From Caproicibacterium lactatifermentans (GTDB lineage Bacteria > Bacillota > Clostridia > Oscillospirales > Acutalibacteraceae): a DNA stretch of 64,000 bases. This document shows positions 1 through 64,000 of the stretch, piece by piece. Location of the stretch: positions 310,001 to 374,000 of the forward strand of contig NZ_CP046051.1 in NCBI RefSeq assembly GCF_013315815.1, read 5' to 3'. A program made the translations under genes and the position numbers. The notes below the pieces were generated by a model that saw only the letters and a program-made list of their open reading frames with translations, searched no databases and was not told where the DNA came from. Position 1 is the first letter of the stretch, and every line of letters begins with the position of its first letter.

Positions 1-936
1 ATTATGAATAAGCTGGCGCGTTCCGTGCTGGCACTTTATTCCTATGACGACAATCCAGACGACTCGTCGCTGGAAAATAACATTCGGCAGTCCCTGCAGC
101 TGATTGCGCAGCTGCCTGCCATTATGACCTACGCCTATCAGGTGAAGCGCCGCCGCTTTGACAAACAGAGTATGTTCTTCCACCCGGTGGACCCCACCCA
201 GTCGGTTGCGGAGTCTATTTTGGATGCGATTCGGCCGGACCGAAAGTTTACCCATGATGAAGCGCATCTGCTGGACCTTTGCATGATGCTGCACGCGGAG
301 CACAGCGGCGGCAACAACTCCACCTTTGCAGTGCGTGTGCTGTCCTCGTCCGGCACAGATATTTACTCGGCCATTGCCGCGGGCATTGGCTCCTTGAAAG
401 GCCCCAAGCACGGCGGCGCAAACCACCGTGTCATGATGATGATGAACGACCTGATGGAACATGTGGACGACTGGGGCAGCGAGCGCCAGGTGTATGATTA
501 TCTTGTAAAAATCGTAAATAAAGAAGTTGGGGACCATTCCGGTCTGATTTATGGAATGGGGCACGCTGTATACACCTTGTCTGACCCGCGTGCGGTCATG
601 CTGAAGCGGGAAGCGGAAAAGCTGGCGCCGCAGCACGAGGGAATGCAGGCGAAGTTTGAACTGTTTGAGCTGGTGGAAAAGCTGGCACCGAAAGTTTTTG
701 AAGAGGTGCACGGTGACACTAAGACCATCAGCGCGAATGTGGACTTTTACTCCGGGCTGGTCTATGAGATGCTGAATATCCCGCCGGACCTGTATACGCC
801 GTTGTTTGCGGTGTCCCGTATGCCGGGCTGGTGTGCGCACCGCATAGAAGAGATTGAAACCGCCCGCCGCATTATGCGTCCGGCGTATCTGTCCCTGTCG
901 CGGCGCAGGCCATATGTCCCCATTGAGGAACGATAA
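1..936 (+). CDS. gltA: Citrate synthase, 3' part (5' end outside window)
   Basis: Citrate synthase condenses oxaloacetate and acetyl-CoA to citrate in the cytoplasm. The frame is open from the first base, and the 311 residues seen are the C-terminal two thirds of a family that normally runs to about 430-460 residues, so the ATG at base 4 is an internal Met. Counting from that Met, the diagnostic motifs are HAEHSGGNNSTF (97-108), GPKHGGAN (133-140), GMGHAVY with the second catalytic His (184-190), and NVDFYSG with the catalytic Asp near 247. A 2-methylcitrate synthase cannot be excluded from this part alone. The next gene starts 22 bases downstream, so the two may be co-transcribed. Confidence 0.93.
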   Translation: MMNKLARSVLALYSYDDNPDDSSLENNIRQSLQLIAQLPAIMTYAYQVKRRRFDKQSMFFHPVDPTQSVAESILDAIRPDRKFTHDEAHLLDLCMMLHAEHSGGNNSTFAVRVLSSSGTDIYSAIAAGIGSLKGPKHGGANHRVMMMMNDLMEHVDDWGSERQVYDYLVKIVNKEVGDHSGLIYGMGHAVYTLSDPRAVMLKREAEKLAPQHEGMQAKFELFELVEKLAPKVFEEVHGDTKTISANVDFYSGLVYEMLNIPPDLYTPLFAVSRMPGWCAHRIEEIETARRIMRPAYLSLSRRRPYVPIEER

Positions 937-958
937 GCGATAGGAGTGTTCTTGTTTC

Positions 959-1975
959 ATGAAACGAAAACTGCCGTGGGCTGCTTTTATTGTGACGATG
1001 GGTGCTGCCCTTGGGCTGCGCCTGTGCCAGTCCTCCATAGGGGAAACGTGGGGGACGGTCAGCATGGTGCTGTGTGCCGTGCTGCTGGGCGGCGGCGCCG
1101 TCTGCTTCTTTTCGGCGCTTTCGGAAAAGACTTTTGTCCGTTTTCCGGCGCACAGCACGCTGTTGGGAGTTATCTGTTTGGCGGCGGGCGCGCTGCTGGC
1201 GGGTGTATCCGTTGTCTTTCAGGCGTTGAACCGCACTGCAAAATTTGCATACGGCACGGGTGTGTGTACGCTGCTTGCCGTTTTTGCCGGACTGGTTCTG
1301 TTCCTGCAGGGCAGCCTGTTCCTTGCGGGCGGTCAAAATTTTTTCCATAGGCACCCGTTGCTGGCGCTTCTGCCCAGCCTATGGTGCTGTGGCGAGCTGG
1401 TACTGCAGTTCTGTGTCAATGCGGAATCGGCGATTAATATGGAAAATATTCTGCATACGGTATCTCTCATTTTCCTGCTTTTCACGCTGGAGTCTATGGC
1501 ACAGATGGTGTCCGGCGTGCGGCGCGTTGCCTGCGGACGGCTGTATGCATTTGGGTTGCCGGCAGTGCTGGCAACGGCGGTATCGGTTCCCTCGCAGGCT
1601 GGGATGGCGTCGTTCCCGCCGGGGCTCGTGTGGGTGCTGCTGGTACTGGCGGTATTTACACTGATTTCACTGTTGACGCTGCGGCCAATGTCCCTGGAAG
1701 AACTGAATGAGGCGGAAGAAACGGATGAGGAAAAACCGGAGATTCGTCCGGTCATCCGCAAAAGCGGCCACATCGTTTTGCCGAAGAACCGCCGCCCAGC
1801 CCGCCGCCCTGTGGTGGCCTCTCGTGAAGACCCGCGCCCTATGCTGCAGGAAGAACTGGACGCCCGGCTGGAACGCACGCTGATGCAGTATCTTGCGCAG
1901 CGCTACCGCCCGCAGTGCTATTTTTACCCCGCCCACGAAAAGGAAGAACCTTTTCAGGAATCTCAGGAAGAGTAA
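959..1975 (+). CDS. Polytopic membrane protein of unknown function
   Basis: I do not recognise this 338-residue protein. The first 240 residues or so hold six or seven hydrophobic stretches, starting at WAAFIVTMGAALGLRL near residue 9. The last hundred residues are charged and rich in Glu, Arg and Pro, which suggests an integral membrane protein with a soluble C-terminal tail. The ATG at 959 follows TAGGAGTG at a suitable distance. It lies 22 bases after citrate synthase and is probably in the same transcript. No enzymatic motif is visible. Confidence 0.8.
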   Translation: MKRKLPWAAFIVTMGAALGLRLCQSSIGETWGTVSMVLCAVLLGGGAVCFFSALSEKTFVRFPAHSTLLGVICLAAGALLAGVSVVFQALNRTAKFAYGTGVCTLLAVFAGLVLFLQGSLFLAGGQNFFHRHPLLALLPSLWCCGELVLQFCVNAESAINMENILHTVSLIFLLFTLESMAQMVSGVRRVACGRLYAFGLPAVLATAVSVPSQAGMASFPPGLVWVLLVLAVFTLISLLTLRPMSLEELNEAEETDEEKPEIRPVIRKSGHIVLPKNRRPARRPVVASREDPRPMLQEELDARLERTLMQYLAQRYRPQCYFYPAHEKEEPFQESQEE

Positions 1976-2050
1976 AGCATAAAAGAGGGCCCCTGCGGCC
2001 GGAAGTTTTGGCAGATTATCATAAAAATTCGTTTTATAGGTTACAGACAC

Positions 2051-3132
<1,082 letters not shown>

Positions 3133-3175
3133 TTTTTGCCTGTGGCTCTCTGCTCTGCATTGCAAAGTGCAGGCA

Positions 3176-3212
3176 AGCGCCTTCTCCGGCCCGCCGGGGA
3201 GGGCGCTTTTTT
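3176..3212 (+). terminator. Intrinsic terminator after gap
   Basis: Strong GC-rich stem AGCGCC..CTCC pairing with GGAG..GGCGCT, followed by a six-base T-run. It begins 43 bases after the gap stop codon. Confidence 0.9.
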
Positions 3213-3380
3213 CATATGCCTTTGTCAGTGTGTGCGAAGCCGACGGCTTTTTTAGCCCAGTGCGTTTATACTAAAAAGGGTATGGGTTTCCTGCGGCGGA
3301 TACATAAGATGTTTTATAATATAATGAACAAAAAACATGGGTATAGTTCGGACATTTTCTGCAATATTTTCAAAAAAGTC

Positions 3381-3408
3381 TTGAAATTTTGCCGCTTTGT
3401 GATATGAT
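3381..3408 (+). promoter_or_regulatory. Sigma-A promoter of the glycogen operon
   Basis: TTGAAA (3381-3386), a 16-base spacer and TATGAT (3403-3408), 49 bases before glgB. The 325-base gap between gap and glgB otherwise holds only the gap terminator and AT-rich sequence. I see no riboswitch or other clear element in it. Confidence 0.7.
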
Positions 3409-3457
3409 TACAATATAAAAACCGGATAAATTCCCATTTACAGAGGAGCTGTTTGAT

Positions 3458-5422
3458 ATGCAAAAAAGCGATTCGCAGAACGACAACCTGCCGCTCTATC
3501 TGTTCCATCAGGGTACAAACGTGGAAGCGTTCCGGTACCTAGGAGTCCACTGTATGGAGGACGAGGGCCGGGTACAGACAACTTTTCGTGTATGGGCACC
3601 AAATGCGCAAAGCGTTTCCGTTATTGGCGACTTTAACAGCTGGGACGAAACCAAAACGCCCATGGAGAAAATTGGTACAGGCGTGTGGGAAGCTAGCGTG
3701 CCGTTTGGTCTGGAAGAGTATGGGCGATACCAGTACTGTGTGACCTGCGCGGACAGGCATCAAGTGCACAAAAGTGACCCTTATGCCTATTTCTTTGACA
3801 CGCGTCCCGGTACGGCCAGCCGCTATTACGACATAGAGGGCTATCAATGGCACGACACCAGCTGGCAGCACCACAAAGAACAGGAACCGCACTATGAGAA
3901 TCCGGTTAATATTTATGAGGTGCATTTGGGTTCCTGGCGGCGTTATCCGGACGGCAATGTCTTCAATTATGACAAGCTGGCGGAGGAACTGGTTCCTTAT
4001 GTAAAAGAAATGGGGTACACCCATATTGAAATTATGCCCGTCACTGAGTATCCATTTGATGGCTCATGGGGGTATCAGGTAATCGGCTACTTCGCGCCGA
4101 CCTCCCGCTATGGTACGCCGAAACAGTTCATGCATTTTATAGATGTTTGCCATAAGGCGGGCATCGGCGTGATTATGGATTGGGTGCCGGCCCATTTTCC
4201 AAAGGATGAGTGCGGGCTGGCCAAGTTTGACGGGACGCCCTGTTATGAATATGCGGACCCGCGCAAAGGGGAGCACATGGACTGGGGCACCCTGGTCTTT
4301 GATTACGGCCGCCCGGAAGTGATTAGTTTTCTCATTTCCAGTGCCGTTTTCTGGTTGGAAAAGTACCACATTGACGGCATTCGGGTGGACGCGGTAGCTT
4401 CTATGCTGTACCTCGACTACAGCCGCCAGCCCGGCCAGTGGATACCCAATAAGGACGGCGGCCGCGAGAATTTGGAGGCGATTGCCTTCCTGCAGAAACT
4501 GAACGAAGCGGTCTTTGCCCGTTTTCCCACCGTGATGATGATTGCAGAGGAGTCCACCAGCTGGCCAATGGTGAGCAAACCTACTTACATGGGTGGGCTT
4601 GGCTTTAACTATAAGTGGAATATGGGCTGGATGAACGACATGATGCACTATATGTCGCTGGACCCGCTGGGGCGAAAATATAACCAGAAAGACATCACAT
4701 TTTCATTTTTCTATTCTTTTGCGGAAAATTTCGTCCTGCCGATTTCCCACGATGAGGTGGTGCACGGCAAGTGTTCCCTGATGAACAAAATGCCTGGTAC
4801 AGCTACGCAGAAGTTTGCGGGTGTCCGTGCTTTTATGGGGTACATGATGGCGCATCCCGGCAAAAAGCTGCTGTTTATGGGTACAGAACTGGGACAGTTT
4901 ATTGAGTGGAACTATAAGCAGGAATTGGATTGGCTGCTGTTGCAGTACCCGCAGCATGAGGCGCAGCACCGTTTCTTCCAGGAACTGAATCATTTTTACC
5001 TGAAGAATGCCCCGCTGTGGCAGGTAGACTTCGATTGGTCCGGTTTCTCGTGGATTAGCAACGATGACTGTGACCAAAGTGTCATTGCCTTCCGCCGTTT
5101 TGACAAAAAGAAGGACGAGATTATCATTGTCTGCAATTTTGTGCCGGTGGAGCGTACTTCCTACCGCATTGGTGCACCGTATGACGGTGTTTATGAGGAA
5201 GTTTTTTCCACGGACTGGAGCCGCTTCGGCGGCAGCGGCATAGAGAATGGAAGCCATATTGTCAGTGATAAAACATATCCTATACATGGCATGGAGCAGT
5301 CCATTGAACTGCACTTGCCGCCGCTTTCTACTATTTACCTAAAACGAAAGAAAGGAAGAGGGCTTCCGGCAAAGAAGAACCCGTCCGCTGAAACCGTGCG
5401 GGAAAAAACGCCGGAGCCGTAA
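3458..5422 (+). CDS. glgB: 1,4-alpha-glucan branching enzyme
   Basis: The branching enzyme cuts alpha-1,4-glucan chains and rejoins them as alpha-1,6 branches during glycogen synthesis. The 654-residue protein has an N-terminal CBM48-like domain (FRVWAPNAQSVSVIGDFN, about 43-60), then a GH13 barrel. In the barrel are the nucleophile Asp311 in DGIRVDAV, the acid/base Glu364 in IAEES, and the transition-state Asp432 in SHDEV. The C-terminal beta domain is present. The last 20 residues are basic and Pro-rich and are probably disordered. It opens a glgBCDA operon, and the 153-base gap to glgC has no terminator. Confidence 0.97.
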   Translation: MQKSDSQNDNLPLYLFHQGTNVEAFRYLGVHCMEDEGRVQTTFRVWAPNAQSVSVIGDFNSWDETKTPMEKIGTGVWEASVPFGLEEYGRYQYCVTCADRHQVHKSDPYAYFFDTRPGTASRYYDIEGYQWHDTSWQHHKEQEPHYENPVNIYEVHLGSWRRYPDGNVFNYDKLAEELVPYVKEMGYTHIEIMPVTEYPFDGSWGYQVIGYFAPTSRYGTPKQFMHFIDVCHKAGIGVIMDWVPAHFPKDECGLAKFDGTPCYEYADPRKGEHMDWGTLVFDYGRPEVISFLISSAVFWLEKYHIDGIRVDAVASMLYLDYSRQPGQWIPNKDGGRENLEAIAFLQKLNEAVFARFPTVMMIAEESTSWPMVSKPTYMGGLGFNYKWNMGWMNDMMHYMSLDPLGRKYNQKDITFSFFYSFAENFVLPISHDEVVHGKCSLMNKMPGTATQKFAGVRAFMGYMMAHPGKKLLFMGTELGQFIEWNYKQELDWLLLQYPQHEAQHRFFQELNHFYLKNAPLWQVDFDWSGFSWISNDDCDQSVIAFRRFDKKKDEIIIVCNFVPVERTSYRIGAPYDGVYEEVFSTDWSRFGGSGIENGSHIVSDKTYPIHGMEQSIELHLPPLSTIYLKRKKGRGLPAKKNPSAETVREKTPEP

Positions 5423-5575
5423 AACAGTCAGTAAAAGCACCGGTGGGCCCAAAAACTACCGGAGCCGTAAAATAGAAAGTGCGGGCTGAAGAAGACCCGA
5501 AAGAAAGAGGCTGACAGCCTCCGCGGACTGCAGCAGCTTGCTGAAAATCAGTGTATTGTTTAAGGAGGAATAACC

Positions 5576-6802
5576 ATGTTGCCAAAACAAGATGTTGTGG
5601 CTATGATTCTGGCGGGCGGCCAGGGCAGTCGGCTTGGCGTGCTGACCAAAAAACTTGCAAAACCGGCAGTTCCCTTCGGGGGGAAATACCGTATCATAGA
5701 CTTTCCGCTTTCTAACTGTGTGAATTCCGGCATTGAAACGGTTGGCGTTTTAACACAGTATCAGCCGTTGGAGCTGAACGAATACATCGGTTCCGGACAG
5801 CCGTGGGACTTGGACAGCATGACGGCCGGTGTGCGGGTGCTGCCGCCGTATCAGCGCAGCCGTAAATCGGACTGGTACAAGGGCACCGCAAACGCCATTT
5901 ATCAGAATATCCCGTATATTGAGCGCTACAGTCCGGAATATGTGGTTATCCTTTCCGGTGACCATATTTATAAAATGGACTACTCCAAGATGCTGGCCTA
6001 CCATCGGGAGAAAAACGCGGACTGCACCATCGCCGAAATTGAGGTGCCTATGGATGAAGCGCCCCGCTTTGGTATTTTAAATACCAATGAAGATGAATCT
6101 ATTTATGAGTTCGACGAGAAGCCGAAACACCCCAAGAGCAATAAGGCCAGTATGGGCATTTATGTCTTTACATGGAAAAAGTTGAAAAAGTATCTGGAGC
6201 AGGACGAGGCAAACCCGAAGAGCAGCAACGATTTTGGGCATGATGTTCTGCCAGCAATGCTGAAGGCCGGCGAGCGGATGTTTGCCTATCACTTTGAGGG
6301 TTACTGGAAGGATGTCGGTACGATTGAAAGCCTGTGGGAGTCCAACATGGACCTTTTGGACCCCAATGTGCCGCTGGACCTTTCCGATGATTCCTGGAAG
6401 ATTTATTCCCGCAACCCAGTCATGCCGCCGCACTATATTTCCAAAGAAGCTAAGGTGCAGAACTCGCTGGTGGCAGAGGGCGCAAATGTGTACGGCGAAA
6501 TTGATTTTGCCGTTCTGTTCTCCGGTGTTTACATTGCACCGGGCGCGGTGGTGCGTGATTCTATTATCATGCCTGGTACGCGCGTGGAGGAGGGTGCCGT
6601 GGTGCAGTACGCTATTGTAGCGGAAAACTCAGTTATCGGCAAAGGCGCCATGGTTGGACAGCGTCCGGAAGATATGAAAAATAAAGACGAATGGGGCGTT
6701 GCTGTGGTTGGCAGCGATTGTGTCATCCAGCCGGGTGCGGTGGTACCGCCGAAAGCAATGGTAGATGCGGAAACACTGGCAGAGGAGGCGCAGAAGAAAT
6801 GA
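5576..6802 (+). CDS. glgC: Glucose-1-phosphate adenylyltransferase, catalytic subunit
   Basis: This subunit makes ADP-glucose from ATP and glucose 1-phosphate, the committed step of bacterial glycogen synthesis. The 408-residue protein carries the nucleotidyltransferase signature [20 protein letters not shown] near residue 12. It also has the substrate motif GTANAIYQN, the GDHIYKMDY motif, and a C-terminal left-handed beta-helix region with hexapeptide-like repeats from about residue 290. The start follows AAGGAGGAATAACC. Its stop codon overlaps the start of glgD (ATGA), which fits translational coupling and a GlgC/GlgD mixed enzyme as known in Firmicutes. Confidence 0.97.
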
Positions 6803-7914
6803 GTGCAAATAAAGTACTTGGCATTATTTTCTCCAATATTTATGACGAGAAGATTCGGGAGCTGACCGAAACGCGCACCATGGCCAGCGTGCCCTTCGGT
6901 GGGCGATACCGTTTGATTGACTTTGTCCTTTCCAATATGGTGAACGCCGGCATTAACAAGGTCGGTGTGATTACTAAAAACAACTATCAGTCCCTAATGG
7001 ACCATTTAGGCTCCGGCAAACCATGGGACCTTTCCCGTAAGCGGGAGGGACTGTTTATTCTGCCGCCGTTTTCCAACGGCAACTCGGAATACAACACGCG
7101 TATTGAGTCGTTGGCGTCTGTGAATCGCTTTTTCCAGCACTCCAATGAGGACTATGTGTTCCTTTCGGACAGCAATTATGTCTGCAATATCGATTGCAAG
7201 AAAATGCTGGAGTCCCACATCCAGACCGGCGCCGATGTGACGGTTGCCTACCGTTTCGGCCGTATTCCGGAAAAGTATGCGGACACTGTCAGCTATGAGA
7301 TTGACCCCGACGGTCGTGTACGGGACGCGCTGGTAAAACCAAATATCGACGGTGCCTGCAACTATGGTCTGCCCATGATGATTATCAGCAAAAAACTGCT
7401 GCTGAAGCTGGTTTCGGACTGTGTCAGCCGCAACCAGTACGATTTTGAGCGCGACCTTATCCAGCGGAATATCCCAAATTATCACTTTAATGGCTATGAA
7501 TTCCCCGGATTTTTCCGCTCAATTTGCTCCATGAATGACTATTTTGAAAGCAATATGGCATTGATGCAGCCAAAAGTGCGCGGTGAGCTGTTCACGCCGG
7601 AGCGTCCCATTTACACCAAAGTACGTGACGACCCGCCGGCCCGCTATGGCCTTGGCAGCCATGTTTCCAACAGCCTGGTTGCGGACGGCTGCGAAATAGA
7701 GGGCGATATCGAAAATTGTGTGCTGTTCCGTGGTGTACATATCGGTAAAAATTCCAAAGTCAGCAACTGCGTCATTATGCAGGACAGCCAGATTGGACAG
7801 AATTGCCGGCTGGACTATGTGATTACAGATAAAGACGTTGTCATTAAAAATGAGCGTTCTATGATGGGATTTCAGTCCTATCCGGTGTTCATCAACAAGG
7901 GCAGCATTGTCTGA
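6799..7914 (+). CDS. glgD: Glucose-1-phosphate adenylyltransferase, GlgD subunit
   Basis: GlgD is a GlgC paralogue found in Firmicutes that forms a hetero-oligomer with GlgC and raises its activity. The 371-residue protein shares the overall fold ([15 protein letters not shown] near residue 32, C-terminal hexapeptide repeats). It lacks the GGxGSRL nucleotide loop at its N-terminus, where it reads [17 protein letters not shown], so it is probably not catalytic by itself. The ATG at 6799 overlaps the glgC stop and follows AGAGGAGG (6781-6788). An in-frame start further upstream would lie inside glgC and is rejected. Confidence 0.95.
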
Positions 7915-7970
7915 CCGCGGGGCAGAGCTGGAGGCCAGCAGACATAACTTAGAAAGGGATGATTCTCAAG

Positions 7971-9395
7971 ATGAAGATTTTATATTGCACCAGTGAAGCA
8001 CGCCCGTTTGCCGCAACCGGTGGCTTGGCGGATGTGGCAGGCTCTCTGCCGCAGGCACTGCGTCAGCGGCTGATTGGCTGCCGCGTGGTTATGCCGCTGT
8101 ATGAAGATATTCCGCAGGAGCTGCGCGATGATATGAAATTTGTCACCAGCCTGTCTGTACCAGTTGCATGGCGGCGGCAGTACTGCGGCGTCTTTGAGGC
8201 CCGCTCCGGGGGTGTCATTTACTACCTGATTGATAACCAATATTACTTCAAGCGCAAGGGCCTGTACGGTCATTACGATGATGCGGAGCGGTTTGCGTTC
8301 CTGTCCCGTGCCGCACTGGAAATGCTGCCGTACATCGATTTTAAGCCGGACGTGATTCACTGCAACGATTGGCAAACCGCCATGGTGCCGGTGTACTACA
8401 GCCTGTTCTATGCAAACAACGACTGGTACCGCGGCATTAAAACAGCCATTACTATTCATAATATTCAGTATCAGGGCAAGTACGGCAGGGAACTGGTGCA
8501 GGATGTACTGGGCGTACCGGAAAGCGATTTCCCGATTCTGGAATACGACAAATGTGTGAATATGCTGAAAGGCGCCATTGAAACGGCCAACCGTGTTACA
8601 ACTGTCAGCCCTACCTATGCACAGGAGATTTTGGACCCGTGGTATTCCTATGGCTTGGACGGCATCCTGAAACAGCGGCAGTGGAAGCTTTCCGGTATCC
8701 TCAACGGCATTGACACAGTTGTCTATAACCCGGCGACGGACCCGGATATTTACAGCCATTACTCGGAAGATGACATTTCCGGCAAGGCGGAAAACAAGCG
8801 TGCCCTGCAGGAACGCCTCGGCCTTGCACAGGAACCGAATACACCGCTGATAGGCATGGTTACCCGTTTGGTTGCGCATAAGGGACTGGACCTTGTGAAA
8901 GAGGATTTGGACCATTTGCTGCAGAATACAAATATGCAGTTTATCATTCTTGGCAGCGGCGAGTGGGAATATGAGCAATTCTTCCAGCAGATGCAGAAGA
9001 AATATCCCGGAAGGGTATGTGCTTGCCATGGCTTCGTACCGGAGCTGTCCCACAAGATTTATGCCGGTGCAGATATGTTCCTGATGCCAAGTAAAAGCGA
9101 GCCGTGCGGCCTGTCACAGATGATTGCGCTGCGCTATGGCACTATTCCGATTGTGCGGGAAACCGGCGGCCTGAAGGATTCTATTCAGGACAGCGGTGAC
9201 GGAAAGGGCAACGGCTTCACGTTCCACGACTATGACAGCGGCGATATGGATAATGCCGTTCACCGCGCATTGAGCGGTTACAGCGACCAGGATGGTTGGA
9301 AGGTTCTGGTGCAACGTGCTATGAACTGCGATATGAGCTGGGGCAAGTCCGCCAATGAGTACATCCGTCTGTACCGCAATATGATGAAAGAATAA
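7971..9395 (+). CDS. glgA: Glycogen synthase (ADP-glucose, GT5)
   Basis: GlgA transfers glucose from ADP-glucose to the growing alpha-1,4-glucan. The 474-residue length is typical. The N-terminal acceptor loop reads ATGGLADV in place of the common KTGGLADV near residue 15. The C-terminal half has SGILNGID, the phosphate-binding GMVTRLVAHKG, and PSKSEPCGLSQ with the catalytic Glu. The ATG at 7971 is preferred over the one at 7959, because the AAAGGGA ribosome binding site ends right against the latter. It is the last gene of glgBCDA and is followed by a strong terminator. No glycogen phosphorylase is present in the cluster. Confidence 0.96.
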   Translation: MKILYCTSEARPFAATGGLADVAGSLPQALRQRLIGCRVVMPLYEDIPQELRDDMKFVTSLSVPVAWRRQYCGVFEARSGGVIYYLIDNQYYFKRKGLYGHYDDAERFAFLSRAALEMLPYIDFKPDVIHCNDWQTAMVPVYYSLFYANNDWYRGIKTAITIHNIQYQGKYGRELVQDVLGVPESDFPILEYDKCVNMLKGAIETANRVTTVSPTYAQEILDPWYSYGLDGILKQRQWKLSGILNGIDTVVYNPATDPDIYSHYSEDDISGKAENKRALQERLGLAQEPNTPLIGMVTRLVAHKGLDLVKEDLDHLLQNTNMQFIILGSGEWEYEQFFQQMQKKYPGRVCACHGFVPELSHKIYAGADMFLMPSKSEPCGLSQMIALRYGTIPIVRETGGLKDSIQDSGDGKGNGFTFHDYDSGDMDNAVHRALSGYSDQDGWKVLVQRAMNCDMSWGKSANEYIRLYRNMMKE

Positions 9396-9414
9396 TTCCT
9401 CCTTTTCTACAAAT

Positions 9415-9470
9415 AAAACAGGGCAGCTGCACGGCGCTTTGGGGCGCCGCCGCAGCTGTCCTGTTTTTTG
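9415..9470 (+). terminator. Terminator of the glycogen operon
   Basis: Long stem AAACAGGgCAGCTGC pairing with GCAGCTGtCCTGTTT, with a GC-rich inner hairpin and a T-run, 20 bases after glgA. Confidence 0.92.
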
Positions 9471-9475
9471 TTTGG

Positions 9476-9504
9476 TTGCAAGTTCTTTAGAATTCGTTTA
9501 TACT
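9476..9504 (+). promoter_or_regulatory. Promoter of the small unknown gene
   Basis: TTGCAA (9476-9481), a 17-base spacer and TATACT (9499-9504). It starts directly after the glycogen terminator and lies 31 bases before the next start codon. Confidence 0.7.
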
Positions 9505-9535
9505 AAACGGATAAGAAGAAAAGAGGCTTTTCACC

Positions 9536-9973
9536 ATGAAATTTACACCGGAACAAAAGGAAATCCTCTGCAGTATGCTGGAACACCGCCGTTTTCCGGT
9601 GGTGCGGTTTGAACTGCACCGGGAGGATGACCCCAAACACTGGAAAATCGAACGGAATTATATTTATATGACGGCCCCGGCGGATTCCGATGAGCTGGTT
9701 GCCGCCCGCAGTGAAGCGCTGTGCACCCTCATGGAACAGGGTGTGATATTTATTGATTACACAATCCATACATGGGTGCAGGGAGATTATGATGTGTATT
9801 ACCACAGCAAACTGTATGAAAACCTGTGTCACACCATGCTGCAGCAGGCGAACTCCCCACAGACAGAATATGACCTGCCCTATATGCGAAAGGGATACGT
9901 TTCCTTTACACCTGTTTTTTTGCGCCGCCTGCCCCGCCAGCAGGACCCATACGAATCTCAGCACGCTGAATGA
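9536..9973 (+). CDS. Small protein of unknown function
   Basis: I do not recognise this 145-residue soluble protein. It has no signal peptide or membrane segment. It opens MKFTPEQKEILCSMLEH and is rich in aromatic residues (YIYMTAP, YDVYYHSKLYENL). A good promoter and an AAGAGG ribosome binding site support expression. Its last 68 bases run antisense into the 3' end of the XRE regulator gene, so the two genes are convergent and overlapping. The 3' end codes for a basic, Gln-rich tail that may exist only because of the overlap. Confidence 0.75.
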   Translation: MKFTPEQKEILCSMLEHRRFPVVRFELHREDDPKHWKIERNYIYMTAPADSDELVAARSEALCTLMEQGVIFIDYTIHTWVQGDYDVYYHSKLYENLCHTMLQQANSPQTEYDLPYMRKGYVSFTPVFLRRLPRQQDPYESQHAE

Positions 9974-10613
9974 GGGTAAATAGGGCGGAGGACAGCGCCG
10001 GGTACAGTTCCGAAAGCTTTTCCGGGCTGAGGGAGGGCACTGCTGTTTTTAGCACCCGTACAAGGCCGTCTACATCTTCACCGGAAAGCAGGCAGCGGAT
10101 ATTGGAAAGTGCCACTTCTCCGCTGGCGGCTGCGCGGCCGTCGGCAAGGTGTTCGGAAATGGCGAACATTCCCTGTGGGTTTTTGTTGTTTGCCGCATAA
10201 AGAATACGAAATACCCGATAAACAGCCGCGAACAGATAGACAGAAACCTCATCGGTCAGGTCACTGCTGCTGCAACTGTGTGCAATGGCGTACAGCGTGG
10301 CGATGGACCGTTCCACAATGGTTTGTTCCGCCGGTGCCTGCACGGTTTCCTCCGACGTGCCGTCCGCCTGTGTTGATACCGGTACCTCGGCGGCAAAACC
10401 GGCCGGGTGCGGTGTGCGGCCAAGCAGGTAGTCACAGGAAACACCGTAAAAATCCGCAATTTTTACAACGAAGTCCAGTCCGCACTCACGGATGCCTTTT
10501 TCGTAATGAGAGAGCAGTGCCTGTGAAACGCCAAGACTGTTTGCAACAGATTTCTGGCTGAGTCCGCGTTCCTTGCGCAGCAGCGTAATCAGGCGCGGAA
10601 AATAGCTGTTCAA
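9906..10613 (-). CDS. XRE-family helix-turn-helix regulator
   Basis: A 235-residue DNA-binding protein. The N-terminal HTH_3 domain is clear: LITLLRKERGLSQKSVANSL then GVSQALLSHYEKGIR, followed by IADFYGVSCDYLLGR, all within the first 70 residues. The remaining 160 residues are mostly helical and of unknown function, perhaps a sensor or oligomerisation domain. I chose the TTG at 10613, which sits eight bases after a GGGAGG site, over an ATG at 10634 that has no ribosome binding site. The target is unknown. The divergent phosphatase gene and its own promoter are natural candidates. Confidence 0.88.
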   Translation of the reverse strand: MNSYFPRLITLLRKERGLSQKSVANSLGVSQALLSHYEKGIRECGLDFVVKIADFYGVSCDYLLGRTPHPAGFAAEVPVSTQADGTSEETVQAPAEQTIVERSIATLYAIAHSCSSSDLTDEVSVYLFAAVYRVFRILYAANNKNPQGMFAISEHLADGRAAASGEVALSNIRCLLSGEDVDGLVRVLKTAVPSLSPEKLSELYPALSSALFTLIQRAEIRMGPAGGAGGAKKQV

Positions 10614-10667
10614 AATCTGTCCCTCCCAGTCCATTCATACGGAAATTTGTAAAATAACGTAATGTAA

Positions 10668-10696
10668 AGTATAAACTAAAATTAACTGGATGTAAA
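10668..10696 (-). promoter_or_regulatory. Promoter of the XRE regulator
   Basis: On the minus strand TTTACA (10696-10691), a 17-base spacer and TATACT (10673-10668). The region between the divergent starts is AT-rich and repeats GTAAA/GTATAAACT-like words that could be an operator. Confidence 0.6.
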
Positions 10697-10736
10697 CTGC
10701 TAGATGTCATGTTTTTTGCAAAAAAGGAGCTATATC

Positions 10737-11477
10737 ATGCAATCATATCTCATTCACCTGATTCGGCACGGCCTGACAGCCGGAAACCTGGAGGGACGCT
10801 ATATCGGCAGCACCGACCTACCCCTGTGTGAGGAGGGGGAAAGGCAGCTGAAGGAACTAAGAAAGCACCACCCATACCCCGAGGCGGAGGTCTGCTATTC
10901 CAGCCCCATGCAGCGCTGCCTGCAGACAGCGGGCCTGCTGTATCCGGACCTTACCCCACAGGTTATTACAGACTTTCGGGAAACGGATTTTGGTGCGTGG
11001 GAAAATAAAACCGCCAAGGAACTGGCGGCAGAGGATCCCTCGTTTGTAGAGTGGATGGAGGGTGGAAAGGCGGTTACACCGCCCGGCGGCGAAAACGGCG
11101 GCTGGTTTATGCAGCGTACCTGCGCTGCATTTGAGGACCTAGTGGATGGTATGCTGCGTACGGATACCCACACGGCAGTGGCTATTTTGCACGGCGGTTC
11201 GATTATGTCCATTATGGCAGCATACGCGCTGCCGCGGGCCAAATTTTATGACTGGCTGACACAGCCGGGCTGTGGGTATTCCCTGCGGATTACACCTGGG
11301 CTGTGGATGCGTTCCATGGTCGTGGAAGCATACCAGACAATTCCGATGGAAGGCAAGCCGACACAGGACGAGCAAACCGCGCACCTGGTGCTGGATGCGG
11401 CCCGTGCGGCGGCAGACCACCTGTACGGTGAGGAAAAAACGGATAAAGAACCTACAAACGACAAAAATCAGGCTTGA
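10737..11477 (+). CDS. Histidine phosphatase family protein (phosphoglycerate mutase-like)
   Basis: A 246-residue member of the RHG phosphatase superfamily. The phosphoacceptor His sits in LIRHGLTAGN near residue 10, and the family pattern YSSPMQRCLQTA, the catalytic Glu in FRETDFGAWE and the late His in ILHGGSIM all follow. Families with this motif order include cobalamin (CobC-like), phosphoglycerate mutase and broad-range phosphatases. The substrate cannot be told from sequence. The ATG at 10737 has AAAGGAGC in front. The stop codon lies inside the -35 box of the leu promoter. Confidence 0.9.
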   Translation: MQSYLIHLIRHGLTAGNLEGRYIGSTDLPLCEEGERQLKELRKHHPYPEAEVCYSSPMQRCLQTAGLLYPDLTPQVITDFRETDFGAWENKTAKELAAEDPSFVEWMEGGKAVTPPGGENGGWFMQRTCAAFEDLVDGMLRTDTHTAVAILHGGSIMSIMAAYALPRAKFYDWLTQPGCGYSLRITPGLWMRSMVVEAYQTIPMEGKPTQDEQTAHLVLDAARAAADHLYGEEKTDKEPTNDKNQA

Positions 11478-11503
11478 CACGCGGCTTTTTCTTGCGCTAT
11501 AAT
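11474..11503 (+). promoter_or_regulatory. Promoter of the leu operon
   Basis: Perfect TTGACA (11474-11479) and perfect TATAAT (11498-11503) with an 18-base spacer. The TGA stop of the upstream phosphatase gene is part of the -35 hexamer. Confidence 0.88.
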
Positions 11504-11509
11504 AGACAA

Positions 11510-11796
11510 AAATCAATCATTGACAAGGCAATGACGGGAATAAGGCACAGGCAGGCTGCTGCAGAGAGCCGGCGGGCGGTGTAAGCCGGTACAGATGCGT
11601 GTGCGTATAGCTCATCCCTGAGCCGCCATCCCCGAACTTCTTTCAAAGTAGGGGCGGACGCTGCGGCAGCGTTATCTGCCGGGGCCTTCTCCATTTTGGA
11701 CGAGGCCGCAGAGGGCCTCTTTAAGGCTGAAGCTGGGTGGTACCACGGCGTAACTTTCGTCCCAGACACGGTGTATTTCCGTGTCTGGGACTTTTT
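11510..11796 (+). ncRNA. T-box leader with leucine specifier
   Basis: This leader fills the 373-base gap before leuA. It contains the T-box sequence CTGGGTGGTACCACGG (about 11733-11748), which pairs with an uncharged tRNA acceptor end, and a specifier-loop candidate CTC followed by A at 11611-11613. CTC is a leucine codon and the operon makes leucine. The terminator follows at 11759. Known T-box logic predicts readthrough when uncharged leucyl tRNA accumulates. The specifier is assigned by eye from its place on the 3' side of stem I and should be checked by folding. Confidence 0.9.
11759..11796 (+). terminator. Regulated terminator of the T-box
   Basis: Perfect 13-base stem GTCCCAGACACGG / CCGTGTCTGGGAC, followed by five T. 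It directly follows the T-box sequence, as expected for the terminator that competes with the antiterminator. Confidence 0.92.
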
Positions 11797-11850
11797 GTTC
11801 CCTGCCCACAGGCCAACGATACAAACGCAGAAAAGGAGAGCTGATAGAAC

Positions 11851-13560
11851 ATGAACAACGCCTATAAAAAATATATCCCCTTCCGGCAGATTCCTCTGCC
11901 GGACCGGAAATGGCCGCAGAACACTATCACCAAGGCGCCCGTCTGGTGCAGCGTAGACCTGCGTGATGGTAATCAGGCACTGGTGGACCCCATGAATCTG
12001 GAAGAAAAGCTGAATTTTTTCCAGATGCTGGTAGACGTTGGTTTCAAGGAAATTGAAATCGGCTTTCCGTCCGCTTCCGAAACCGAATATGAAATTTGCC
12101 GTACGCTGATTGAGCGTGACCTGATTCCGGACGATGTGACCATTCAGGTGCTGGTTCAGGCGCGTGAACATCTGATTCGCAAAACCTTTGATGCGATTCA
12201 CGGCGCCAAAAACGTCATTGTCCATTTCTATAATTCCACATCTACTTTACAGCGCAAAATTGTATTCCGTACAGATATGGACGGTGTAATTGACATTGCT
12301 GTTGATGCGGCAAAGCTAATCCGGAAACTGACCGAAAAGGAAGTTTCCGAAACCAACATGAACATCCGATACGAATATTCGCCGGAAAGCTTCAGCGGCA
12401 CCGAAGTGGAAAATTCCGTGCGCATCTGTGATGAAGTACTGGAAACATTGGGTGCGGCGCCGGAAAAGAAAGTCATTATCAACCTGCCGGATACAGTGGA
12501 GATGTGTACGCCGAACACCTATGCGGACCAGATTGAGTATTGTATCCGCAACATGAAGCACCGCGACAGCGCCATTATCAGTTTGCACCCGCACAACGAC
12601 CGCGGCACCGGCGTGGCTGCCACGGAATTGGCGCTGCTGGCCGGCGCCGAGCGTGTGGAAGGCACCCTATTCGGCAATGGAGAACGCACCGGCAATGTGG
12701 ATATTGTCACGCTGGCCCTCAATATGTACTCGCAGGGGGTGGACCCGCAGCTCGACTTTTCCGATATCCGCCATGTACGGGAAGTGTATGAACACTGCAC
12801 CAGCATGAAGGTTCCACCGCGTCAGCCTTATGCGGGTGATTTGGTATTTACCGCATTCTCTGGTTCTCATCAGGATGCCATCAAAAAGGGCGTAGATGCA
12901 ATGAAAGCGCACGATAAGCCTTATTGGGAAGTGCCTTATCTGCCCATCAACCCGGCGGACATCGGCCGTGCATATGAGCCGGTTATCCGCATTAACAGCC
13001 AGTCCGGCAAGGGCGGTGCAGCCTTTGTTATGCAGCAATCCTTCGGGTTCCAGCTGCCAAAGGCGATGCAGGCGGAGTTCGGCGCGGTGGTTAAACAGGC
13101 CTGCGACGAGGCGGGCCGAGAGCTGCTGCCTGAGGAAGTTTACGGTCTGTTCAGCAAAGAGTATCTGGAAGTGAAATCACCGTACAATTTGAAAGCCTAT
13201 AAGCTGGCCGAAGAAAACGAAGACGAGGAGAACGCAGAGGGTTCCGGTGCCGTCAGTTTTTCCGGCAACCTGCGTTTCCACCATACAGACCACCCTGTCA
13301 GTGCCGTGGGCAACGGCCCAGTAGACGCCTTCTTCCGTGCGCTGGCACAAGTCAGCATTCGGGACTACAGCTTTGTCACCTATCAGGAACACGCTATTTC
13401 CCGCGGCTCGGACAGTAAGGCTGTTTCCTACATTCACCTGAAGGACGCACAGGGGAAGGACGCGTTTGGTGTGGGCATTGACAGCAACATCAGCCTTGCC
13501 TCCATTAAGGGAATTATTTGTGCCATCAACCGCAGCCGCAGAGCGAAAGCAAACCAGTAA
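11851..13560 (+). CDS. leuA: 2-isopropylmalate synthase (long form)
   Basis: LeuA joins acetyl-CoA and 2-oxoisovalerate, the first committed step of leucine synthesis. The 569-residue protein belongs to the longer LeuA type. The DRE-TIM-like start of the barrel reads DLRDGNQ with Arg38-Asp39, metal-binding His246 and His248 lie in LHPHNDRG, and GNGERTGN follows. The C-terminal 150 residues form the leucine-binding regulatory domain (VSIRDYSFVTYQEHAI). The ATG at 11851 follows AAAAGGAGAG. Control is by the T-box at the RNA level and probably by leucine feedback at the protein level. Confidence 0.96.
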   Translation: MNNAYKKYIPFRQIPLPDRKWPQNTITKAPVWCSVDLRDGNQALVDPMNLEEKLNFFQMLVDVGFKEIEIGFPSASETEYEICRTLIERDLIPDDVTIQVLVQAREHLIRKTFDAIHGAKNVIVHFYNSTSTLQRKIVFRTDMDGVIDIAVDAAKLIRKLTEKEVSETNMNIRYEYSPESFSGTEVENSVRICDEVLETLGAAPEKKVIINLPDTVEMCTPNTYADQIEYCIRNMKHRDSAIISLHPHNDRGTGVAATELALLAGAERVEGTLFGNGERTGNVDIVTLALNMYSQGVDPQLDFSDIRHVREVYEHCTSMKVPPRQPYAGDLVFTAFSGSHQDAIKKGVDAMKAHDKPYWEVPYLPINPADIGRAYEPVIRINSQSGKGGAAFVMQQSFGFQLPKAMQAEFGAVVKQACDEAGRELLPEEVYGLFSKEYLEVKSPYNLKAYKLAEENEDEENAEGSGAVSFSGNLRFHHTDHPVSAVGNGPVDAFFRALAQVSIRDYSFVTYQEHAISRGSDSKAVSYIHLKDAQGKDAFGVGIDSNISLASIKGIICAINRSRRAKANQ

Positions 13561-13607
13561 CCTAAACAGTATTTTATTCTATATTTTCTATTTGGGAGGT
13601 TATGAAT

Positions 13608-14678
13608 ATGCAGACATATCAGATTGCCGTGCTGAAGGGTGACGGTATCGGTCCGGAAATTGTAGAGCAGGCCATGAAGGTACTGACCAAGGCCGGACAG
13701 AAGTTTGGCTTTGCGGTCCAGTTTCAGCAGGCGCTGCTGGGTGGTGCGGCGATTGATGCCGACGGTGTGCCGCTGCCGCAGAAAACAGTGGACATCTGCA
13801 AGGCAGCGGACAGCACGCTGCTGGGCGCTGTGGGCGGCCCGAAGTGGGACGGCCAGCCCGGCAGCAATCGCCCGGAAAAAGGGCTTCTGGGCATTCGGTC
13901 GGCGCTGGGACTGTTTGCAAATCTGCGGCCGGCGGTCATTTTTCCAGAACTGAAAAGTGCATCGCCGCTGAAGGACGAGATTATCGGTGACAATCTCGAT
14001 GTCCTTATCGTTCGTGAACTGATAGGCGGCATCTATTTCGGTGAACGTGGCCGCTGTATAGAAAACGGCCAAGAGGCCGCTTATGATACTGAAAAGTACA
14101 GCGTACCGGAGATTGAGCGCATTGTGCGGGTAGGCTTCCAAATGGCCATGAAGCGCCGGAAAAAGATGTGCAGTGTCGATAAGGCTAATGTGCTGGAGTC
14201 TTCCCGCCTGTGGAGAGCCACGGTACAGCGGCTGAGCAAAGAGTATCCGGAAGTGGAAGTTTCCTATATGTATGTGGACAACTGCGCCATGCAGCTGGTG
14301 CGCAACCCGCGCCAGTTTGACGTGATTGTTACCTCTAATATGTTTGGTGACATTCTTTCGGACGAAGCGAGCATGATTTCCGGTTCCATCGGCATGCTGG
14401 CCTCTGCCAGCCTGAACGACACGAAATGCGGCCTGTACGAGCCGATTCACGGTTCCGCACCGGACATTGCGGGCACTGGCAAGGCAAACCCGCTGGCGAC
14501 CGTTTTATCGGCCGCTATGATGCTGCGCTATTCACTGGACCAGCCGCAGGCGGCGGACGCCATTGAGGCGGCTGTGTCCAATGCACTGACAAAGGGCCGT
14601 ACCTGTGACATTGCCGGTAAGGGCCTGCCGGTCCTTTCCTGCAGTGAGATGGGCGATTTGGTGTGCAGTCTGCTGTAA
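13608..14678 (+). CDS. leuB: 3-isopropylmalate dehydrogenase
   Basis: LeuB oxidises and decarboxylates 3-isopropylmalate to 2-oxoisocaproate using NAD. The 356-residue protein has the N-terminal LKGDGIGPE motif, the substrate loop [13 protein letters not shown], and the family signature [20 protein letters not shown]. The ATG at 13608 is eight bases after GGGAGG. The one at 13602 is too close to that site. It lies 47 bases after leuA with no terminator between. leuC and leuD, needed for the isomerase step, are not here and must be elsewhere. Confidence 0.96.
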
Positions 14679-14696
14679 CATTCTAATAAAATAGAA

Positions 14697-14748
14697 AATG
14701 CTGCCGGTCCCTGTGGAATTACCCGCGGGACCGGCAGCATTATTTTTA
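14697..14748. terminator. Bidirectional terminator between leuB and the minus-strand operon
   Basis: Perfect 15-base stem AATGCTGCCGGTCCC / GGGACCGGCAGCATT. A T-rich tract follows on the plus strand and TTTTCTATTTT on the minus strand, so it can end both leuAB and the ddl-to-14759 transcript. Confidence 0.9.
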
Positions 14749-14758
14749 TCGGTTGTTT

Positions 14759-14989
14759 TTACGGTTGGGGAGAACTGTCAGGCTTGTCCGGCACGTCTTC
14801 CGGAAGCGGTTCTTCCCACGCATGGAAGGCCAGATAAATGCCGCCCAGCGCGGTGACAACAGCGACGGAAGCCGCCGCGATTGACCAGCTGTCCCATTCC
14901 AGCGGGCTGGACACCATCGCAAGCAGCGTACAGCCGAGGGAAATAAAGAAAAAGATTTCTGACATTTTTCCATCTGACCAGTCCAACAC
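14759..14989 (-). CDS. Small two-helix membrane protein, unknown function
   Basis: A 76-residue protein with two hydrophobic segments (IFFFISLGCTLLAMV and SIAAASVAVVTALGGIYLAF). The C-terminus is acidic and Pro-rich (HAWEEPLPEDVPDKPDSSPQ). The GTG at 14989 lies nine bases after a GGAGG site. It is 32 bases downstream of ksgA and looks like the last gene of the operon. Two other frames overlap here, but this one has the best ribosome binding site and a plausible membrane topology. Confidence 0.6.
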   Translation of the reverse strand: MLDWSDGKMSEIFFFISLGCTLLAMVSSPLEWDSWSIAAASVAVVTALGGIYLAFHAWEEPLPEDVPDKPDSSPQP

Positions 14990-15021
14990 AGAAGAACACC
15001 TCCATAAACAGAATCAGCGTT

Positions 15022-15888
15022 TTAGGACGGAAAGGCAGCGGGATATAAAAGATTACTCAGTGCAGCCAGCTGTTCCAGTGTCAGCCGTTCCGCCCGCACC
15101 GAAGCCGGCGCGTCTATTTGCTTCAAAGCTGCCTGCACGGTGGCTTTCGGCAGGGAAAGTCCGGCAGAAACCGCATTTGCGGCCGCTTTTCGCCGCTGAC
15201 CAAAGGCAGCCCGCACGACACGGAAGAAGAACGTCTCGTCCCGCAGCTGTACCGGCGGCGCTTTCCGAACCCGCAGCTGAATGACGGCGGAGTCCACTTT
15301 GGGGCTGGGCAGAAAACTGCCGCGGCCTACCGGAAACAGCAGCTTTGGCTCGGCATAATACCACACAGCCGCACTGACGGCGCCGCAGGCACGGGTACCG
15401 GGAGCGGCGCACAGGCGTTCAGCTGCTTCTTTCTGCACCATGACGGTCAGGAACTCAATGGGCAGCTTTTCCTCCAGTAATTTCATAATCACAGGAGAAG
15501 TGATGTAGTACGGCAGATTGGCACATACCGCAATGTGCATTCCGGCGAATTCCTGCTGCAGCAGGGCGGGCAGGTCCAGTTTCAGGACATCTCCCTGTAC
15601 GACGTGAACGTTCTGGAAAGGCTGCAGCGTTTCCGCCAGAACGGGAAGCAGGCGGCGGTCCAGTTCCACCGCACAGACTTTCTGTGCGCGTGCGGCCAGC
15701 TGAACAGTCAGTACGCCAATGCCCGGGCCAATTTCCAGCACACCGCAGTCGGGGCCAGTGACACCTGACTCCGCCATACGGGGACAGACCGTTGGGTCAA
15801 TGAGAAAGTTTTGTCCCAGCTGCTTGCGAAATGTAAAACCATGGCGGGAAAGCAGCTCCCGTATGGTTTGTCTGTTCGATAAATCCAT
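15022..15888 (-). CDS. rsmA: 16S rRNA adenine N6,N6-dimethyltransferase
   Basis: RsmA (KsgA) dimethylates two adjacent adenines in the 3' terminal helix of 16S rRNA during small-subunit maturation. The 288-residue length is normal. The N-terminal motif KQLGQNFLID is followed by the SAM-binding loop EIGPGIGVLT near residue 52 and the catalytic NLPYYITSP near residue 124. The C-terminal helical domain is complete. It lies 15 bases after the methyltransferase-like gene and belongs to the ddl-murI-argS operon. Confidence 0.96.
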   Translation of the reverse strand: MDLSNRQTIRELLSRHGFTFRKQLGQNFLIDPTVCPRMAESGVTGPDCGVLEIGPGIGVLTVQLAARAQKVCAVELDRRLLPVLAETLQPFQNVHVVQGDVLKLDLPALLQQEFAGMHIAVCANLPYYITSPVIMKLLEEKLPIEFLTVMVQKEAAERLCAAPGTRACGAVSAAVWYYAEPKLLFPVGRGSFLPSPKVDSAVIQLRVRKAPPVQLRDETFFFRVVRAAFGQRRKAAANAVSAGLSLPKATVQAALKQIDAPASVRAERLTLEQLAALSNLLYPAAFPS

Positions 15889-15903
15889 GACAACTCCTAA
15901 CGT

Positions 15904-17106
15904 TCAGTACAGGACAGCGCCGTATTTTCGTGCAAGCGGTTCCAGCACTTCTGGTTCCAGCTCGCAGTCACTGTCGATAATCAGCCGGCCCTGAAAATAC
16001 CGCAGTGCAGCGTTCAGAACCGGTTTGGAGTCGGCGTGTACGGCAATGGGCTGACGCGTCATGTGCGCAGCGGCGGCAAGAATTTTTGCGTCAGTCAGGT
16101 CCGTGACATTCACTAGCGTAATGCTGGCGGAGTCGTCGTCCATTGCAATCAGTTCCTCGCCCAGCCGTGCAGAACAGGTCAGCGGCCGGCTGAAGGAATA
16201 GTCATCCGCAAGGAAGAAAGCTTCGTTCTCAATGGTGGCCGCGTTGCAGTCCGGCTCCCGCGGTATTTTCGGCGGGGTGTACGTTTTCAGTAGGTTTTTC
16301 AATGCCCGAATATGGGCCGGTTTGGTAAACAGGCATCCACCGACAATGGAAGCTCCCGTGTCCATCAGGCGCCGCATAGCGGCAGCCCACTGTTCGGGTG
16401 GCAGCTGTGTGTTGCCGGGGCGGGCAATCAGCGGTACAGTGGTATGCGATGCTGCATCTTCCATGAGGCGAACCATTTTGTCCGGAGCACAGGTGAAGTT
16501 GAGACCGACAGCATCCGCACCCATGGCCTGCAGAGTGAGCAGGACAGGAAGCAGATGGGCACCGGTTGCGGTGCGCCCCGCTTTGTCAACAGCAATGGTA
16601 ACGAATACCGGCAGACGGCTGGTGCGGGAAGCCAGCACCAGCGCGCGCATATCGGACAACGCCGCTTGGGTGCCGGCCAACAGAAAATCCACACCAGCCT
16701 TTTCCAGTGCGCGTACCTGCTCCCGGTAAATGTCATAGACATCGTCAAAGTCGGCTTTACCGTGCGGAGGCACCAACAGGCCGGTCGGTCCTACCAGTGC
16801 GCCAACCGGATGCCCGCCGGCATTTTCACGGCTGAGAGCCGTAAGCCGAAGATTCAGTTCCTCAGTCCTGCCGGCAAGGCCAAACGGTGCCAGACCGGCG
16901 CGATTGGCGTGCAGTGTCGGGGAAAGGATAGCATCGCTGCCGGCAGCAAGAAAGCTTTGCTGCACCTGCCGCAGAAGGTCAGGGTGGTCACAAGCCCACT
17001 GCTCCATGCAGACACCGCTGGGCATACCGGCAGCCGTCAGGTTTGTGACAGCGCCGCCGTCCAGCAGCATGGGCAAAGGGAATGGAAACTCTTCCACTCG
17101 CTTCAT
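15904..17106 (-). CDS. Homocysteine S-methyltransferase family protein, altered zinc site
   Basis: The first 300 residues or so form the homocysteine-binding barrel seen at the N-terminus of cobalamin methionine synthase (MLLDGGAVTNL; SPTLHANRAGL). The last 90 resemble the start of a pterin-binding domain and then stop, so no cobalamin domain is present. The zinc-ligand pattern is unusual. The usual GINC is replaced by GLNFTC, and the usual GGCCGTTP reads GGCLFTKP, losing one of the paired cysteines. Classical zinc-dependent methyl transfer is therefore doubtful. The ATG at 17106 is chosen, with a TTG at 17133 as the alternative. It sits between argS and rsmA with gaps of 36 and 15 bases. Confidence 0.8.
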   Translation of the reverse strand: MKRVEEFPFPLPMLLDGGAVTNLTAAGMPSGVCMEQWACDHPDLLRQVQQSFLAAGSDAILSPTLHANRAGLAPFGLAGRTEELNLRLTALSRENAGGHPVGALVGPTGLLVPPHGKADFDDVYDIYREQVRALEKAGVDFLLAGTQAALSDMRALVLASRTSRLPVFVTIAVDKAGRTATGAHLLPVLLTLQAMGADAVGLNFTCAPDKMVRLMEDAASHTTVPLIARPGNTQLPPEQWAAAMRRLMDTGASIVGGCLFTKPAHIRALKNLLKTYTPPKIPREPDCNAATIENEAFFLADDYSFSRPLTCSARLGEELIAMDDDSASITLVNVTDLTDAKILAAAAHMTRQPIAVHADSKPVLNAALRYFQGRLIIDSDCELEPEVLEPLARKYGAVLY

Positions 17107-17142
17107 CACCTGCTTTTCAAAGATTCGGAACAAAACCGAAAC

Positions 17143-18834
17143 TCACATGGATTCCGGTGCTGTAATTTTCAGCAGAGAAAGCACATTGTGCAGAACAGTA
17201 CGCACACAGCTGCACAAATACAGCCGTGCGGCAGCCAGGGAGGATTCTTCCCCTTTAATTCTGCACGCGCTGTAAAATTTATGGAACAGCGTAGCCAGCG
17301 TCAGCGCATAACGCGTCATGCGGGCAGGGTCATAATCTTTTGCAGACTCGATAATTTCGCCGGTATAAGCGGATAGATGGTGAATCAGTTCGATTTCTTC
17401 CGGCGCGGTCAGCAGGGCCAGTTCCTCATCCGTGCAGTCCCGCAGTTCGACGCCCTCTTCTTTCATGGTGCGGAACAGACTGCACAGGCGGGCGTAGGCG
17501 TACTGCACATAGTAAACCGGATTCTTGCTGTCCTGTTGAACAGCCAATCCAAGGTCAAAGTCCATTTCTGAATTCGGCTCCCGCATATTGAACAGGAAGC
17601 GGGCAGCATCTACCGGAACTTCGTCCAGCAGGGTGACCAAAGTGATGGCGTTGCCGCTGCGTTTGCTTGCCTTGACAACTTGGCCGTCACGCACCAGACG
17701 AACCATCTGCATCAGCAGGACATCCAGCCGGCTGGTATCTACACCCAGTGCCTGCAGGGCACCTTTCAGGCGGGGCACATAGCCGTGGTGGTCGGCGCCC
17801 AGCACATCAATGGCCTTGTCAAAGCTGCGGGTGACCAATTTATTATAATGATACGCAATATCCGGAACGACATACGTCGGAACACCGTTGGCACGCACCA
17901 GAACGAAATCTTCGGAGCCGTAAGGCTCGCCCTTAAACCAGAGGGCGCCGTCCTTTTCATAGGTGGCGCCGTGTTCCTTCAGCTGCTCAATGACGCGCCT
18001 AACCGCGCCGCTTTGGTGCAGTGTGGATTCCCGGAACCAGTTATCATACCGAATGCGGTATTTAAGTAAGTCGTCCTGCAGGCCCTGAATATTCAGCGGC
18101 AAGGCATAGTCAACCAGTGCCTGCCGGCGCTCCGGATCCGGTGCGTTCACATAGCGGTCACCGTTTATCTTGGCAAAATTTTTGGCGTGTTCCGTGATGT
18201 CCGCACCATGGTAGCCATCCTCTGGGAAGGGAACCGCATCCTCACCCTTGTACAGCTGCAGATAGCGGGCTTCCAGCGACAGGCCAAATTTGTTGACCTG
18301 ATTGCCAGCATCATTGACGTAGAATTCTCGCTGTACCTGATAGCCCGCGGCGTCCAGAACAGAGGCCAGGCAGTCGCCAATCGCACCGCCGCGCGCGTTG
18401 CCGATGTGCATGGGGCCGGTCGGGTTGGCGGAAACGAACTCTACCAGCACACGTTTTCCGCCGCCGAAGCTGCTGCGGCCGTAGGATTCACCGTTTTTGG
18501 CAACGTCACGCAGCACCGCAGTGTAGAATTCCGGCCGATAGAAAAAGTTTAAAAAGCCGGGGCCTGCAATTTCACAGCGGCTGAAAAATGTATCATCCAA
18601 ATGAATGTTTGCTGCCAGCGCCTCCGCAATTTTGCGCGGCGCCATGTGGAATGCGCGCGCGCTGACCATGGCAGCATTGGCGGCCCAATCACCGTGGGCA
18701 CGGTCGGCTGGAACTTCCAGTGTAAAATCAGGAAGTTCACTGGCAGGCAGCGCCTGCGCTGCCTGCGCTTTGGCTGTGGCTGACAGGATTTCCTGCCGCA
18801 GCTGGTCCTTTGCCTGCTGTACGTATTTTGACAT
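17143..18834 (-). CDS. argS: Arginyl-tRNA synthetase
   Basis: This enzyme charges tRNA-Arg with arginine. The 563-residue class I synthetase has the N-terminal add-1 domain, the HIGH-type motif HIGNARGGAIGD near residue 145, and the KMSKS-type loop KASKRSGN near residue 370. It ends in the DALR anticodon-binding domain. The start follows AAGGAGGTAGACC. That ribosome binding site and the first 98 bases of argS lie inside the 3' end of the DUF1934 gene, so the two genes overlap in different frames. The ywiB-argS neighbourhood is also known from Bacillus. Confidence 0.97.
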   Translation of the reverse strand: MSKYVQQAKDQLRQEILSATAKAQAAQALPASELPDFTLEVPADRAHGDWAANAAMVSARAFHMAPRKIAEALAANIHLDDTFFSRCEIAGPGFLNFFYRPEFYTAVLRDVAKNGESYGRSSFGGGKRVLVEFVSANPTGPMHIGNARGGAIGDCLASVLDAAGYQVQREFYVNDAGNQVNKFGLSLEARYLQLYKGEDAVPFPEDGYHGADITEHAKNFAKINGDRYVNAPDPERRQALVDYALPLNIQGLQDDLLKYRIRYDNWFRESTLHQSGAVRRVIEQLKEHGATYEKDGALWFKGEPYGSEDFVLVRANGVPTYVVPDIAYHYNKLVTRSFDKAIDVLGADHHGYVPRLKGALQALGVDTSRLDVLLMQMVRLVRDGQVVKASKRSGNAITLVTLLDEVPVDAARFLFNMREPNSEMDFDLGLAVQQDSKNPVYYVQYAYARLCSLFRTMKEEGVELRDCTDEELALLTAPEEIELIHHLSAYTGEIIESAKDYDPARMTRYALTLATLFHKFYSACRIKGEESSLAAARLYLCSCVRTVLHNVLSLLKITAPESM

Positions 18835-19264
18835 TTTTATGGTCTACCTCCTTGACGGTAATGTAAATCTGGTTCACGCTGGACAAATTTGCGTTTAGGT
18901 CCAGTGTATAATTGACAATCAGCCGGCCGCCCTCATCTGTCAGCTGGTTGTCCACATTGGAAGTATAAACCCCCAGCATCATTTGGCCGTATTCGGTGGA
19001 GTACTGGCACATATGCCGTTTTCCGTTTTCGAGAATCAGACGGGTGCCGTCCATACCGCCGCGCATCAGGGTAATACAGCGGCTATCCTCCACTTTCAGC
19101 ACAGAGGTCTGTGAGTGGTTGGTATCCTTATCATATTCTTTATAAGTGATAAAACGCTTGCCGTTTTTTTTAATATAGGAACCAAAGGCGGTTACTTCAA
19201 TTTCACTGGTTTGGTCGTTGACCATTTGGCGGCCGCGTATGGAAATCAGATAGTTTTCTTCCAT
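18737..19264 (-). CDS. DUF1934 (YwiB-like) beta-barrel protein with 3' extension into argS
   Basis: A 175-residue protein. The first 140 residues or so are beta-rich and read like DUF1934/YwiB, a small lipocalin-like family of unknown function often beside argS: YLISIRGRQ, TAFGSYIKKNGKRFITYKEY, and the ending LDLNANLSSVNQIYITVKE. The frame has no stop where the family usually ends. It runs on for about 33 residues through the argS ribosome binding site and start, giving a low-complexity Ala/Gly/Ser tail. It also overlaps the murI stop by 19 bases. Translational coupling along murI-DUF1934-argS is likely. Confidence 0.85.
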   Translation of the reverse strand: MEENYLISIRGRQMVNDQTSEIEVTAFGSYIKKNGKRFITYKEYDKDTNHSQTSVLKVEDSRCITLMRGGMDGTRLILENGKRHMCQYSTEYGQMMLGVYTSNVDNQLTDEGGRLIVNYTLDLNANLSSVNQIYITVKEVDHKNVKIRTAGKGPAAAGNPVSHSQSAGSAGAACQ

Positions 19265-20088
19265 GGAACAGCTCCTTCGTATTTATCAATGTCAACCAAA
19301 TGTACGTCGCTGTGTACATCTTCACGCAAGAAAAAGCCGGCGACCTTTGAAAAATCGTTAATGCGGTCGCTGACAAAGAATGAACAACCGCCGCTGCCGC
19401 CCTGTGCCAACAGGCTGTCCTTTTCCAGCAGTGTCCGGCAGTAGACAGCTGTTTCGCGCCCGCTGTCAATCAAGCGGACCTTTTCGCCCACCACTTCACC
19501 GATGATGCGCTTGATGATAGGGTAGTGGGTACAGCCGAGAATGACGGTATCCACGTCCGCTGCACGCAGCGGTGCAAGATATGTTTCCGCCACTTTTTTT
19601 GTAATATCGGGGTGCTCCAGCGAAAAACCGGACTCTACAATGGGAACGAACAGTGGGCAGCTTTTGGCAAAAACCTGCAGCTGCGGGTTCAGTGTTTGCA
19701 GTGCCTGTTGAAAAGAACCGCTGCGAATGGTCGCGGCAGTCGCAATTACGCCGATGCGGCCGTTGTGGGTGGCCGCCGCCGCTGCGCGGGCGGTTGGCTC
19801 CAGCACGCCGGTGAAAGGAACGGGAAGTTCCTTTGCCAAAAGGGAGCCGGCCACACTGCTGGCAGTGCCGCAGGCCGCCACAACCATTTTGACATTTTTG
19901 CTCATCAAAAAGGCGGCGTCCTGACGGGAATACTGGGTGATGATTTTGGGGCTGCGGCCGCCGTAAGGCACGCGGCCTGTGTCGCCAAAGTAAACAATTT
20001 GCTCCTCCGGCAGAATGCGCAGCATTTCACGCACAGCGGTCAGGCCGCCGAGGCCGGAGTCAAAAACGCCGATAGGCCGATTATCCAT
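19246..20088 (-). CDS. murI: Glutamate racemase
   Basis: MurI converts L-glutamate to D-glutamate for peptidoglycan. The 280-residue protein has the opening IGVFDSGLGGLTAV, the first catalytic Cys73 in AACGTAS, and the second Cys186 in GCTHYP. FGDTGRVPYGGRS is the substrate loop. It lies 49 bases after ddl, another peptidoglycan precursor enzyme, so the two wall genes head this operon. Confidence 0.97.
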   Translation of the reverse strand: MDNRPIGVFDSGLGGLTAVREMLRILPEEQIVYFGDTGRVPYGGRSPKIITQYSRQDAAFLMSKNVKMVVAACGTASSVAGSLLAKELPVPFTGVLEPTARAAAAATHNGRIGVIATAATIRSGSFQQALQTLNPQLQVFAKSCPLFVPIVESGFSLEHPDITKKVAETYLAPLRAADVDTVILGCTHYPIIKRIIGEVVGEKVRLIDSGRETAVYCRTLLEKDSLLAQGGSGGCSFFVSDRINDFSKVAGFFLREDVHSDVHLVDIDKYEGAVPWKKTI

Positions 20089-20137
20089 ATTCTCTGTTGT
20101 CCTTTGCTGTAAAAATTTACAAAATGGGCCGTATGGC

Positions 20138-21214
20138 TCACATATAGCGTTTGCGTTCTTCGGCCAGAGAGATGAGTTCGTCCAGCAGCTGGGCGATCGG
20201 CTTGCCGCAGGCTTCCCACAGCTTGGGGTACATACTGATGGCGGTAAAGCCGGGCAGTGTGTTCAGTTCATTCAGCAGAACCTCTTTGCCGCCGCGCACG
20301 AAAAAGTCCACACGGGCAAGGCCGGTGCAGCCCAGCAGCCGGTAGGCACGGCAGGCAATGTGCCGCAGTTCATCGGCAACAGGGGCGTCCAGATGTGCCG
20401 GAATGTACAGTTGACTCTTGCCGTTTTTGTACTTATCGTCATAGTCATAAAATTCCGCGCCAGCGCCGATTTCGCCGACGATGCTGGCCTGCGGGCATTC
20501 GTTGCCCAAAACGGCGCACTCCACTTCCTGCCCATCGATGGCTTCTTCCACAACGATTTTGCTGTCCTGCAGGGCTGCAAGGGCAACGGCGGCGTCCAGC
20601 TCATCGGTACTTTTTACTTTAGAGATGCCAACACTGGAGCCGGCATTGGCGGGCTTCAGGAAGATAGGCCAGCCGAGGCGGGCGTCAATTTTACGCTGGA
20701 TTTTCAGACGGCCCTCACCGCTGTAATTTTCGGCAAAAAACCATAGAAAATGTGCCTGCTTGATATTCCAGCTGGCCAGCAGGGTGTGGGTGACGGCTTT
20801 GTCCATGCAGCAGGCACTTGCCAAAGTGGGGCAGCCGACATACGGAATGCCGCTGACGTGCAGAAGGCCCTGAATGGTGCCGTCCTCGCCGTTTTTGCCG
20901 TGCAGGGCGGGAATGACGCAGTCCACATGAATGGTCTGGAAGCCGTCCGGTCCCTCGGTTACGATGCCGTGTACGGAAGTGTCCGGTGAAATACAGGCAC
21001 GGCGGCACGCGGCGGTGTCCGTTTCCCATGCGCCGGAACGGATGGAATCGGTGGAACCGCTGTAAAGAAGCCAGCGTCCGTCTTTGGTGATGCCCAGTGT
21101 TAAAACGTCGTATTTATCTTTGTTTAGGTTTTCCGCAATGGTGGCCGCCGAAACACAGGACACTTCGTGCTCGGATGAGCTGCCGCCAAACAGAACTGCT
21201 ACTGTTTTCTTCAT
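20138..21214 (-). CDS. ddl: D-alanine--D-alanine ligase
   Basis: Ddl joins two D-Ala to the dipeptide used at the end of the peptidoglycan stem. The 358-residue ATP-grasp protein begins TVAVLFGGSSSEHEVS. It has GKNGEDGTIQGLL near residue 120 and KPANAGSSVGISKV in the ATP-binding loop. ARVDFFVRGG and LNELNTLPGFT supply the metal-binding residues. It is the first gene of the minus-strand operon and has a plausible promoter. Whether the product favours D-Ala or D-Lac at the second site is not decided here. Confidence 0.97.
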   Translation of the reverse strand: MKKTVAVLFGGSSSEHEVSCVSAATIAENLNKDKYDVLTLGITKDGRWLLYSGSTDSIRSGAWETDTAACRRACISPDTSVHGIVTEGPDGFQTIHVDCVIPALHGKNGEDGTIQGLLHVSGIPYVGCPTLASACCMDKAVTHTLLASWNIKQAHFLWFFAENYSGEGRLKIQRKIDARLGWPIFLKPANAGSSVGISKVKSTDELDAAVALAALQDSKIVVEEAIDGQEVECAVLGNECPQASIVGEIGAGAEFYDYDDKYKNGKSQLYIPAHLDAPVADELRHIACRAYRLLGCTGLARVDFFVRGGKEVLLNELNTLPGFTAISMYPKLWEACGKPIAQLLDELISLAEERKRYM

Positions 21215-21298
21215 AATATTTTCCTTCCATGAAGCGCTGCAGCGTTTTTCCGACGGGCGCTTCTGTCAGATGCTTTTCTGTATTTTGATATACAATTT

Positions 21299-21327
21299 AT
21301 CATACCACAACCCCCGCCCGGACGCAA
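21299..21327 (-). promoter_or_regulatory. Promoter of the ddl operon
   Basis: On the minus strand TTGCGT (21327-21322), a 17-base spacer and TATGAT (21304-21299), about 85 bases before ddl. It is divergent from the promoter at 21352. Confidence 0.55.
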
Positions 21328-21351
21328 TGCTGACAACCGTATAAATGAATG

Positions 21352-21380
21352 ATGACAAAAAGCAGTTTATGTAGTATAAT
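21352..21380 (+). promoter_or_regulatory. Promoter of the 21456 gene
   Basis: ATGACA (21352-21357), a 17-base spacer and perfect TATAAT (21375-21380). Confidence 0.75.
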
Positions 21381-21455
21381 AATGAAAACCTAATCCTTAG
21401 AAATGAAGTGTCTGTCCCATGGCGGGCAGGATAATATGATACAGGAGTGATGACT

Positions 21456-22271
21456 TTGGAGCAGAAGGCGTTTAAGCAGGTTGTAACCCGGCTGCGTGCG
21501 GTGCTGGAAAAGCAGGGCTTTCCGCTGAACCAGGACAGTGTATGCCAGAACAGCGAGGGAATGCATGCGTTTTTCATTGGCCGGGAAATGGCCTACGGCG
21601 TCTTTTATGAAGCGGAGAAAAAGCGCTTTATCCTGCGCTACTGCAGTGTGGAAAACGGCCAGCCGGAGGGCAAGTGGCGAAACCGTTCCGCTCTGCTGTT
21701 TGACCCGGAGAACGAGGAAGATGCCAGTCGCCAAACGGACAGCATTATTGCCGACTTTACCGATGAAGTTACGGAAAAGGATAATAAGGAAGCGGTTGTG
21801 CAGCGGGTGACGAAGCACCGCCGCCACCGTGGGGAAGAAAGCAAGACGGATGCCCTCTTCTTTTACAATCGTCTTGTCAATGTTTTTCCTGAGCTGCGGG
21901 AGGAAATTATTCAGGAACGCGTTACCTACGGACAAATCCGCACGGCAACCTTTGCCCGTGAAAAAGTTCTGCCGAAAATGCATACCCTTTTGCAGGGAGA
22001 TGCCCAGAAGCAGCAACTAAAAAAGCTGGCGGAAATTTACAGCGAGCTGTATGCCAACGGTGACACCGATGTGCACGCGGTTATTACCTTTGTTTTGCTC
22101 AATTCCCTTTCCGATGCGGAAGTGGAAAAATTGGAACCGTACTTTACACCGGAAATGAAAATTGGCTGCCAGTTTGCCCGCAAGATGCGCGGCAAAAAAC
22201 TGAAGCCGGAAAAGCCGAAGAAACAGTCGAAAAACCGCGTCGTTGCTACCCTGAATGACATGGAGCGATAA
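21456..22271 (+). CDS. Soluble protein of unknown function
   Basis: I do not recognise this protein of about 271 residues. It has no signal peptide or membrane segment. The N-terminal half has a mixed alpha/beta look (FFIGREMAYGVFYEAEKKRFILRYCSVENG). The C-terminal part is helical and ends in a Lys/Pro-rich stretch (KLKPEKPKKQSKNR) that may bind nucleic acid. The AGGAG site at 21443-21447 is spaced eight bases from a TTG at 21456. A GTG at 21447 and an ATG at 21450 overlap or abut that site and are less likely. It is monocistronic by position. Confidence 0.75.
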   Translation: MEQKAFKQVVTRLRAVLEKQGFPLNQDSVCQNSEGMHAFFIGREMAYGVFYEAEKKRFILRYCSVENGQPEGKWRNRSALLFDPENEEDASRQTDSIIADFTDEVTEKDNKEAVVQRVTKHRRHRGEESKTDALFFYNRLVNVFPELREEIIQERVTYGQIRTATFAREKVLPKMHTLLQGDAQKQQLKKLAEIYSELYANGDTDVHAVITFVLLNSLSDAEVEKLEPYFTPEMKIGCQFARKMRGKKLKPEKPKKQSKNRVVATLNDMER

Positions 22272-22291
22272 AGCAAAAAAGCAAAAATTCC

Positions 22292-22320
22292 TTGACAGTT
22301 TCAGCCGAATATGATAAGAT
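22292..22320 (+). promoter_or_regulatory. Promoter of rpmG-secE-nusG
   Basis: Perfect TTGACA (22292-22297), a 17-base spacer and TAAGAT (22315-22320). The overlapping TATGAT at 22310 would give too short a spacer. Confidence 0.7.
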
Positions 22321-22322
22321 AA

Positions 22323-22350
22323 AAATACCTCATAAAGGGGTATTTTTTTT
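22323..22350 (+). terminator. Short hairpin with T-run just after the rpmG promoter
   Basis: AAATACC pairs with GGGTATT around a short loop, then a run of T. It may end the upstream 21456 transcript. It also lies at the very start of the rpmG transcript, so partial attenuation there is possible. Confidence 0.45.
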
Positions 22351-22422
22351 GCACCCTTTTCTAGAGGGAGGCCGGGACAGGTCTATGTCCCAATATTTTT
22401 CCGGAATACGGGAGGTGCCGTC

Positions 22423-22572
22423 ATGAGAGTAAAGGTAGTATTGGCATGCACAGAGTGCAAGCAGCGTAACTACAACACGATGAAGAACAAGAAGAACGAC
22501 CCGGACAGACTTGAAATGCATAAGTATTGTCCTTTCTGCAAGAAACATACCCTGCACAAGGAAACCAAGTGA
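22423..22572 (+). CDS. rpmG: 50S ribosomal protein L33, zinc type
   Basis: A 49-residue ribosomal protein, identified by opening [12 protein letters not shown] and the paired cysteines C9/C12 and C36/C39 (CPFC), which form the zinc ribbon of the C+ form of L33. The ATG at 22423 has GGGAGGTG in front. The rpmG-secE-nusG order is the classical Firmicutes arrangement. It is 21 bases upstream of secE. Confidence 0.96.
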
Positions 22573-22593
22573 TTCGGACGGAGGGAACAGCAG

Positions 22594-22926
22594 ATGGCTG
22601 ACAAAAAGAAAAAAGCTGGCAGCAAAGCCCCGCAGGCTGCGGTTGCTGGCGAAAAAAAAGCCGCGAAAAAAACTGACAAAGCTGTTGCCAAAACAGAAGG
22701 AACCAAAGCTGCCAAAACCCAAAATGGGAAAAAGAAAAGGGCGGTTGGCCGTTTCTTCCACGATTTGAAAGCCGAAATCAAAAAAATCGTCTGGCCCGCA
22801 CCGCGGGCAGTTTGGAGAAATGTGGGAATCGTTGTGGTCATGATTGCAGTCGTAGGTGTCTGTGTGTTTGGCCTGGATGAAGCATTTACCAACCTGCTGC
22901 ATCAGTTTATGAATGTCGCAGTATGA
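22594..22926 (+). CDS. secE: Preprotein translocase subunit SecE
   Basis: SecE clamps the SecY channel in the membrane. The conserved core is at the C-terminus (FFHDLKAEIKKIVWPAPRAV then a single membrane helix NVGIVVVMIAVVGVCVFGL), as in other Gram-positive SecE. The first 50 residues are an extra Lys/Ala-rich extension that is longer than the usual 60-residue minimal form and probably disordered. The start follows GGAGGGAACAGC. Confidence 0.95.
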   Translation: MADKKKKAGSKAPQAAVAGEKKAAKKTDKAVAKTEGTKAAKTQNGKKKRAVGRFFHDLKAEIKKIVWPAPRAVWRNVGIVVVMIAVVGVCVFGLDEAFTNLLHQFMNVAV

Positions 22927-22947
22927 CGAAAGAAGTGAGGTATGACA

Positions 22948-23472
22948 ATGGCTGAGGAAGCGTGCTGGTATGTTGTGCATACCTACTCCGGTTATGAGAA
23001 CAAAGTTGCTTCCACGTTGGAAAAAACGGTGGAAAACCGCAAAATGCAGGATCTTATCCAGCAGATTATGGTTCCAACGGAGAAAGTCACGGAGATTAAG
23101 GACAACAAAACCCGTGAGGTGGAGCGCAAGCTGTTCCCTGGCTATGTGCTTATCAAAATGGTTCTGACGAATGAATCATGGTATGTTGTGCGCAATATCC
23201 GCGGCTGCACCGGTTTTGTCGGCCCGGACAACACCAAACCGGTTCCCCTGACCGAAGAGGAAGTACAGAAACTCGGCGTAGAGAAAAAAGACGTGGAGGT
23301 TTCGTACCGGGTGGGCGATTCTGTCAACATTATCGACGGGCCTTTCGACGGCTTCGTTGGTGTGGTGGAGGATATCGACACCGAGAAGAACCGCGTGCGT
23401 GTTACCATTAACATGTTCGGCCGTGAAACACCTGTCGAGTTGGAACTGGGACAGGCAGAAGTAATGGATTAA
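22948..23472 (+). CDS. nusG: Transcription termination/antitermination factor NusG
   Basis: NusG binds RNA polymerase and tunes elongation, pausing and termination. The 174-residue protein has the NGN domain (CWYVVHTYSGYENKVA at the start, RKLFPGYVLIKM near 70) and a C-terminal KOW domain (VGDSVNIIDGPFDGFVGVVE). The ATG at 22948 is seven bases from GTGAGG and is preferred over the ATG at 22942, which is only one base away. Confidence 0.96.
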   Translation: MAEEACWYVVHTYSGYENKVASTLEKTVENRKMQDLIQQIMVPTEKVTEIKDNKTREVERKLFPGYVLIKMVLTNESWYVVRNIRGCTGFVGPDNTKPVPLTEEEVQKLGVEKKDVEVSYRVGDSVNIIDGPFDGFVGVVEDIDTEKNRVRVTINMFGRETPVELELGQAEVMD

Positions 23473-23555
23473 CTCAAACCAGCGGGCCCGTGCGGCCCAC
23501 AATAAAACAGAAACTCTGCGGGAAACCGCTGAAGTGGGGGGCTGTGTAAGCCCCC

Positions 23556-23605
23556 GTGGGAGGAACGCACCAAATTTGTTTTTCAGTGTGTTCCGTTTTT
23601 ACCAC
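23556..23605 (+). promoter_or_regulatory. L1-binding type RNA site before rplK
   Basis: GTGG (23556-23559) pairs with CCAC (23602-23605) across an asymmetric internal loop, GA on one side and GTTTTTA on the other. Inside is a second stem, GGAACGCAC with GTGTGTTCC, with one mismatch. The pattern GTGGGAGG..TACCAC matches the ribosomal protein L1 site of 23S rRNA as I remember it. The same pattern recurs before rplA, which points to autogenous control by L1. A perfect hairpin GGGGGCT/AGCCCCC lies just upstream at 23537-23555. Confidence 0.75.
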
Positions 23606-23627
23606 AAATTTTGGAGGTGCAATTACA

Positions 23628-24053
23628 ATGGCTCAAAAGGTTACTGGTTACATTAAGCTCCAGATACCTGCCGGCAAGGCAACCCCGGCGCCGCCTGTAG
23701 GACCGGCTCTCGGTCAGCACGGCGTCAACATTATGGCGTTCACAAAAGAATTTAATGAGCGCACCAAAAAGGACGCGGGGTATATTATCCCGGTCATTAT
23801 CACCGTTTATGCAGACCGCTCCTTTACTTTCGTTACCAAGACACCGCCTGCCGCTGTCCTGATTAAGAAAGCCTGCGGAATTGACACTGCCTCTGGTGAA
23901 CCGAACAAAACAAAAGTTGCTAAGATTACCAAAGAGCAGGTCAAGCAGATTGCAGAAACAAAGATGCCCGACCTGAATGCGGCTACTATCGAATCTGCCA
24001 TGAGCATGATTGCTGGTACTGCCCGCAGCATGGGAGTCGAGGTCGTTGACTAA
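23628..24053 (+). CDS. rplK: 50S ribosomal protein L11
   Basis: L11 forms the base of the GTPase-associated stalk with 23S rRNA. The 141-residue protein starts [20 protein letters not shown] and has [17 protein letters not shown], the proline hinge of the family. The ATG at 23628 follows TTGGAGGTG. An earlier in-frame start at 23556 lies in the leader and is rejected. Confidence 0.98.
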
Positions 24054-24066
24054 ATCGACTACCCGG

Positions 24067-24097
24067 GTGGGAGGAACTTATCATCCGTATTTACCAC
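24067..24097 (+). promoter_or_regulatory. L1-binding type RNA site before rplA
   Basis: A shorter copy of the rplK element. GTGG (24067-24070) pairs with CCAC (24094-24097), the internal loop is GA opposite GTATTTA, and the inner stem is GGA with TCC. The conserved words GTGGGAGGAAC and CCGTWTTTACCAC are shared with 23556-23605. It lies 20 bases before rplA and may let L1 control its own translation. Confidence 0.72.
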
Positions 24098-24116
24098 TTT
24101 ACAGGGAGGATAACCA

Positions 24117-24809
24117 ATGAAACACGGAAAAAAATACGTCGACGGCGCAAAGCTGATCGATCGTTCTAAATTTTATGATCCGCAGGAAGCCCTTGAGCTG
24201 GCCGTAAAAACCGGCACTGCTAAGTTCGACGAAACAGTTGAACTGCACGTTAAGCTGGGTGTCGACAGCCGTCACGCAGACCAGCAGGTCCGCGGTGCGC
24301 TGGTTCTGCCCAACGGCACCGGCAAAAAGGTGCGCGTGCTGGCTATCTGCAAGGGCGATGCTGCCAAAGATGCGCAGGACGCCGGTGCCGATTATGTCGG
24401 CGCAGAAGAAATGGCACAGAAGATTCAGGGCGGCTGGATGGATTTTGACGTTGTCGTTACGACCCCGGACATGATGGGCGTTGTTGGACGTTTGGGCAAA
24501 ATCCTTGGCCCGCGTGGTCTGATGCCTAACCCGAAGGCCGGTACAGTTACTCGCGAAGTCGGCAAGGCTGTTAAAGAAGCCAAAGCCGGTAAGATTGAGT
24601 ACCGTCTGGACAAGTCCAACATCATTCACTGCGTGATTGGCCGCATTTCCTTCGGCGCCGAGAAGCTGACTGAAAACTTCAACGCACTGATGGGCGCTAT
24701 CGTAAAGGCAAAACCGGCCACTTCAAAGGGTCAGTATGTCCGCTCCTGCGTAGTTGCTTCTACAATGGGCCCTGGCGTACGCGTTAACCCGAGCAAATTC
24801 GGTGCCTAA
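24117..24809 (+). CDS. rplA: 50S ribosomal protein L1
   Basis: L1 forms the mobile stalk at the E-site and, in many bacteria, represses the L11-L1 mRNA. The 230-residue protein has the family signature [20 protein letters not shown] and the N-terminal [18 protein letters not shown]. The start follows AGGGAGGATAACC. Two L1-type RNA sites precede rplK and rplA. Confidence 0.98.
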
Positions 24810-24824
24810 TTTTTCAAGGTGCTC

Positions 24825-24854
24825 TTGACACACAGATATGCTGTGTGTTATACT
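24825..24854 (+). promoter_or_regulatory. Promoter of rplJ-rplL with palindromic spacer
   Basis: Perfect TTGACA (24825-24830), an 18-base spacer and TATACT (24849-24854). The spacer is almost filled by a perfect inverted repeat ACACACAG-ATATG-CTGTGTGT (24828-24848). This may be a protein operator or a chance symmetrical spacer. It is 15 bases after the rplA stop. Confidence 0.8.
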
Positions 24855-24859
24855 TTTTA

Positions 24860-24986
24860 AGCTGTCCAAAGACAGCAGGTGCGTTTTGCGCAAAGGGCTG
24901 TGCCCGCCTGCCGAGGAAAGCGGAAATTTTCACTGTATCAGTGTAAACTTCAGCCTTTCCCGCAGGTGTGGGAAAGGCTTTTTTGT
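24860..24986 (+). ncRNA. L10-type ribosomal leader with attenuator
   Basis: The 214-base gap between rplA and rplJ holds a structured leader that resembles the L10 leader family of Firmicutes (GCTGTCCAAAGACAGCAGGTG, then CCGAGGAAAG). It ends in an intrinsic terminator: AGCCTTTCCC pairs with GGGAAAGGCT, followed by a run of T at 24952-24985. By analogy, the L10-L7/L12 complex binds the leader and favours termination. The family call is by eye. A covariance search would settle it. Confidence 0.75.
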
Positions 24987-25023
24987 TGCAGAAGTACAAT
25001 CGGTTCAATGGAGGTGAAACCAT

Positions 25024-25566
25024 TTGCCAAGCAAAAAGGTTTTAGACGCAAAGCAGCAGGAAGTCGCTGCTCTTGCAGAAGAAATTAAAAAAGCAAACGT
25101 CGGTATCCTGGTTGACTACAAGGGTATTACGGTTGCGGACGACACAAAGCTGCGTAAGGAGCTGCGTGAAGGCGGGAATACCTATAAGGTTGTAAAGAAT
25201 ACCCTGCTGAAGCGTGCTCTGGCTGAAGCTGGTGTGACTGGCCTTGATGACCTGCTGAGCGGCACAACCGCTTTTGCAGCCGGTGAGGACTATGTCAGTG
25301 CAGCAAAGGCCCTGAAGGGTTATGCCGACGCAAAGAAGAACAAGGACTTTAAGGTTAAAGGCGGTTTTGTTGACGGTGCAGCTGTCGGCACAGATGAAAT
25401 TACAACGCTGGCTAGCCTGCCCAGCAAGGAAGTCCTGCTGTCTCAGGTCCTGAGCAGCATGAATGCACCAATCACTGGTCTGGTCACCGTACTGAACGGC
25501 ACCATCAAGGGCCTGGTTGTTGCACTGAATGCAATTGCCGAAAAGCAGTCCGCCGTACAGGCGTAA
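25024..25566 (+). CDS. rplJ: 50S ribosomal protein L10
   Basis: L10 anchors the L7/L12 dimers to the ribosome. The 180-residue protein begins PSKKVLDAKQQEVAALAEEI and has the core GILVDYKGITVADDTKLRKE, YKVVKNTLLKRAL and the C-terminal helix that binds L12. The start is TTG at 25024 after GGAGGTGAAACCAT, with no ATG nearby. It is preceded by the L10 leader. Confidence 0.97.
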   Translation: MPSKKVLDAKQQEVAALAEEIKKANVGILVDYKGITVADDTKLRKELREGGNTYKVVKNTLLKRALAEAGVTGLDDLLSGTTAFAAGEDYVSAAKALKGYADAKKNKDFKVKGGFVDGAAVGTDEITTLASLPSKEVLLSQVLSSMNAPITGLVTVLNGTIKGLVVALNAIAEKQSAVQA

Positions 25567-25628
25567 CTGTTTGCAGAACAGAAAAATATTCTGACGAAAT
25601 TCGATTCGCTTGATTTGGAGGTACAAAT

Positions 25629-26000
25629 ATGTCTGAGAAAGTTGATAAGCTCGTTGAAGAAGTAAAGGGTCTTACCGTTCTGGAGCTGTCTGACCTGGTC
25701 AAGGCTCTGGAAGATGAATTTGGTGTTTCCGCAGCTGCTCCGGTAGCTGTTGCTGCTGCTCCGGCTGCTGCTCCGGCTGCAGAAGAAAAGACTGAGTTTG
25801 ACGTTGTTCTGAAGTCTGCCGGCGGCAACAAGATTCCGGTTATCAAGATTGTCCGTGATGCAACTGGTCTGGGCCTGAAGGACGCAAAGGCTCTGGTCGA
25901 TGCTGCTCCTAAGGCTGTCAAGGAAGGCGTGTCCAAGGACGACGCTGAGGACCTGCAGAAGAAGCTGACTGATGCTGGTGCAGAAGTCGAACTGAAGTAA
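25629..26000 (+). CDS. rplL: 50S ribosomal protein L7/L12
   Basis: The multicopy stalk protein that recruits translational GTPases. The 123 residues comprise an N-terminal dimer domain, an Ala/Pro hinge ([15 protein letters not shown], about 35-50) and the C-terminal globular domain ([20 protein letters not shown]). The start follows TTTGGAGGTACAAAT. A terminator follows at once, so rpoB and rpoC, often next in Firmicutes, are not part of this transcript. Confidence 0.98.
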
Positions 26001-26029
26001 TTTCACCTCTTCAATTCTTCAATATAGAA

Positions 26030-26055
26030 AAGGCACCCTTGCGGGTGCCTTTTTT
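26030..26055 (+). terminator. Terminator after rplL
   Basis: Stem AGGCACCC-TTGC-GGGTGCCT followed by a run of T, 30 bases after rplL. Confidence 0.92.
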
Positions 26056-26067
26056 CTTTTGCTCTTT

Positions 26068-26114
26068 TTCAACAAAAGGCGGGTTGCCGGTGAAAAACTT
26101 TTTCGGCAGCCCGC
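26068..26114 (-). terminator. Terminator of the D,D-carboxypeptidase gene
   Basis: On the minus strand GCGGGCTGCCG pairs with CGGCAACCCGC, with one mismatch, followed by CTTTTGTT. It starts 13 bases after the stop codon of the minus-strand gene. Confidence 0.75.
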
Positions 26115-26126
26115 TAAACTGTTTTC

Positions 26127-27545
26127 TTAAAAGCGTCTGTATTTATGTACTTTGCGCAGGTCGGATTTTCGGCGGCTGTAAAAGACTGCCAATACAATAT
26201 AAACTGCCAGCAGAATGAGAATGACAATGAAAATAACAACGAACCATGGGGCGGTAAAAACAGCTTTTGCAGCACTGGCGGAATGGACGAGTTCACTGCG
26301 GCTGATGTCTTCATTGGAAACCAGCCGGACGGTTGCCAGCTTTTGTTTGGCGTACGTCAGTGTTGCCGTGCCGATAATCTGCCCTTTCTGCACGGGTGCG
26401 TTGACAGCGGAATTGACATTCGGTGTGACCTCCACGCTGTTGGCACTTACACCTTCCGGCAGAACCGCCGTTACATCTTTTTCTGGATACAGCGTAATAG
26501 AGTCCCGATTCCAGGCGTAGTTCAGCGGTACTTCCCAAATGGGCTGTTTGGAGGACGCAACCTGTACGAGGTTAAAATTGCTGTAAATCCATTTGTACAG
26601 ATTTGTTGTATCAATCATCTCGCCATATTGTTTTTCATTGATGGGTGCACCCATGAGTACGCACAGGTAGGTTCGGCCACCGTAGATAGCGGTGCTGACC
26701 AAGCAGCGTCCGGATTCACTGGTGTGGCCGGTCTTAATGCCCTTGACATAGGGGTTGTAGTACAGCCCGCCCTGTGCGCCACGGTCAATCATGGCATTGG
26801 TTGTGGTCAGCTGCCGTTTGACGGTCGGCTGATTCAGCGGTGTCAGGTTGTACACAGTGGTGTTGCAGATTTCCTGAAAGTAGTTAAGGTTTAAGGCGTA
26901 CTTGGCCATGAGGGCCATGTCATGCGCGGTGGTGTAGTGGTTGACATTGTGCAGGCCATTTGGGTTTACAAAATGGGTGCCTGTACAGCCCAATGCCTTG
27001 GCTTTGCTGTTCATCATTGCCACAAACTTACTGACGTCACCGTTACCCACATAGGTTGCCAGCAGCAGTGCCGCGTCGTTGCCGGAGGGCACCATCATGG
27101 CATACAGGAGCTGATGAATACTGAACTTTTCACCAACCTTTAATCCGGCGGTGGAGCTGCCGGTGCCGTCAATGATTTTCTTTTCTTTATCGGTGTAGGT
27201 CATGGTGGCGGTATCCACATTTTTTACATTTTCAATCGTAATAATGAAGGTCATGATTTTCGTTGTGGAGGCCGGGTACATTTTTTGGTTAGCGTTCTGT
27301 TCAAACACATTCGTGTCGGTGTCCAGGTTGACCAGTGCGGCTGCCTTGGAGTTGAGCGTAAAGTTTGGCTTAAAGACACTGTCCCCGCTTTGTGCGGCAG
27401 ACTGGGTAACGGCGCCGCTGGCAACAGCGGAAGAACTGCTTGCTGTCCGGGGCTGTGCCGTGCTGCTACCGGCGGCATATACCGGCAGACAGCCCGCCGC
27501 AGTGACGGACAGAAGAAGCAGCAGCGAAAGCAGGCGTTTCTTCAT
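26127..27545 (-). CDS. dacA: D-alanyl-D-alanine carboxypeptidase (PBP5 type)
   Basis: A low-molecular-mass penicillin-binding protein that trims the terminal D-Ala of peptidoglycan stems outside the cell. The 472-residue protein has an N-terminal signal peptide (MKKRLLSLLLLLSVTAAG, cut after AAA/A near 25). The catalytic triplets are S93TTK, SGN in PSGNDAAL, and KTG in GIKTGHTSESG. A C-terminal beta domain is followed by a transmembrane helix (WFVVIFIVILILLAVYIVL) and a basic tail, so it is anchored by a helix rather than an amphipathic tail. The ATG at 27545 follows GGAGGAACAACTTCC. Confidence 0.94.
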   Translation of the reverse strand: MKKRLLSLLLLLSVTAAGCLPVYAAGSSTAQPRTASSSSAVASGAVTQSAAQSGDSVFKPNFTLNSKAAALVNLDTDTNVFEQNANQKMYPASTTKIMTFIITIENVKNVDTATMTYTDKEKKIIDGTGSSTAGLKVGEKFSIHQLLYAMMVPSGNDAALLLATYVGNGDVSKFVAMMNSKAKALGCTGTHFVNPNGLHNVNHYTTAHDMALMAKYALNLNYFQEICNTTVYNLTPLNQPTVKRQLTTTNAMIDRGAQGGLYYNPYVKGIKTGHTSESGRCLVSTAIYGGRTYLCVLMGAPINEKQYGEMIDTTNLYKWIYSNFNLVQVASSKQPIWEVPLNYAWNRDSITLYPEKDVTAVLPEGVSANSVEVTPNVNSAVNAPVQKGQIIGTATLTYAKQKLATVRLVSNEDISRSELVHSASAAKAVFTAPWFVVIFIVILILLAVYIVLAVFYSRRKSDLRKVHKYRRF

Positions 27546-27709
27546 GGAAGTTGTTCCTCCAATGTGATAAAATAACAGAGAATGCAAATTCCTCTGCGTA
27601 TATTTCAAAAATTCATATATTCAAGTATACCAGCATTTCAGGAAAAAGGAAAGCCGCAAACTGTACTTTTCATGGCGGCTGCATGTAAAAAAGAGGGGAG
27701 TCAACCGAT

Positions 27710-28846
27710 ATGAAATTGCTGCATACAGCGGACTGGCATTTAGGGAAAGCTTTGTATGGGCGCAGCATGCTGGAAGAGCAGAAATGGTTTTTAATGCAGT
27801 GGCTGCTGCCGCTGATTGAGCAGGAAAAACCGGACGCTGTTCTGCTGGCCGGGGATATTTTTGACCGGCAAGTGCCGCCGGTGGAAGCAGTGGAACTGCT
27901 GAATACATTTTTGTGCGGACTTGCGCAGCAGGGGGTTCCACTGGTGGCGGTTTCCGGCAATCATGACAGTGCCCGCAGACTGTCACTGGGGACGTCTCTG
28001 CTGCGGCGGGAAAAGGTTGTCCTTGCGACCCGTCCGGAGGAAGTCTGGATTCCCTACACGATTCAGACAGCGGACGGTCCCCTGTGCTGCTACACATTGC
28101 CTTACTGTGAACCTGCCGCCGCCCGGCAGGCACTGCAGGTGCAGGAAGATGGGCCACGCACCATGGATACGGCCTTCCGCGCGCTGCTTGCCCGTGTCCA
28201 CTTGGACCCGACGGCAAAAAATGTATTGATTACCCACTGCTTTGCCGCCGGCGGGCGCATCAGCGCCAGTGAAAACCCTGCTTTTGTGGGTGGCAGCAGC
28301 CAGGTGGGGCTGGACTGCTTTGCGCCGTTTGATTATGTGGCACTTGGACATCTGCACGCTTCACAGAAAGCGGGAACCGGTCGCTACGCGGGCTCCCCGC
28401 TCAAGTACAGCTTTGATGAGGCAGACCAGAAAAAAGGCGTTACATTGGTTACACTGGACAGCACAGGCACCCACACGCAGGTTGTTGCCATTATACCGCC
28501 GCATGATGTGCGGGTGCTGAGCGGCCGGTTTGAGGAACTGCTGGCGGCAGCAAAAGAAACACCCAGTAAAGATTATTTGCAGGTTCGGCTGACGGACACC
28601 AGTCCGGTTTTTCAGCCGATGGATCAGCTGCGGACCTACTACCCAAACCTGCTGCACCTTTCCAGCGACTGGCTGCTTTCCGCCGGAGATGGGGAGGACA
28701 GCGCGTTTCGCCGCGAGATGCGCTGCCGCCGTGTCAGTGACGAGCAAATTTTTACGGCGTTCTTACAGCAAATATGCGGAACGGAACCGACGGAGCAGGA
28801 CCTAGCTTTGTTCCGAAAAGAAATGAAAAAGGAGGGACAGGAATGA
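27710..28846 (+). CDS. sbcD: Nuclease SbcCD subunit D
   Basis: SbcD is the Mre11-like nuclease that works with SbcC on DNA hairpins and double-strand ends. The 378-residue protein has the phosphoesterase motifs in order: TADWHLGK (residues 6-13), LLAGDIFDR near 46, SGNHDSARR near 83, ITHCFAAGG near 178 and ALGHLHASQK near 215. It overlaps sbcC by four bases (ATGA), which is typical of this pair. Confidence 0.96.
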   Translation: MKLLHTADWHLGKALYGRSMLEEQKWFLMQWLLPLIEQEKPDAVLLAGDIFDRQVPPVEAVELLNTFLCGLAQQGVPLVAVSGNHDSARRLSLGTSLLRREKVVLATRPEEVWIPYTIQTADGPLCCYTLPYCEPAAARQALQVQEDGPRTMDTAFRALLARVHLDPTAKNVLITHCFAAGGRISASENPAFVGGSSQVGLDCFAPFDYVALGHLHASQKAGTGRYAGSPLKYSFDEADQKKGVTLVTLDSTGTHTQVVAIIPPHDVRVLSGRFEELLAAAKETPSKDYLQVRLTDTSPVFQPMDQLRTYYPNLLHLSSDWLLSAGDGEDSAFRREMRCRRVSDEQIFTAFLQQICGTEPTEQDLALFRKEMKKEGQE

Positions 28847-31269
28847 ATCCAGTCAAGCTGACCATGCAGGCTTTTGGTTCGTACCGAAAAAAGACAACGA
28901 TTGACTTTACACTGCTGGGGGAACATCCGCTGTTTCTCATAACCGGTGCGACCGGCGGCGGCAAAACGACCATATTGGACGCCATGTGCTTTGCATTGTA
29001 CGGACGCTCTACCGGCGGCCGCCGCAGCTGGGGCGAAATGCGCAGTTTAGGTGCCGCACCGGAGGAGGAAACGCTGGTCGAATTCATTTTCTCTTACCGC
29101 AATACCTTATATAAATGGTTCCGCAGCCGTAAGTGGCACATTTCCAAGCGTACCAAAAAACAAAAAGAAGACGACACATGCGAATGTTTTCAACAGGATG
29201 AGCAGGGACAGTGGAAACTTTTGCAGGCGGGTTCAGACAAGGCACTTCGGGAACAGGCGGAACAGCTGCTGGGCCTTACTTGTGAACAGTTTTCACAGGT
29301 GGCAGTGCTGCCGCAGGGGGATTTCCTAAAGCTGCTGCTGGCAAAGTCTGTGGACAAAGCGAAACTGCTGCAGACACTGTTTGGTACACAAAAGTGGGAG
29401 CATTTGACTCGCCGTGTCCGTGATAAGGCGGAACAGCTGAAAATAGAGGCAGATAAGAACGTGTCTTCACAAAACACCATTTTGGAAGGCGAGCAGGTGA
29501 AAGACCGAGAAAGCCTGCAGGCAAAATGTAAAAAGCTGCAGGAGGGCTGTGAACAGGTGCAGAAAGCGCTGGCAGCCGCACAAAAACATTTGGAGGACTG
29601 CAGCCGTGCCTATGACCTAGCGTCAAAGGCTGCTTCCAATTACGACCAGCGGCAGCGCCGAAAGACAGAGGAAGAGCAGGCACTTGTGAAGGACAAGGAA
29701 GCGGAGCAGCAGGCGAAAAACGCACAGGCACAACTGCCGAAGGCGGAAGATTTCCGCGGGCAGGCCGCACAGCTGCGGGAGGAGGCAGCGGCTAGAGAAA
29801 GCGCCCTGGCTGCCGCCCGCCGGCTGCGTGCGCTGCAAAAAGAAACGGACGCTGTGCGGAAAACCATTGTACAGAAACAGCAGATACTGACAAAGGCGGA
29901 ACAAGACCAGCAGGCGGCGCAGGAGCATCGGCAGGCGGGAAATCGTTTTGTTGATGACCTGCACCGCAAGGAAACGGAGAAAGCAGCGCTGGACGAAGTA
30001 ATCGAGCGGGAAAAACGCCGAGATGCGGCGGCGGTGCTTGCCGTATACCTGCGGGACGGGTGTGCCTGCCCAGTTTGCGGTGCACTGGAACATCCAAACC
30101 CCACGCAGCCACCGCGGGAATTGGTGCAGCTGCAGCAGCAGGCCGCCAGCCTGCTGAAAGAAATTAGCAAACTGCCGCGTGCCAACGCGCGTGTAAAGGA
30201 ACTGGAACAAATGCAGGAAGCGGCACGTAGCCGTGCCCAGCAGGCACGCGACGCACTGGCAGAGCAGCAGCGTGTGCTGGCTGAAAAAGAGGCATCACAA
30301 AAGGAAATTGTCCTGCAAATGCAGGGCAGTGCTTCCTGTGACCAGCTGGAGCAGACCATTCGCACGCTGCGGCAGCGTGCAGCCGGATTGGAACAACAGG
30401 AGCAGCAGCTGCGCCGCCGTGCGGCAGATGCGCAAAGTGCTGCCGCCGCCGCGCATACCGCCCTGCAGACAGCACAGAAAGAAAGTGCTGCGAGTGAGGA
30501 CCAGTATCAAAAGGCTATTGAGGCCTACCGCAGCCAGCCGAATGTGATGCAGGGAGTCCCTCGTCCAGATGATACGGTGGCCGCCGAACAGAAAAATGCA
30601 GCGCAGAGAACAGTTACGCAGCTGGCCGGTGAAAAAGGGCGCGCAGAGGAGAGCTTTCAAAATGCGCAGCGTTCCTGCCGTCAGCTGCAGCAGTTGGAGG
30701 AAGCAGGACAGAACCTTGGCAGCCGTTATGCCGTTGCCCGCCGTCTTGCGGATATGCTTTCCGGACGGACTGCCCACAAGGTGCCCATTCAGCAGTTTGT
30801 ACTCGGCATTATGCTGGACGACATTCTGTCCAGCGCGAACAATTTGTTTTCAGACCTTTCCGGCGGCAGATATCGTCTGCTGCGTTGGACTGGTCCAGTC
30901 AGCGGCAACGCTATGGCGGGTTTGGACCTTGTGGTACAGGACGCTGCCAGCGGCGGGGAACGGGACGTGGCGACGCTGTCCGGCGGGGAATTGTTTCTCG
31001 CGTCTTTGTCGCTTGCGTTTGGCCTTTCCGACGTGGTGCAGAGTTACTCTGGCACGGTACGGCTGGATTCCCTGTTTATCGATGAGGGCTTTGGTTCACT
31101 GGACCAGGAAACGCTGGATACCACTATGGGCGCACTGTTGCGCCTGCAAAAAACCGGCCGCACCATTGGCATTATTTCGCACGTCACCGAGCTGCAGACG
31201 GTTATTAAAAAGCAAATTATCGTGGAGCCGCTTCCGGACGGCAGCAGCAGTGTTCGGATAGAGGCGTAA
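28843..31269 (+). CDS. sbcC: Nuclease SbcCD subunit C (SMC-like ATPase)
   Basis: SbcC is the Rad50-like ATPase partner of SbcD. The 808-residue protein has Walker A GATGGGKTT near residue 35. Long Gln/Glu/Ala-rich coiled coils flank the zinc hook CPVC at 409-412, near the middle as expected. The signature LSGGELFLASL and Walker B LDSLFIDEGFGSLD lie near the C-terminus. It is shorter than the 1000-odd residues of E. coli SbcC because the coiled coils are shorter. The ATG at 28843 overlaps the sbcD stop and follows GGAGGGACAG. Upstream in-frame starts lie inside sbcD. Confidence 0.96.
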   Translation: MNPVKLTMQAFGSYRKKTTIDFTLLGEHPLFLITGATGGGKTTILDAMCFALYGRSTGGRRSWGEMRSLGAAPEEETLVEFIFSYRNTLYKWFRSRKWHISKRTKKQKEDDTCECFQQDEQGQWKLLQAGSDKALREQAEQLLGLTCEQFSQVAVLPQGDFLKLLLAKSVDKAKLLQTLFGTQKWEHLTRRVRDKAEQLKIEADKNVSSQNTILEGEQVKDRESLQAKCKKLQEGCEQVQKALAAAQKHLEDCSRAYDLASKAASNYDQRQRRKTEEEQALVKDKEAEQQAKNAQAQLPKAEDFRGQAAQLREEAAARESALAAARRLRALQKETDAVRKTIVQKQQILTKAEQDQQAAQEHRQAGNRFVDDLHRKETEKAALDEVIEREKRRDAAAVLAVYLRDGCACPVCGALEHPNPTQPPRELVQLQQQAASLLKEISKLPRANARVKELEQMQEAARSRAQQARDALAEQQRVLAEKEASQKEIVLQMQGSASCDQLEQTIRTLRQRAAGLEQQEQQLRRRAADAQSAAAAAHTALQTAQKESAASEDQYQKAIEAYRSQPNVMQGVPRPDDTVAAEQKNAAQRTVTQLAGEKGRAEESFQNAQRSCRQLQQLEEAGQNLGSRYAVARRLADMLSGRTAHKVPIQQFVLGIMLDDILSSANNLFSDLSGGRYRLLRWTGPVSGNAMAGLDLVVQDAASGGERDVATLSGGELFLASLSLAFGLSDVVQSYSGTVRLDSLFIDEGFGSLDQETLDTTMGALLRLQKTGRTIGIISHVTELQTVIKKQIIVEPLPDGSSSVRIEA

Positions 31270-31289
31270 ATAATACCACTAGATAGCAA

Positions 31290-31326
31290 AAAAGGTCTGC
31301 CCGCATGAAACAGGCAGACCTTTTTT
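31290..31326 (+). terminator. Terminator after sbcC
   Basis: AAAGGTCTGCC pairs with GGCAGACCTTT, followed by a T-run, 20 bases after the sbcC stop. Confidence 0.92.
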
Positions 31327-31364
31327 ATAAAGAGGAAGGAATCAAAGCCAATACGGTGGAAAGG

Positions 31365-31495
31365 TTAGTCACTCTGCAGAGCATCATAGCCTTCTTCACC
31401 GGTACGAATCTTTACAGCATTTTCTACATTGTAAACGAAAATCTTGCCGTCTCCGATATGCCAGTATAAAGGACTTCCTTGGCAGTTTCAATGAC
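31365..31495 (-). pseudogene. C-terminal remnant of a P-II nitrogen regulatory protein, frameshifted
   Basis: The minus strand directly after the cbiO stop reads VIETAKEVLYTG, then needs a one-base shift near 31461 to go on as HIGDGKIFVYNVENAVKIR and then TGEEGYDALQSD before a stop at 31365. This is the C-terminal third of a GlnB/GlnK-type P-II protein, where IGDGKIFV is the hallmark. The first 70 residues, including the T-loop, are missing, so the gene is dead. The first part is in the same frame as cbiO, separated only by its TAG stop, which suggests a deletion joined the two genes. Confidence 0.8.
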
Positions 31496-32209
31496 CTACA
31501 GCTCTGTTTCTGCGCCGTTTTCCAGCGGCCGGCTCTGTTCAAAGCAGTGATCACGGTTCATTAGTACTTCCACGTCGGCAATGCGCTGGGTAAAAGTTCG
31601 GTTATGTGTAGCAACAATCATCAGTTTATCCGGTGATTTCATGCCGGAAATAAACCGCGTAATCCATTCCTGCCCTTCATCGTCCAGTCCACTGATGGGT
31701 TCATCCAAAATGAGAACCGGTGGTTCCATGGCCAGCACGGCGGCTAGTGCGGTCCGCTTTTTTTCTCCGCCGCTCAAGTTAAAAGGTGCCCGCCTGCGGA
31801 TAGGCTGCAGGTGCAGAAGCTGAATATATTTTTCAACACGCTTTTGTACCTCACTGTCCGGCAGGCCAAGCTGTATCAAACCAAAGGCAATTTCATCTTC
31901 TACACTTTTTGTAAAAAGCTGAACTTCGGAAGTTTGGAACACATAGCCGATTTTTTTATGAAACGCCCGGGCAAATTCCGGCTTTTTCATTTTCTTTTCT
32001 GTTATTTCTTCTCCATCGAGCAGGTACCTTCCGGAGGTGGGAAAATCCAGCCCATTTAAAATACGAAACAGGGTGGATTTTCCGCATCCGTTGGGACCGT
32101 GCAGTACATAACACTTTCCCATTTCAAAGCGGTAGGTCACATGGCTGACAGCGGTGGTTCCCTGATAGGAGAAACTGACGTCGTCTAATTGAATCATTTC
32201 ATCATCCAT
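31496..32209 (-). CDS. cbiO: Cobalt/nickel ECF transporter ATPase
   Basis: A 237-residue ABC ATPase that powers uptake of a transition metal with CbiM and CbiQ. Walker A reads GPNGCGKST near residue 39, the signature is NLSGGEKKR, and Walker B is PVLILDEPISGLD. It sits at the end of cbiM-cbiQ-cbiO on the minus strand and overlaps cbiQ by 16 bases. Only one ATPase is present, so the ATPase is probably a homodimer. The stop codon joins a P-II remnant. A terminator for this operon was not identified apart from the sbcC hairpin read in reverse. Confidence 0.93.
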   Translation of the reverse strand: MDDEMIQLDDVSFSYQGTTAVSHVTYRFEMGKCYVLHGPNGCGKSTLFRILNGLDFPTSGRYLLDGEEITEKKMKKPEFARAFHKKIGYVFQTSEVQLFTKSVEDEIAFGLIQLGLPDSEVQKRVEKYIQLLHLQPIRRRAPFNLSGGEKKRTALAAVLAMEPPVLILDEPISGLDDEGQEWITRFISGMKSPDKLMIVATHNRTFTQRIADVEVLMNRDHCFEQSRPLENGAETEL

Positions 32210-32928
32210 TCACTGTAAAAGAAAAGTGCAATCAAAGCGGGTATCAGCAGCAGATAAATCAAGTCAAGCGTGCAAAACCGGCGGGAAGCATAGCTCTTGT
32301 ATTCTCCGTCAAAGCATCTGCACGCCATTGCTTCTGAAGTTTCCTGTGACATCTGCTGGGACTTTAAAAAAGTTGTCCCGAGAATGCCGCCGGTTTGTGA
32401 GGTCTTCCAATTCGTTTTTCCCACGCTGCGCAGGGAAACTGCCTCCAGAATGGCATTGCTGTACCTGCCTAATATTACAAGGAAACGCACGGCCATGTCA
32501 AGGACGAACACGAAAATCTGCGGTGCGTGCAGGGCACGGAACGCGTCGGTGACTTCTTTCCAGGTCATGGTGGCATTCATCATAGACAGTACCAGCACGG
32601 ACTCAAAAACTTTTAAAGTAACGGTGGACATTGTGCGCGGCGACCCGAGAAAGACTGCCGGCAGAAGAAACAGGGCTGTAAAGAATACAGCTGTCAGCAC
32701 CGGCTTCAGTACCTGCCGAATCATGTTGGGTGTCTGCAGTGCCAACCGCAGCAGTTCTACTGCGATGACAGCCACTACAAAAAAGGCGTTTTTAGCGAGC
32801 GCACACAGAAGAATGCAGAGGATGCATACAAAGATGCGCAGTGCGGGCAGAATTTTTGAGGGCTTTGGCTGTGCGTCATTTTCCATCAGGCGGGAAATAA
32901 AGTGCATGACTTTCAGATTCGTTTTCAA
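32194..32928 (-). CDS. cbiQ: Cobalt/nickel ECF transporter transmembrane protein
   Basis: A 244-residue EcfT-type membrane protein with about five hydrophobic segments (LRIFVCILCILLCALA, FFVVAVIAVELLRLAL, LKPVLTAVFFTALFLLPA). Its long cytoplasmic region holds the two coupling helices that contact the ATPase, with an EAVSLRSVG and EAMACRCFDGEYKSY pattern. The TTG at 32928 is preceded by AAGGAAAGG. An ATG at 32907 is the alternative start. It lies 19 bases after cbiM. Confidence 0.9.
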   Translation of the reverse strand: MKTNLKVMHFISRLMENDAQPKPSKILPALRIFVCILCILLCALAKNAFFVVAVIAVELLRLALQTPNMIRQVLKPVLTAVFFTALFLLPAVFLGSPRTMSTVTLKVFESVLVLSMMNATMTWKEVTDAFRALHAPQIFVFVLDMAVRFLVILGRYSNAILEAVSLRSVGKTNWKTSQTGGILGTTFLKSQQMSQETSEAMACRCFDGEYKSYASRRFCTLDLIYLLLIPALIALFFYSEWMMK

Positions 32929-32947
32929 TGGCGAATACCTTTCCTTG

Positions 32948-33940
32948 TCAGGATTCCGCTACGGGACTTCTGTGTGCACTGGAAATCAGCTTAAAAATAA
33001 TGATAAGTGCGGCAACGCCTATGACAGCCGACAACATATAGCCGAACCATTCTGGCAGCCCCGCAACGGAGTAGTCCGGCAGCAAGGCACCGTAGTGCAG
33101 GCCGGACGTCATGCCGGAGGGCGTAAAACCTGCGCCTGCCGCGGCGATTTCATTTTCGCCCCATTCGCCCCATGCGGTTCCTTCGGCGAGCAGCCCAAGG
33201 GGTGTCAGAACAACCAGCGCGCCCAGCAGAATGCGCAGTGGGAGCGGCGTTTGGGTGGTTTCGCTGCGGTGCTGGTCTGTTCGCAGGTTCGGGGAAGTTT
33301 TTTGTACAAAAAGCAGTACGCCAACGGTAAAGACCACTTCCGCCAAACCGAAGAGTGTTAAATGCCCAATCAGCATGGCCGGAAGGGAAATGTTCAAACC
33401 ATAGGGGCAGTACATGGCTTTGCCCGCAGTGTCCCGGAACAGCATGGGCTGAATGCCGAACTCAATCGCCGCACACAGCGCCGCTGCATTGATGCCAAGA
33501 TAGGAACCAACCGCTGCACCAAGAATGTGTTTTCCCTTCTTTTTTTGTCTGCTGCTGATGAACGTTGCAACAGCATACCCGACGAACGGCAGAACAAATG
33601 CCATATTAAAGCAGTTTGCTCCGAAACTCAGGACACCGCCGTCCCCAAAAATCAATGCCTGCAGCAGCAGAGCAACGCTGACTGATATACAGGCCGCATA
33701 CGGCCCTAAAAGGAGTGCGATGAGGGTACCTCCTACAGCATGGCCTGTGGTTCCGCCAGGAATCGGAATATTGAACATCATGCTGATGAAAGAAAATGCC
33801 GCGGCAACGCCCATCAGCGGCAGCTTTTCCTTTGGAATTTCCTTTTTCACCTTTTTAACAGATACAATCCATGCGGGTACCATTGCGGCGGCCATAACCG
33901 CACAGGTCTGTGGGCTTAAGTAATTGTCCGGAATATGCAT
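32948..33940 (-). CDS. cbiM: Metal-binding component CbiM fused to a PDGLE domain
   Basis: The substrate-specific subunit of a cobalt or nickel ECF importer. It begins MHIPDNYLSP. In this family the N-terminal Met-His is processed and forms the metal site. Residues 1-215 or so are the CbiM/NikM core with conserved GGTTGHAVGG and GANCFNMAFV. The C-terminal 100 residues carry a CbiN/NikN-like PDGLE region (GLLAEGTAWGEWGENE..LPDYSVAGL) and a last membrane helix. Such NikM-NikN fusions are known. Cobalt or nickel cannot be told apart by eye. Confidence 0.93.
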   Translation of the reverse strand: MHIPDNYLSPQTCAVMAAAMVPAWIVSVKKVKKEIPKEKLPLMGVAAAFSFISMMFNIPIPGGTTGHAVGGTLIALLLGPYAACISVSVALLLQALIFGDGGVLSFGANCFNMAFVLPFVGYAVATFISSRQKKKGKHILGAAVGSYLGINAAALCAAIEFGIQPMLFRDTAGKAMYCPYGLNISLPAMLIGHLTLFGLAEVVFTVGVLLFVQKTSPNLRTDQHRSETTQTPLPLRILLGALVVLTPLGLLAEGTAWGEWGENEIAAAGAGFTPSGMTSGLHYGALLPDYSVAGLPEWFGYMLSAVIGVAALIIIFKLISSAHRSPVAES

Positions 33941-34175
33941 AAAAAACGCTCCCTTTCCTTTTTGGAAAATAAGATTTGGCAGGGGCGAAGCCTTTTTTCA
34001 CGCAAAACAAAAAAGACACCACGCCCTTCTGCAAAAAAGCGAGGCATCTTCATAATGCCAAAAATCGAGTGCTGTTAATTTAACAAGCCAGCTGTAGGCT
34101 AAAGGGAACGGCTTCCTGCCGAATCTGCCTGCCTGCAGGCAGGAGATACCTGTTACATAGTTTTTTACAGCGCTT
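33941..34175 (-). promoter_or_regulatory. Structured, terminator-containing leader of the cbi operon, class unknown
   Basis: About 235 bases lie between the promoter and cbiM. Read on the minus strand, the leader has several CAGG/CCTGCC words that can pair in more than one way. These include the perfect palindrome CCTGCCTGCAGGCAGG near 34127-34142, then GGCAGGAAGCCG. An intrinsic terminator follows at 34007-34048, and then the ribosome binding site GGGAGCG. This looks like a metal- or cofactor-sensing riboswitch. I could not find the conserved core of the cobalamin riboswitch. The GCAGG-rich elements are faintly like the NiCo class, but that is not an assignment. Confidence 0.6.
34007..34048 (-). 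terminator. Leader terminator before cbiM
   Basis: On the minus strand GATGCCTCGC pairs with GCGTGGTGTC through G-U pairs, followed by six T. It lies 66 bases before the cbiM start, inside the transcript, so it is probably regulated. Confidence 0.65.
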
Positions 34176-34181
34176 AATACT

Positions 34182-34209
34182 ATTATAACTTATTTTTTGT
34201 AAGTGTCAA
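34182..34209 (-). promoter_or_regulatory. Promoter of the cbi operon
   Basis: Perfect TTGACA (34209-34204) and perfect TATAAT (34187-34182) with a 16-base spacer on the minus strand. Confidence 0.85.
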
Positions 34210-34225
34210 TAATAATTTTTATTGA

Positions 34226-34558
34226 AAATGCCTGCAAATCTCCACAAAATTCCAGAAAAGACAGGATCTCTTTTTCAATAGGGAGAACCGCTTTCTGAAT
34301 TCTGTAAAAAGCGATGGATATCTCCAATCCGGCCTGCCGTCTGCTCAGTTTGTACGCATTCGTACCACTATGCAGGAGGACTTAGAAGAAACAGGAACCT
34401 TAGAGGGCGCAGCCAGGTTTCAGCCTGCAGACCAGCTGAAGGTATTTGACGAATATACCGACGTTATTCATGGCCGAAAACAACAGAAACGAACTTTTTT
34501 AGAGCTGAATCTCAAAAATGAGATTCGGTTTTCTTTTTTGTACCAACGAACTACCTGA
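34226..34558 (+). pseudogene. Unrecognised gene remnant (open frame without a credible start)
   Basis: A stop-to-stop frame of 110 codons in the gap between the cbi promoter and the lysozyme gene. The stretch from about 34262 to 34480 reads like real protein (NSVKSDGYLQSGLPSAQFVR, then MQEDLEETGTLEGAARFQPA and DQLKVFDEYTDVIHG). There is no promoter or ribosome binding site in front, and the minus-strand cbi promoter abuts its 5' end. An intrinsic terminator at 34507-34538 lies before the stop codon, while another frame has a TAG just before that hairpin. This suggests a decayed gene tail with its old terminator. I do not recognise the family. Confidence 0.45.
34507..34538 (+). terminator. Intrinsic terminator at the end of the remnant
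   Basis: Perfect stem GAATCTC-AAAAAT-GAGATTC followed by GGTTTTCTTTTTT. Confidence 0.7.
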
Positions 34559-34583
34559 GGAAGATGTTCCCGCTTGTAAGATG

Positions 34584-34612
34584 TTGTGTAAAATATATGG
34601 AAATGTTATAAT
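34584..34612 (+). promoter_or_regulatory. Promoter of the repeat lysozyme gene
   Basis: TTGTGT (34584-34589), a 17-base spacer and perfect TATAAT (34607-34612), 53 bases before the start codon. Confidence 0.75.
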
Positions 34613-34664
34613 AAAGTCGCACACAGAGAATATGAGGAACAGGATAAGGAGATGAAAGACTATA

Positions 34665-37600
34665 TTGAAAGGACAATTCAAAAAGCTGCTGTTCATTTTG
34701 GTGCTGGGTGCGGCAATTCAGACGGCTGTTTTTCCAGCCAGCGCGGCGGACAGCAGCTCGCAGAAGAGCGGCACAGTGTCGTCAGCGGCTTCTTCTGCAC
34801 TGACCACAGCATCTGCCACGGAGCAGCAAACGGCCAGTACCACCATTAAAAGTGACACAAACAGCGACTTTTCCGTTGAGCAGGGCAAAGAATACACGTT
34901 CCGGTTTGAAGTGGTCGGTCCGCAGGGCCTTACGCCGACCTTCACCATTTCAGGGAGTGCGTTCCAAAAGAGCGGCCAGACACAGGCAGTGGAAAACGGC
35001 CACGACGTGTACTACTACAAAATCAAAGCAGTGGGCAATGCCGGCGACACAGCCGATATTTACACACAGCTTCCGGGGCAGACCGCAGTCAAGCGCTGTA
35101 CGGTGACGGTGAAGGAAACCAGTGTTCCTGCCACTATTAAGAGTGACACAAACAGTGATTTCTCCATTGTGCAGGGCAAGGAATACACGTTCCGGTTTGA
35201 AGTGGTCGGTCCGCAGAGCATTACGCCGACCTTCACCATTTCGGGAAGTGCATTCCGAAAGAGCGGCCAGACACAGACAGTGGAAAACGGCCACGACGTG
35301 TACTACTACAAAATCAAAGCAGTAGGCTCGGCGGGACAGGCATCCGCTGTCTATACACAGCTTCCCGGGCAGACTGCGGTCAAGCGCTGTACGGTGACGG
35401 TGAAAGGAACCGCTTCCATTAAGAGTGACACAAACAGCGATTTTTCCGTTGAGCAGGGCAAAGAGTACACGTTCCGGTTTGAAGTGGTCGGTCCGCAGGG
35501 TCTTACGCCGACCTTCACCATTTCGGGGAGTGCATTCCAGAAGAGCGGCCAGACACAGACAGTGGAAAACGGCCACGACGTGTACTACTACAAAATCAAA
35601 GCAGTGGGTAATGCCGGCGACACAGCCGATATTTACACACAGCTTCCCGGGCAGACCGCGGTGAAGCGCTGCGCCGTGACAGTGCAGGGAGCCGCTTCCA
35701 TTAAGAGTGACACAAACAGCGATTTTTCCGTTGCGCAGGGCAAAGAGTACACGTTCCGGTTTGAAGTGGTCGGTCCGCAGGGTCTTACGCCGACCTTCAC
35801 CATTTCGGGGAGTGCATTCCAGAAGAGCGGCCAGACACAAAGGGTGGAAAACGGCCACGATGTGTACTACTACAAAATCAAAGCAGTAGGCTCGGCGGGA
35901 CAGACGTCCGCTGTCTATACACAGCTTCCCGGGCAGACTGCGGTGAAGCGCTGTACGGTGACGGTGCAGGGAGCCGCTTCCATTAAAAGCGACACAAACA
36001 GCGACTTTTCCGTTGCGCAGGGCAAGGAATACACGTTCCGGTTTGAAGTGGTCGGTCCGCAGGGCCTTACGCCGACCTTTACCATTTTGGGAAGTGCATT
36101 CCAGAAGAGCGGTCAGACACAGACAGTGGAAAACGGCCACGACGTGTACTACTACAAAATCAAAGCAGTAGGCTCGGCGGGACAGGCATCCGCTGTCTAT
36201 ACACAGCTTCCCGGGCAGACTGCGGTCAAGCGCTGTGCCGTGACGGTGAAGGAAACCAGTGTTCCTGCCACTATTAAGAGTGACACAAACAGTGATTTCT
36301 CCATTGCGCAGGGCAAGGAATACACGTTCCGGTTTGAAGTGGTCGGTCCGCAGGGCCTTACGCCGACCTTCACCATTTCGGGAAGTGCATTCCGAAAGAG
36401 CGGCCAGACACAGAGAGTGGAAAACGGCCACGACGTGTACTACTACAAAATCAAAGCAGTGGGTAATGCCGGCGACACAGCCGATATTTACACACAGCTT
36501 CCCGGGCAGACCGCGGTGAAGCGCTGCGCCGTGACAGTGCAGGGAGCCGCTTCCATTAAGAGTGACACAAACAGCGATTTTTCCGTTGAGCAGGGCAAAG
36601 AGTACACGTTCCGGTTTGAAGTGGTCGGTCCGCAGGGTCTTACGCCGACCTTCACCATTTCGGGGAGTGCATTCCAGAAGAGCGGCCAGACACAGACAGT
36701 GGAAAATAATCACGATGTGTACTACTACAAAATCAAAGCAGTGGGCAATGCCGGCGACACAGCCGATATTTACACACAGCTTCCCGGGCAGACCGCGGTG
36801 AAGCGCTGCGCCGTGACAGTGCAGGGAGCCGCTTCCATTAAGAGTGACACAAACAGCGATTTTTCCGTTGAGCAGGGCAAAGAGTACACGTTCCGGTTTG
36901 AAGTGGTCGGTCCGCAGGGTCTTACGCCGACCTTCACCATTTCGGGGAGTGCATTCCAGAAGAGCGGCCAGACACAGACAGTGGAAAATAATCACGATGT
37001 GTACTACTACAAAATCAAAGCAGTGGGCAATGCCGGCGACACAGCCGATATTTACACACAGCTGCCGGGACAAAGTGCTGTGAAGAGCTGTACCGCTGTG
37101 GTAAAAATTACGACCACTACACCGATGAAAGGCATCGATGTCAGTGAGCACAACGGCTACGTAGACTGGGATACAGCCAAGGCTGCGGGTTTGCAGTTTG
37201 CTATGATTCGCTGCGGCTACGGCGGGGACATCGAAAGTCAGGACGACGCGCAGTTTGAGCGCAATGTTTCCGAGTGCGAGCGGCTGGGAATTCCGTGGGG
37301 CACTTACCTTTACAGCTACGCCTTGACAACCGACAACGCCAAAAGTGAGCTTGCCCATGTGCTGCGCCTGCTGGAAGGTAAACATCCGCAGTTCCCAGTC
37401 TTTATCGACATGGAGGATGCGGACGACTATAAGGCAAAACGTGGTATGCCGGACAGCGAAACATTGACGGAAATCATGAAGATTTTCTGCTCAGGTGTGA
37501 AAGATGCCGGCTATCTGGCAGGTTATTACGTCAATTTGGACTGGTACAAGAATTACATCAATCCGGAGGAACTTTCGGATTATCTGTTCTGGTACGCACG

Positions 37601-37757
37601 TCCGGGCCTGGATGAGCCGGACAAGACCTGCAGCATTTGGCAGAGTGAGTTCCCCGGAACCGGCGGCAGCTGGGACGGCGCGAACATCAGCAGCGGCGGG
37701 TGTGACATGGATGTATCTTATGTGGACTTTACCACATGGAAACAGGACAATACATAA
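34665..37757 (+). CDS. Secreted GH25 lysozyme with eight tandem repeats
   Basis: A 1030-residue exported protein. Residues 1-28 are a signal peptide (FKKLLFILVLGAAIQTAVFPASA). A short Ser/Thr-rich linker leads to eight copies of a 94-97 residue beta-rich repeat (about 61-817) that opens IKSDTNSDFS and contains GKEYTFRFEVVGPQ. The last 210 residues are a glycoside hydrolase family 25 muramidase with the catalytic Asp825 in KGIDVSEHNG and acidic residues in FIDMEDADD (about 914-920), ending DVSYVDFTTW. The repeats may bind cell wall or glycan, though this is inference. There is no sortase signal. The TTG at 34665 lies 13 bases after AAGGAG. An out-of-frame ATG at 34652 is too close to that site. 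Confidence 0.92.
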   Translation: MKGQFKKLLFILVLGAAIQTAVFPASAADSSSQKSGTVSSAASSALTTASATEQQTASTTIKSDTNSDFSVEQGKEYTFRFEVVGPQGLTPTFTISGSAFQKSGQTQAVENGHDVYYYKIKAVGNAGDTADIYTQLPGQTAVKRCTVTVKETSVPATIKSDTNSDFSIVQGKEYTFRFEVVGPQSITPTFTISGSAFRKSGQTQTVENGHDVYYYKIKAVGSAGQASAVYTQLPGQTAVKRCTVTVKGTASIKSDTNSDFSVEQGKEYTFRFEVVGPQGLTPTFTISGSAFQKSGQTQTVENGHDVYYYKIKAVGNAGDTADIYTQLPGQTAVKRCAVTVQGAASIKSDTNSDFSVAQGKEYTFRFEVVGPQGLTPTFTISGSAFQKSGQTQRVENGHDVYYYKIKAVGSAGQTSAVYTQLPGQTAVKRCTVTVQGAASIKSDTNSDFSVAQGKEYTFRFEVVGPQGLTPTFTILGSAFQKSGQTQTVENGHDVYYYKIKAVGSAGQASAVYTQLPGQTAVKRCAVTVKETSVPATIKSDTNSDFSIAQGKEYTFRFEVVGPQGLTPTFTISGSAFRKSGQTQRVENGHDVYYYKIKAVGNAGDTADIYTQLPGQTAVKRCAVTVQGAASIKSDTNSDFSVEQGKEYTFRFEVVGPQGLTPTFTISGSAFQKSGQTQTVENNHDVYYYKIKAVGNAGDTADIYTQLPGQTAVKRCAVTVQGAASIKSDTNSDFSVEQGKEYTFRFEVVGPQGLTPTFTISGSAFQKSGQTQTVENNHDVYYYKIKAVGNAGDTADIYTQLPGQSAVKSCTAVVKITTTTPMKGIDVSEHNGYVDWDTAKAAGLQFAMIRCGYGGDIESQDDAQFERNVSECERLGIPWGTYLYSYALTTDNAKSELAHVLRLLEGKHPQFPVFIDMEDADDYKAKRGMPDSETLTEIMKIFCSGVKDAGYLAGYYVNLDWYKNYINPEELSDYLFWYARPGLDEPDKTCSIWQSEFPGTGGSWDGANISSGGCDMDVSYVDFTTWKQDNT
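34845..37118 (+). repeat. Eight tandem 282/291-base coding repeats
   Basis: Units begin (ATT of IKSDTNSD) at 34845, 35136, 35418, 35700, 35982, 36273, 36555 and 36837. Units 1 and 5 are 291 bases because they end in ETSVPAT instead of GAAS. The rest are 282. Units 7 and 8 are identical over roughly their first 230 bases, and variants (NAGDTADIY or GSAGQASAVY; GHD or NHD) are shuffled between units. This pattern points to recent duplication and recombination between copies. Confidence 0.95.
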
Positions 37758-37779
37758 AAATACAGTTTTACAGGATATG

Positions 37780-37825
37780 AAAAAGAGCAGACAGTTCTCC
37801 AGGCGGAGGGCGGCCTGCTCTTTTT
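37780..37825 (+). terminator. Terminator after the lysozyme gene
   Basis: AAAAAGAGCAG pairs with CTGCTCTTTTT around a 24-base loop that can itself fold, 22 bases after the stop. Confidence 0.8.
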
Positions 37826-37951
37826 AGATGAAATAAGGCATATTCCGTAAAAAAGTTTTCATATAGGGTAGCATACTGCTTCCAAATAATGTACAATTGT
37901 ATGAAAAAAACAACAGGCACTATGCCTGCCGGGAGAAAGGAAGTTATTTTG

Positions 37952-38326
37952 ATGTTGAAAACTGTTTATACCAAAGATGCACCGGCCGCTATTGGTCCGT
38001 ACTCACAGGCCGTGATTTCCGGCGATACTGTGTATCTCAGCGGCCAAATTCCGATTATTCCAGCTACCGGAAAAATCATGGAGGGGGACATTGCCGTGCA
38101 GGCTGAGCAGGTTATGCAGAACATCGGCCATATCCTAAAGGCCGCCGGCACCGACTACACAAAGGTACTGAAGACAACCTGCTTCCTTGCCAACATGGCG
38201 GATTTTTCCGCATTCAATGAAGTATACGGCAAATACTTTACCGGCAAGCCCGCGCGCTCCTGCGTAGCGGTGAAAGGGCTGCCAAAGAATGTTTTGGTCG
38301 AAGTAGAAGTAACAGCGGCACTGTAA
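37952..38326 (+). CDS. ridA: RidA family reactive enamine/imine deaminase
   Basis: RidA hydrolyses reactive 2-aminoacrylate and related imines released by PLP enzymes. The 124-residue protein has the family marks YTKDAPAAIGPYSQAV at the start, VYLSGQIPIIPATG, and the catalytic Arg in the C-terminal RSCVAVKGLPKNVLVEVEVTA. The ATG at 37952 follows AGAAAGGAAG. Upstream in-frame starts have no ribosome binding site. The palindrome TACAATTGTA lies upstream near 37891-37900, and no clear promoter was found. Confidence 0.94.
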   Translation: MLKTVYTKDAPAAIGPYSQAVISGDTVYLSGQIPIIPATGKIMEGDIAVQAEQVMQNIGHILKAAGTDYTKVLKTTCFLANMADFSAFNEVYGKYFTGKPARSCVAVKGLPKNVLVEVEVTAAL

Positions 38327-38350
38327 GAATAGACAGTACGACTTTTTGCA

Positions 38351-38394
38351 AACAAGAGAAGGCAGGCACTGCGCCCGCCCTCTCTTGTTTTTTT
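38351..38394. terminator. Bidirectional terminator between ridA and the aro operon
   Basis: AACAAGAGA pairs with TCTCTTGTT, with an inner GC-rich part and seven T on the plus strand. The minus strand gives the same stem with a shorter T-tract, so it can also end the pheA transcript. Confidence 0.85.
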
Positions 38395-38522
38395 GTATAG
38401 GGGTACTGCCGTTTGGCAATCCAGTCCGCGCCGATGCCGAAGCACACCATACACACCATAAGCCAAAAGCCGAGGCCCATGGCAAATGAAATCAGCCTGC
38501 CTTTTGCGGGACCGGCAGAACG

Positions 38523-39644
38523 TTATTCCGTGTGTACTTCGCAGTAGTTACCAAGAAAATGGAAACGCGGCAGTTCCTCCTGCAGAGAGCACAGAAGTTC
38601 CAGCACGGCGGGGTCACGCACATTTCCGGTAAAATCCAAATAAAAATCATACTCGAAGTCTTTGCCCGCAATGGGCCGGGATTCAATTTTTGTCAGGTTC
38701 ATTCCTGCGGCGGCAAAGCGGGACAGTACAGCGTTCAGGCTGCCGGTGGTGTGGGCCACATTAAAGCAGAGACTGATTTTTTCCGCATTGTCCGGAATGC
38801 ACAGCTGCCGGCTAATGACAGCAAAGCGGGTGGCATTGTTGTCGGTGTTCTGCAGGTCACGTTCAAGTATGTGCAGACCGTACTTGTGGGCGGCGCTTTC
38901 GCTGCAGACAGCGGCAATGGAAGCATCTTCCGCGGCGGCCTTGGCGGCGGCGCTGGTACTGCTGACTGGCTGCAGCGGCAGGTGCAGGGCAGAAAGCCGC
39001 CGGGAACACTGCTGCAGGGCAATTTTTTTGGACTGAATGCAGCGGACAGATGCGGGGCTGCTTTCCTTTGCGGCAAGGCACTGATGTACCCGAATGGTCT
39101 TTGCCGCAACAATATAAAAGCGGCACTGCATCAGCAGGCTGTACACGTCACTGACACTGCCCGCACTGGAATTTTCCATAGGGACAACCGCCAGACCTGC
39201 ATTGCCCTGTTCCACACAGCGAAAAATATCATCAAACCGGTTGTAGAACTGGACCTGTGCCCGCGGGTACAGGGATGACACGACACTGTGGCTGTAGGAG
39301 CCCGGCCCGCCTAAACAGGCAACACTTTCGGGAAAGGCGGGTACCTTTGGGGCGGCGGCAATGGTCTTCCGCAGGGTGCCGCCGGAACCCAGCAGCCGGT
39401 GCTGCAGGGCACTGCTTTCACTCATAATGGTACGGTACACAATGCGTGCCGCACCACTGTAGAGGCCGGCCTTTGCGGAAATGCGGTCCAGAATTTCCTC
39501 TTCCCGTGCGGCGTTGTGCACCGGAATGCCATCCCGCTTTTTAGCTTCGGCCATTTTTTTGGCACAGTCCATGCGCTGAACAAACAGCGGCAGCAACTGG
39601 CTGTCAATCGTATCTATTTCACGGCGGATATCCTTTAAATCCAT
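38523..39644 (-). CDS. pheA: Bifunctional chorismate mutase/prephenate dehydratase (P-protein)
   Basis: PheA turns chorismate into prephenate and then phenylpyruvate, the Phe branch. The 373-residue protein has an AroQ chorismate mutase domain (MDLKDIRREIDTIDSQLLPL, about 1-85), a prephenate dehydratase domain (CLGGPGSYSHSV near 110, DNNATRFAVISRQ near 270), and a C-terminal ACT domain with ESRP near 318 that normally binds Phe for feedback. It is the last gene of the aro operon, eight bases after aroC, under the Phe-rich leader at 45044-45151. Confidence 0.96.
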   Translation of the reverse strand: MDLKDIRREIDTIDSQLLPLFVQRMDCAKKMAEAKKRDGIPVHNAAREEEILDRISAKAGLYSGAARIVYRTIMSESSALQHRLLGSGGTLRKTIAAAPKVPAFPESVACLGGPGSYSHSVVSSLYPRAQVQFYNRFDDIFRCVEQGNAGLAVVPMENSSAGSVSDVYSLLMQCRFYIVAAKTIRVHQCLAAKESSPASVRCIQSKKIALQQCSRRLSALHLPLQPVSSTSAAAKAAAEDASIAAVCSESAAHKYGLHILERDLQNTDNNATRFAVISRQLCIPDNAEKISLCFNVAHTTGSLNAVLSRFAAAGMNLTKIESRPIAGKDFEYDFYLDFTGNVRDPAVLELLCSLQEELPRFHFLGNYCEVHTE

Positions 39645-39652
39645 TTTATCGT

Positions 39653-40747
39653 TCAGTCCTTTGCAATATGCTCTAAAATACCATCTATATTGAGAAGCGC
39701 CAGCGCAACAGCAGCCTCCACCGCAGGAACCGCGCGCGGCACAATACAGGGGTCGTGCCGCCCGTGTACGGACAGCAGAGTGTCCTTACCGGTCGCAAGG
39801 TTCACACTGTGCTGCTCCCGCACAATGGAGGGAGTAGGCTTAAAGGCCGCACGGAACAAAATGGGCATTCCCGTGGTAATGCCGCCTAAAATGCCGCCGG
39901 CATTGTTGGTGCGGGTTTTTACGGTGCCGTCCGCGTCGTAGAAGAACGCATCGTTGTTTTCGCTGCCATGCAGGGCAGCCGCCTCGAAGCCCGCGCCGAA
40001 CTCCACACCTTTGCAGGCGGGAATGCCGAACAGAATCGAGGAAAACAGGCTTTCTATGCCGCCGAACATTCCCTCGCCGCCAAGGCCCGCGGGTACACCC
40101 AAACAGGCGCATTCTACCACGCCGCCGACACTGTCGCCCGCCGCGTGTGCCGTGTCAATCTCGCAGTACATAGCATCCTTTTTCTGCGGGTCCAGCACTG
40201 GAAAATTGGCGGAGCCGCAGGCTTTCAGTATGGGAGCGGTGATATTGGAAAACGGCGTGTCGTGTACTTGCCCGATAGACCAGACGTGCGCGCCGACCAG
40301 AATGCCACGCCGTGCGAGAATTTGGCGGCATACGGCACCCGCAAATACCAGCGGAGCGGTCAGCCGGCCGGAAAAGTGCCCGCCGCCGCGCACATCATTG
40401 CAGCCGTGGTACTTTACCCACGCGGTGTAATCGGCGTGGCCGGGGCGTGGTACCTCCAGCAGATTTTGATAATCGGCGGAACGTGTGTTGGTATTTGCAA
40501 TGACAGCGCACAGGGGCGCGCCGGTTGTCACACCGTTGAGAAGTCCGGAAAGCACCTGCGGAATGTCTGCCTCCCGCCGCGGTGTGCTGGTTCGGTCCCG
40601 GCCCGGTGCCCGTCGGTGCATTTGCTGCTGTACTGCGTCCATATCCACTGCTTCGCCTGCGGGAAGGCCCTCCAGCACACAGCCAATGGCCGGTCCATGG
40701 CTTTCACCGAAAATACTGATTTTTACCCGTTCACCCCACGATGACAT
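39653..40747 (-). CDS. aroC: Chorismate synthase
   Basis: AroC forms chorismate from 5-enolpyruvylshikimate 3-phosphate with reduced FMN as cofactor. The 364-residue protein begins SSWGERVKISIFGESHGPAI, the first family signature. It has the second, GRLTAPLVFAGAVCRQIL, and RTNNAGGILGGITTGMPI near 300. The ATG at 40747 follows GGAGGAAACGCAG and overlaps the aroA stop by 17 bases. Longer frames upstream lie inside aroA. As an oxygen-sensitive flavin enzyme it fits an anaerobe. Confidence 0.96.
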   Translation of the reverse strand: MSSWGERVKISIFGESHGPAIGCVLEGLPAGEAVDMDAVQQQMHRRAPGRDRTSTPRREADIPQVLSGLLNGVTTGAPLCAVIANTNTRSADYQNLLEVPRPGHADYTAWVKYHGCNDVRGGGHFSGRLTAPLVFAGAVCRQILARRGILVGAHVWSIGQVHDTPFSNITAPILKACGSANFPVLDPQKKDAMYCEIDTAHAAGDSVGGVVECACLGVPAGLGGEGMFGGIESLFSSILFGIPACKGVEFGAGFEAAALHGSENNDAFFYDADGTVKTRTNNAGGILGGITTGMPILFRAAFKPTPSIVREQHSVNLATGKDTLLSVHGRHDPCIVPRAVPAVEAAVALALLNIDGILEHIAKD

Positions 40748-41999
40748 CTGCGTTTCCTCCCATCTCCTGATAAACCGTAAAAAATTCCGGCCAGCTTTTT
40801 TGTACTGCCTGTGCGTCAGTAATCGTAACAGGCCCCTGTGTACGCAGGGCGGCAACAGCGGCGGCCATGACAATGCGGTGGTCGCTGCAGCCATCCACGG
40901 TGCCGCCGGGCAACGGCCGGCCCCCCCACAAGGTAAGGGTGTCCTCCATTTGTTCTGCCCGCGCACCCAGTGAAACCGCCATGTGGTACAGGGCGTCCAG
41001 CCGGTCGCTTTCTTTTAGCCGCAGGCGGGCGGCGTTGTACAGACGGGTGCGCCCTTCGGCGAACAGTCCGGCTGCGGCCAGCACCGGTGCAAGGTCCGGT
41101 ATTTGCCCCACGTCGATATCAAAGCCCGTTAAGTGATTTGCTTCGGCGGTGAGAATACCGTTTTTCCAGCGCAGGGAAGCGCCGAATTGTGTCAGCAGCG
41201 GCACGATCGCGCGGTCGCCCTGTGCGGAGCTTGGGTCCAGACCGGTGAGCGATACCTGCCCGCCCAGCGCACCGGCTGTCAGCAGGAATGCCGCTTGGCT
41301 CCAGTCCCGTTCAATGGAAAGTGTGCGGGCACGGAAATGCTGTCCGCCGGGGACCTTCCAGCCGCCTTGGTACGGCAGAACAGAAATGCCGAATTGCTGG
41401 AGCATGTGGCACGTCATGCGGACATAGGAAGCGCTTTGCAGCGGTGAGGTCAGTTGTATCTCGCTGTCACCGGAAAGCAGCGGCAGCGCAAACAAAAGTC
41501 CCGAAATAAATTGACTGGAAACATCGCCCGGCAGACAATACACGCCTGCCTGCAGCTGTCCGGAGATGCGCAGCGGCAGACCGCCGGTACTTTCACAGCA
41601 CAGACCCTGCTGCGGCAGCAGAGAAAGGTAGATGCCCAGAGGGCGCTGCGGCAGCCGCCCACAGCCGGTGAAAACAGCTGGTACGCCCAGTGCGCCGACA
41701 GCCGGTATCAAAAAACGCAGGGTAGAGCCGCTTTCCAGACAGTTGAGCGTGACCGGCGCTTTCGGCGAACCGGAAATGCCTGTTACGGTCAGGGTGTCAC
41801 CCTGCAGCACTGCCTGTGCACCAAGCGCACGAATACAGCCGATGGTTGCCTGCATATCCGCGCTGGTGCCGATGGGCGAGAGAACACTTTTTCCCGGGGC
41901 GAGCGCAGCGCACAAAATGGCCCGATGGGCCGCACTTTTGCTGGGCGGCGGTGACACCGTTCCCCGCAGTGCACCGGGAAAAAGCCGCACGCGGCTCAC
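40731..41999 (-). CDS. aroA: 3-phosphoshikimate 1-carboxyvinyltransferase (EPSP synthase)
   Basis: AroA adds enolpyruvate from PEP to shikimate 3-phosphate. The 422-residue protein has the N-terminal SPPPSKSAAHRAILCAAL, the ESGSTLRFLIP motif near 85, and RLKESDRLDAL near 330. The GTG at 41999 overlaps the aroB stop (GTGA) and has GGGA in front. A GTG at 42014 is the alternative. At the glyphosate-relevant loop it reads SGSTLRFLIPAVGALG, where class I enzymes usually have LGNAGTAMRPL. This is the form seen in many Firmicutes. Confidence 0.95.
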   Translation of the reverse strand: MSRVRLFPGALRGTVSPPPSKSAAHRAILCAALAPGKSVLSPIGTSADMQATIGCIRALGAQAVLQGDTLTVTGISGSPKAPVTLNCLESGSTLRFLIPAVGALGVPAVFTGCGRLPQRPLGIYLSLLPQQGLCCESTGGLPLRISGQLQAGVYCLPGDVSSQFISGLLFALPLLSGDSEIQLTSPLQSASYVRMTCHMLQQFGISVLPYQGGWKVPGGQHFRARTLSIERDWSQAAFLLTAGALGGQVSLTGLDPSSAQGDRAIVPLLTQFGASLRWKNGILTAEANHLTGFDIDVGQIPDLAPVLAAAGLFAEGRTRLYNAARLRLKESDRLDALYHMAVSLGARAEQMEDTLTLWGGRPLPGGTVDGCSDHRIVMAAAVAALRTQGPVTITDAQAVQKSWPEFFTVYQEMGGNADVIVG

Positions 42000-43051
42000 T
42001 GCATTTCCCGGCACAGCCGGGGCAGGTCCGCACGCGGTACCTTCTGTATACAGCAGTGGCCGATATCTTTCAGCAGTATCAGTTTCACACTGTTTCCAGT
42101 GGATTTCTTATCATGCGCGGTTGCGGAAATGAGGTCCTGCATGGATTCGGTACAGACAGACGGCAGGCCGTACCGGTGCAGCAGGGCCGCAATGCGGTTT
42201 GCTGTGCCAGGGGCGGTCATGCCGTTCTGTTCACTCATGCGGGTAATCAGAACCATGCCGACACCCACAGCGGCACCATGCGTCAGGCCATGATAATTCT
42301 GCAGCGTTTCCAGTGCATGGCCAAATGTATGACCAAAGTTCAAAATGGCCCGCTCACCAGTGTCACGCTCATCTTTTTCCACGACCTGCCGCTTGATGTC
42401 CACACAGGCGGCGATAACCTCCGGCAGGTATTTTCGGCAGTCCTCTGTTTCCAGTCGCTCAAACAGTGCGCGGCTGCGGATACAGCCGTACTTAATGACT
42501 TCCCCCATGCCATCAGAGAAGAAAGCAGTTGGCAGGGAGGAAAGCGTGTGCGGGTCAATGAGGACCAGAGAGGGCTGGTGGAAGGCACCCACTAGGTTTT
42601 TGCCTTCCGGCAAGTCTACGCCGGTTTTGCCGCCGACGGACGAATCCACCTGTGCCAACAGACTGGTGGGAATTTGGATGAACGGAATGCCGCGCAGCCA
42701 TGTAGCCGCCGCAAAGCCGGTCATATCGCCGCACACACCGCCGCCCAGTGCCACGGCGAAATCACTGCGGGTAAGGTTCGATTGGGAGAACGCCGCGTAC
42801 AGGCGGGAAATGGTGGATAGATTTTTGCTTTGTTCACCGGCGGGAAAAGTCACCAAAGAGGCGAGAATGCCCGCCGTCTGCAGAGAGCGCAGAACGGTGT
42901 CAGCGTAAAGGGGCGCCGTATGGGTATCGGCCACCACCACACAGCGTTTCGCCGCGGGCAGCAGTGTTGTGGCGTACGGCCCAATCTGCCGGATACAGTT
43001 ATTTTCTATGAGAATGTCATAGGATGGATTTGTATGTACAGTGATTGTCAT
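41996..43051 (-). CDS. aroB: 3-dehydroquinate synthase
   Basis: AroB closes DAHP to 3-dehydroquinate, using NAD catalytically and a divalent metal. The 351-residue protein has GEQSKNLSTI near 72, GGGVCGDMTGFAAATWLRG near 98 and the QVDSSVGGKTGVD motif near 138. The metal ligands are in the FGHTFGHALE stretch near 247. It overlaps tyrA by four bases (ATGA) and aroA by three or four, so translation of tyrA-aroB-aroA-aroC is probably coupled. Confidence 0.96.
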   Translation of the reverse strand: MTITVHTNPSYDILIENNCIRQIGPYATTLLPAAKRCVVVADTHTAPLYADTVLRSLQTAGILASLVTFPAGEQSKNLSTISRLYAAFSQSNLTRSDFAVALGGGVCGDMTGFAAATWLRGIPFIQIPTSLLAQVDSSVGGKTGVDLPEGKNLVGAFHQPSLVLIDPHTLSSLPTAFFSDGMGEVIKYGCIRSRALFERLETEDCRKYLPEVIAACVDIKRQVVEKDERDTGERAILNFGHTFGHALETLQNYHGLTHGAAVGVGMVLITRMSEQNGMTAPGTANRIAALLHRYGLPSVCTESMQDLISATAHDKKSTGNSVKLILLKDIGHCCIQKVPRADLPRLCREMQ

Positions 43052-43878
43052 TCTCCCAGTTCCTCCTTAATCAGACGGCCCCGCCGCAGAAGCGCTTCCA
43101 GTCGTTTTTGGTCGCCGTCAGCAACAGCGTCCCGAATGTCGGAAAGGTTCTTTATCAGGGTATTCAGTTCCCCAGTCAGAGCAGTTTGGTTATCCAAAAA
43201 CAGCTCCGCCCACATGACTTCATTGATGTTTGCCACACGGGAAACGTCACGATAGCTTCCAGCGGAAAAGCCGCGGTGTTCCGGGCAGCACGGGCTCATC
43301 ACATAGGCGCAGGCCAGTGCGTGCGGAAGCTGGCTGGTAAAGGCAATCAACTGGTCGTGATGTTCCGGTGTGGTGGAGACACTGCGCCCAAAACCAAGCT
43401 GAAACGCCGTTTGCCGCAGCAGCTCCTGCACCGGTTCCGGGGCGCTGCACGGCACCAAAATGTAACTGGCACCCTTAAACATATCCGCGCGCGAAGCGGA
43501 AAAGCCGTGCTTTTCTGTGCCAGCCATGGGGTGAGCACCGCAGTAGACAAAACCCCCCTCTTTTGCCAGTGCGCACAGTCCGTGGCACACCTTTGTTTTA
43601 ATGCCGCACACGTCCGTCAGAACCGTATGTTTCCCGAAGGCGGAAAGGTGTGCGCGCACAAAGTCAATGTCGGCCTGCGGGTACAGGCACAGATACACAA
43701 TGTCGGCCTGTCGAAGGTCATCGTTGTCACCCTCCTTTGTGATGGCACCGCAGGCAAGGGCGGCCTCCACCGTGGCGGGGTCGGAGTCGATGCCGGCAAC
43801 GTGACAGTCAGTGTATTTCGTAAAGGCTTTGGCAAGGCTGCCGCCTATCAGCCCCAGCCCGACAATGACAATATGCAA
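43048..43878 (-). CDS. tyrA: Prephenate dehydrogenase
   Basis: TyrA oxidises prephenate to 4-hydroxyphenylpyruvate, the Tyr branch. The 276-residue protein has the Rossmann motif VGLGLIGGSLAKAF at residues 6-19, the conserved GAHPMAGTEKHGF near 128, and the helical dimer domain at the C-terminus. There is no ACT domain, so direct Tyr feedback may be weaker than in longer TyrA proteins. It lies 32 bases after aroF. Confidence 0.95.
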   Translation of the reverse strand: MHIVIVGLGLIGGSLAKAFTKYTDCHVAGIDSDPATVEAALACGAITKEGDNDDLRQADIVYLCLYPQADIDFVRAHLSAFGKHTVLTDVCGIKTKVCHGLCALAKEGGFVYCGAHPMAGTEKHGFSASRADMFKGASYILVPCSAPEPVQELLRQTAFQLGFGRSVSTTPEHHDQLIAFTSQLPHALACAYVMSPCCPEHRGFSAGSYRDVSRVANINEVMWAELFLDNQTALTGELNTLIKNLSDIRDAVADGDQKRLEALLRRGRLIKEELGE

Positions 43879-43910
43879 AATAACGCGCCCCTTTCGATAA
43901 AACTCTATAA

Positions 43911-44933
43911 TTATAATGTACGGCCAAACAGCGGCGCAGCCTTTTTGATGCGTGCGGCCACATGGTCGAACTGGTCCGGTGTCAGGGACTGTGCACCGTC
44001 TGAGAGGGCCTTCTTCGGGTTGTTGTGTACTTCAATGATAAGACCGTCCGCACCGGCAGCTACGGCCGCCATAGCCAGCGGTTCCACCAGCCAGGAAATG
44101 CCGCCCGCGTGGCTGGGGTCCACGACAACCGGCAGGTGCGTCAGACGCTTTAGAATCGGCACAGCCGAAATGTCTAGTGTGTTGCGGGTGTAGGTTTCAT
44201 AGGTACGAATGCCCCGCTCACAGAGAATGACATTTTGGTTGCCTCCAGCCAGAATGTACTCGGCAGCCATCAGCAGTTCCTCAATGGTAGCGGAAAGACC
44301 GCGCTTCAGCAGGATCGGGGTCTGCAGGTGGCCAAGTTCCCGCAGCAGGTCAAAGTTCTGCATATTGCGTGCGCCCACCTGTATAATATCCACGCCCGCC
44401 TTGAGGAACAGGTCAATCTGCCGTACACTCATCAGTTCGGTGACAATGGGAAGGCCTGTTTCAGCTTTCGCTTCCTGCAGCAGCTCCAGTCCATCTTCCT
44501 TTAGGCCCTGAAATGCGTAAGGACTGGTGCGCGGTTTGTACGCGCCGCCGCGCAGGAATTGGGCACCACCCTGCTTGACACGACGGGCAATCTCCGTAAT
44601 CTGCGGTTTGGATTCCACACTGCATGGACCGGCAATCAAGGCAAGCTGTTTTCCACCGATGGAAAGCCCGCCCGGCAGGTGAATAACGGTGTCATCCGGG
44701 TGAAATTTGCGGTTGGCCAGCTTGTACGGTTCCTGCACACGCTTGACGGAATCCACAATTTCGTTTGCACCGATGTTGTCAATATCAATCGCGGCGGTGT
44801 CCCCGATAAGGCCAAGCACGGTGCTTTGTGCGCCCACCCATGTATTGACGGATACACCGTAGGTTTCTTCTAGGTCCTTGATGAATTCCTCGCGCTGGCT
44901 GTCGGTGCAGCCGGGTTTTAAAACAATAATCAT
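43911..44933 (-). CDS. aroF: 3-deoxy-7-phosphoheptulonate (DAHP) synthase, type I beta
   Basis: The first step of the shikimate pathway joins PEP and erythrose 4-phosphate. The 340-residue protein has an N-terminal ferredoxin-like regulatory domain of about 70 residues (MIIVLKPGCTDSQREEFIKD). The barrel follows, with AGPCSVES near 115, FLRGGAYKPRTSPYAFQGL near 140 and DPSHAGG near 285. The extra N-terminal domain is the form regulated by Tyr or Phe in Thermotoga and other bacteria. The ATG at 44933 follows AGGAGGCGTGTTGAAA. It is the first large gene behind the Phe-rich leader. Confidence 0.96.
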   Translation of the reverse strand: MIIVLKPGCTDSQREEFIKDLEETYGVSVNTWVGAQSTVLGLIGDTAAIDIDNIGANEIVDSVKRVQEPYKLANRKFHPDDTVIHLPGGLSIGGKQLALIAGPCSVESKPQITEIARRVKQGGAQFLRGGAYKPRTSPYAFQGLKEDGLELLQEAKAETGLPIVTELMSVRQIDLFLKAGVDIIQVGARNMQNFDLLRELGHLQTPILLKRGLSATIEELLMAAEYILAGGNQNVILCERGIRTYETYTRNTLDISAVPILKRLTHLPVVVDPSHAGGISWLVEPLAMAAVAAGADGLIIEVHNNPKKALSDGAQSLTPDQFDHVAARIKKAAPLFGRTL

Positions 44934-44974
44934 TTTCAACACGCCTCCTAAAGCGAATTCTCTCCTGCGGCTAT

Positions 44975-45007
44975 AAAAAAAGACGGAGCTGCTTGCCAAC
45001 TCCGTCT
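44975..45007 (-). terminator. Attenuator terminator of the aro operon
   Basis: On the minus strand AGACGGAG pairs with CTCCGTCT around an 11-base loop, followed by at least six T. It lies 42 bases before the aroF start and 36 bases after the leader peptide stop, so it acts within the leader rather than at a gene end. Confidence 0.88.
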
Positions 45008-45043
45008 GAAGCCTGATAGGGATCGGTCCCTTTTTGAAAAATT

Positions 45044-45151
45044 TTAAAGGGAAAGCTTCTTCCAGAAATCTGCGCGCAGCAAAGTTTCCCGGGCAAAGAA
45101 ATGACCGGAAAAAGAAAAGCTGCTAAATCGATGTGCGCAGAAAACAGACAT
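45044..45151 (-). CDS. Phe-rich leader peptide of the aro operon (35 residues)
   Basis: A 35-codon frame between the aro promoter and the attenuator terminator. Its ATG (45151) is eight bases from a perfect AAAGGAG. The peptide begins MSVFCAHRF and has seven Phe (positions 4, 9, 12, 14, 18, 19, 29) and a Trp at 30, one residue in five being Phe. The codons for Phe29-Trp30-Lys-Lys (45055-45067) can pair with 45005-45012, which overlaps the 5' arm of the terminator. Ribosome stalling at the earlier Phe codons would therefore favour readthrough. This is inferred from sequence only. Confidence 0.8.
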   Translation of the reverse strand: MSVFCAHRFSSFSFSGHFFARETLLRADFWKKLSL

Positions 45152-45220
45152 TGCGAAAGCTCCTTTATGTATTGCGAAGTAAAAATATACGAAGCGGTTT
45201 GCATACGGCGGGCTTTTTTA

Positions 45221-45250
45221 ACTATAATACAGCGGACGTGGATTTGTCAA
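45221..45250 (-). promoter_or_regulatory. Promoter of the aro operon leader
   Basis: On the minus strand perfect TTGACA (45250-45245), an 18-base spacer and TATAGT (45226-45221). It lies 30 bases after the aroE-aroK stop, so the aroF operon has its own start even though aroE-aroK is upstream on the same strand. Confidence 0.8.
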
Positions 45251-45280
45251 TGCAGTTTTACTACTTTAAATACAAAAAGT

Positions 45281-46702
45281 CTATTCCTCATCCGAAAGGA
45301 CGGCATAAATCTGCTCGGCGGCGGTGCGGCTGTCCTCCGCGTGCACGGCAAAGTCGGCCGCGGCCTGATACAGCGGCATACGCTGGTCATACAGGCGGCG
45401 TGCCACGGCGTCTTTGTCCGGCCCCTCCAGCAGCGGGCGGGAGTGGTCGCCGGAAAGACGGTGAGCAATCACCTCATACGGCGGCTGCAGCAGCACAATC
45501 GTGCACGTTTCGCGCAAAATGCACGCGTTTAGGGGATTGGCAAGCACGCCGCCACCCGTGGCAATCACCAGCCCGGTCCGGCGTGACAGCGTTCGGCACA
45601 GTTCCGTTTCACGCTGACGGAACCACTTTTCCCCGTGTTCGGCGAACAGCTGAGAAACGGTGCGCCCTTCCTGTTTTTCAATCCAGCGGTCGGTATCCAC
45701 CAGCTGCCGTCCTGTGCGGGCAGCCAGCAGTTTGCCGACGGTGCTTTTGCCACAGCCCATGAAGCCGCACAGAACGATATTACCGAACTGCTGCCGCATG
45801 GCCTGCTCCGCTTCACCAATGATGGGCCGGACTTTTTCGGTGTCAAACCGGCAGGAGAACCAAAACTCTTCAGCGGCGGCGGCCTGCCACACCAGCATGC
45901 CCATACCGCTGGCGGCAGGCTTTCCCAAATCCCGCGCCATTTTCACAAGAATGGTCACGCCGGGGTTGTACACGGCATCAAAGACAGCTTTGCAGCGGGC
46001 AATGACCTCTCGGCTGACCGGACAGGTGCATAGGTTTGGGTACATTCCCGCACTGGTGCCATTGATGAGCAGGTCGTAAAACGTACGGTCCTGCGAAAGA
46101 CCCGCACTGTCCAGCACACGTACCGGCACACCGCTGTCCGCAGTGCTCAAACTTTGCAGAAATGCTGTTTCACGCGCGCCGCGCCGCGCTTTTTTGCAGG
46201 CAGCATCTGCGGCAGAATCGTTTTTGTCGGGCCGTTCGTCCGTGTGGCGGCGCATGAGGACAGTCAGACCGGTTACGTTTGGCGCACGAAGGACCTCGTT
46301 TGCCAGCACATGGGCGACACCGCCGCTGCCCAGCAGCAAAATCTGCCCCTGCAGCGGAATGCCCGCCGTTTTCAGCGCGCGGAGAAAGCCGATTCCATCC
46401 GTTGTGCAGCCAATGGTCTGTCCATCCCGTACAGCTACAGTGTTTACGCTGCCGAAGCGGGCCGCGTCACCCTCCAGCTGGTCCAGCAGCGGGAGAATGG
46501 CCTGTTTGTGCGGAATAGTCACATTGAAACCGGAAAGCTGCCGCAGTGTGCCAGTGAACTGTGCAGAAAGTTCCTGCGGGGGGATATCCAGCTTGGTATA
46601 GGTGCCATTTACGCCTGCCAGCGGAAAAAGCCGACGGTGAATAAACGGCGACATTGTGTGGCCGATGGGGTGACCGACCACGGCAAAATGCTTTTGCTGC
46701 AT
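45281..46702 (-). CDS. aroEK: Fused shikimate dehydrogenase-shikimate kinase
   Basis: One 473-residue chain carries two shikimate pathway steps. Residues 1 to about 295 are AroE: VVGHPIGHTMSPFIH, FNVTIPHKQAI with the catalytic Lys, the NADP loop LLLGSGGVAHVLANE, and a 30-residue polar insert near 155-185. Residues from about 303 are AroK: P-loop GFMGCGKST, DTDRWIEKQEGRTV, FRQRETEL, TGGGVL and the lid RPLLEG. All key motifs of both domains are present, so both activities are expected. The ATG at 46702 is seven bases from AGGAGG. It lies upstream of the aroF operon and may partly read into it. Confidence 0.95.
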   Translation of the reverse strand: MQQKHFAVVGHPIGHTMSPFIHRRLFPLAGVNGTYTKLDIPPQELSAQFTGTLRQLSGFNVTIPHKQAILPLLDQLEGDAARFGSVNTVAVRDGQTIGCTTDGIGFLRALKTAGIPLQGQILLLGSGGVAHVLANEVLRAPNVTGLTVLMRRHTDERPDKNDSAADAACKKARRGARETAFLQSLSTADSGVPVRVLDSAGLSQDRTFYDLLINGTSAGMYPNLCTCPVSREVIARCKAVFDAVYNPGVTILVKMARDLGKPAASGMGMLVWQAAAAEEFWFSCRFDTEKVRPIIGEAEQAMRQQFGNIVLCGFMGCGKSTVGKLLAARTGRQLVDTDRWIEKQEGRTVSQLFAEHGEKWFRQRETELCRTLSRRTGLVIATGGGVLANPLNACILRETCTIVLLQPPYEVIAHRLSGDHSRPLLEGPDKDAVARRLYDQRMPLYQAAADFAVHAEDSRTAAEQIYAVLSDEE

Positions 46703-46760
46703 CACATTTCCTCCTATACAAAATATTTACAAGAATAAAAATAAAAATTTGAGAAAGATA

Positions 46761-46789
46761 TTGACAAAGGCGAATGATGCTAATAGTAT
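46761..46789 (+). promoter_or_regulatory. Promoter of acpP
   Basis: Perfect TTGACA (46761-46766), a 17-base spacer and a weak TAGTAT (46784-46789). A better TATGAT at 46787 would need a 20-base spacer. Confidence 0.6.
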
Positions 46790-46895
46790 GATGGATAGAA
46801 AAAAATCAATCCTGCGGCACTGTTCCGGTTTTTAAGCCCATTATACCCAGACCGGAACGGTTTGTCTATAACGGAAAGCTAAGGGAGGGAAACCA

Positions 46896-47123
46896 ATGGT
46901 ACTGGAAAAGGTCAAGCACATCCTTGCCGAGCAGTTTGATGTGGAGGAGGACAATATTACAGCCGACACAAACATTGCCGACGACCTGGGAGCCGATTCG
47001 CTGGATGTTGTGGATTTACTGATGTCCCTGGAAGATGAGTTCGATGTGGAGATTCCGGATGAAGAAATCGAGAATCTGAAAACAGTGGGCGATGTGGTCA
47101 ATTATTTGGAAGAGCACATGTAA
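46896..47123 (+). CDS. acpP: Acyl carrier protein
   Basis: ACP carries growing acyl chains on a phosphopantetheine arm attached to Ser in the GADSLDVVDLLM motif, near residue 37. The 75-residue acidic helical protein is of normal length. The start follows AAGGGAGGGAAACC. No fab genes are adjacent. It has its own promoter and terminator. Confidence 0.96.
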   Translation: MVLEKVKHILAEQFDVEEDNITADTNIADDLGADSLDVVDLLMSLEDEFDVEIPDEEIENLKTVGDVVNYLEEHM

Positions 47124-47134
47124 AAAGTCTGCGG

Positions 47135-47167
47135 AAGCCGCTGCCCTGCCGGGCGGGGGCTTTTTTT
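47135..47167 (+). terminator. Terminator after acpP
   Basis: AAGCC/GGCTT with an inner CTGCCC/GGGCGG pairing and a seven-base T-run. Confidence 0.75.
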
Positions 47168-47191
47168 GTACCTGCGGCGGGGAAGTATCGG

Positions 47192-47220
47192 TTGCAATCC
47201 TACCTTTTTTTCACTATAAT
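47192..47220 (+). promoter_or_regulatory. Promoter of proS
   Basis: TTGCAA (47192-47197), a 17-base spacer and perfect TATAAT (47215-47220). The 120-base leader to proS has no T-box sequence. Confidence 0.8.
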
Positions 47221-47340
47221 AGATTCATTCGGCCTGACCTTTTTCTGCCGTGCAGGCAGGTGGGTGTGGGCCTTTTCTTTCCGGCCCTGCGGCAGGTCCG
47301 GAAACAGGACTGATAAATCCCAAGCGAAGGAGAAAAATAA

Positions 47341-48783
47341 ATGGCACAGCAGAAAAAACTGGTAGAAGAAATTACGCCGATGGAAGAAGACTTTGCCCGC
47401 TGGTATACAGATGTGGTAAAAAAAGCGGAACTTATGGATTACAGCAGCGTGAAAGGTTGCATGATTATAGAGCCGTATGGCTATGCAATCTGGGAAAACA
47501 TGCAGGAAATCCTGGACGAGCGCTTTAAGGAACTGGGGCACGTTAACGTATGTATGCCGCTGCTGATTCCGGAAAGCTTGCTCAACAAGGAAAAAGAGCA
47601 TGTCGAGGGCTTTGCGCCGGAGGTTGCGTGGGTAACACAGGGCGGCAACGACAAGCTGGAGGAGCGCCTGTGCATTCGCCCAACCAGTGAAACACTGTTC
47701 TGTGAGCACTACAAAAAGATTATTCATTCCTGGCGTGACCTGCCGAAGCTTTACAATCAGTGGTGCAACGTGGTTCGCTGGGAAAAGACGACACGTCCGT
47801 TCCTGCGTACCAGTGAATTCCTTTGGCAGGAGGGACACACCATGCATGCCACAGCGGAAGAGGCAAAGGCCGAAACACTGCGCATGCTGGATGTTTATAC
47901 AGAGTTCTTTGAAAAAGTGCTGGCCATACCGGTGCTGCGCGGCCGCAAGACCGAAAGCGAGAAGTTCGCGGGCGCTGAAGCTACCTATACTGTGGAGGCC
48001 ATGATGCACAACGGCGTGGCCTTGCAGGGCGGTACCAGCCATTATTTCGGCGATGGCTTTGCCAAAAACTTTGGAATTACCTTTACGGATAAAAACAATC
48101 AGCTGCAAACACCGTTTCAGACAAGCTGGGGCGTTTCTACCCGCATGATTGGCGGCATCATTATGACACACGGCGACGACAGCGGGCTGGTCCTACCGCC
48201 GGCGGTTGCGCCGATTCAGGTCGTCATCGTTCCAGTTGCGCAGCACAAGCCCGGCGTACTGGACAAGGCAAACGAACTGTTTGAGCAGCTGAAGGCGGCC
48301 GGTCTGCGCGTTAAGCTGGATGACAGTGAGCAGTCCCCGGGCTGGAAGTTTGCCCAGTATGAGATGATGGGTGTGCCTCTGCGTCTGGAAATTGGGCCGA
48401 AGGATATTGCTAAGGAGCAGTGCGTACTGGTACGCCGTCCGGATCGCAACAAGTCTTTTGTGCCGCTTGATGGTCTTGCTGACGCCGTAAAGGCAGAGCT
48501 GCAGAAAGTACACGATATTCTGTATGACAACGCGGCAAAGAACCTGCAGGCTCGTACCAGCATTGCCCGCACGCACGAGGAGTTCCTCGACATCGCGGCG
48601 AACCGTCCCGGCTTTATCAAGGCTATGTGGTGCGGCGACCCTGCCTGCGAGGAAAAGCTGAAGCAGGAGACCGGCGGCGTGAAGTCCCGCTGCATCCCGT
48701 TTGAGGAAGAGAACCTCGCCGATACCTGTGTCTGCTGCGGCAAGCCTGCCAAGCATATGGTATACTGGGGCCGTCAATACTAA
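47341..48783 (+). CDS. proS: Prolyl-tRNA synthetase, archaeal/eukaryal type
   Basis: A 480-residue class II synthetase that charges tRNA-Pro. The length and the C-terminal zinc-like end ([20 protein letters not shown] and [18 protein letters not shown]) mark the shorter ProS type without the bacterial editing insertion. Motif 2 is [22 protein letters not shown] and motif 3 contains [17 protein letters not shown]. This type occurs in many Clostridia. It starts after AGCGAAGGAG and is monocistronic by position. Confidence 0.96.
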
Positions 48784-48894
48784 GATACGGTACAGATTAT
48801 TTTGTATATAATAGAGTAGACAGACAATCATAAGCAGATATGCGGGCACCAGTTTTCGGCTGGTGCCAAAACGGCTCTGCCGGAAAGGAGAACC

Positions 48895-49179
48895 ATGAAG
48901 GCTTCCACTTTACTGAAGATTTGTGCGGCGGCCGGTGCTGCCGCTGTAGGCGCGGCGCTGTATGATGTGTACGGCAAAAGCACCGGCGTTATGCTGACCG
49001 GCGCGGGATACGCCGGCATTCTCTCCAAAGATGACAAACCGGCAGCGGCCTTTGCCTGTACCGGTATGCGCCCACATAAGATCGCTAGGCTGACAGCCCG
49101 TACCTGCGGATGGGTATGTGCGGCCAGCGCGAAAAAAGCTTTGCAGCAAAAACGGAAGGAGGCGGCTCGGCACGGATGA
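48895..49179 (+). CDS. Small Ala-rich protein, unknown function
   Basis: A 94-residue protein I do not recognise. The first 22 residues are hydrophobic (LLKICAAAGAAAVGAALYDV) and the rest is basic, with CGWVCAASAKKALQQKRKEA at the end, so it may be a small membrane-associated protein. The start follows AAAGGAGAACC, and a hairpin (GGCACCAG/CTGGTGCC, 48845-48867) lies just before it. A TATAAT at 48807 is the likely -10 box. Its stop overlaps the start of the glycosyltransferase. Confidence 0.6.
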   Translation: MKASTLLKICAAAGAAAVGAALYDVYGKSTGVMLTGAGYAGILSKDDKPAAAFACTGMRPHKIARLTARTCGWVCAASAKKALQQKRKEAARHG

Positions 49180-50192
49180 TGAACTTTTTGTACGGTACAA
49201 ATGCCGGATACTGTGAACAGACAGCGGTTTCAATGCGCTCGGTGTTCGAGAATAACCAGAACGATGCCATTTGTGTTTATTTGCTGTGTGAGAAAGTGCC
49301 GGAAGCACTGCGGCGTAAAATGTGCAGTGTGGCGGACGACTTTACCAACGCCCAAATCATCTGTATGGACCCGGAACCTTACATTGCGCCCATGCTGCAG
49401 GAATACCGCCTGCCTCGGTGGCGCGGCAGCAGCGTGCAATACATTTACGCCTGCCTGTGTGATGCGTTTCCAACGCTGGACCGCATTCTTTGGCTGGATG
49501 GTGACGTTGTCTGCTGTGCACCGCTGCGTCCTCTGTGGGAAACACAGATGGGGGACAGATGCGTGGCGGCATCGCTGGACTGCACACCGTTTCTTGCGCT
49601 GTATGTGGACAGGGTGTTCTATAATACGCCATTCTATTTCAATGCGGGTGTCCTGCTGTTTGACCTTGCGAACTGCCGCCGTCATGAGCTGCAGCAGCGA
49701 TGCCGCAGCATTCTGCGCGGATATGGGGAACGCTTGCAGTACTGTGACCAGTCCATGCTGAACCTTGCGCTGCCGCCGAAGCTGGTGCACCGGCTGGACA
49801 TGCGCTGGAATTACCCGGCTGGCGTACCGCGCCTTTCTATGAACTGTGTTTCAGCGCGCAGCACCAGTGAAAAGCCAACGTTTACCCTGCGGGAACTGGA
49901 CGATACGCTGGCGGATGTGCGGCTGGTTCACTACATTGGCGGTTCACTGCCAACCAAGCCGTGGTATCGGGAATATGCTTCTCCCTTCAAGCCGGATTAC
50001 CTGAAGTACCGTGCCCACACGCCATGGAAGGATGAGCCGCTGAAACCGTGGCCCAGAAAGACACTGAAGGATTCCTTTGTCACCGGATTTTCCCGCACAT
50101 GGGACACACCCCTGATGGGCGGCCTGTCCAGTATTTATCAGTACCTGCATGGCTGGGGACCGCGTATTCAGCACAGTCTGAAAAAGATGTAA
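49176..50192 (+). CDS. GT8 family glycosyltransferase
   Basis: A 338-residue retaining glycosyltransferase of the LgtC/glycogenin-like GT8 fold. Near the N-terminus is FLYGTNAGYCEQTAVSMRSV, the nucleotide-sugar region, and the metal-binding DxD reads ILWLDGDVV near residue 105. FNAGVLLFDL and CDQSMLNLAL follow, and HYIGGSLPTKPW is the late His/Gly motif. It probably uses UDP-glucose or UDP-galactose on cell-surface glycan. The acceptor is unknown. The ATG at 49176 overlaps the preceding stop (ATGA). The AGGAGG site is 13 bases upstream. Confidence 0.9.
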   Translation: MMNFLYGTNAGYCEQTAVSMRSVFENNQNDAICVYLLCEKVPEALRRKMCSVADDFTNAQIICMDPEPYIAPMLQEYRLPRWRGSSVQYIYACLCDAFPTLDRILWLDGDVVCCAPLRPLWETQMGDRCVAASLDCTPFLALYVDRVFYNTPFYFNAGVLLFDLANCRRHELQQRCRSILRGYGERLQYCDQSMLNLALPPKLVHRLDMRWNYPAGVPRLSMNCVSARSTSEKPTFTLRELDDTLADVRLVHYIGGSLPTKPWYREYASPFKPDYLKYRAHTPWKDEPLKPWPRKTLKDSFVTGFSRTWDTPLMGGLSSIYQYLHGWGPRIQHSLKKM

Positions 50193-50534
50193 AAAACTGA
50201 AAATAAAGCTTGCATTCTCTGCCCCTTTATGATACTATAATTGAGTACGACTGCGACAGATATGCGTTGAAGCGGGAGGTTGCGGCCCTTATGCGGCCGG
50301 TTTTTCCGTGGAGTATGTCCGATTTTAAACCGGGCGAGAGAGAATCATGGGCAGCAGGTTTCCCCACAGTGGGAAACAGGTTTGTTCGGGCTTTTTTTGC
50401 TGACACCCGGGTCCCCCACTTTCGTGGGAGATCCGGTTTTTCGTTGGGTCAGGAAGAAACACCCGGCACAGTGTTTACAAAAAAGCACCTGCGGCCAGGA
50501 TCTGTCCGCCAATTTTACAAGGAGGCGATCCAAA
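50193..50534 (+). promoter_or_regulatory. Leader of the S10 ribosomal protein operon
   Basis: This 342-base gap has a TATAAT at 50236-50241 as the likely -10 box and then about 290 bases of structured leader. Visible parts are TTTCCC-CACAGT-GGGAAA (50369-50386), a T-run at 50391-50397, and a long stem TGACaCCC..GGGTCA enclosing CCCCCAC-TTTC-GTGGG (50400-50452). The GGAGG of rpsJ is at 50521. Ribosomal protein feedback or attenuation is plausible. I could not match it to a named leader class, and no coding frame in it is convincing. Confidence 0.55.
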
Positions 50535-50846
50535 GTGGCAGTCAAAGAAAAAATGAGGATCCGTATTAAAGGATATGACCATCAGCTGGTTGACCAGTCC
50601 GCCGAAAAAATCGTGCAGACTGCAAAGCGCACTGGTGCCCGCGTAAGCGGCCCTGTCCCGCTGCCGACCGAGAAGCAGATTATCACCATCCTGCGCGCTG
50701 TTCATAAGTACAAGGACAGCCGTGAACAGTTCGAGATGCGCACACATAAGCGCCTAATCGACATCCTCAGACCGTCCAACACCACCGTTGAGGCTCTAAT
50801 GGGCCTTGAGCTCCCCGCCGGCGTTGAGATTGAAATCAAACTGTAA
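50535..50846 (+). CDS. rpsJ: 30S ribosomal protein S10
   Basis: The first gene of the S10 operon. S10 is part of the 30S head and also a NusB/NusG partner in antitermination. The 103-residue protein contains [20 protein letters not shown] and ends with the conserved [11 protein letters not shown]. The GTG at 50535 is nine bases from GGAGG and is preferred to the ATG at 50553. Confidence 0.97.
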
Positions 50847-50966
50847 GGCTTTACCTTATAAGTGGAAGACTCTCAACCAACCGGGCAGTCCCGAAAGGGG
50901 CTGCGTGCGGCCGAGGTCACGTTGGCATTTTGGCCAACCAATAACCTGCATAGGAGGAAACAACAA

Positions 50967-51608
50967 ATGCAAAAAGGAATCATCGGCAAGAAGATTGGCA
51001 TGACGCAAATCTTCGACGCAAAGGGAAATGTCATTCCGGTCACTGTCATTGAGGCCGGCCCCTGCGCGGTGACACAGAAAAAGACCGTTGAAAACGACGG
51101 CTACGACAGTGTTCAGCTGGGCTTCGGTGAGCTGAAAACCTGCCGCATGAACAAACCCATGAAGGGCCACTTCGACAAGGGCGACGTTGCCCCCAAGAAG
51201 ACACTGCGTGAGTTCCGCCTAGACGATACCTCTGCTTTAAAAGTCGGCGACATCGTAAAGGCAGATACCTTCGCAGAGGGTGATCGTGTGGATGTACAGG
51301 GCACCAGCAAAGGTAAAGGCTGGGCCGGCGTGGTAAAGCGCTGGAACTTCGGCCGCCTGAAAGAATCCCACGGTACCGGTCCAGTCGCTCGTATGGGCGG
51401 CTCCACAGGCTGCTGTTCTGATCCGTCCCGTGTTTTCCCGGGCAAGAAGCGTTCCGGCCATTTGGGCGCTGTTACCACGACCGTGCTGAACCTGACTGTT
51501 GCCAAGGTCGACGCGGAAAACAACCTCATCGCTATCAAGGGCGCTGTGCCCGGCCCCAACGGCGGCACCGTCTGCATCCGTGACAGCGTCAAAGTGAAGA
51601 AAGCTTAA
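50967..51608 (+). CDS. rplC: 50S ribosomal protein L3
   Basis: L3 reaches the peptidyl-transferase centre and starts 50S assembly. The 213-residue protein opens [20 protein letters not shown] and has the central [20 protein letters not shown] loop. The ATG at 50967 follows AGGAGGAAACAAC. A frame upstream reads into the 120-base gap after rpsJ, which instead contains hairpins (GTTGGC/GCCAAC-like at 50929-50941) that might be regulatory. Confidence 0.97.
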
Positions 51609-51625
51609 GGGAAGGAGGAACCGCA

Positions 51626-52249
51626 ATGCCTAAGATTACAGTAAAAGATATGACCGGTAAAGAGGTCGGTACACTCGACCTTTCCGAGGCCGTTTTCGGT
51701 ATCGAACCCAACGTCAGTGTTATGCATGACGTGGTGAAGAACCAGCTCGCCAACCGCCGCCAGGGTACACAGAGTGCCCTGACACGCAGCGAGGTTTCCG
51801 GCGGCGGCAAAAAGCCGTGGCGCCAGAAGGGCACAGGCCATGCACGTCAGGGCTCCACGCGGGCTCCCCAGTGGACTCACGGCGGCATCGTCTTTGCACC
51901 AAAGCCGCGCGACTACAGCTACACGCTGAACAAGAAAGTCCGCCGCTTGGCCATGAAGTCTGCCCTTTCCAGCAAAGTGAAGGATGACCAGATGATCGTT
52001 CTGGACAGCCTTCCGCTGGAAACTTATCGGACCAAGACCGTAGCTGACATGCTGAAGGCGTTGGGCGCTGACAAGCATGTGCTGCTGGTCCTGCCGGAGA
52101 ATGACAAGACCGTCATCGCTTCCGCCCGCAACATCCCCGGCGTGAAGACCGCCCTGACCAACACCCTCAATGTTTACGACATCCTCAACGCTGACAAGTT
52201 CATCATTGTAAAGGACGCCGTAGCCCAGATCGAGGAGGTATACGCATAA
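51626..52249 (+). CDS. rplD: 50S ribosomal protein L4
   Basis: L4 lines the exit tunnel. The 207-residue protein has the conserved tunnel loop [20 protein letters not shown], then [21 protein letters not shown]. In proteobacteria L4 represses its own operon. Whether it does so here is not visible. It overlaps rplW by one base. Confidence 0.97.
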
Positions 52250-52539
52250 TGACTGCACATGAGATTATTCTGCGCCCGGTCATTTCCGAAAAGGCAATGA
52301 GCGGCGTCGCAAATAAAGCTTATACGTTCCAGGTCGCACCCCGTGCAACCAAGCTGGACATTAAAAACGCTGTCGAGGAACTCTTCGGCGTTAAGGTGCG
52401 CAAAGTGAACACCCTGCACGTCCGCGGCCATCTGCGCCGCCAGGGCCGCAACCAGGGTTACACCCCTGCCTGGAAGAAAGCCATCGTTTCTTTGACGGAA
52501 GACAGCAAATCCATCGAGTTCTTCGACGGCATGCTGTAA
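52249..52539 (+). CDS. rplW: 50S ribosomal protein L23
   Basis: L23 sits at the tunnel exit and docks trigger factor and SRP. The 96-residue protein has ILRPVISEKAM, FQVAPRATKLDIKNAVEELF and the KVRKVNT basic patch. The ATG overlaps the rplD stop (TAATG), which points to coupled translation. A 150-base gap follows with short hairpins only. Confidence 0.97.
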   Translation: MTAHEIILRPVISEKAMSGVANKAYTFQVAPRATKLDIKNAVEELFGVKVRKVNTLHVRGHLRRQGRNQGYTPAWKKAIVSLTEDSKSIEFFDGML

Positions 52540-52689
52540 ACCGAAAGATAAAGAAAGACCGGCTTTTCCGGCAACGTATGGGGGCAGGCTTCGGTCTGCG
52601 CGGTAGCCCCGCAAAAGGCACCGCTTTCTGTATCTGTTAAAATGCGGAACACCCCGCAAAGCCAAGTTTAAGGAGCGTGAAATCAGAGA

Positions 52690-53523
52690 ATGGCTACTAA
52701 GAACTATACGCCCAGTACTCCGTCCCGCCGCAACATGTCGGTGACGGATTACGCAGGGCTTTCCAAGAAAGGCCCGGAAAAGAGCCTTCTGGATACCAAT
52801 AAAAAGACCGCCGGCCGCAACAGCTATGGCCGCATCACCGTCCGCCACCGCGGTGGCGGAAACCGTACCAAGTACCGCATCATCGACTTTAAGCGTCAGA
52901 AGGCGGACATGCCCGCAACGGTTCAGACCATTGAGTATGACCCGAACCGCTCCGCTTTCATCGCACTGCTGCAGTACGAAGACGGCGAAAAAGCTTACAT
53001 CATTGCGCCGGACGGCCTCAAGGTCGGCGACATGGTGGTTTCCGGTGCAGCTGCCGATATTAAACCCGGCAATGCACTTCCACTGGCCAATATCCCAACC
53101 GGTACTTACATCCACAACGTGGAACTGTATCCCGGTAAGGGTGCTCAGCTGGCACGTGCTGCTGGCATTATGGCACAGCTGATGGCTAAGGAAAACGGCA
53201 TGGCGCTGCTGCGTCTGCCTTCCGGCGAACTGCGCAACGTGCCTGAAACCTGCATGGCCACTATCGGCCAGGTCAGCAACATCGACCATGAGAATGTGAA
53301 GATTGGTAAGGCTGGCCGCAAGCGTCATATGGGCTGGCGTCCGACCGTCCGTGGTTCTGTTATGAACCCGAACGACCATCCGCATGGCGGCGGCGAAGGC
53401 AAAGCACCTGTCGGCCATCCTGGTCCTATGACCCCGTGGGGCAAGCCTGCACTGGGTTATAAGACACGCAATCGCCGTAAAGCTTCCAATAAGTATATTG
53501 TGAAGAGCAGAAACGGCAAATAA
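52690..53523 (+). CDS. rplB: 50S ribosomal protein L2
   Basis: L2 is needed for subunit joining and peptidyl transfer. The 277-residue protein contains [20 protein letters not shown] and, near the C-terminus, [20 protein letters not shown] with the critical His. The ATG at 52690 has only GGAGCGTG upstream, a moderate site. Confidence 0.98.
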
Positions 53524-53547
53524 GGCTAGAGAAAGGAGCTTTTAACT

Positions 53548-53853
53548 ATGAGCAGAAGCATTAAAAAGGGTCCTTTTGTTGAGCCTGGTCTGCTGAAAAG
53601 GATCAAAGCGATGAACGATTCCGGCAAAAAGGAAATTGTAAAGACCTGGAGCCGCGCGTCCATCATTTTCCCGGAATTTGTCGGTCATACCATTGCGGTT
53701 CATGACGGCCGCAAGCACGTTCCGGTGTATATTACAGAAGATATGGTCGGGCATCATCTGGGCGAGTTCGCCCCTACCCGTACTTTTAAAGGTCATAATG
53801 GCAGTAAGACCACTGCCCCGACAACATCTGCCGGAAGTAATTCGAACGGCTGA
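53548..53853 (+). CDS. rpsS: 30S ribosomal protein S19
   Basis: S19 lies in the 30S head near the A-site finger. The 101-residue protein begins [18 protein letters not shown] and ends with [14 protein letters not shown] followed by a short Ser/Thr/Asn tail longer than in most homologues. Its start follows GAAAGGAGC. Confidence 0.97.
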
Positions 53854-53867
53854 AAGGAGTGTATCAC

Positions 53868-54203
53868 ATGGAAGCAAGGGCTAACCTGAAATACGCCCGT
53901 ATTTCCCCCCGTAAAATGTCTATCGTGCTGGACCTTATCCGCAATAAGCCGGTGGACGAAGCTATGGCTATCCTCCAAAATACCCCGAAAGCCGCATCTG
54001 AGTACCTGGTCAAGCTGCTCAAGTCGGCCGTGGCGAATGCTGAGAACAACCACAGCATGGACGTTTCCCGGCTGTACGTGTCCAAATGCTATGCATGCCC
54101 GGGCCCGATCCTCAAACGCATCCGTCCGCGTGCACAGGGCCGCGCGTACCGGGTCCTGAAAAGGACTTCTCACGTGACGCTGGTGCTTAAGGAAAAGGAA
54201 TAA
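53868..54203 (+). CDS. rplV: 50S ribosomal protein L22
   Basis: L22 lines the exit tunnel. Its loop is a macrolide resistance hot spot. The 111-residue protein has ANLKYARISPRKMSIVLDLI and the tunnel hairpin KRIRPRAQGRAYRVLKRTSH. The ATG at 53868 follows AAAGGAGTG. A GTG at 53859 lies in that site and is rejected. Confidence 0.97.
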   Translation: MEARANLKYARISPRKMSIVLDLIRNKPVDEAMAILQNTPKAASEYLVKLLKSAVANAENNHSMDVSRLYVSKCYACPGPILKRIRPRAQGRAYRVLKRTSHVTLVLKEKE

Positions 54204-54221
54204 AGCAGAGGAGGTTACACA

Positions 54222-54935
54222 ATGGGCCAGAAAGTTAATCCGCACGGTTTACGTGTTGGTGTTATTGACGATTGGGATTCCCGCTGGTACGTCAATGAAA
54301 AGGACTTTGGCGATACCCTGGTGGAAGACTACAACCTGCGCACGGCGCTGAAAAAGCAGCTGTATGCAGCGGGTGTCCCGAAGATTGAAATTGAACGTGA
54401 CGCAAGCAAAGTCCGCATTCATATTCACTGCGCAAAGCCAGGAATGGTTATTGGCAAGGGCGGCACAGAGATTGAAAAGCTCCGTCTGCAGTGTGAAAAA
54501 ATGCTGGGCAAGCCTGTTTCCATCAATATTATCGAGGTTAAGAACCCCGATGTGAACGCACAGCTGGTTGCAGAAAACATTGCACAGCAGCTGGAAAAAC
54601 GTACGTCTTTCCGCCGCGCCATGAAGCAGTGCATCGGCCGCGCCATGAAGATGGGCGTTAAGGGTATTAAAACACAGGTTTCCGGCCGCCTTGGCGGTGC
54701 AGAAATCGCTCGCAGAGAATCCTACCATGATGGTACGATTCCGCTGCAGACCCTGCGCGCCGACATCGACTACGGCTTTACAGAAGCTGCTACAACCTAT
54801 GGCCGCATCGGCGTGAAAGTCTGGATCTATCGGGGCGAAGTTTTGCATGACAACCGCCGCAGTGATGCCGCTGACAACAGAAACAACCGGCAGTCACAGC
54901 GCCGTCCGTCCCGTAGGGAAGGAGGCCGCAGATAA
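54222..54935 (+). CDS. rpsC: 30S ribosomal protein S3
   Basis: S3 forms part of the mRNA entry channel helicase. The 237-residue protein starts [19 protein letters not shown], has the KH domain [14 protein letters not shown] near 77, and the C-terminal [11 protein letters not shown] motif. The last 25 residues are a basic Asn/Arg/Gln tail. The stop overlaps rplP by one base. Confidence 0.98.
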
Positions 54936-55363
54936 TGTTAATGCCTAAGCGCACAAAGTTCCGCAAAATGCACCGTGGCCGTATGACCGGCAAAGCTTAC
55001 CGCGGCAACAAGGTAACATACGGTGATTTTGGCCTGCAGGCATTGGAGCCAGCATGGATTACCGCAAACCAGATTGAAGCAGCTCGTGTTGCTATGACTC
55101 GTTACTGCAAACGTTTCGGCAAAGTTTGGATTAAGATTTTTCCCGACAAGCCGTATACCAAGAAACCGCTTGAAACCCGAATGGGCAAAGGTAAAGGCGC
55201 CCCGGAATACTGGGTGGCTGTGGTAAAGCCCGGCCGTGTGCTGTTTGAAATGGGCGAAATCCCGGAGGAAACCGCACGCGAGGCTATGCGCCTGGCCGCC
55301 AGCAAGCTGCCGATTAAGACAAAGTTTGTAACTAAGAAGGAAGAGGAGGTTGCCCAGTCATGA
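54935..55363 (+). CDS. rplP: 50S ribosomal protein L16
   Basis: L16 contacts the A- and P-site tRNAs. The 142-residue protein has [16 protein letters not shown] and the conserved [20 protein letters not shown]. The ATG at 54935 (nine bases after GGAGG) is preferred to one at 54941. It overlaps rpmC by four bases. Confidence 0.97.
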
Positions 55364-55566
55364 AAGCTTCTGAAGTTCGGGATATGACCACTGCAGAGCT
55401 CGAGAGCAAGCTCAAGGACCTGAAAGAGGAGCTCTTTAACCTCCGCTTCCAGCTTGCGATTAACCAGCTCGACAACCCGATGCGTATCTCCGCTGTTAAA
55501 AAGGACATTGCCCGCATTAAGACCGTGTTGCGCGCTAATGAACTTAAAGACAGCGCCGAAGCGTAA
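55360..55566 (+). CDS. rpmC: 50S ribosomal protein L29
   Basis: L29 is a two-helix protein beside L23 at the tunnel exit. The 68-residue protein has [20 protein letters not shown] and [20 protein letters not shown], the family core. Its ATG overlaps the rplP stop (ATGA), and the GGAGG lies within rplP. Confidence 0.97.
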
Positions 55567-55586
55567 CCGGAAGGAGGGAAAACATC

Positions 55587-55847
55587 GTGAGCGAAAAGAG
55601 AAATAACCGCAAAACAGAGGTTGGCACCGTAGTTAGCAACAAGATGGACAAAACCATTGTGATTGCTATTAAGGATAGTGTCAAGCATCCGCTGTATAAA
55701 AAGGTCATTAAGCGTACCGTTAAGCTGAAAGCACATGATGAAAAGAACGAGTGCAATATTGGTGACCGCGTGCGTGTGATGGAAACCCGCCCGCTGAGCA
55801 AAGACAAGCGCTGGCGTCTTGTGGAGATTATCGAGAAGGCAAAATAA
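55587..55847 (+). CDS. rpsQ: 30S ribosomal protein S17
   Basis: S17 is a primary 16S rRNA binder. The 86-residue OB-fold protein has [16 protein letters not shown] and [20 protein letters not shown]. It begins with GTG at 55587 after AAGGAGGGAAAACATC. Confidence 0.97.
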
Positions 55848-55883
55848 TTTCTGTTTTGCCCTTTAGCAAAGGAGGAACGCACT

Positions 55884-56252
55884 GTGATTCAACAGCAGAC
55901 TTACCTCAATGTTGCCGATAACACCGGCGCGAAGCAGCTTATGTGCATCCGCGTGCTGGGCGGTACCGGCAGAAGGTATGCGAATATCGGTGACGTTGTG
56001 GTCGCTTCCGTAAAGAAAGCAGCCCCGGGCGGCACAGTAAAGAAAGGCGACGTAGTAAAGGCGGTTATCGTCCGCTCTTCCAACGGCGTTCGCCGCGACG
56101 ACGGCAGCTACATTCGTTTTGACGAAAATGCAGCCGTACTCATTAAAGATGACAAAACCCCGCAGGGTACTCGTATCTTTGGGCCAGTGGCACGTGAACT
56201 GCGTGACCACGACTATATGAAGATCCTGAGCCTTGCGCCGGAAGTTCTGTAA
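55884..56252 (+). CDS. rplN: 50S ribosomal protein L14
   Basis: L14 lies at the subunit interface and is bound by RsfS. The 122-residue protein starts with the family signature [20 protein letters not shown] and ends [20 protein letters not shown] in the usual way. It begins with GTG at 55884 after AAAGGAGGAACGCACT. Confidence 0.97.
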
Positions 56253-56268
56253 GGAGGTGTCACAGGAT

Positions 56269-56589
56269 ATGGCAAATAAAATGCATGTAAAAACCGGTGA
56301 CACTGTTGTGATGCTCTCTGGCCGCGATGCCGGCAAGCAGGGCAAAGTCATGGCGGTCAGCCCCAGTGAGGGCAAGGTCATCGTCGAAAAGCTGAACATG
56401 GTCACCAAGCACGTCAAGCCCCGCAAAATGGGCGAAGAAGGCGGCAAGGTTACGGGCGAGGGCGCGGTTTACGCTTCCAAAGTCCAGGTGGTCTGCCCCA
56501 GCTGCAAGAAACCTACCCGTGTCGGCCACAAGATCGCTGCGGACGGCACCAAGACCCGCATTTGCAAAAAGTGCGGCAAAGAGCTGTGA
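56269..56589 (+). CDS. rplX: 50S ribosomal protein L24, with zinc-ribbon cysteines
   Basis: L24 is an assembly initiator with an N-terminal KOW motif ([20 protein letters not shown]). The 106-residue protein also has two CxxC pairs (C76/C79 and C99/C102) in its C-terminal half. Many bacterial L24 proteins, such as those of Bacillus and E. coli, lack them. This is a zinc-binding form. The ATG at 56269 is preceded by AAGGAGGTGTCACAGG. Confidence 0.96.
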
Positions 56590-56603
56590 GGGAGGAGACA
56601 CCA

Positions 56604-57143
56604 TTGGCTAGACTGAAAGATTACTACAAGAGCGAGGTCGCTCCTGCCCTGATGAAGAAGTTTTCCTATAAGAGCGTCATGCAGATCCCGAAGCTCGATA
56701 AAATCGTCATCAACGTCGGCGCAGGTGAGGCCAAGGAAAATGCCAAGGTCATCGATTCTATTATCAATGACATTATGGCAATTACCGGTCAGCGCCCGGC
56801 AGTGTGCACCGCAAAGAAGAGCGTAGCTAACTTTAAGCTGCGCGCCGGCATGAAAATCGGCGTAAAGGTTACCCTGCGCGGTAACCGTATGTACGAATTC
56901 ATGGACCGCTTCTTCAATGTGGCCCTGCCCCGCGTGCGTGACTTCCGCGGAATTAACCCCAACTCCTTCGATGGCCGCGGCAACTACAACCTCGGCGTGA
57001 AGGAACAGCTGATTTTCCCGGAAATCGAGTTCGACAAGATCGATAAGGTCCGCGGCATGGACATCTGCTTTGTCACAACCGCGAAGAACGACGAGGAAGC
57101 CCGCGAGCTGCTGGCTCAGCTGGGCGCCCCGTTCGCGAAATAA
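56604..57143 (+). CDS. rplE: 50S ribosomal protein L5
   Basis: L5 binds 5S rRNA and touches the P-site tRNA. The 179-residue protein starts [19 protein letters not shown] and has [17 protein letters not shown] text ([20 protein letters not shown]) and [19 protein letters not shown]. The start is TTG at 56604 after GGGAGGAGACACCA. Upstream in-frame starts lie inside rplX. Confidence 0.97.
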
Positions 57144-57155
57144 GGAGGGTTTCCT

Positions 57156-57341
57156 GTGGCAAAAACATCTATGAAAATAAAACAGCGCCGCCCTGCGAAG
57201 TACTCTTCCCGGCAGTATAACCGCTGCAAGATCTGCGGCCGGCCGCACGGCTACCTTCGTAAGTTCGGTATCTGCCGTATTTGCTTCCGCAACCTTGCCT
57301 ATAAGGGCGAGATTCCGGGCGTAAAAAAGGCAAGCTGGTAA
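57156..57341 (+). CDS. rpsZ: 30S ribosomal protein S14, zinc type (S14Z)
   Basis: A 61-residue S14 of the short zinc form, with C24/C27 (CKIC) and C40/C43 (CRIC) and the family text [19 protein letters not shown]. It starts with GTG at 57156 after AAGGAGGGTTTCCT. The zinc-free S14 made under zinc limitation is not in this window. Confidence 0.97.
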
Positions 57342-57361
57342 GCAGCTAAGGAGGTAACGGA

Positions 57362-57760
57362 ATGCAGATTACAGATACAATCGCAGACCTGCTCACCCGG
57401 ATTCGCAACGCAAGCACAGCCAAGCATTCTACTGTGGAGATCCCGGCTTCCAATATGAAGAAGTCCATCTGCCAGATTTTGAAGGATGAGGGCTATATTA
57501 AGAACTTTACCGTTGCAGTCGACGGCAAACAGGGCGTCATTAAAGCAGAACTGAAGTATACAGAAGACCGTAAATCGGTCATTACCGGCCTGAAGCGTGT
57601 CAGCAAGCCCGGCCTGCGCATCTATTCCAGCGCAGCAGAGCTGCCCCACGTGATGAAGGGCCTCGGCGTGGCAATTATCTCTACAAGCCACGGCGTTATG
57701 ACAGACCGCGCAGCACGCCGTGCCAATATCGGCGGCGAAGTGCTCGCGTTTATCTGGTAA
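57362..57760 (+). CDS. rpsH: 30S ribosomal protein S8
   Basis: S8 binds central 16S rRNA and in E. coli represses the spc operon. The 132-residue protein has [20 protein letters not shown] at the start and [18 protein letters not shown] near the end, the classical signature. The start follows AAGGAGGTAACGG. Confidence 0.97.
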
Positions 57761-57775
57761 AGAGGGGGTGCAAAT

Positions 57776-58324
57776 ATGTCTCGAATTGGAAGAAAACCCA
57801 TAAATATTCCCGCGGGCGTTGACGTAAAAGTCAACGGAAGCGAAGTGACCGTCAAGGGACCGAAAGGCTCCTTGACCAAAACATTCCACCCGAATATGAA
57901 AATCGCGGTGGAGGGCAACGAGATTCTCGTTTCGCGCCCGGATGACACAAAGACAAACAAATCCCTGCACGGCCTTACCCGCAGCCTGATTCAGAACATG
58001 GTGGACGGCGTGACAACCGGCTTTAAAAAAGAGTTGGAGATTCGCGGTGTTGGTTACCGTGCCCAGAAAAAGGGTAAGAACATGGTTATGAACCTGGGAT
58101 ATTCTCATCAGGTCATTGTGCCGGAAGTTGATGGTATTACCATTGACTGCCCGTCCGCAAACCAGATTACCATTTCTGGCCCTGACAAGCAGCAGGTTGG
58201 ACAGTTTGCCGCAGAAGTACGCGAAAAACGTCCGCCGGAGCCGTATAAGGGCAAAGGCATCCGCTATGTTGGCGAATTTGTCCGCCATAAGGAAGGCAAA
58301 GCCGGCAAGGGCGCTAAGAAGTAA
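57776..58324 (+). CDS. rplF: 50S ribosomal protein L6
   Basis: L6 lies near the sarcin-ricin loop. The 182-residue protein begins SRIGRKPINIPAGVDVKV and has the C-terminal signature PEPYKGKGIRYVGEFVRHKE. The start follows AGAGGGGGTGCAAAT. Confidence 0.97.
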   Translation: MSRIGRKPINIPAGVDVKVNGSEVTVKGPKGSLTKTFHPNMKIAVEGNEILVSRPDDTKTNKSLHGLTRSLIQNMVDGVTTGFKKELEIRGVGYRAQKKGKNMVMNLGYSHQVIVPEVDGITIDCPSANQITISGPDKQQVGQFAAEVREKRPPEPYKGKGIRYVGEFVRHKEGKAGKGAKK

Positions 58325-58343
58325 CTGAAGGAGTGAATATCAT

Positions 58344-58703
58344 ATGGTGAACAAGGCTGACAAAAACACTGCCAGACTGCGCCGCCACCGCCGTGTGCGC
58401 GGTAAGATTTCCGGCACTGCACAGTGCCCCCGCCTGAATGTGTTTCGCTCTACCAAAAACATCTACGCCCAGGTCATTGACGATATCAATGGGGTCACGC
58501 TGTGCGCGGCTTCTACTCTGGACAAAGAGTTCGATGGTAACGGCGGCAACAAAGAGGCTGCACGCAAGGTTGGTAAGCTGATCGCAGAGCGTGCCGCGGA
58601 AAAAGGCATCACAGAGGTCAAGTTTGACCGCGGCGGCAATCTGTTCCACGGACGTGTAAAGGAACTGGCTGATGGCGCCCGCGAGGGCGGCCTCAAGTTC
58701 TGA
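58344..58703 (+). CDS. rplR: 50S ribosomal protein L18
   Basis: L18 binds 5S rRNA with L5. The 119-residue protein has [37 protein letters not shown], and the C-terminal [20 protein letters not shown]. The start follows GAAGGAGTGAATATC. Confidence 0.97.
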
Positions 58704-58720
58704 TAAAGGAGGAGAAACGA

Positions 58721-59227
58721 TTGGCTAGATTCGACTCAAGACGCAAAGAAGACGATGAGTTTAAGGAGCACGTGGTTACTATTAACCGCGTTTCCAAAAC
58801 CGTAAAAGGCGGCCGTATCTTCAAGTTTGCTGCACTGGTCGTCGTGGGCGACGGCAAGGGTACAGTTGGCTTCGGTATTGGCAAATCCGGCGAAGTTCCG
58901 GATGCTATCCGCAAGGGCATTGAGGACGCTAAGAAAAACCTCATTAAAGTCGCTACTCACGGCAGCACCATCCCGCACGAGATTATCGGTGCCTACGGTG
59001 CCGGCCGTGTCCTGATGAAACCGGCTGCCCCTGGTACCGGCGTTATCGCCGGCGGCCCGGTGCGTGCTGTTATTGAGGCAGCAGGCATCCATGACATCCG
59101 TACCAAGGCACTGCGCTCCAACAATCCGTGCAATGTGGTGCGCGCAACGATTGACGGCCTGTCCCGTCTGCGTACAGCCGAGCAGGTTGCTGCGCTGCGC
59201 GGCCGCGCTGTCAGCGATATTCTGTAA
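58721..59227 (+). CDS. rpsE: 30S ribosomal protein S5
   Basis: S5 is at the mRNA entry channel, and its mutants give spectinomycin resistance. The 168-residue protein has [20 protein letters not shown] and [20 protein letters not shown]. It starts with TTG at 58721 after AAAGGAGGAGAAACGA. Confidence 0.97.
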
Positions 59228-59242
59228 GGAGGGCGCAACATC

Positions 59243-59422
59243 ATGGCACAGTTAAAGATTAAGCTGGTCAAGAGCCTGATTGGCGCACAGAAAGACCAGA
59301 TCGCTACGGCCCAGTCCATGGGCCTGCGTAAAATCGGTGACTCCACCGTGCAGCCAGATAACACCCCAACACAGGGTAAGGTGCACAAGATCACCCACCT
59401 CATCGAGGTAACCAACGCTTAA
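59243..59422 (+). CDS. rpmD: 50S ribosomal protein L30
   Basis: A 59-residue small ribosomal protein. Family features are LKIKLVKSLIGAQKDQIATA and GLRKIGDSTVQPDNTPTQGK. It follows rpsE by 15 bases, has AAGGAGGGCGCAACATC in front, and stands in the standard rpsE-rpmD-rplO order. Confidence 0.96.
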   Translation: MAQLKIKLVKSLIGAQKDQIATAQSMGLRKIGDSTVQPDNTPTQGKVHKITHLIEVTNA

Positions 59423-59443
59423 ACAGCAAGGAGGTGCGAGTAA

Positions 59444-59887
59444 ATGAAACTGAATGACTTAACAGCAGTACCAGGTTCCACACGCAGCACAAAGCGTCTG
59501 GGCCGCGGTGCCGGCTCCGGCCAGGGCAAAACCTCCGGCAAAGGCCAGAAAGGCCAGAAGGCCCGTTCCGGCGGCAGCATCCGCCCCGGGTTTGAAGGCG
59601 GCCAGATGCCGCTGCAGCGCCGTATGCCGAAGCGCGGTTTTCACAATATTTTTGCAAAGGCCATCGTTGCGGTCAATGTCGGCACATTGGACAAGAAGTT
59701 TGAGGACGGTGCTACAGTAGACACACAGGCTCTGCTGGACAACGGCATCATTAAGTCCGCTATGGACGGCATTAAGATTCTCAGCAACGGAAAAATGACG
59801 AAAAAACTGACTGTGAAGGCAAACGCTTTCTCCGCCGCGGCAAAGGAAAAGATTGAATCTGCAGGTGGGAAGGCCGAGGTGATCTGA
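59444..59887 (+). CDS. rplO: 50S ribosomal protein L15
   Basis: L15 is a late-binding core protein. The 147-residue protein has the glycine-rich start RLGRGAGSGQGKTSGKGQKG, then KARSGGSIRPGFEGGQMPLQ and RRMPKRGF. Its stop is one base before the secY start codon, so the pair is tightly linked. Confidence 0.97.
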   Translation: MKLNDLTAVPGSTRSTKRLGRGAGSGQGKTSGKGQKGQKARSGGSIRPGFEGGQMPLQRRMPKRGFHNIFAKAIVAVNVGTLDKKFEDGATVDTQALLDNGIIKSAMDGIKILSNGKMTKKLTVKANAFSAAAKEKIESAGGKAEVI

Positions 59888-59888
59888 G

Positions 59889-61229
59889 TTGTTCAAAACA
59901 ATAAAGAACGCCTGGGGCATTCCGGATTTGCGCAAGAAAATCCTGTTCACGCTTTTTGTCATCGTGGTGTTCCGCTTCGGCGCTGTCATCCCGGTGCCTT
60001 TCCTTAACTCCACTGCTTTGCGCGGCATTATGAACAGCTCCGCTGTTAACAGTACTGCGCTGGGTTACCTGGATATGTTCTCCGGCGGTGCATTTTCCAA
60101 TGCAACGCTATTTGCAATGAGCGTGACGCCTTACATCAACAGCTCCATTATTATGCAGCTGTTGGCCGTAGCCATTCCTGCACTGGAACGCATGGTGAAG
60201 GATGGCGGGGAGGCAGGCCGTAAAAAAATGGGGCAGATTACCCGCGTGGTAGCTGTCCTGCTGGGCCTGTTGCAGGGACTTGCTTATTACTTCTACCTGC
60301 GGAATGCTTCCTACGGCGGCACGCCGATTGTGAAATATACACAGGGCGGTGCCGGCGTCTTTACTGCGTTTGTCATAATCCTTGTCTTTACGGCCGGTAC
60401 GGCCCTGATGATGTGGATGGGCGAACAGATCAACCAGAAAGGTGTGGGCAACGGCATTTCCATTCTGTTGTTTGCCGGCATCGTTGCCCGTATGCCAGTT
60501 ATTATCGGCAACCTGGGCAAATACCTCAATATGGCATGGACAGACGGCAGCGCCAACGGACGCTACTTTTTCCTTGTTCCGCTGTGGGGCCTTATCTTCC
60601 TGGCCCTGATGTGGGTTATTGTCTTTATGAATGATGCGGAGCGCCGGATTCCGGTGCAGTACGCAAAACGGGTTGTTGGCCGCAAACAGTACGGCGGCCA
60701 GGCGAGCCATATCCCGATTAAGGTCGGCATTGGCGGCGTTATGCCCATTATTTTCGCAAGCTCAATCCTGTCTATCCCTACGACCATTCGGTTTTTCATT
60801 GGGGACAACAAGGACTTGGGCAGCTTCTGGAACGGATTCTTTGCAGCATTTTCCAGCACCGGCTGGGTGTACTGCATTCTGTATGTGATTCTTATTGTTG
60901 CATTTGGTTATTTCTACACGGCAATTCAGTACAACCCGATTGAAATGGCCAACAATCTGCGCCAGAGCAATGGTACAATTCCGGGTATTCGCCCCGGCAA
61001 GCCTACTTCTGATTTTATTGGTAAAGTTCTTTCCAAAATCACGTTCGTCGGTTCTGTTTTCCTCGCGATTATCGCCATGATGCCGATTGTTTTCGCAAAT
61101 GCCACAGGGATGCATAACCTCTCCATGGGCGGTACTTCTATCATCATCCTTGTTGGTGTAGCACTGGAGACTGTGAAACAGCTGGAAAGCCAAATGATGA
61201 TGCGTCATTATAAGGGCTTCCTTGATTGA
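59889..61229 (+). CDS. secY: Protein translocase subunit SecY
   Basis: SecY is the channel of the Sec pathway, working with SecE (22594) and SecG. The 446-residue protein has ten membrane helices, the signature QLLAVAIPALERMVKDGGEA-like region after helix 2, MGEQINQKGVGNGISILLF, and the cytoplasmic loop VQYAKRVVGRKQYGG. It starts with TTG at 59889 directly after the rplO stop, with GAGGTG in front. Confidence 0.97.
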   Translation: MFKTIKNAWGIPDLRKKILFTLFVIVVFRFGAVIPVPFLNSTALRGIMNSSAVNSTALGYLDMFSGGAFSNATLFAMSVTPYINSSIIMQLLAVAIPALERMVKDGGEAGRKKMGQITRVVAVLLGLLQGLAYYFYLRNASYGGTPIVKYTQGGAGVFTAFVIILVFTAGTALMMWMGEQINQKGVGNGISILLFAGIVARMPVIIGNLGKYLNMAWTDGSANGRYFFLVPLWGLIFLALMWVIVFMNDAERRIPVQYAKRVVGRKQYGGQASHIPIKVGIGGVMPIIFASSILSIPTTIRFFIGDNKDLGSFWNGFFAAFSSTGWVYCILYVILIVAFGYFYTAIQYNPIEMANNLRQSNGTIPGIRPGKPTSDFIGKVLSKITFVGSVFLAIIAMMPIVFANATGMHNLSMGGTSIIILVGVALETVKQLESQMMMRHYKGFLD

Positions 61230-61242
61230 GAAGGAGTTTAGC

Positions 61243-61875
61243 ATGAATCTGATTCTTTTGGGCGCACCGGGCGCTGGAAAAGGTACACAGGCAGAAGTCA
61301 TCTGCAGCAAGCTGCACATTCCTGCCATTTCAACCGGCAATATTATTCGAGAAGCGCTGAAAAGCGGCACAAAGATGGGGCTGGCTGCTAAATCCTATAT
61401 GGACAAAGGCGACCTGGTCCCGGATGAAGTTGTTATCGGCATTGTCAAAGACCGTTTGAAACAGCCGGACTGCAAAAACGGTTTTGTGCTGGACGGCTTC
61501 CCGCGGACTATCCCCCAGGCCGAGGCTCTGGACAAAATGGGCGTTCAGATAGACAAGGTTGTTGAGATTCATGTCTCTGATGACCGCATTGTCGCCCGTA
61601 TGTCCGGACGCCGTGTCTGTGAAGACTGCGGAGTCAGCTACCATATGCTGTACAAAAAGCCAACGGTAGAGGGCAAATGCGACGCCTGCGGAGGCACCCT
61701 TGTTCAGCGCGCGGATGACCACCCGGATACCGTGAAAGCACGGCTGAAGGAATATCACACAAAGACCGAACCCCTGAAAGATTACTATGACAAACAGGGG
61801 AAGCTGGTCATTGTAGAAGGCCAGGAGGATGTGGCCGACACCTCCCGCCTGACACTTGCAGCAATCGAGGCGTAA
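61243..61875 (+). CDS. adk: Adenylate kinase, zinc-type lid
   Basis: Adk interconverts ATP, AMP and ADP. The 210-residue protein has the P-loop GAPGAGKGTQ at 7-16, DGFPRTIPQAEAL near 84, and a long lid with four cysteines (C126, C129, C146, C149) that binds zinc, as in many Gram-positives. The ATG at 61243 follows AAGGAGTTTAGC. Two in-frame starts upstream lie inside secY. Confidence 0.97.
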   Translation: MNLILLGAPGAGKGTQAEVICSKLHIPAISTGNIIREALKSGTKMGLAAKSYMDKGDLVPDEVVIGIVKDRLKQPDCKNGFVLDGFPRTIPQAEALDKMGVQIDKVVEIHVSDDRIVARMSGRRVCEDCGVSYHMLYKKPTVEGKCDACGGTLVQRADDHPDTVKARLKEYHTKTEPLKDYYDKQGKLVIVEGQEDVADTSRLTLAAIEA

Positions 61876-61882
61876 GTAAAGT

Positions 61883-62635
61883 ATGATCATTTTAAAAACC
61901 AGTCGGGAACTTACCTGCATGAAACATGCCGGTCGCATCGCACAAAATGCGCTGCAGATAGCCGGCGCGTTGGTAAAGCCGGGTGTTTCCACTTGGGAAA
62001 TCGATAAGGCGGCCCATGACTATATCGTAGGCGAGGGAGCTGTTCCCAGCTGCCTTGGATACGGCGGTTTTCCGGCGACCTGCTGCATTTCTGTAAACGA
62101 CGTGGTTGTCCATGGCATACCAAGCAAAAAGAAGATCCTTAAGGAGGGCGACATCGTCAGCATTGACTTGTGCGCCACCTATGAGGGTTTTGTGGGCGAC
62201 AATACCTGGACTTTCCCCTGCGGGAAGGTCAGCAAAGAAGCCCAGGACCTGATGGACGCTACCCGCGAAAGCCTTTTTCAAGGCATTGAGGCTGCAAAGC
62301 CCGGTAACCGCATCGGCGATGTGGGCAGCGCGGTTCAGCGGTATGTCGAAGCTCGCGGTTACTCGGTGGTACGGAACTACACCGGCCACGGAGTAGGCGC
62401 GAAGATGCACGAAGACCCCAGTGTTCCGAACTACGGCACGCCCGGCCGGGGCGTACGCCTGCTGCCGGGTATGGTTATTGCCATAGAGCCCATGGTTTGC
62501 CAGGGGACCTATGACGTGAAGACTTTGCCGGACGGCTGGACCACTCTGACTAAAGACGGCAAGTTGGCGGCTCACTTTGAGCACACCGTTGCCATTACGG
62601 AATCCGGCCCGGTCATTCTGACCAAGGGTGACTGA
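61883..62635 (+). CDS. map: Methionine aminopeptidase, type I
   Basis: Map removes the initiator Met from new proteins. The 250-residue protein has the expected metal ligands in VSIDLCATYEGFVGDNTWTF, in the His of YTGHGVGAKMHEDP, and in the Glu residues of IAIEPMV and HFEHTVAIT. It follows adk by seven bases. The ribosome binding site is weak, so coupling to adk is likely. Confidence 0.97.
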   Translation: MIILKTSRELTCMKHAGRIAQNALQIAGALVKPGVSTWEIDKAAHDYIVGEGAVPSCLGYGGFPATCCISVNDVVVHGIPSKKKILKEGDIVSIDLCATYEGFVGDNTWTFPCGKVSKEAQDLMDATRESLFQGIEAAKPGNRIGDVGSAVQRYVEARGYSVVRNYTGHGVGAKMHEDPSVPNYGTPGRGVRLLPGMVIAIEPMVCQGTYDVKTLPDGWTTLTKDGKLAAHFEHTVAITESGPVILTKGD

Positions 62636-62645
62636 GGTGGCCGCC

Positions 62646-62918
62646 ATGGAGATGAAGCGCGGCACCGTGGCCCGCAGTGCTGCCGGCCACGACAAGGGCA
62701 GCTTTTGCGCGGTGCTTTCCCTTATGGGGCCATATGCCCTGGTGTGTGACGGACGCCGCCGCACACTGGAAAAGCCCAAAAAGAAAAAGCTGATTCACCT
62801 TTTTCCTACCCGTACGGTTTTACCGGAGGAAGCCCTGCACAGCAACCGTGCGCTTCGGGCGGCTCTTCGGCCGTTTTGCGGCAGGAGCAGTTCCACGCCA
62901 GAGGAGGCTGATTTGTAA
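62646..62918 (+). CDS. KOW domain RNA-binding protein (L14e-like)
   Basis: A 90-residue basic protein with an N-terminal KOW-like stretch ([40 protein letters not shown]) and the lysine patch [13 protein letters not shown]. Similar small KOW proteins sit between map and infA in many Clostridia. Their role, perhaps ribosome-linked, is not established. The ATG at 62646 has GAGGTGG eight bases upstream. A GTG at 62628 lies inside map. Confidence 0.85.
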
Positions 62919-62920
62919 GT

Positions 62921-63139
62921 ATGTCTAAGCAGGACGTTATAGAGACCGAGGGTACCGTAGTAGAGGCCCTGCCCAATGCAATGTTTAAGGTAGAGCTGCA
63001 AAATCATCACATGATTTTGGCCCATATCTCCGGCAAACTGCGTATGAATTTCATTCGCATCCTGCCCGGCGACAAGGTTACCGTAGAGATGTCCCCCTAC
63101 GACCTGACCCAGGGCCGCATCACGTGGCGTACCAAATAA
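62921..63139 (+). CDS. infA: Translation initiation factor IF-1
   Basis: IF-1 binds the 30S A-site during initiation. The 72-residue OB-fold protein has the family text [40 protein letters not shown] and [19 protein letters not shown]. It follows the KOW gene by two bases. Confidence 0.98.
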
Positions 63140-63180
63140 AGTAAATATCTAAAGAAGTTTTCTGCAAGGAGGGTACACCC

Positions 63181-63294
63181 ATGAAAGTAAGACCTTCTGT
63201 TAAAAAAATGTGCGAAAAGTGCAAGATTATTAAGCGCAAGGGCAAAGTCATGGTGATCTGTGAAAACCCGAAGCACAAACAGCGTCAGGGCTAA
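63181..63294 (+). CDS. rpmJ: 50S ribosomal protein L36, zinc type
   Basis: A 37-residue protein, [20 protein letters not shown] onward, with the zinc ligands C11, C14, C27 and H32 of the C+ form. The start follows AAGGAGGGTACACCC. The infA-rpmJ-rpsM-rpsK order is standard. Confidence 0.97.
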
Positions 63295-63328
63295 GTGACG
63301 CGATTATCATTTTGGAGGTGCAACCAAT

Positions 63329-63697
63329 ATGGCTCGTATAGCAGGTATTGACTTGCCAAGAGACAAACGCGTCGAGATCGCCTTGACTTATATCTTTGGT
63401 ATCGGCCGCAAGACCGCCACGGATATCTGCGCCGCGACCGGCGTGAATCCTGACCTGCGCGTGCGCGACATGAACGAGGACGACGCCGCAAAGCTCAGAG
63501 AATATATTGACCATCACTGCCGCGTAGAGGGCGACCTGCGCCGTGACGTGGCATTCGACATTAAGCGGCTGACAGAAATTAACTGCTACCGCGGTACCCG
63601 TCATCGCAAGGGTCTGCCGGTACACGGTCAGCGTACCAAGACCAACGCCAGAACCTGTAAGGGTCCGGTTAAGACGATGGCTAACAAGAAGAAGTAA
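63329..63697 (+). CDS. rpsM: 30S ribosomal protein S13
   Basis: S13 bridges the 30S head to the 50S. The 122-residue protein begins [20 protein letters not shown] and ends with [20 protein letters not shown] followed by a Lys-rich tail. The start follows TTTGGAGGTGCAACCAAT. Confidence 0.98.
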
Positions 63698-63712
63698 AGG
63701 AGGGTTTCACCA

Positions 63713-64000
63713 ATGCCAGCAAACAAAGGCGCAGCCGGCAAGAAGGCTGCTACCACGCGCCGCCGCCGCGAACGTAAAAATATCGACCGCGGTGCCGCGC
63801 ATATCCAGTCCACATTTAACAACACCATTGTAACCATTACCGATATGCAGGGCAATGCTGTTTCTTGGGCAAGCTCTGGTGAGCTGGGCTTCCGCGGAAG
63901 CAGAAAGTCCACCCCCTTTGCCGCTCAGACCGCTGCTGAAACGGCTGCCAAAGGCGCTGTAGAGCACGGAATGAAGACCGTTGACGTTTACGTTAAGGGC
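63713..64000 (+). CDS. rpsK: 30S ribosomal protein S11, 5' part (runs off the window)
   Basis: S11 is in the 30S platform and contacts mRNA in the E-site. The first 96 residues are seen: a basic N-terminus, then [40 protein letters not shown] and TVDVYVKG at the end of the window. The normal length is about 130, so some 35 residues are missing. The start follows AAAGGAGGGTTTCACCA. Confidence 0.97.

Follow-up and report, generated by a model that had tools for sequence, protein, structure and literature searches.

A probable ribosome-mediated attenuator with Phe- and Tyr-rich leader peptides upstream of aroF in Caproicibacterium lactatifermentans and other Clostridia

The closest described counterparts of the leader considered here are the enterobacterial pheA, pheST and trp attenuators, in which a leader frame with cognate codons, a hairpin around these codons, an antiterminator and a terminator precede a biosynthetic operon. 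Amino acid control in Firmicutes is usually attributed to T-boxes and TRAP. The accessible part of a 2010 survey states that, until the His case it added, amino-acid leader peptides were known only from Proteobacteria and Actinobacteria (PMC2965389). The His leader peptides predicted in Firmicutes, as far as the available portions of the two reports describe them, resemble the leader analysed here in that leader-peptide attenuation is predicted where T-boxes serve the same kind of gene, but differ in carrying histidine codons, in preceding hisS and his operon genes and in being confined to a few lineages each (PMC2965389, PMC9413887). At aroF itself, uORFC-13-1 has been proposed as a Phe-coding uORF with promoter, ribosome binding site and terminator directly before the gene in Acholeplasma; in the accessible part of that study it comprises Acholeplasma and unassigned environmental sequences, with 24 representatives and at least one Phe codon, and by this description it is set apart from the Clostridia leaders, which occur in 33 families and have 6-17 Phe and Tyr codons (PMC8632094). 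In addition, a start-site map of Clostridium phytofermentans includes a trp T-box, with an aromatic leader not found in the parts consulted (PMC5171806), and the available text of a further study places a riboswitch candidate upstream of the Enterococcus faecium aroFBC-tyrA operon (PMC4448216). A literature search, with most subscription papers outside its scope, recognised no report of aroF leader peptides in Clostridia. Here, we describe such a leader in Caproicibacterium lactatifermentans, which differs from the enterobacterial systems in preceding aroF and a chorismate-to-Phe/Tyr operon and whose relatives in Clostridia mostly mix Phe and Tyr codons.

The window, a 64-kb stretch of a 1.99-Mb single-contig genome, contains on its minus strand the genes aroF (DAHP synthase, 43911..44933), tyrA (prephenate dehydrogenase, 43048..43878), aroB (3-dehydroquinate synthase, 41996..43051), aroA (EPSP synthase, 40731..42014), aroC (chorismate synthase, 39653..40747) and pheA (chorismate mutase/prephenate dehydratase, 38523..39644), with aroF as the first gene proposed to be controlled. 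The start of aroC is placed at 40747, at an ATG after GGAGG, because the longer frame 39653-40966 matches the family only from residue 82-83 onwards. An aroE-aroK fusion precedes the leader. The leader transcript would start from a promoter reading TTGACA-18-TATAGT (45221..45250, minus strand, as are all leader elements), a motif that alone is not beyond chance (1 found versus 0.7 expected in region shuffles). It is followed by the Shine-Dalgarno sequence AAAGGAG (45160..45166) and an ATG frame of 35 codons (45151-45044), which also has homologues and encodes MSVFCAHRFSSFSFSGHFFARETLLRADFWKKLSL, with seven Phe (positions 4, 9, 12, 14, 18, 19 and 29), one Trp (position 30) and no Tyr. Downstream of the frame, an intrinsic terminator (44975..45007), composed of a stem of 11 pairs (45007-44981) and a T run, TTTTTTATAG, lies before aroF, as it also does in relatives. 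Of the ATG frames of 10-60 codons in the window, three combine a Shine-Dalgarno sequence with a terminator within 120 nt, and the leader has the highest Phe and Tyr share of these (0.20, versus 0.08 and 0.04). A preliminary description, made from the letters of this window, had located the promoter, the AAAGGAG, the 35-codon frame with its Phe and Trp positions and the terminator exactly here, and the aroF-tyrA-aroB-aroA-aroC-pheA operon that it had named is recovered with NCBIfam, the pheA and tyrA matches being below the curated cut-offs of those models.

For the comparison, a strict leader was defined as a frame of 12-60 codons with a Shine-Dalgarno sequence, at least six Phe and Tyr codons and a Phe and Tyr share of at least 17%. 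A search of 60 relatives matched aroF in 43, and in the genus relatives a homologous leader, with HRF[ST] or [TA]RFTGF, is located upstream of the gene. The preliminary description would have been undermined by orthologous leaders in which the short Phe-rich frame or the ribosome binding site for it is absent; nine of the ten genus regions contain a strict leader, and the leader of the tenth (G005), although homologous and preceded by a Shine-Dalgarno sequence, has three Phe codons only. A promoter matching 11 of 12 bases, with a spacer of 17-18 nt, is retained upstream of the nine genus leaders scored and of the leader in G035, which belongs to another genus of the family. Scanning named genomes with a pattern yielded nine stretches, five of them chance-like and four of them leaders (L040, L041, L045 and L047), which come from an Oscillospiraceae MAG (UW_MP_ACUT4_1), two uncultured Clostridia and Ruminococcaceae UBA1405; aroF lies behind those leader matches whose downstream sequence was read.

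The leaders extend far beyond the genus. In the class sample, aroF was matched in 105 of 137 genomes, with places taken by aroF-score ranking and not by leader; aroF places near contig ends, short partial matches and lower-ranked places of this search and of that in the relatives were left out, as were L074, L091 and L092, in which the aroF start was unrecognised by the pattern. Together with those from the search in relatives, this gave 114 upstream regions, namely 106 main regions (99 genomes, 45 families) and eight second-copy regions (approximately 52% identity; seven from the genus and one from G035), which were counted apart. Strict leaders precede aroF in 66 of the 106 regions (66 genomes and 33 of the 45 families, all in class Clostridia), that is, in 9/10 at genus, 9/15 at family, 10/18 at order and 38/63 at class level. 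In comparison, dinucleotide shuffles gave a mean of 1.35 and a maximum of 3 over 20 rounds and the reverse strand gave 1. At least 11 of the 40 regions that fail the test have a frame that narrowly misses it. A promoter of at least 10 of 12 bases is found upstream of 53 of the 66 leaders, compared with 8 of 66 after mononucleotide shuffling. Annotation of such leaders is scarce, as a protein search with the leader of one relative returned one unnamed cluster.

Codon usage was examined in 55 frames picked by start, Shine-Dalgarno sequence and terminator only. These frames contain 326 Phe codons versus 234.5 in dinucleotide shuffles (z 10.9) and 206 Tyr codons versus 72.5 (z 17.8), with no excess of Trp (16 versus 25.3); because related sequences are not independent, these and the other shuffle and permutation figures overstate significance. 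The 66 strict leaders have 6-17 Phe and Tyr codons each, 52 of them with at least three of both, eight with at most one Tyr and none with fewer than two Phe. Phe and Tyr codons are mixed neighbours more often than by chance (193 versus 159, z 4.0). The window leader belongs to the Phe-only minority, so that the emphasis of the preliminary description on Phe holds for the window itself, whereas the leaders of its relatives, in a range wider than it had claimed, are rich in Phe and Tyr. A further stretch, G[YF][FYL]..C, recurs in 11 of the 66 leader peptides (L067, L087, L131 and others), compared with 1.2 in residue shuffles (maximum 6 in 500 rounds); common descent, RNA pairing or the peptide itself may lie behind it.

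The Phe codons 9-19 of the window leader are held in a hairpin (45070..45140) formed by stem P0 (45140-45135 with 45075-45070) and stem P1, which has an outer (45123-45119 with 45080-45076) and an inner part (45112-45105 with 45092-45085). None of 200 shuffles of 45140-45070 is as stable (fold z -4.22) and, across the 66 leaders, frames fold better than their codon-shuffled versions (mean z -2.14). RNAalifold on a MAFFT alignment of 17 leaders gave no pairs and a swap test was used instead. In these 17 leaders P1 (z -5.96) and P0 (z -4.48) co-vary between species, compared with a control at z -0.44, and both also do so in the nine leaders from the genus and G035 (P1 z -3.38, P0 z -3.62). Between P0 and P1 lies the sequence CGATTTA (45124..45130), read in frame as CGA-TTT-A; its lack of variation left it without a defined value when it served as a control in the swap test. 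In the RNA, all 11 leaders recovered by way of aroF (ten genus species and G035) share CGAUUUA without a change, and the claim of invariance is limited to these since 6 of the 17 leaders were found by the motif itself. CGA is rare, making up 4.5% of the Arg codons in eight window genes. A search of 300 family genomes with the motif pattern matched 14 (G000 included), of which L052, L053 and L054 have neither leader context nor aroF behind the match. The invariance of the motif in the genus is not explained by Phe counting. One possible though rather unlikely reading is that it is a second sensing or timing part of the genus attenuator, in which CGAUUUA, flanked by the two stems and placing a rare Arg codon directly ahead of Phe, would act as a programmed pause or a binding site that sets the switch, thereby joining RNA structure and codon reading.

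In the window, the last leader codons are predicted by folding to form the 5' side of an antiterminator (45053..45067), the 3' side of which (45000..45014) overlaps the 5' arm of the terminator: 45067-45063 and 45059-45053 would pair with 45004-45000 and 45014-45008, respectively, with a small hairpin in between. The evidence for such a pairing comes from the class. A first duplex test, with the terminator arm without its loop and the whole frame as partner, gave a mean z of -0.19 in 55 leaders. Because an alignment of one genus revealed a role of the terminator loop in the pairing, the second version included this loop and allowed as partner only sequence downstream of the median Phe/Tyr codon. 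With segments redefined in this way after seeing the data, the duplex has a mean z of -1.48 in 56 leaders, compared with 0.003 for a reversed-arm control. In a swap test, which uses the same segments, the leaders pair better with their own arm and loop than with foreign ones (-14.5 versus -11.1 kcal/mol; z -9.8, p<=5e-5), so that swapping arms between species costs approximately 3.4 kcal/mol on average; the native pairing beats the median swapped one in 52 of the 56 leaders, and a control segment, the first half of the leader, is null (z -0.46). The midpoint of the partner falls between -30 and +25 nt of the stop-codon end in 48 of the 56 leaders, where a terminating ribosome would sit. By eye, in one genus (ten species) and two relatives, AAAGCCCG pairs with YGGGCUUU in the one case and CCUUUGAGCCUG with CRGGUUCARAGG in the other. 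Together, these comparisons point to a class-wide antiterminator that would be exclusive with the terminator.

For the window itself, the antiterminator is the weakest link of the attenuator reading. The pairing of 45067-45055 with 45012-45005 put forward in the preliminary description is predicted by folding within the larger structure described above, but the antiterminator alone is no more stable than shuffles (z 0.20), and the window's own predicted antiterminator, taken alone, is weakly supported. The window duplex has a z of -0.54 and, as its best version uses the nucleotides 54 to 32 before the stop-codon end, a ribosome at the stop would leave it uncovered. When arms are swapped, the window leader scores -14.3 with its own arm versus -11.8 with the median foreign arm, but by a different pairing that lies further upstream. 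Eight of the nine genus leaders in this test do better with their own arm than with the median foreign one, and one (G008) does worse (-9.9 versus -14.3). In two-state folding, the arm is paired upstream more in the stalled state, by more than 0.2, in 41 of 56 leaders, with the reverse in none, and in the window and its nearest relative (G007) the shift is slightly the wrong way (0.49 stalled versus 0.59 at the stop, and 0.67 versus 0.79). As more RNA is free to pair in the stalled state in any case, this analysis was not counted as evidence.

T-boxes (RF00230) have 12 matches in the genome, five of them over the cut-off, and none is located at aroF; a T-box at the window leader was rejected as it gives no RF00230 match. 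Of eight T-box loci at which the downstream gene was read, three precede genes named by NCBIfam, trpB, tyrS and pheS (the last a 231-residue piece with 210.6 bits, below the cut-off of 237.45), and five precede genes resembling, by eye, valS, ilvB, cysE, alaS and leuA. Among relatives, 36 of the 40 regions with no leader or a sub-threshold one were scanned, together with the leader-bearing L117 and three second copies, and a T-box lies directly upstream of aroF in five of the 36 (L025, L030, L072, L084 and L090), compared with none of 20 leader-bearing loci scanned. In contrast to these T-boxes, the anatomy of the window leader points to sensing through translation.

On this anatomy of leader, cognate codons, hairpin and terminator, the window leader is assigned to the ribosome-mediated attenuator class and, judged from sequence, is very probably a transcription attenuator of the pheA/trp type that switches the operon on when Phe is short. 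In the proposed model, the 35-codon frame would be translated by a ribosome as RNA polymerase transcribes the leader. A shortage of charged tRNA-Phe would stall this ribosome in the Phe cluster (codons 9-19), within the P0/P1 hairpin, leaving 45067-45053 free to pair with 45014-45000 and to occupy part of the terminator 5' arm; with the terminator blocked, transcription would continue into aroF-tyrA-aroB-aroA-aroC-pheA. With ample Phe, the ribosome would proceed to the stop and cover the last codons, allowing the terminator (45007-44981) to form. Relatives have the same plan with mostly mixed Phe and Tyr codons, and a shortage of either amino acid would be expected to open the operon. The Phe-responsive attenuator of the preliminary description gains support from class-wide leaders and from species-specific complementarity in 56 of them, which make it broader than claimed; its restriction to Phe does not carry over to most relatives, in which the codons are Phe plus Tyr.

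Other readings of the same elements were weighed against this attenuator. A single Phe-rich frame in one genome could occur by chance, with the terminator acting as a constitutive attenuator or answering another signal; the presence of strict leaders in 66 of the 106 regions, where shuffling gives 1.35 on average, and the Tyr excess at z 17.8 contradict this, and we give it next to no weight. The leader could also be a structured RNA element, a riboswitch or protein-binding leader in which the frame is secondary and P0/P1 with CGAUUUA form the sensor. Such an element would account for the co-variation of P0 and P1, the stability of the hairpin (z -4.22) and the 7-nt motif that is invariant in the genus. 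It sits less well with the Phe/Tyr coding, which is class-wide whereas the motif is limited to some genera (14 of 300 family genomes, 3 of these without leader context), and no Rfam family, Phe_leader and Trp_leader included, reaches gathering score at the window leader, so that we regard it as very improbable.

A third reading changes the signal. In ligand-dependent nascent-peptide arrest systems, such as TnaC, the peptide itself is involved, and here it would stall its own ribosome on free Phe or Tyr rather than on the lack of charged tRNA. The R-F-[S/T] kept in 11 of 11 leaders (genus and G035) and the G[YF][FYL]..C stretch, at 11 of 66 versus 1.2, are what such an arrest peptide might leave behind. 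Both are found in a minority of leaders only, the 66 peptides being otherwise alike, by eye, mainly in their Phe/Tyr content, and conservation in the genus is at the DNA level with the rare CGA fixed, which selection on the peptide would not need; we consider arrest improbable and retain attenuation through charged tRNA.

New here are the breadth of these leaders in Clostridia, the way they mix Phe and Tyr codons, their exchange with T-boxes at aroF and the invariant motif. aroF is the entry gene of aromatic amino acid synthesis, and it is preceded by a Phe/Tyr-rich leader in 33 of the 45 Clostridia families sampled, while pheS and tyrS keep T-boxes in the same genome and some relatives have a T-box at aroF instead. 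If the attenuator reading is true, gene control and tRNA sensing would be mis-assigned in many anaerobes, and leader and T-box could be observed replacing each other at one gene, aroF.

Second copies of aroF are without a strict leader in all eight regions, including those of L106, L108 and L109, and in these three genus genomes, the three that were scanned, a 5S rRNA gene is located at most 800 nt from the second copy. Elsewhere in the window, the only Rfam matches at gathering score are a ribosomal protein L10 leader (RF00557, 24848-24993) and an S10-Clostridia ribosomal protein leader (RF03136, 50259-50337); a T-box match at 11522-11767 (82.4 bits, below gathering score) precedes a gene that by eye is like 2-isopropylmalate synthase. 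Finally, a 1030-aa frame at 34665-37757 is composed of near-identical repeats (IKSDTNSDFS...) and its C-terminal part resembles, by eye, a lysozyme-type glycosyl hydrolase domain.
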